From assembly GCA_018268695.1 (NCBI GenBank), contig JAFDWD010000857.1:1-7448 (forward strand): a stretch of 7,448 nucleotides of DNA. Direction: 5' to 3'. Under the pieces are notes generated by a model that saw only the letters and a program-made list of their open reading frames with translations, searched no databases and was not told the origin of the DNA. Source of the DNA: Actinomycetota bacterium (GTDB lineage: Bacteria; Actinomycetota; Thermoleophilia; Solirubrobacterales; 70-9). The position numbers and the translations under genes are program-made. The stretch's first letter is position 1, and the number at the start of each line of letters is the position of its first letter. Below are positions 1 to 7,448 of the stretch, piece by piece.

Positions 1-74
1 ATGAAGAGCGCGCTGACGTAGGTGGCGATGTCGTTGCGCGAGAGGGCGAGCGGCAGGAGCGCGAGCGAGGTCAT
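1..74 (-). CDS. yggT: YggT-family small membrane protein, N-terminal fragment
   Basis: Only the first 24 full codons are visible; the gene runs off the left edge. The ATG at 74..72 overlaps the proC stop (ATGA, 4 bp), which suggests translational coupling. The visible start reads MTSLALLPLALSRNDIATYV followed by SALF: a short hydrophobic lead, then a segment resembling the start of actinobacterial YggT proteins. These are small integral membrane proteins of unclear function usually encoded next to sepF, proC and divIVA. Position directly after proC supports the name more than the short sequence does. A YggT role in cell-envelope or division processes is family context and is not shown here. 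Confidence 0.6.
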   Translation of the reverse strand, partial: MTSLALLPLALSRNDIATYVSALF

Positions 75-808
75 CCGCGCATCCTCCTCAGCGAGCCGTC
101 GACGGCGGCGACGAAGGCGGCCCGCGCGCCGAGGCGATCGAGTTCCTTGAGGCCCGCCTCGGTGCTGCCGCCCGGCGAGGCGACCGCGCGGCGGACGTCG
201 GCGGGATGGCGGCGGCGCAGCAGCTCGGCGGTGCCGGCCGCCGTCTCGACCACCAGCTCCCGGGCCAGCTCCGGATCGAGGCCGTCGTCGGCCCCGGCGT
301 CGCCGATCGCTTCCACCGCCAGTGCGAGGTAGGCCGGCGCGCAGCCCATCACCGCGGTGGCGGCGTCGAAGTCCTTCTCCTCGATCTCGACCACGTGGGC
401 GATCGACTCGAGCGTGCCGCGGACCTCCGGTGAGGAGTCGCCGGCGACACAGATCACGCCCTGGCGCACCTCGACGCCGACGTTCGGCATCGTCCGCAGG
501 ATCCGCGCCTCCGGGAGGGCGGCCCGCAGGCGCTCCAGCGGGGTAGCGGCGAGCACCGACACGACCTCCTTGGCCGCTCCGATCGACGGGGCGACGGAGT
601 CGAGCGCGGCGGGCTTGACGGCGAGGACGACGACGTCGGCGCGCGCGGCGACCTCCTGGTTGGGGAGCGCCTCCCCGCCGAGCTCCTCGGCGAGCGCCGC
701 CGCCCGTCCCGAGCCAGAATCGGAGAAGAGCATCCCGTCCACCTCGCCCGCGAGCCCGCGGGCGATCGCCGCCGCCATGCTTCCCGATCCGACGAAGCCG
801 ATGATCAC
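71..808 (-). CDS. proC: Pyrroline-5-carboxylate reductase (ProC)
   Basis: Catalyses the last step of proline synthesis, NAD(P)H-dependent reduction of pyrroline-5-carboxylate, in the cytosol. With the GTG start at 808 the protein is 245 aa, slightly shorter than the usual 260-270. The N-terminal Rossmann motif is IIGFVGSGSMAAAIARGL (residues 2-19), followed by VLAVKP (61-66) and RTMPNVGVEVRQG (105-117). The C-terminal dimer domain carries the ProC signature around SPGGSTEAGLKELDR (211-225). The usual SGSGPAY stretch reads MGCAPAY (154-160), a mild substitution. The frame stays open upstream to 961, but that 51-residue extension is Arg/Pro-rich, runs through a hairpin and precedes the dinucleotide-binding fold, so I reject it. 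No good ribosome-binding site stands before the GTG; a TAATCT box (plus-strand 816..821) ends 7 nt before it, so the transcript may be leaderless. The stop overlaps the yggT start. Confidence 0.92.
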   Translation of the reverse strand: MIIGFVGSGSMAAAIARGLAGEVDGMLFSDSGSGRAAALAEELGGEALPNQEVAARADVVVLAVKPAALDSVAPSIGAAKEVVSVLAATPLERLRAALPEARILRTMPNVGVEVRQGVICVAGDSSPEVRGTLESIAHVVEIEEKDFDAATAVMGCAPAYLALAVEAIGDAGADDGLDPELARELVVETAAGTAELLRRRHPADVRRAVASPGGSTEAGLKELDRLGARAAFVAAVDGSLRRMRG

Positions 809-815
809 GGGGTCC

Positions 816-821
816 AGATTA
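816..821 (-). promoter_or_regulatory. Possible -10 box of proC (TAATCT)
   Basis: On the minus strand TAATCT is followed by GGACCCC and then the GTG start of proC. This spacing would place the transcription start at or next to the start codon, as in the leaderless genes common in Actinomycetota. I see no convincing -35 hexamer 16-19 bp upstream, so this is only a suggestion. Confidence 0.3.
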
Positions 822-875
822 CTTCCGGGCGGTTGCGGGGCGGTGTTGTGCCGGCGGTTGCGGCCGTCCGAGAGG

Positions 876-935
876 CGTCCTGGGCGTCTCATGGAGGTCC
901 TGGCAGGCTGTGACCTCCATGAGACACCCAGGACG
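876..935 (+). repeat. 60-bp hairpin A: 24-bp arms, 12-nt loop
   Basis: The left arm (876..899) and right arm (912..935) are complementary at 23 of 24 positions, and the one exception (plus-strand C/A at 885/926) becomes a G-T wobble on the minus strand. The loop (900..911) is CTGGCAGGCTGT. The loop and the innermost stem bases match hairpin B (1321..1380) read on the opposite strand, while the outer stems do not. No T-run follows on either strand, so it is not a textbook intrinsic terminator, although a 24-bp stem could still terminate or stabilise RNA. It lies 67 bp upstream of the proC start. It could be a REP-like palindrome, a terminator or a structured-RNA element. Confidence 0.85.
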
Positions 936-986
936 TGAGGGGTTCGTGGGAGAGGCGGCACAGGGACGTGAGGAAGTCGGACCTAC

Positions 987-1067
987 GTGACGGTCCCGTT
1001 AGGTTCCGGGGCCTCGTCACGGTGGGTGTGGAGCTTTACCGTCGCATGGGGACGGTTTCTCTCCACA
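987..1067. other. Two adjacent stem-loops
   Basis: The first stem (987..1020) has GTGACG paired with CGTCAC, and inside it CCC paired with GGG. The second (1027..1067) is two-tiered: TGTGGAG (1027..1033) pairs with CTCCACA (1061..1067), then a symmetric 4x4 internal loop (CTTT/TTCT), then ACCGTC (1038..1043) pairs with GACGGT (1051..1056) around the loop GCATGGG. The internal-loop architecture looks more like folded RNA than a simple terminator. The strand and any transcription are unknown. Confidence 0.5.
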
Positions 1068-1089
1068 GCAAAGTCCTGAGCGGTGGGTC

Positions 1090-1282
1090 CGTGACGAAGA
1101 CGCCGGGAACTCCACGCTCCCTTGCGCCTTTCGTCCCTTTCCGTGGCCTTCGGTGAGGGTTCCGCCGTACCCTGGGGAGCGCGGGCGACCTTGGTGAACC
1201 TATTGATAACGCAGGTCGCCCGCGCTCGGTCGGTGTCGGGAAAGGCGCACGTAAGCGTGGAGTTCGTGGCGTCTCCCGCACG
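1090..1282. repeat. Long nested imperfect inverted repeat (193 bp)
   Basis: The sequence at 1098..1131 is the reverse complement of 1241..1274 at 29 of 34 positions, with one further G-T wobble on the plus strand. The longest shared runs are AGCGTGGAGTTC, AAAGGCGCA and GGCGTCT. CGTG (1090..1093) and CACG (1279..1282) extend the pairing outward. Inside lie a 5-bp stem AGGGT/ACCCT (1156..1173) and the perfect 15-bp hairpin at 1177..1227. A transcript would form a long rod with an asymmetric central bulge (45 nt on one side, 13 on the other) and a capped apical stem. As DNA it would look like a 177-bp MITE-type element with 34-bp terminal inverted repeats. I see no clear target-site duplication. 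The pairing itself is certain; the interpretation is open. Confidence 0.7.
1177..1227. repeat. Perfect 15-bp hairpin with 21-nt loop
   Basis: GAGCGCGGGCGACCT (1177..1191) is exactly complementary to AGGTCGCCCGCGCTC (1213..1227). The loop (1192..1212) is AT-richer than its surroundings and contains TATTGATAAC. The hairpin is nested, slightly off-centre, inside the larger inverted repeat. No T-run follows on either strand. Confidence 0.75.
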
Positions 1283-1320
1283 TCTCACGGGACGGCGTCG
1301 GACTTCCGACACTCCTTCAT

Positions 1321-1380
1321 AACCCGGCCGTCCCGGCCACGGCCACAGCCTGCCCGGGCCGTGGCCGGGACGGCCGGGTT
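1321..1380 (-). terminator. 60-bp hairpin B: perfect 24-bp arms, 12-nt loop
   Basis: The arms 1321..1344 and 1357..1380 are perfectly complementary over 24 bp and very GC-rich, ending in AACCC/GGGTT. On the minus strand the 12-nt loop reads CGGGCAGGCTGT, 11 of 12 identical to the loop of hairpin A. It lies 55 bp beyond the DUF5996 stop, where a terminator would be expected. There is no T-run, so the terminator call rests on position and stem strength. It may instead belong, with hairpin A, to a palindromic repeat family. Confidence 0.55.
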
Positions 1381-1435
1381 CGCCGCAGGCTCTTGCGTCC
1401 CTTCCCCCGGGCGCCGGCTTCCCCCGGCCCCGTCC

Positions 1436-2353
1436 CTACGCCACCGGCGGCGGCTTGCTTTCCGCCGTCGCGGCCAGCGCCGGGTCCCAGCCGCAGGTCG
1501 CACAGGCGTGGGCGAAGGCGGAGCGGGCGAAATCGAGGGCGCGAGCGTGCGGGTCATCGGCCTTCACGACGTCCTCCCACTCGAGCACGTACTCGCCAAG
1601 GTCGCCGTCCCAGCGGGAGCCGGGGACGCCGAGGTCGGCTTCGGAGAAGCCGGGATTGGCCGGGTGGGCGTAGGCGTAGAAGGCGGCGCCGCCGTGCTTG
1701 GGATCGCCGGGCCACCAGCCGACCGCGACCTCCTGGGCGTCCATCGCGTTGCGCATGATGAAGTCGTCGGCGGGCGGCTTGGCCGGGTCGCCGGAGAAGA
1801 GGTTGACGGCGAGGTCGAAGGAGCCCCACCAGGCGTTGACCGGGGTCGAGCGGCCGCGCCAGGGCGCCCGGAACGCCGCCAGGACCTGGCTCGCACGGGT
1901 CGCCATGCGGAAGTAGGTGCCGACCGCCTGCTCGTCGTAGGTGGCGCGCTCGGTGTCGGCGTCGAGCGGCGTCGTCCAGGCGACCTCCTGCGGTTCGGGG
2001 TCGATCTTCGCCTCCCCCGCCACGTCGGCGATCGCCTTCAGGAGATCGCGGGTGACCTCGCCGACGGCCCGGTTCGGGACCAATGGCACCACGCGACGAT
2101 CGCCGTCGGTGGTTTCGACGAAGGTCTCGTGGCGGTGCAGGTCGAGGGCGACGACGAAGGCACCGTTCCCGTCGGGGGTCGGTAGCGGCGCCGTCTCCCA
2201 ACCCCGCGCGGTCAGGCGCAGGGCAGCGTGTTGGAGCTGCGGCTCGGGCGGCGCGAGTTCAGCGGCGAGCTTGCCCAGGACCTGCGTATGGGCGTGCAGG
2301 GTGTCGCACGTCGCGCTCCACTCCGGGTAGGAGATGGAAGGCCAGACCGTCAA
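1436..2353 (-). CDS. DUF5996-family protein, function unknown
   Basis: A 305-aa protein without signal peptide or membrane segment, so probably cytosolic. It resembles the DUF5996 family: WPSISYPEW (4-12) and TLHAHTQVLGK (18-28) at the N terminus, WWGSFDLAVNLFSG (175-188) in the middle, then VGWWPGD (211-217) and AFYAYAHP (224-231). The many conserved Trp, His and Asp residues hint at a ligand- or metal-binding pocket, but no activity is known to me. The start is TTG at 2353..2351. It overlaps the sepF stop (TTGA, 4 bp) and puts the conserved WPS motif right after the initiator, as expected for the family. Expression is therefore probably coupled to sepF. The C-terminal tail after about residue 292 is Ala/Pro-rich and probably disordered. 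DUF5996 is not a usual member of this cluster, so it may be a later insertion. Confidence 0.85.
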   Translation of the reverse strand: MTVWPSISYPEWSATCDTLHAHTQVLGKLAAELAPPEPQLQHAALRLTARGWETAPLPTPDGNGAFVVALDLHRHETFVETTDGDRRVVPLVPNRAVGEVTRDLLKAIADVAGEAKIDPEPQEVAWTTPLDADTERATYDEQAVGTYFRMATRASQVLAAFRAPWRGRSTPVNAWWGSFDLAVNLFSGDPAKPPADDFIMRNAMDAQEVAVGWWPGDPKHGGAAFYAYAHPANPGFSEADLGVPGSRWDGDLGEYVLEWEDVVKADDPHARALDFARSAFAHACATCGWDPALAATAESKPPPVA

Positions 2354-2925
2354 GACTGGTTGAAGAAGCCCTTGTCGAGCAGGCGGGCTTTTTCCTCCGC
2401 CGAGACCTCGACGTTGCGCGGGGTCAGCAGGAACATTTTCTCGGCGATCCGCTGCATGCCGCCGTCGAGCGCGTAGGTGAGGCCCGAGCAGAAGTCGATC
2501 AGGCGTTTGGACAGCTCGTGGTCGGCCGTCTGCAGGTTCAGGATCACCGGCACCTGGCGTTTGAACTGGTCGGCCACCTGCTGGGCGTCGTTGAAGTTAC
2601 GCGGGATGACCAGGTGGACCTGGACGTCGCCGCCGAGGCCGCCACCGCCGCCGTTGTCGACCGGGCGCAGGGTGCGCGTCCGGCTGGCGGCGATCGGTTC
2701 GTCGTCGCCGAAGATGTCGTCGATCTCGTCGCGACGGGCGCGGCGCGAGGTCGGCAGCCGGCGGACCGAGGCCGGTTCACGATCCCGCTCCCGCTCGCGG
2801 CGCGATTCGTAGGCTTCTTCCGTGCCGGTTTCCGGTTCGAAGTCTTCTTCGTAGTCCGGGTAGTCGTGTTCCTCGGCGAGTCCGAAGTAGACAAGTGCTT
2901 TATGCCAGCTATCCCTCAAGGCCAT
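2350..2925 (-). CDS. sepF: Cell division protein SepF
   Basis: SepF links the FtsZ ring to the membrane and promotes Z-ring assembly. The 191-aa protein has the expected three parts. The N-terminal amphipathic stretch MALRDSWHKALVYFGLAEE (1-19) fits a membrane-binding helix. A charged acidic/arginine-rich linker with a Gly run runs to about residue 100. The conserved SepF core follows (about 101-169), with VHLVIPRNFNDAQQVADQFK (103-122), VILNLQTADHELSKRLIDF (127-145) and a Gly-containing turn (SGLTYALDGG, 147-156). It ends in GFFNQS, as in actinobacterial SepF. The ATG at 2925 is the only plausible start, because an in-frame TAA lies six codons upstream. No strong ribosome-binding site precedes it closely. 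The stop overlaps the TTG start of DUF5996. Confidence 0.95.
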   Translation of the reverse strand: MALRDSWHKALVYFGLAEEHDYPDYEEDFEPETGTEEAYESRRERERDREPASVRRLPTSRRARRDEIDDIFGDDEPIAASRTRTLRPVDNGGGGGLGGDVQVHLVIPRNFNDAQQVADQFKRQVPVILNLQTADHELSKRLIDFCSGLTYALDGGMQRIAEKMFLLTPRNVEVSAEEKARLLDKGFFNQS

Positions 2926-3016
2926 GACGCCTGTTTCGGCTTAAGAACGCCGACTCCTTTTGACGACTTTCGATGATGTTCTCGGTGGCCCCAGGTTAGC
3001 GCCGATTTGCGGCGAA
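2926..3016 (-). promoter_or_regulatory. Gap between yggS and sepF; possible regulatory region
   Basis: This is the widest gap between pgeF and DUF5996 (91 bp), so an internal sepF promoter is plausible. Right after the yggS stop is a small hairpin, CGCCG/CGGCG with a 5-nt loop (3000..3014), too weak to call a terminator. On the minus strand AAAAGGAG (plus 2954..2961) is a strong Shine-Dalgarno-like string, but it lies 28 nt before the sepF ATG with no start codon at proper spacing. I see no clear -10/-35 pair. Confidence 0.3.
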
Positions 3017-3652
3017 TCACACAAACAGCGCGGATCCCAGACGGATGATCGTCGCGCCCTCCTCGAGGGCGACCCGCCAGTCCTGGGAAGTACCCATCGA
3101 CAGTCTGGTCAAGCCGTTGGCCGCGGCCAGCTCGGCCAGACGGGCGAAGTGGGGACGCGAGGCCTCCGGGTCCTCCGAGAACGGCGGCATCGTCATCAGG
3201 CCGGAGACGCGTACCGGGCAGCGGGCGATGAAATCGGCGAGCGCCCCGGGCGCGACGCCGCCCTTCCCCTCCTCTTCGGCGACGTTGACCTCGACCAGGA
3301 CCTCGGTCTCCGGCGTGCCATGCCGGCCGAGCTGCTCCAGCGCCGAATCGGTGCCGACCGAGTGGATCAGCCGCACCAGCGGCAGGATCTGCTTGACCTT
3401 GCGGCTCTGCAGGTTGCCGATGAAGTCCCAGGTGAAATCGGCCCCGTAGGCGGCGTGCTTGGCGGCGAGGTCCTGCTGGCGGTTCTCGCCGACCAGGGTG
3501 ACCCCGGCCTCCGCCAGAGCCCCCATTTCCTCCAGCGGCACGTACTTACAGGCGACGAGGACCTCGGCACGGCCCGCCGCGGCCTCGGTGGCCTCCTGGA
3601 GGTTCGCGCGCACGCGGGCGGGGTCGATGTCGTGGAAGAGGGTGCGGGGCAC
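3017..3652 (-). CDS. yggS: YggS/PROSC-family PLP-binding homeostasis protein
   Basis: A cytosolic single-domain alanine-racemase-fold protein that binds pyridoxal 5'-phosphate and keeps vitamin B6 and amino-acid pools balanced. It has no known catalytic activity. The 211-aa sequence shows the PLP lysine in VLVACKYVP (Lys36), then GENRQQDL, WDFIGNLQSRKVK, LIHSVGTDSALEQL, VLVEVNVAEEEGKGG, GLMTMPPF and the phosphate-binding region LSMGTSQDW...ATIIRLGSALF. It is a little shorter than the common 225-235 aa, mainly at the ends. The GTG start at 3652 directly abuts the pgeF stop (TAG-GTG). It is supported by a GGGGAGG site 8 nt upstream, which lies inside the end of pgeF. Together these imply co-translation with pgeF. 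Confidence 0.95.
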   Translation of the reverse strand: MPRTLFHDIDPARVRANLQEATEAAAGRAEVLVACKYVPLEEMGALAEAGVTLVGENRQQDLAAKHAAYGADFTWDFIGNLQSRKVKQILPLVRLIHSVGTDSALEQLGRHGTPETEVLVEVNVAEEEGKGGVAPGALADFIARCPVRVSGLMTMPPFSEDPEASRPHFARLAELAAANGLTRLSMGTSQDWRVALEEGATIIRLGSALFV

Positions 3653-4423
3653 CTACGCCGCCTCCCCGCCCGGCTCGATCCAGGCCAGATTGCCCATGCG
3701 ACCGGTGACGCCCTTGTCACGGCGATGAGAGAAGAAGAGATCGGTCTCGCAGAAGGTGCAGAGCCCCGCCGTCTCGACCTCCTCGATCCCGGCGCGGGCG
3801 AGCAGCCGACGGGCCACCTCGGGCAGGTCGAGCATGCGGCCGTCGGCGATCCCGTCGCCGAGGACGGCGAACTGGTCGAGGACCTCGGGGCCGACCTCGA
3901 AGCAGCAGGGCCCGATTCCCGGGCCGATCGCGGCGGAGGTCGCCTCGACGGCGACGGCGCCGCGACCGATGATCCCGGCCGCGAGGCCGCGCCAGCCACA
4001 GTGGAGCATCGCCACGCCGCCCGGGCCCGCGAGCGCCACCGGCAGGCAGTCGGCGGTGAGCACGACGGGCGCCAGGCCGGGGCGCCGCACGACGTGCCAA
4101 TCGACCTCCTGAAGCGCCGTGCCGGGTTCCGCGTAGGGGCTCGGCTCCTGCGGCTCCTCGTGGACGGCGATGTCCGCCCCGTGGACCTGGAGGCCGATCT
4201 GCACGTTCCTGGGGTCGATCCCGACGGCGGCCGCCAGCCGCGCCCGGTTCTCGACCACCGAGACCTCGGCGTCCTCGGTGAGCACGCCGATGTTCAGCGA
4301 GTCGTAGGGCGCCTCCGAGACGCCGCCGACGCGCGAACCAAAGCCGACCCGCCCGGCCCCGCCACCCGCAGCCCCGAGCGTTACCTCGAGCCACCGCACC
4401 CCGTCCGTCTCACGCCACTCCAT
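3653..4423 (-). CDS. pgeF: PgeF/YfiH-type multicopper-oxidase-fold purine phosphorylase, peptidoglycan editing factor
   Basis: A member of the YfiH/YlmD/PgeF family (former laccase-domain proteins). Members are reported to phosphorolyse or deaminate purine nucleosides. E. coli PgeF limits mis-incorporation of serine into peptidoglycan. The 256-aa protein shows the family's zinc ligands: His81 in QVHG, Cys126 in TADCLPVAL and His141 in LHCGWRGLAAG. It also has FGSRVGGVS (28-36), DSLNIG (41-46), AIGPGIGPCCFEVG (165-178) and the C-terminal FFSHRRDKGVTGRMG (230-244). The chosen ATG is at 4423; a GTG 18 nt further upstream (4441) is an alternative with no better ribosome-binding site. Only GGGG lies close before the ATG. 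The gene ends exactly where yggS begins. A hairpin at 4450..4492 separates it from cca, so a promoter within or behind that region, or read-through, is needed. Confidence 0.93.
   Translation of the reverse strand: MEWRETDGVRWLEVTLGAAGGGAGRVGFGSRVGGVSEAPYDSLNIGVLTEDAEVSVVENRARLAAAVGIDPRNVQIGLQVHGADIAVHEEPQEPSPYAEPGTALQEVDWHVVRRPGLAPVVLTADCLPVALAGPGGVAMLHCGWRGLAAGIIGRGAVAVEATSAAIGPGIGPCCFEVGPEVLDQFAVLGDGIADGRMLDLPEVARRLLARAGIEEVETAGLCTFCETDLFFSHRRDKGVTGRMGNLAWIEPGGEAA
3661..3667 (-). promoter_or_regulatory. Ribosome-binding site of yggS, inside pgeF
   Basis: On the minus strand GGGGAGG is followed by an 8-nt spacer (CGGCGTAG) and the GTG of yggS. It lies within the last codons of pgeF and decides the yggS start. 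Confidence 0.7.
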
Positions 4424-4449
4424 GACCCCAGAGCCAAGCACATCATGTC

Positions 4450-4492
4450 GACGGGCCGAAAACCGGACTACCTGACGGGTTTTCGGCCCGTC
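4450..4492 (-). terminator. Hairpin at the end of cca (15-bp stem)
   Basis: GACGGGCCGAAAACC (4450..4464) is perfectly complementary to GGTTTTCGGCCCGTC (4478..4492), with a 13-nt loop. On the minus strand the stem begins inside the cca stop codon. It is followed by GACATGATG, not by a T-run. The position suggests a terminator or transcript-stabilising hairpin between cca and pgeF. It shows no loop similarity to the hairpins at 876..935 and 1321..1380. Confidence 0.6.
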
Positions 4493-5588
4493 AACGTCGC
4501 TGTTCGAGGGCGTGGTGGAGCTCGTCGGCGCGGGTCGGGGCGTTGCCGTCGAGCTTCGCGGCCAGGGCGCGCTCCAGGGCCTCGCCGATCGCCGGGCCCT
4601 CGAGGCCCGCCGCCGTCAGGTCGGTCCCGGTGATCTCCAGGCGGACCTCCCGCCATCCCAGCCAGTCGTCGAGCCAGGTGGCGCCCGCGGCGCGGGCGAG
4701 GACGAGCTCGATCGGGTCGTGGCCGCGGGCCATCCGCACGCCCTCGGACGGAAGCGCCGGGACCGAACCGGCGAACGGGTCCCTCCACGGCCCGAGCGCG
4801 GCCGCCAGGATCGCCTCGGCACGGTCGGCCTCCCCTGCCCAGGGCAGGGCGGCGAGCAGGCGGTCGACGTCTCGGGCGAGCGCGAAGGACTCGCCGCCCT
4901 CGCGCGGCTCGACCAGTCCCCAGCCCGCCAGCAGTTCGAGCGCCCGCACCGCGCTCGCTTCCTCGGCCAGCTTGCGCAGCTCCGCCCAGCGCCTCTCCAC
5001 GGTCACCATCCGCAGGTCGGCGGCCCGCAGCAGCTCTCGCGTCCCCGGCTCGATCGCGAAGCCGAACCTCGCGGCGTAGCGGGCCGCCCGGATCCCCCGG
5101 GTCGGGTCGTCGACGAACGAGCCCGCGTGGATGGCCCGCAGGACGCCCGCCTCGAGGTCGGCCTGGCCGTCGTAGGGGTCGATCAGCTCGCGCGGTTCGG
5201 CCAATCCCACGGCCATCGCGTTGACGGTGAAGTCGCGGCGCGCCAGGTCAGTGCGGATCGGGGCGCCGAGCTCGACCGTCGGCAGGGCACCGGGGCGCGC
5301 GTAGCTCTCGCGCCGCGCGGCCGCGATGTCGATCTCGTGGCCGTCGAGGTCCACCTTCAGCGTGCCGAACCGCGAGTGGGCGGCGAGCGCCTCCGCCCCG
5401 AGGGCCCGTCCCAGCGCCGCCGGGTCCCCCTCGACAACGAGGTCGATGTCGGCACGGCCCCTGCCCAACAGCAGATCCCGCACCGCGCCCCCGACCAGGT
5501 AGACCGGATCGGGCGCCATCGCCTCCACCTCGGCGAGCTCCGGATAGGCGGCGGCGAGCGCCTCGGCGAGTTCGTCTCCGCTGGTCAT
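4491..5588 (-). CDS. cca: CCA-adding-type tRNA nucleotidyltransferase, class II
   Basis: A class II poly(A) polymerase/CCA-adding-family enzyme that builds or repairs the tRNA 3' CCA end using CTP and ATP. With the ATG at 5588 the protein is 365 aa. It shows the head-domain motif LVGGAVRDLLLGR (31-43), the metal-binding DID in ADIDLVVEGD (46-55), RRDFTVNAMA (117-126) and the neck motif DPTRGIRAARYAARFGF (161-177). The poorly conserved Ala/Leu/Arg-rich C-terminal half has no recognisable HD phosphohydrolase motif, as in many Gram-positive CCA enzymes. Sequence alone does not separate full CCA-adding from A-adding or C-adding variants or a poly(A) polymerase. A GTG three codons upstream (5597) is an alternative start. 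The gene is divergent from the deacetylase, with about 45 bp between starts. Confidence 0.9.
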   Translation of the reverse strand: MTSGDELAEALAAAYPELAEVEAMAPDPVYLVGGAVRDLLLGRGRADIDLVVEGDPAALGRALGAEALAAHSRFGTLKVDLDGHEIDIAAARRESYARPGALPTVELGAPIRTDLARRDFTVNAMAVGLAEPRELIDPYDGQADLEAGVLRAIHAGSFVDDPTRGIRAARYAARFGFAIEPGTRELLRAADLRMVTVERRWAELRKLAEEASAVRALELLAGWGLVEPREGGESFALARDVDRLLAALPWAGEADRAEAILAAALGPWRDPFAGSVPALPSEGVRMARGHDPIELVLARAAGATWLDDWLGWREVRLEITGTDLTAAGLEGPAIGEALERALAAKLDGNAPTRADELHHALEQRR

Positions 5589-5597
5589 CGCGCCCAC

Positions 5598-5622
5598 ATC
5601 ATCGCTTGCCCCCTACGATGAT
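5598..5622. promoter_or_regulatory. Inverted repeat in the cca/deacetylase divergent region
   Basis: ATCATCG (5598..5604) and CGATGAT (5616..5622) form a 7-bp inverted repeat with an 11-nt spacer. It sits centrally in the 45-bp gap between the two divergent starts. TACGAT (5614..5619) on the plus strand is a plausible -10 box for the deacetylase and overlaps the right half-site, the geometry of an operator. No matching -35 is obvious. The repeat is short enough to arise by chance. Confidence 0.3.
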
Positions 5623-5633
5623 CGGCGACGCGG

Positions 5634-6623
5634 ATGCCGAGCGACTGGGAAGACGAGGACGAAGTGACGGAGCGACGTCCCGACCCTGCCCGCCGCCACG
5701 GGCCGACCCGGGGCCAGATCATGCGCCGCCGGCTGGTCGCGCTCGCCTCGCTGATCGTGGTGGTCGTGGCCGTGGTGATCGTCCTCACCTCGGCGGGCGA
5801 CGAAGACGACAAGGGGGCGGCTGCCTCGCAGACCGGCGCGACCGGCGCGTCGGCGAAGAAGAAGGCGAAGAAGGCCAAGTCCGCCGGCAAGTCGACCGAG
5901 GTTCGCAACGCGACCCCGCAGGCGAACTGGAAGCCCTACAAGGGCCCGGTGCCGATCCTCGAGTACCACGTGCTCGGGCATCCGCCCGAAGGCGCGCCGT
6001 ACCCCGAACTGTACGTCGGCCGCACGGACTTCGAAAAACAGATGGACTGGCTCGAAGAACGCGGCTACGAGGCGGTGACGCTCGAACAGGTGCAGGAAGC
6101 CTGGTACGGCAAGGGCACCCTGCCGCCGAAACCGATCGTCATCTCCTTCGACGACGGCTACCGGCCCCAGTTCACCTTCGCCCTGCCGACCCTGCGCAAA
6201 CATGGCTGGGCAGGCGTCCTCAACCTCAAGGCGGCGGGCTCGGAACTGTACGAGTCGAACGTCAAGGCGATGATCGCGGCGGGCTGGGAGCTGGCCGCCC
6301 ACACCATCCACCACCTCGACCTGACCGAACTCGGCCCGGAAGAACTGAAGGAAGAAGTCGCGGGCTCGCGCAAGATCCTCCAGGAAGAATTCAACGTCCC
6401 GGTCGAAAACTTCTGTTATCCCGCCGGCCAGTTCAACGAAACCGTGATCAAGGCGGTCGAAGCCGCGGGTTACAAAGGCGCGACCACCGAGATCCCCGGC
6501 TTCGCCGAAAAGGACAAGCCCTACGAACTCGCGCGACTGGAGATCCTGCGCGAATCGCACGTCGGCGGCCTGGCCGAAGACCTGAAAAACGGCGAAGGCG
6601 CGACCGCCGAAGGCGGCGGCTAG
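5634..6623 (+). CDS. Membrane-anchored polysaccharide deacetylase (NodB domain)
   Basis: A carbohydrate esterase family 4-like protein expected to remove N- or O-acetyl groups from a surface polysaccharide outside the membrane. The 329-aa protein has a short charged cytosolic head and one transmembrane segment (about 34-52, LVALASLIVVVVAVVIVL). An Ala/Lys/Ser-rich extracytoplasmic linker with SAKKKAKKAKSAGKS (73-87) follows, then a NodB domain from about 105. Its motifs are ILEYHVLG (108-115), SFDDGY (171-176, catalytic base and metal Asp), HTIHHLDL (223-230, metal His223 and His227) and FCYPAGQFNE (260-269), so the active site looks intact. The ATG at 5634 is used here. An in-frame GTG at 5664 has a better ribosome-binding site (GAGG, 5655..5658, 5-nt spacer) and may be the true start; both precede the membrane anchor. 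The substrate cannot be read from sequence. The gene is the only one on the plus strand and converges on hisF. Confidence 0.9.
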   Translation: MPSDWEDEDEVTERRPDPARRHGPTRGQIMRRRLVALASLIVVVVAVVIVLTSAGDEDDKGAAASQTGATGASAKKKAKKAKSAGKSTEVRNATPQANWKPYKGPVPILEYHVLGHPPEGAPYPELYVGRTDFEKQMDWLEERGYEAVTLEQVQEAWYGKGTLPPKPIVISFDDGYRPQFTFALPTLRKHGWAGVLNLKAAGSELYESNVKAMIAAGWELAAHTIHHLDLTELGPEELKEEVAGSRKILQEEFNVPVENFCYPAGQFNETVIKAVEAAGYKGATTEIPGFAEKDKPYELARLEILRESHVGGLAEDLKNGEGATAEGGG

Positions 6624-6658
6624 CGCGCATTGCGCGCAGCCACGGCTCGCCCGTGGCT
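6623..6658. terminator. Hairpin pair between deacetylase and hisF
   Basis: Two stems fill the gap between the convergent genes. GCGCGC (6623..6628) pairs with GCGCGC (6632..6637) across ATT. AGCCACGG (6638..6645) pairs with CCGTGGCT (6651..6658) around CTCGC. The second stem reaches into the hisF stop codon (CTA at 6657..6659 on the plus strand). A bidirectional terminator is the natural reading, although neither side has a T-run. Confidence 0.55.
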
Positions 6659-7448
6659 AGCGGCGGACGTCGATGCCGTCGGCGGCCATTTTCTCCTTCG
6701 CCTCCGCCACCGTGTGCTGTCCGTAGTGGAAGATCGAGGCGCAGAGGACGGCGTCGGCGCCGCCCTCGGCGATCGCCGCCGACAGATGTGACAGCTCGCC
6801 GGCGCCGCCGGAGGCGATGACCGGCACGGGGACGGCGTCGGCGACCGCGCGGGTCAGCTCGAGGTCGTAGCCGTCGTTGGTGCCGTCGCGGTCCATGCTG
6901 GTGAGGAGGACCTCCCCCGCCCCGCGCTCGACCGCCTCGCGGGCCCAGGAGACCGCGTCGCGGCCCTCGACCCGTTCCCGGCCGCCCTTGACGTAGACGC
7001 CCCAGGTGCCGCCGAACCACCCGGCGGGCGCCGCGCAGGTCGGCGATGAGGTCGCGGGCTCGTCCTCGAGGTCGCGCTTGGCGTCGATCGCGATCACCAC
7101 GCACTGGGAGCCGAAGTGGTCGGCGAGCTCGGTCAGGAGCTCCGGCCGCTCCAGCGCCGCCGAGTTGACCGAGACCTTGTCGGCGCCCGCGTCGAGCACC
7201 GCCTGGGCGTCGGCGACCGAGCGGATGCCGCCCCCGATCGTGAACGGGATGAACACGTTGTCGGCGGTGCGCCGGGCGAGGTCGACGATGGTCTCGCGCC
7301 GCTCGTGCGAGGCGGTGATGTCGAGGAAGACGAGCTCGTCGGCGCCCGCGGCGTCGTAGCGCTCGGCCAGCTCGACCGGATCGCCCGCATCGCGCAGGCC
7401 GACGAAGTTGGTGCCCTTGACGACGCGCCCGGCGTCGACGTCGAGGCA
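6657..7448 (-). CDS. hisF: Imidazole glycerol phosphate synthase cyclase subunit HisF, 5' end cut
   Basis: HisF closes the imidazole ring in histidine synthesis, using ammonia from HisH, as a cytosolic (beta/alpha)8 barrel. The window holds 263 codons; about eight N-terminal residues are missing beyond 7448. The visible start [17 protein letters not shown] contains the first catalytic Asp (CLD). The second is in [10 protein letters not shown] (visible residue 122), which becomes Asp130 if eight residues are missing, matching the family numbering. Phosphate-binding loops are IGGGIRS and [19 protein letters not shown] and [10 protein letters not shown] are also typical. Between AKRD and [12 protein letters not shown] there is an extra segment of roughly 20 residues, [20 protein letters not shown], absent from common HisF proteins. 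It is in frame, so not a frameshift. The upstream neighbour, probably other his genes, lies outside the window. Confidence 0.95.

Follow-up and report, generated by a model that had tools for sequence, protein, structure and literature searches.

The two inverted hairpins that prompted this analysis are the ends of one member of a multicopy, clade-restricted repeat family, the A-B element, a high-copy DNA repeat dispersed through the intergenic DNA of a small set of uncultured actinobacteria. Both ends carry a near-invariant loop on stems that differ by compensated changes, the loop is the most conserved part of the hairpin, and elements are present or absent at orthologous intergenic gaps. 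We consider it rather probable that the A-B element is a putative non-autonomous, REPIN/MITE-like mobile repeat whose loop would be the feature by which its folded single strand is recognised.

Anatomy and distribution of the A-B element

Hairpin A (876–935, plus strand) and hairpin B (1321–1380, minus strand) lie in a stretch of 7,448 nucleotides, hereafter the window. By arm comparison, the arms of hairpin A (876–899 and 912–935) are 96% paired, with a single mismatch of C885 against A926, and those of hairpin B (1321–1344 and 1357–1380) are 100% paired. The original prediction of two inverted 60-nt hairpins, each with 24-bp arms and 12 nt between them, was thus exact, as was their spacing of 385 bp. 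The loops are CTGGCAGGCTGT for A (900–911, plus strand) and CGGGCAGGCTGT for B (1356–1345, minus strand). The only inverted repeat that we found between the two ends in the window is the 20-nt hairpin centre (896–915 and 1341–1360, 85%), and exact GGCAGGCTGTG occurs in the window at two sites only, hairpins A and B. A covariance model built from 54 hairpins scored A at 71.8 bits (877–934) and B at 82.1 bits, both being among the model's own 54 sequences. As also predicted, the 385-bp spacer (936–1320) holds further palindromic DNA: a 43-nt imperfect inverted repeat (1090–1132 and 1240–1282, 81%) encloses a perfect one (1177–1191 and 1213–1227), so that the core (1090–1282), a part that differs between elements, is in the window a 1177–1227 palindrome on a 43-nt imperfect stem. 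Folded as single-stranded DNA, 876–1380 gave z = −15.6; as RNA, 850–1400 gave z = −10.9 for the plus and −12.5 for the minus strand.

The element sits between two minus-strand genes, a proC-like gene (pyrroline-5-carboxylate reductase, 71–808, Pfam PF14748 and PF03807), with its 5′ end on the far side of the A end, and a DUF5996 gene (1436–2353, Pfam PF19459, E 1.1e-81), whose 3′ end adjoins the B end. Outside the hairpins we saw by eye, among the copies listed, degenerate tandem units of about 30–40 bp. On the A side of the window this is GGCCGTCCGAGAGG (862–875, plus strand), by eye a degenerate version of a CCGTCCGAGATG-type unit; genome G002 has such units in repeated form outside its A hairpins (again by eye and among the copies listed). 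On the B side, an array of about one and a half units (1381–1432, minus strand), matched by eye to the AAGGGAYG..GGCGCC-type units outside the B hairpins of relatives, extends almost to the DUF5996 stop codon. No Rfam model matched the window at its gathering score, and the best sub-threshold matches over 780–1460 were microRNA-type hairpin models. Elsewhere in the window, at 4447–4497, there is a stand-alone palindrome, GACGGGCCGAAAACC...GGTTTTCGGCCCGTC, that resembles a two-way terminator; its family occurs in the window and in all six related genomes described next, and in some A-B elements it forms the core.

The closest relatives of the window, loci L001–L006, were found with the DUF5996 protein (94% identity for L001, 80–83% for L002–L006) and belong to six draft metagenome-assembled genomes, G001–G006 (Actinomycetota SZAS isolates; Solirubrobacterales 70-9 and RYN_247). 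The pattern GGNCNNGGCAGGCTGTGNCC, which comprises the loop core plus bracketing bases, matched exactly 70, 142, 154, 50, 42 and 16 times in G001–G006, and a reversed-pattern control matched in none of them. The exact pattern was absent from the other 44 genomes of the family (6 of 50 positive) and from the other 226 of the order (6 of 232 positive). The covariance model found at least 109 matches in each of five of the genomes, 109 being the number of candidates scored, and 99 in the sixth, and none, under stricter filters, in the family's other 44. The many further copies expected by the original prediction are therefore there, including in G006, with its few exact matches and many by covariance model; several of its copies have an A-C mismatch near the loop that lies outside what the exact pattern allows. 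In G001, G002, G005 and G006 many of the hairpins are no more than a few hundred bases from the end of a contig, so the assemblies probably break at the repeat and undercount it. A literature search, with most subscription journals outside its reach, found no description of it.

The hairpins fall by motif into two stem types, A (CGTCCYGGGCGYCTC...) and B (GAYSCGGCCNTCTCG...). The expectation that the outer stems would be unlike each other was borne out between A and B. Each stem type is nevertheless found in many copies, and when aligned the two resemble diverged versions of one hairpin, A being mostly short of one pair. In 40 stretches of G002 and G003, A was mostly found with B, loops inward, 239–848 bp apart. 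Among 49 inward-facing pairs closer than 1 kb, 24 were A-B, 24 were B-A and one was classed as B-B; neighbouring A and B hairpins shared an orientation in two cases, L127 and contig C53 of G005. Thus, with these three exceptions, wherever both ends were detected they were one A and one B facing inward (48 of the 49 inward-facing pairs joined the two types), as ends of one element should be. Of 56 gaps with hairpins, 16 had just one detected end. Our scripts required a 12-nt loop with at most 1–3 mismatches in its core, so divergent ends were missed, an example being the A end in L004, whose loop by eye is one base short.

A further palindrome was found inside 41 of the 49 pairs, of at least 10 kinds by seed motifs, and most kinds also occur outside A-B pairs; some cores (GATGGGCCGAAAA...TTTTCGGCCCATC) resemble two-way terminators. 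No coding capacity was seen in A-B elements. Inward-facing pairs spaced from 848 bp to a few kb did not occur in the 40 stretches of G002 and G003, nor did any above 609 bp in the G005 and G006 stretches. Within a genome, whole elements are 71–94% identical among the copy pairs listed; none of these approached 100% (94% at best), which weighs against taking present-day movement as established. Similarity between copies often starts and stops near the hairpins, some runs continue for 100 bp or more past them, and comparison of copies established no sharp common boundary.

The same genomes hold other palindromes. An intergenic family, GTTCGCACTT...AAGTGCGAAC, occurs in L003, L006, L116, L123, L127 and L129, in several cases with an A hairpin some 100 bp away. 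Many different palindrome families are present in G005 and G006. A second hairpin with a conserved loop and variable stem, made of GACCCT, the loop GARCGAACCTCCC...GTTCGTGAGTGA and AGGGTC, was seen as six motif matches (L112 at 4397, 8261, 8664 and 18922; L167 at 10856; L177 at 18500) and as nine palindromes, with no Rfam gathering match to it in L112, L167 or L177. L112 also carries a c-di-AMP riboswitch (10653–10797, RF00379, 69 bits).

Loop conservation and stem covariation

In the alignment of 54 hairpins, 90.7% of pair cells were standard pairs, compared with 76.4% after shuffling and 34–45% when slid. Both sides had changed in 20 of 25 pairs, and the covariation score was higher than in any of 500 shuffles; further pair types were unremarkable in number (35 versus 31.9, with 66 of 500 shuffles as high). 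Across 91 distinct hairpins, the inner 20 pairs were 95.4% paired against 69.1% (sd 0.75) after shuffling, with double-sided changes in 17 of the 20. Loop position 2 was G or T in nearly all of these, and position 6 was A in 85 of 91. As the hairpins had been collected by their loop, we also selected palindromes by their stem. They came from an open scan for palindromes across the 40 stretches fetched for loop matches, and the stem motifs were drawn from loop-selected hairpins: of 96 palindromes with an A- or B-like stem, 93 contained the exact 11-nt loop core. Among hairpins picked with at most two mismatches in the loop core, mean identity between A and B was 93.5% in the loop, compared with 42–45% in the arms and 32–37% in the flanks.

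The conserved loop with compensated stems, as originally proposed, is thus a property of the family. The accompanying claim, that this reflects selection on a folded form rather than copying of a fixed sequence, is supported in its first part, given the covariation, and fails in its second, because the sequence is copied too (71–94% alike, among the copies listed). Since whole elements are copied within genomes, the pattern is that of a folded-form constraint acting on a copied family. A loop that stays unchanged while the stems change in matched pairs suggests that the folded form is probably recognised by some cellular factor.

Double-sided changes can also arise with no recognition at all. 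Template switching during replication, an established mechanism of quasipalindrome correction, copies one arm into the other, leaves the loop untouched and creates double-sided changes by itself. The clade is rich in near-perfect palindromes (9.5–10 long ones per 100 kb in the fetched G005 and G006 contigs, L155–L194), which counts in favour of this explanation. We nevertheless judge this explanation improbable, because it offers no reason for a loop that is 93.5% identical between A and B when the flanks are not, and leaves both the pairing of A with B and the insertion of whole elements unexplained. For comparison, relatives G049 and G032 had 0.7 and 0 long near-perfect palindromes per 100 kb in ten-contig samples (L203–L222).

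The loops might instead be conserved for each other. Because the two hairpins are inverted, their loops are complementary on one strand, and a kissing interaction between them could close the element with no protein; in 31 of the 49 pairs the loops are identical and hence offer 12 complementary nucleotides. Were this the constraint, variants should be coupled between the ends. Position 2 matched in 36 of 49 pairs against 36.1 expected within genomes, which is no coupling, and in all eight pairs whose loops vary at some other position the variant was confined to one end, so that we regard kissing loops as very improbable. A folded form read through its loop stays our preferred reading.

Genomic placement, presence and absence

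Placement relative to gene ends, a check suggested with the original prediction, was examined in the 40 hit-selected stretches, L001–L006 and the window, with genes called by a codon-usage script whose calls in the window agree with the open reading frames bearing Pfam domains. None of 108 hairpins lay in a called gene; 12 were at stretch edges, and the remaining 96 were in gaps between called genes, of which 58 were convergent, 29 tandem and 9 divergent. The preference for convergent gaps was also seen over 650 kb of G005 (seven contigs) and 100 kb of G006, picked for size and hits, where hairpins occupied 9 of 116 gaps between convergent genes, 4 of 501 tandem gaps and none of 115 divergent ones. 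Eight gaps between convergent genes had just one detected hairpin, and in each of them it was sense to the outer gene. In tandem gaps 14 of 29 hairpins were sense to the 3′ end of the outer gene and 15 were otherwise; in divergent gaps none of nine was.

The preference for convergent gaps is also compatible with a transcribed 3′-end RNA element, whose hairpins and core would stop, process or protect mRNA, perhaps with an RNA-binding protein that may bind the hairpins through their loop, and whose spread would be secondary. Given the inward direction of the loops, two transcripts converging on the element would each first meet a hairpin with loop CKGGCAGGCUGU. The bias towards convergent gaps in both sets (the first of them hit-selected), the orientation of all eight single hairpins, the compensated stems and the terminator-like cores (GATGGGCCGAAAA...TTTTCGGCCCATC) all speak for such an element. 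Mismatched pairs add a hint of a strand-specific fold. Read on the loop-sense strand, they comprise 38 A-C, 11 G-T and 47 others, or 24 A-C against 9 G-T when counted as column-genome events, and an A-C on this strand is a G-U on the opposite one, so the loop-antisense strand may be what folds; as one column supplies 17 of the 38 A-C mismatches, the bias is a hint only. The favoured strand, however, counts against the RNA model, as its hairpin is the one that the outer gene's transcript meets second. The orientation in tandem gaps (14 of 29 sense, 15 not) and the nine of nine non-sense hairpins in divergent gaps likewise argue against it, as does the lack of any match to a T-tract terminator or a sigma-70 promoter in the window's gap. 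The repeat may have a role in the transcript, but as an account of the family we hold a primary RNA element to be unlikely, and the comparison of orthologous gaps weighs further against it.

Orthologous gaps could be compared in 28 cases (32 two-sided comparisons less two self-comparisons and two reciprocals; 51 one-sided ones were not used). A loop hairpin was detected in both genomes in three of these; in the other 25 the relative had none that we detected, and for 20 of the 25 its gap was 172 bp or less, below the shortest hairpin spacing seen. In L004, the plainest example, a whole A-core-B unit with outer units, including a unit of the A-side outer type within the inserted DNA, stands between two tightly spaced same-strand genes; these are homologues of the window's Cu-oxidase_4 gene (yfiH-like) and Ala_racemase_N gene (yggS-like), and at the same site in five relatives the two genes are 0–41 bp apart. 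The element in the window's own gap is absent from L003–L006. The L001 contig stops inside a B hairpin at the equivalent place, and in L002 the A end is beside DUF5996, so the element is reversed there. By eye, neither the L004 insertion nor the window gap had a clear target-site duplication. An element undetected at most orthologous gaps, and once inserted between two tightly spaced same-strand genes, weighs against an RNA function at gene ends and in favour of the mobile-repeat reading.

Comparison with known repeats and search for a mobiliser

MITEs and BOX/ERIC-type repeats are dispersed, modular sequences of a few hundred base pairs with no coding capacity. A-B elements share these features, no coding capacity having been seen, and differ in that their two ends have no more in common than the hairpin loop and a portion of the stem, and in that no autonomous partner was found in the G002/G003 and G005/G006 stretches. 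IS200/IS605-derived elements are marked by a Y1 transposase and by subterminal hairpins with cleavage guides. The hairpins of IS605 elements have one orientation, whereas those of A-B elements are inverted; a further difference is that we found no Y1_Tnp in the six draft genomes. What the A-B element would have in common with IS200/IS605 ends and with REPs read by TnpA is the proposed step itself, a single-stranded DNA hairpin recognised by loop bases, as set out in the sections of PMC8266576 drawn on here. There, loop bases were needed by the TnpA-REP enzymes of Stenotrophomonas and Marinomonas and not by that of E. coli (PMC8266576).

The closest parallels are REPINs and BIMEs, which consist of paired inverted REPs according to the parts of PMC3116915 and PMC8266576 consulted. 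Like these, A-B elements are extragenic palindromes in inverted pairs at high copy number (49 inward-facing pairs, none of 108 hairpins in genes), combine different versions, as E. coli y and z REPs are combined in BIMEs, and are predicted to fold as single-stranded DNA or mRNA; REPINs and BIMEs too have been proposed to be non-autonomous mobile units (PMC3116915, PMC8266576). Unlike them, the A-B element has 24-bp stems, a shared 12-nt loop, a spacing of 239–848 bp and an exchangeable palindromic core, and lacks both GTAG and a detected Y1 transposase. GTAG was missing from all 136 hairpins when windows of 14 nt across each foot were read on both strands. Against the dimensions listed for GTAG REPs (stem 5–13 bp, loop 2–20 bp; Table 1 of PMC3733652, a source used in part), the 12-nt loop fits and the 24-bp stem is outside the range. 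The consulted portion of PMC3733652 also describes CGTC-tagged REPs, palindromes 3′ of genes, mostly head-to-head dimers, with stems of 8–9 bp, loops of 4–5 bp, CGTC as a terminal tag and apparently no dedicated transposase. Many A hairpins likewise start with CGTC, a tetranucleotide that 53 of 136 hairpins have at their outer foot; unlike the tag, it is the paired foot of the A stem, within the 24 bp in aligned A hairpins, and the stem of 24 bp and loop of 12 nt differ.

The link to a RAYT/TnpA-type transposase suggested by the original prediction did not materialise. Y1_Tnp (PF01797) was found in none of the six repeat-bearing draft genomes, where an assembly gap could hide one, and in three of the 50 family genomes, all three without the repeat; the search itself worked, with hits in 5 of 14 control genomes, E. 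coli included. With neither GTAG nor a Y1 transposase in the six draft genomes, we conclude that the A-B element is not a RAYT-type REPIN, and reject a RAYT/IS605 origin. Retro-copying was set aside because RVT_1 was present in one of the six genomes only. Among the other families, IS110 was present in one genome, Transposase_mut in two, resolvase in four and DDE_Tnp_1 in five; rve, the sole other family tried that occurs in all six, has 1–3 copies in each, which proves nothing. No phage matched the window query. Twenty plasmid records matched at most 9% of it, at E 0.004 or worse and many over hairpin B, and six viral contigs with the loop pattern paired only 7–11 of 20 arm positions and are not such hairpins; phage and plasmid origins were accordingly rejected.

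Taken together, our preferred model is as follows. A full copy is bounded by an A-stem and a B-stem hairpin that face inward. The 12-nt loop, nearly invariant (position 2 G or T), is the same at both ends, and the DNA between them usually includes an exchangeable palindromic core. An enzyme acting in trans, whose existence we infer from the loop, would recognise the folded single strand, either single-stranded DNA at the replication fork or a transcript, mainly via that loop; the stems would then need only to pair. The element would be copied or moved into intergenic DNA and would persist mostly where two genes converge. A stronger version, which we offer as speculation and think unlikely, is that this is a bacterial mobile repeat of a new kind, with ends that would be defined by a loop borne on a long stem free to change, with an enzyme from outside the Y1/HUH family reading those ends as single strands, and with a core that could be swapped like a cassette.

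The REP-type repeats treated in the consulted part of PMC3733652 are either tied to RAYTs or short-stemmed with no known mobiliser. The A-B element would add to these a testable recognition code, consisting of a near-fixed 12-nt loop, a 24-bp stem that is free to vary if it pairs, and two partnered stem types. As the family resides in a clade with no detected Y1 transposase, it makes RAYT-free movement of palindromic repeats directly testable.
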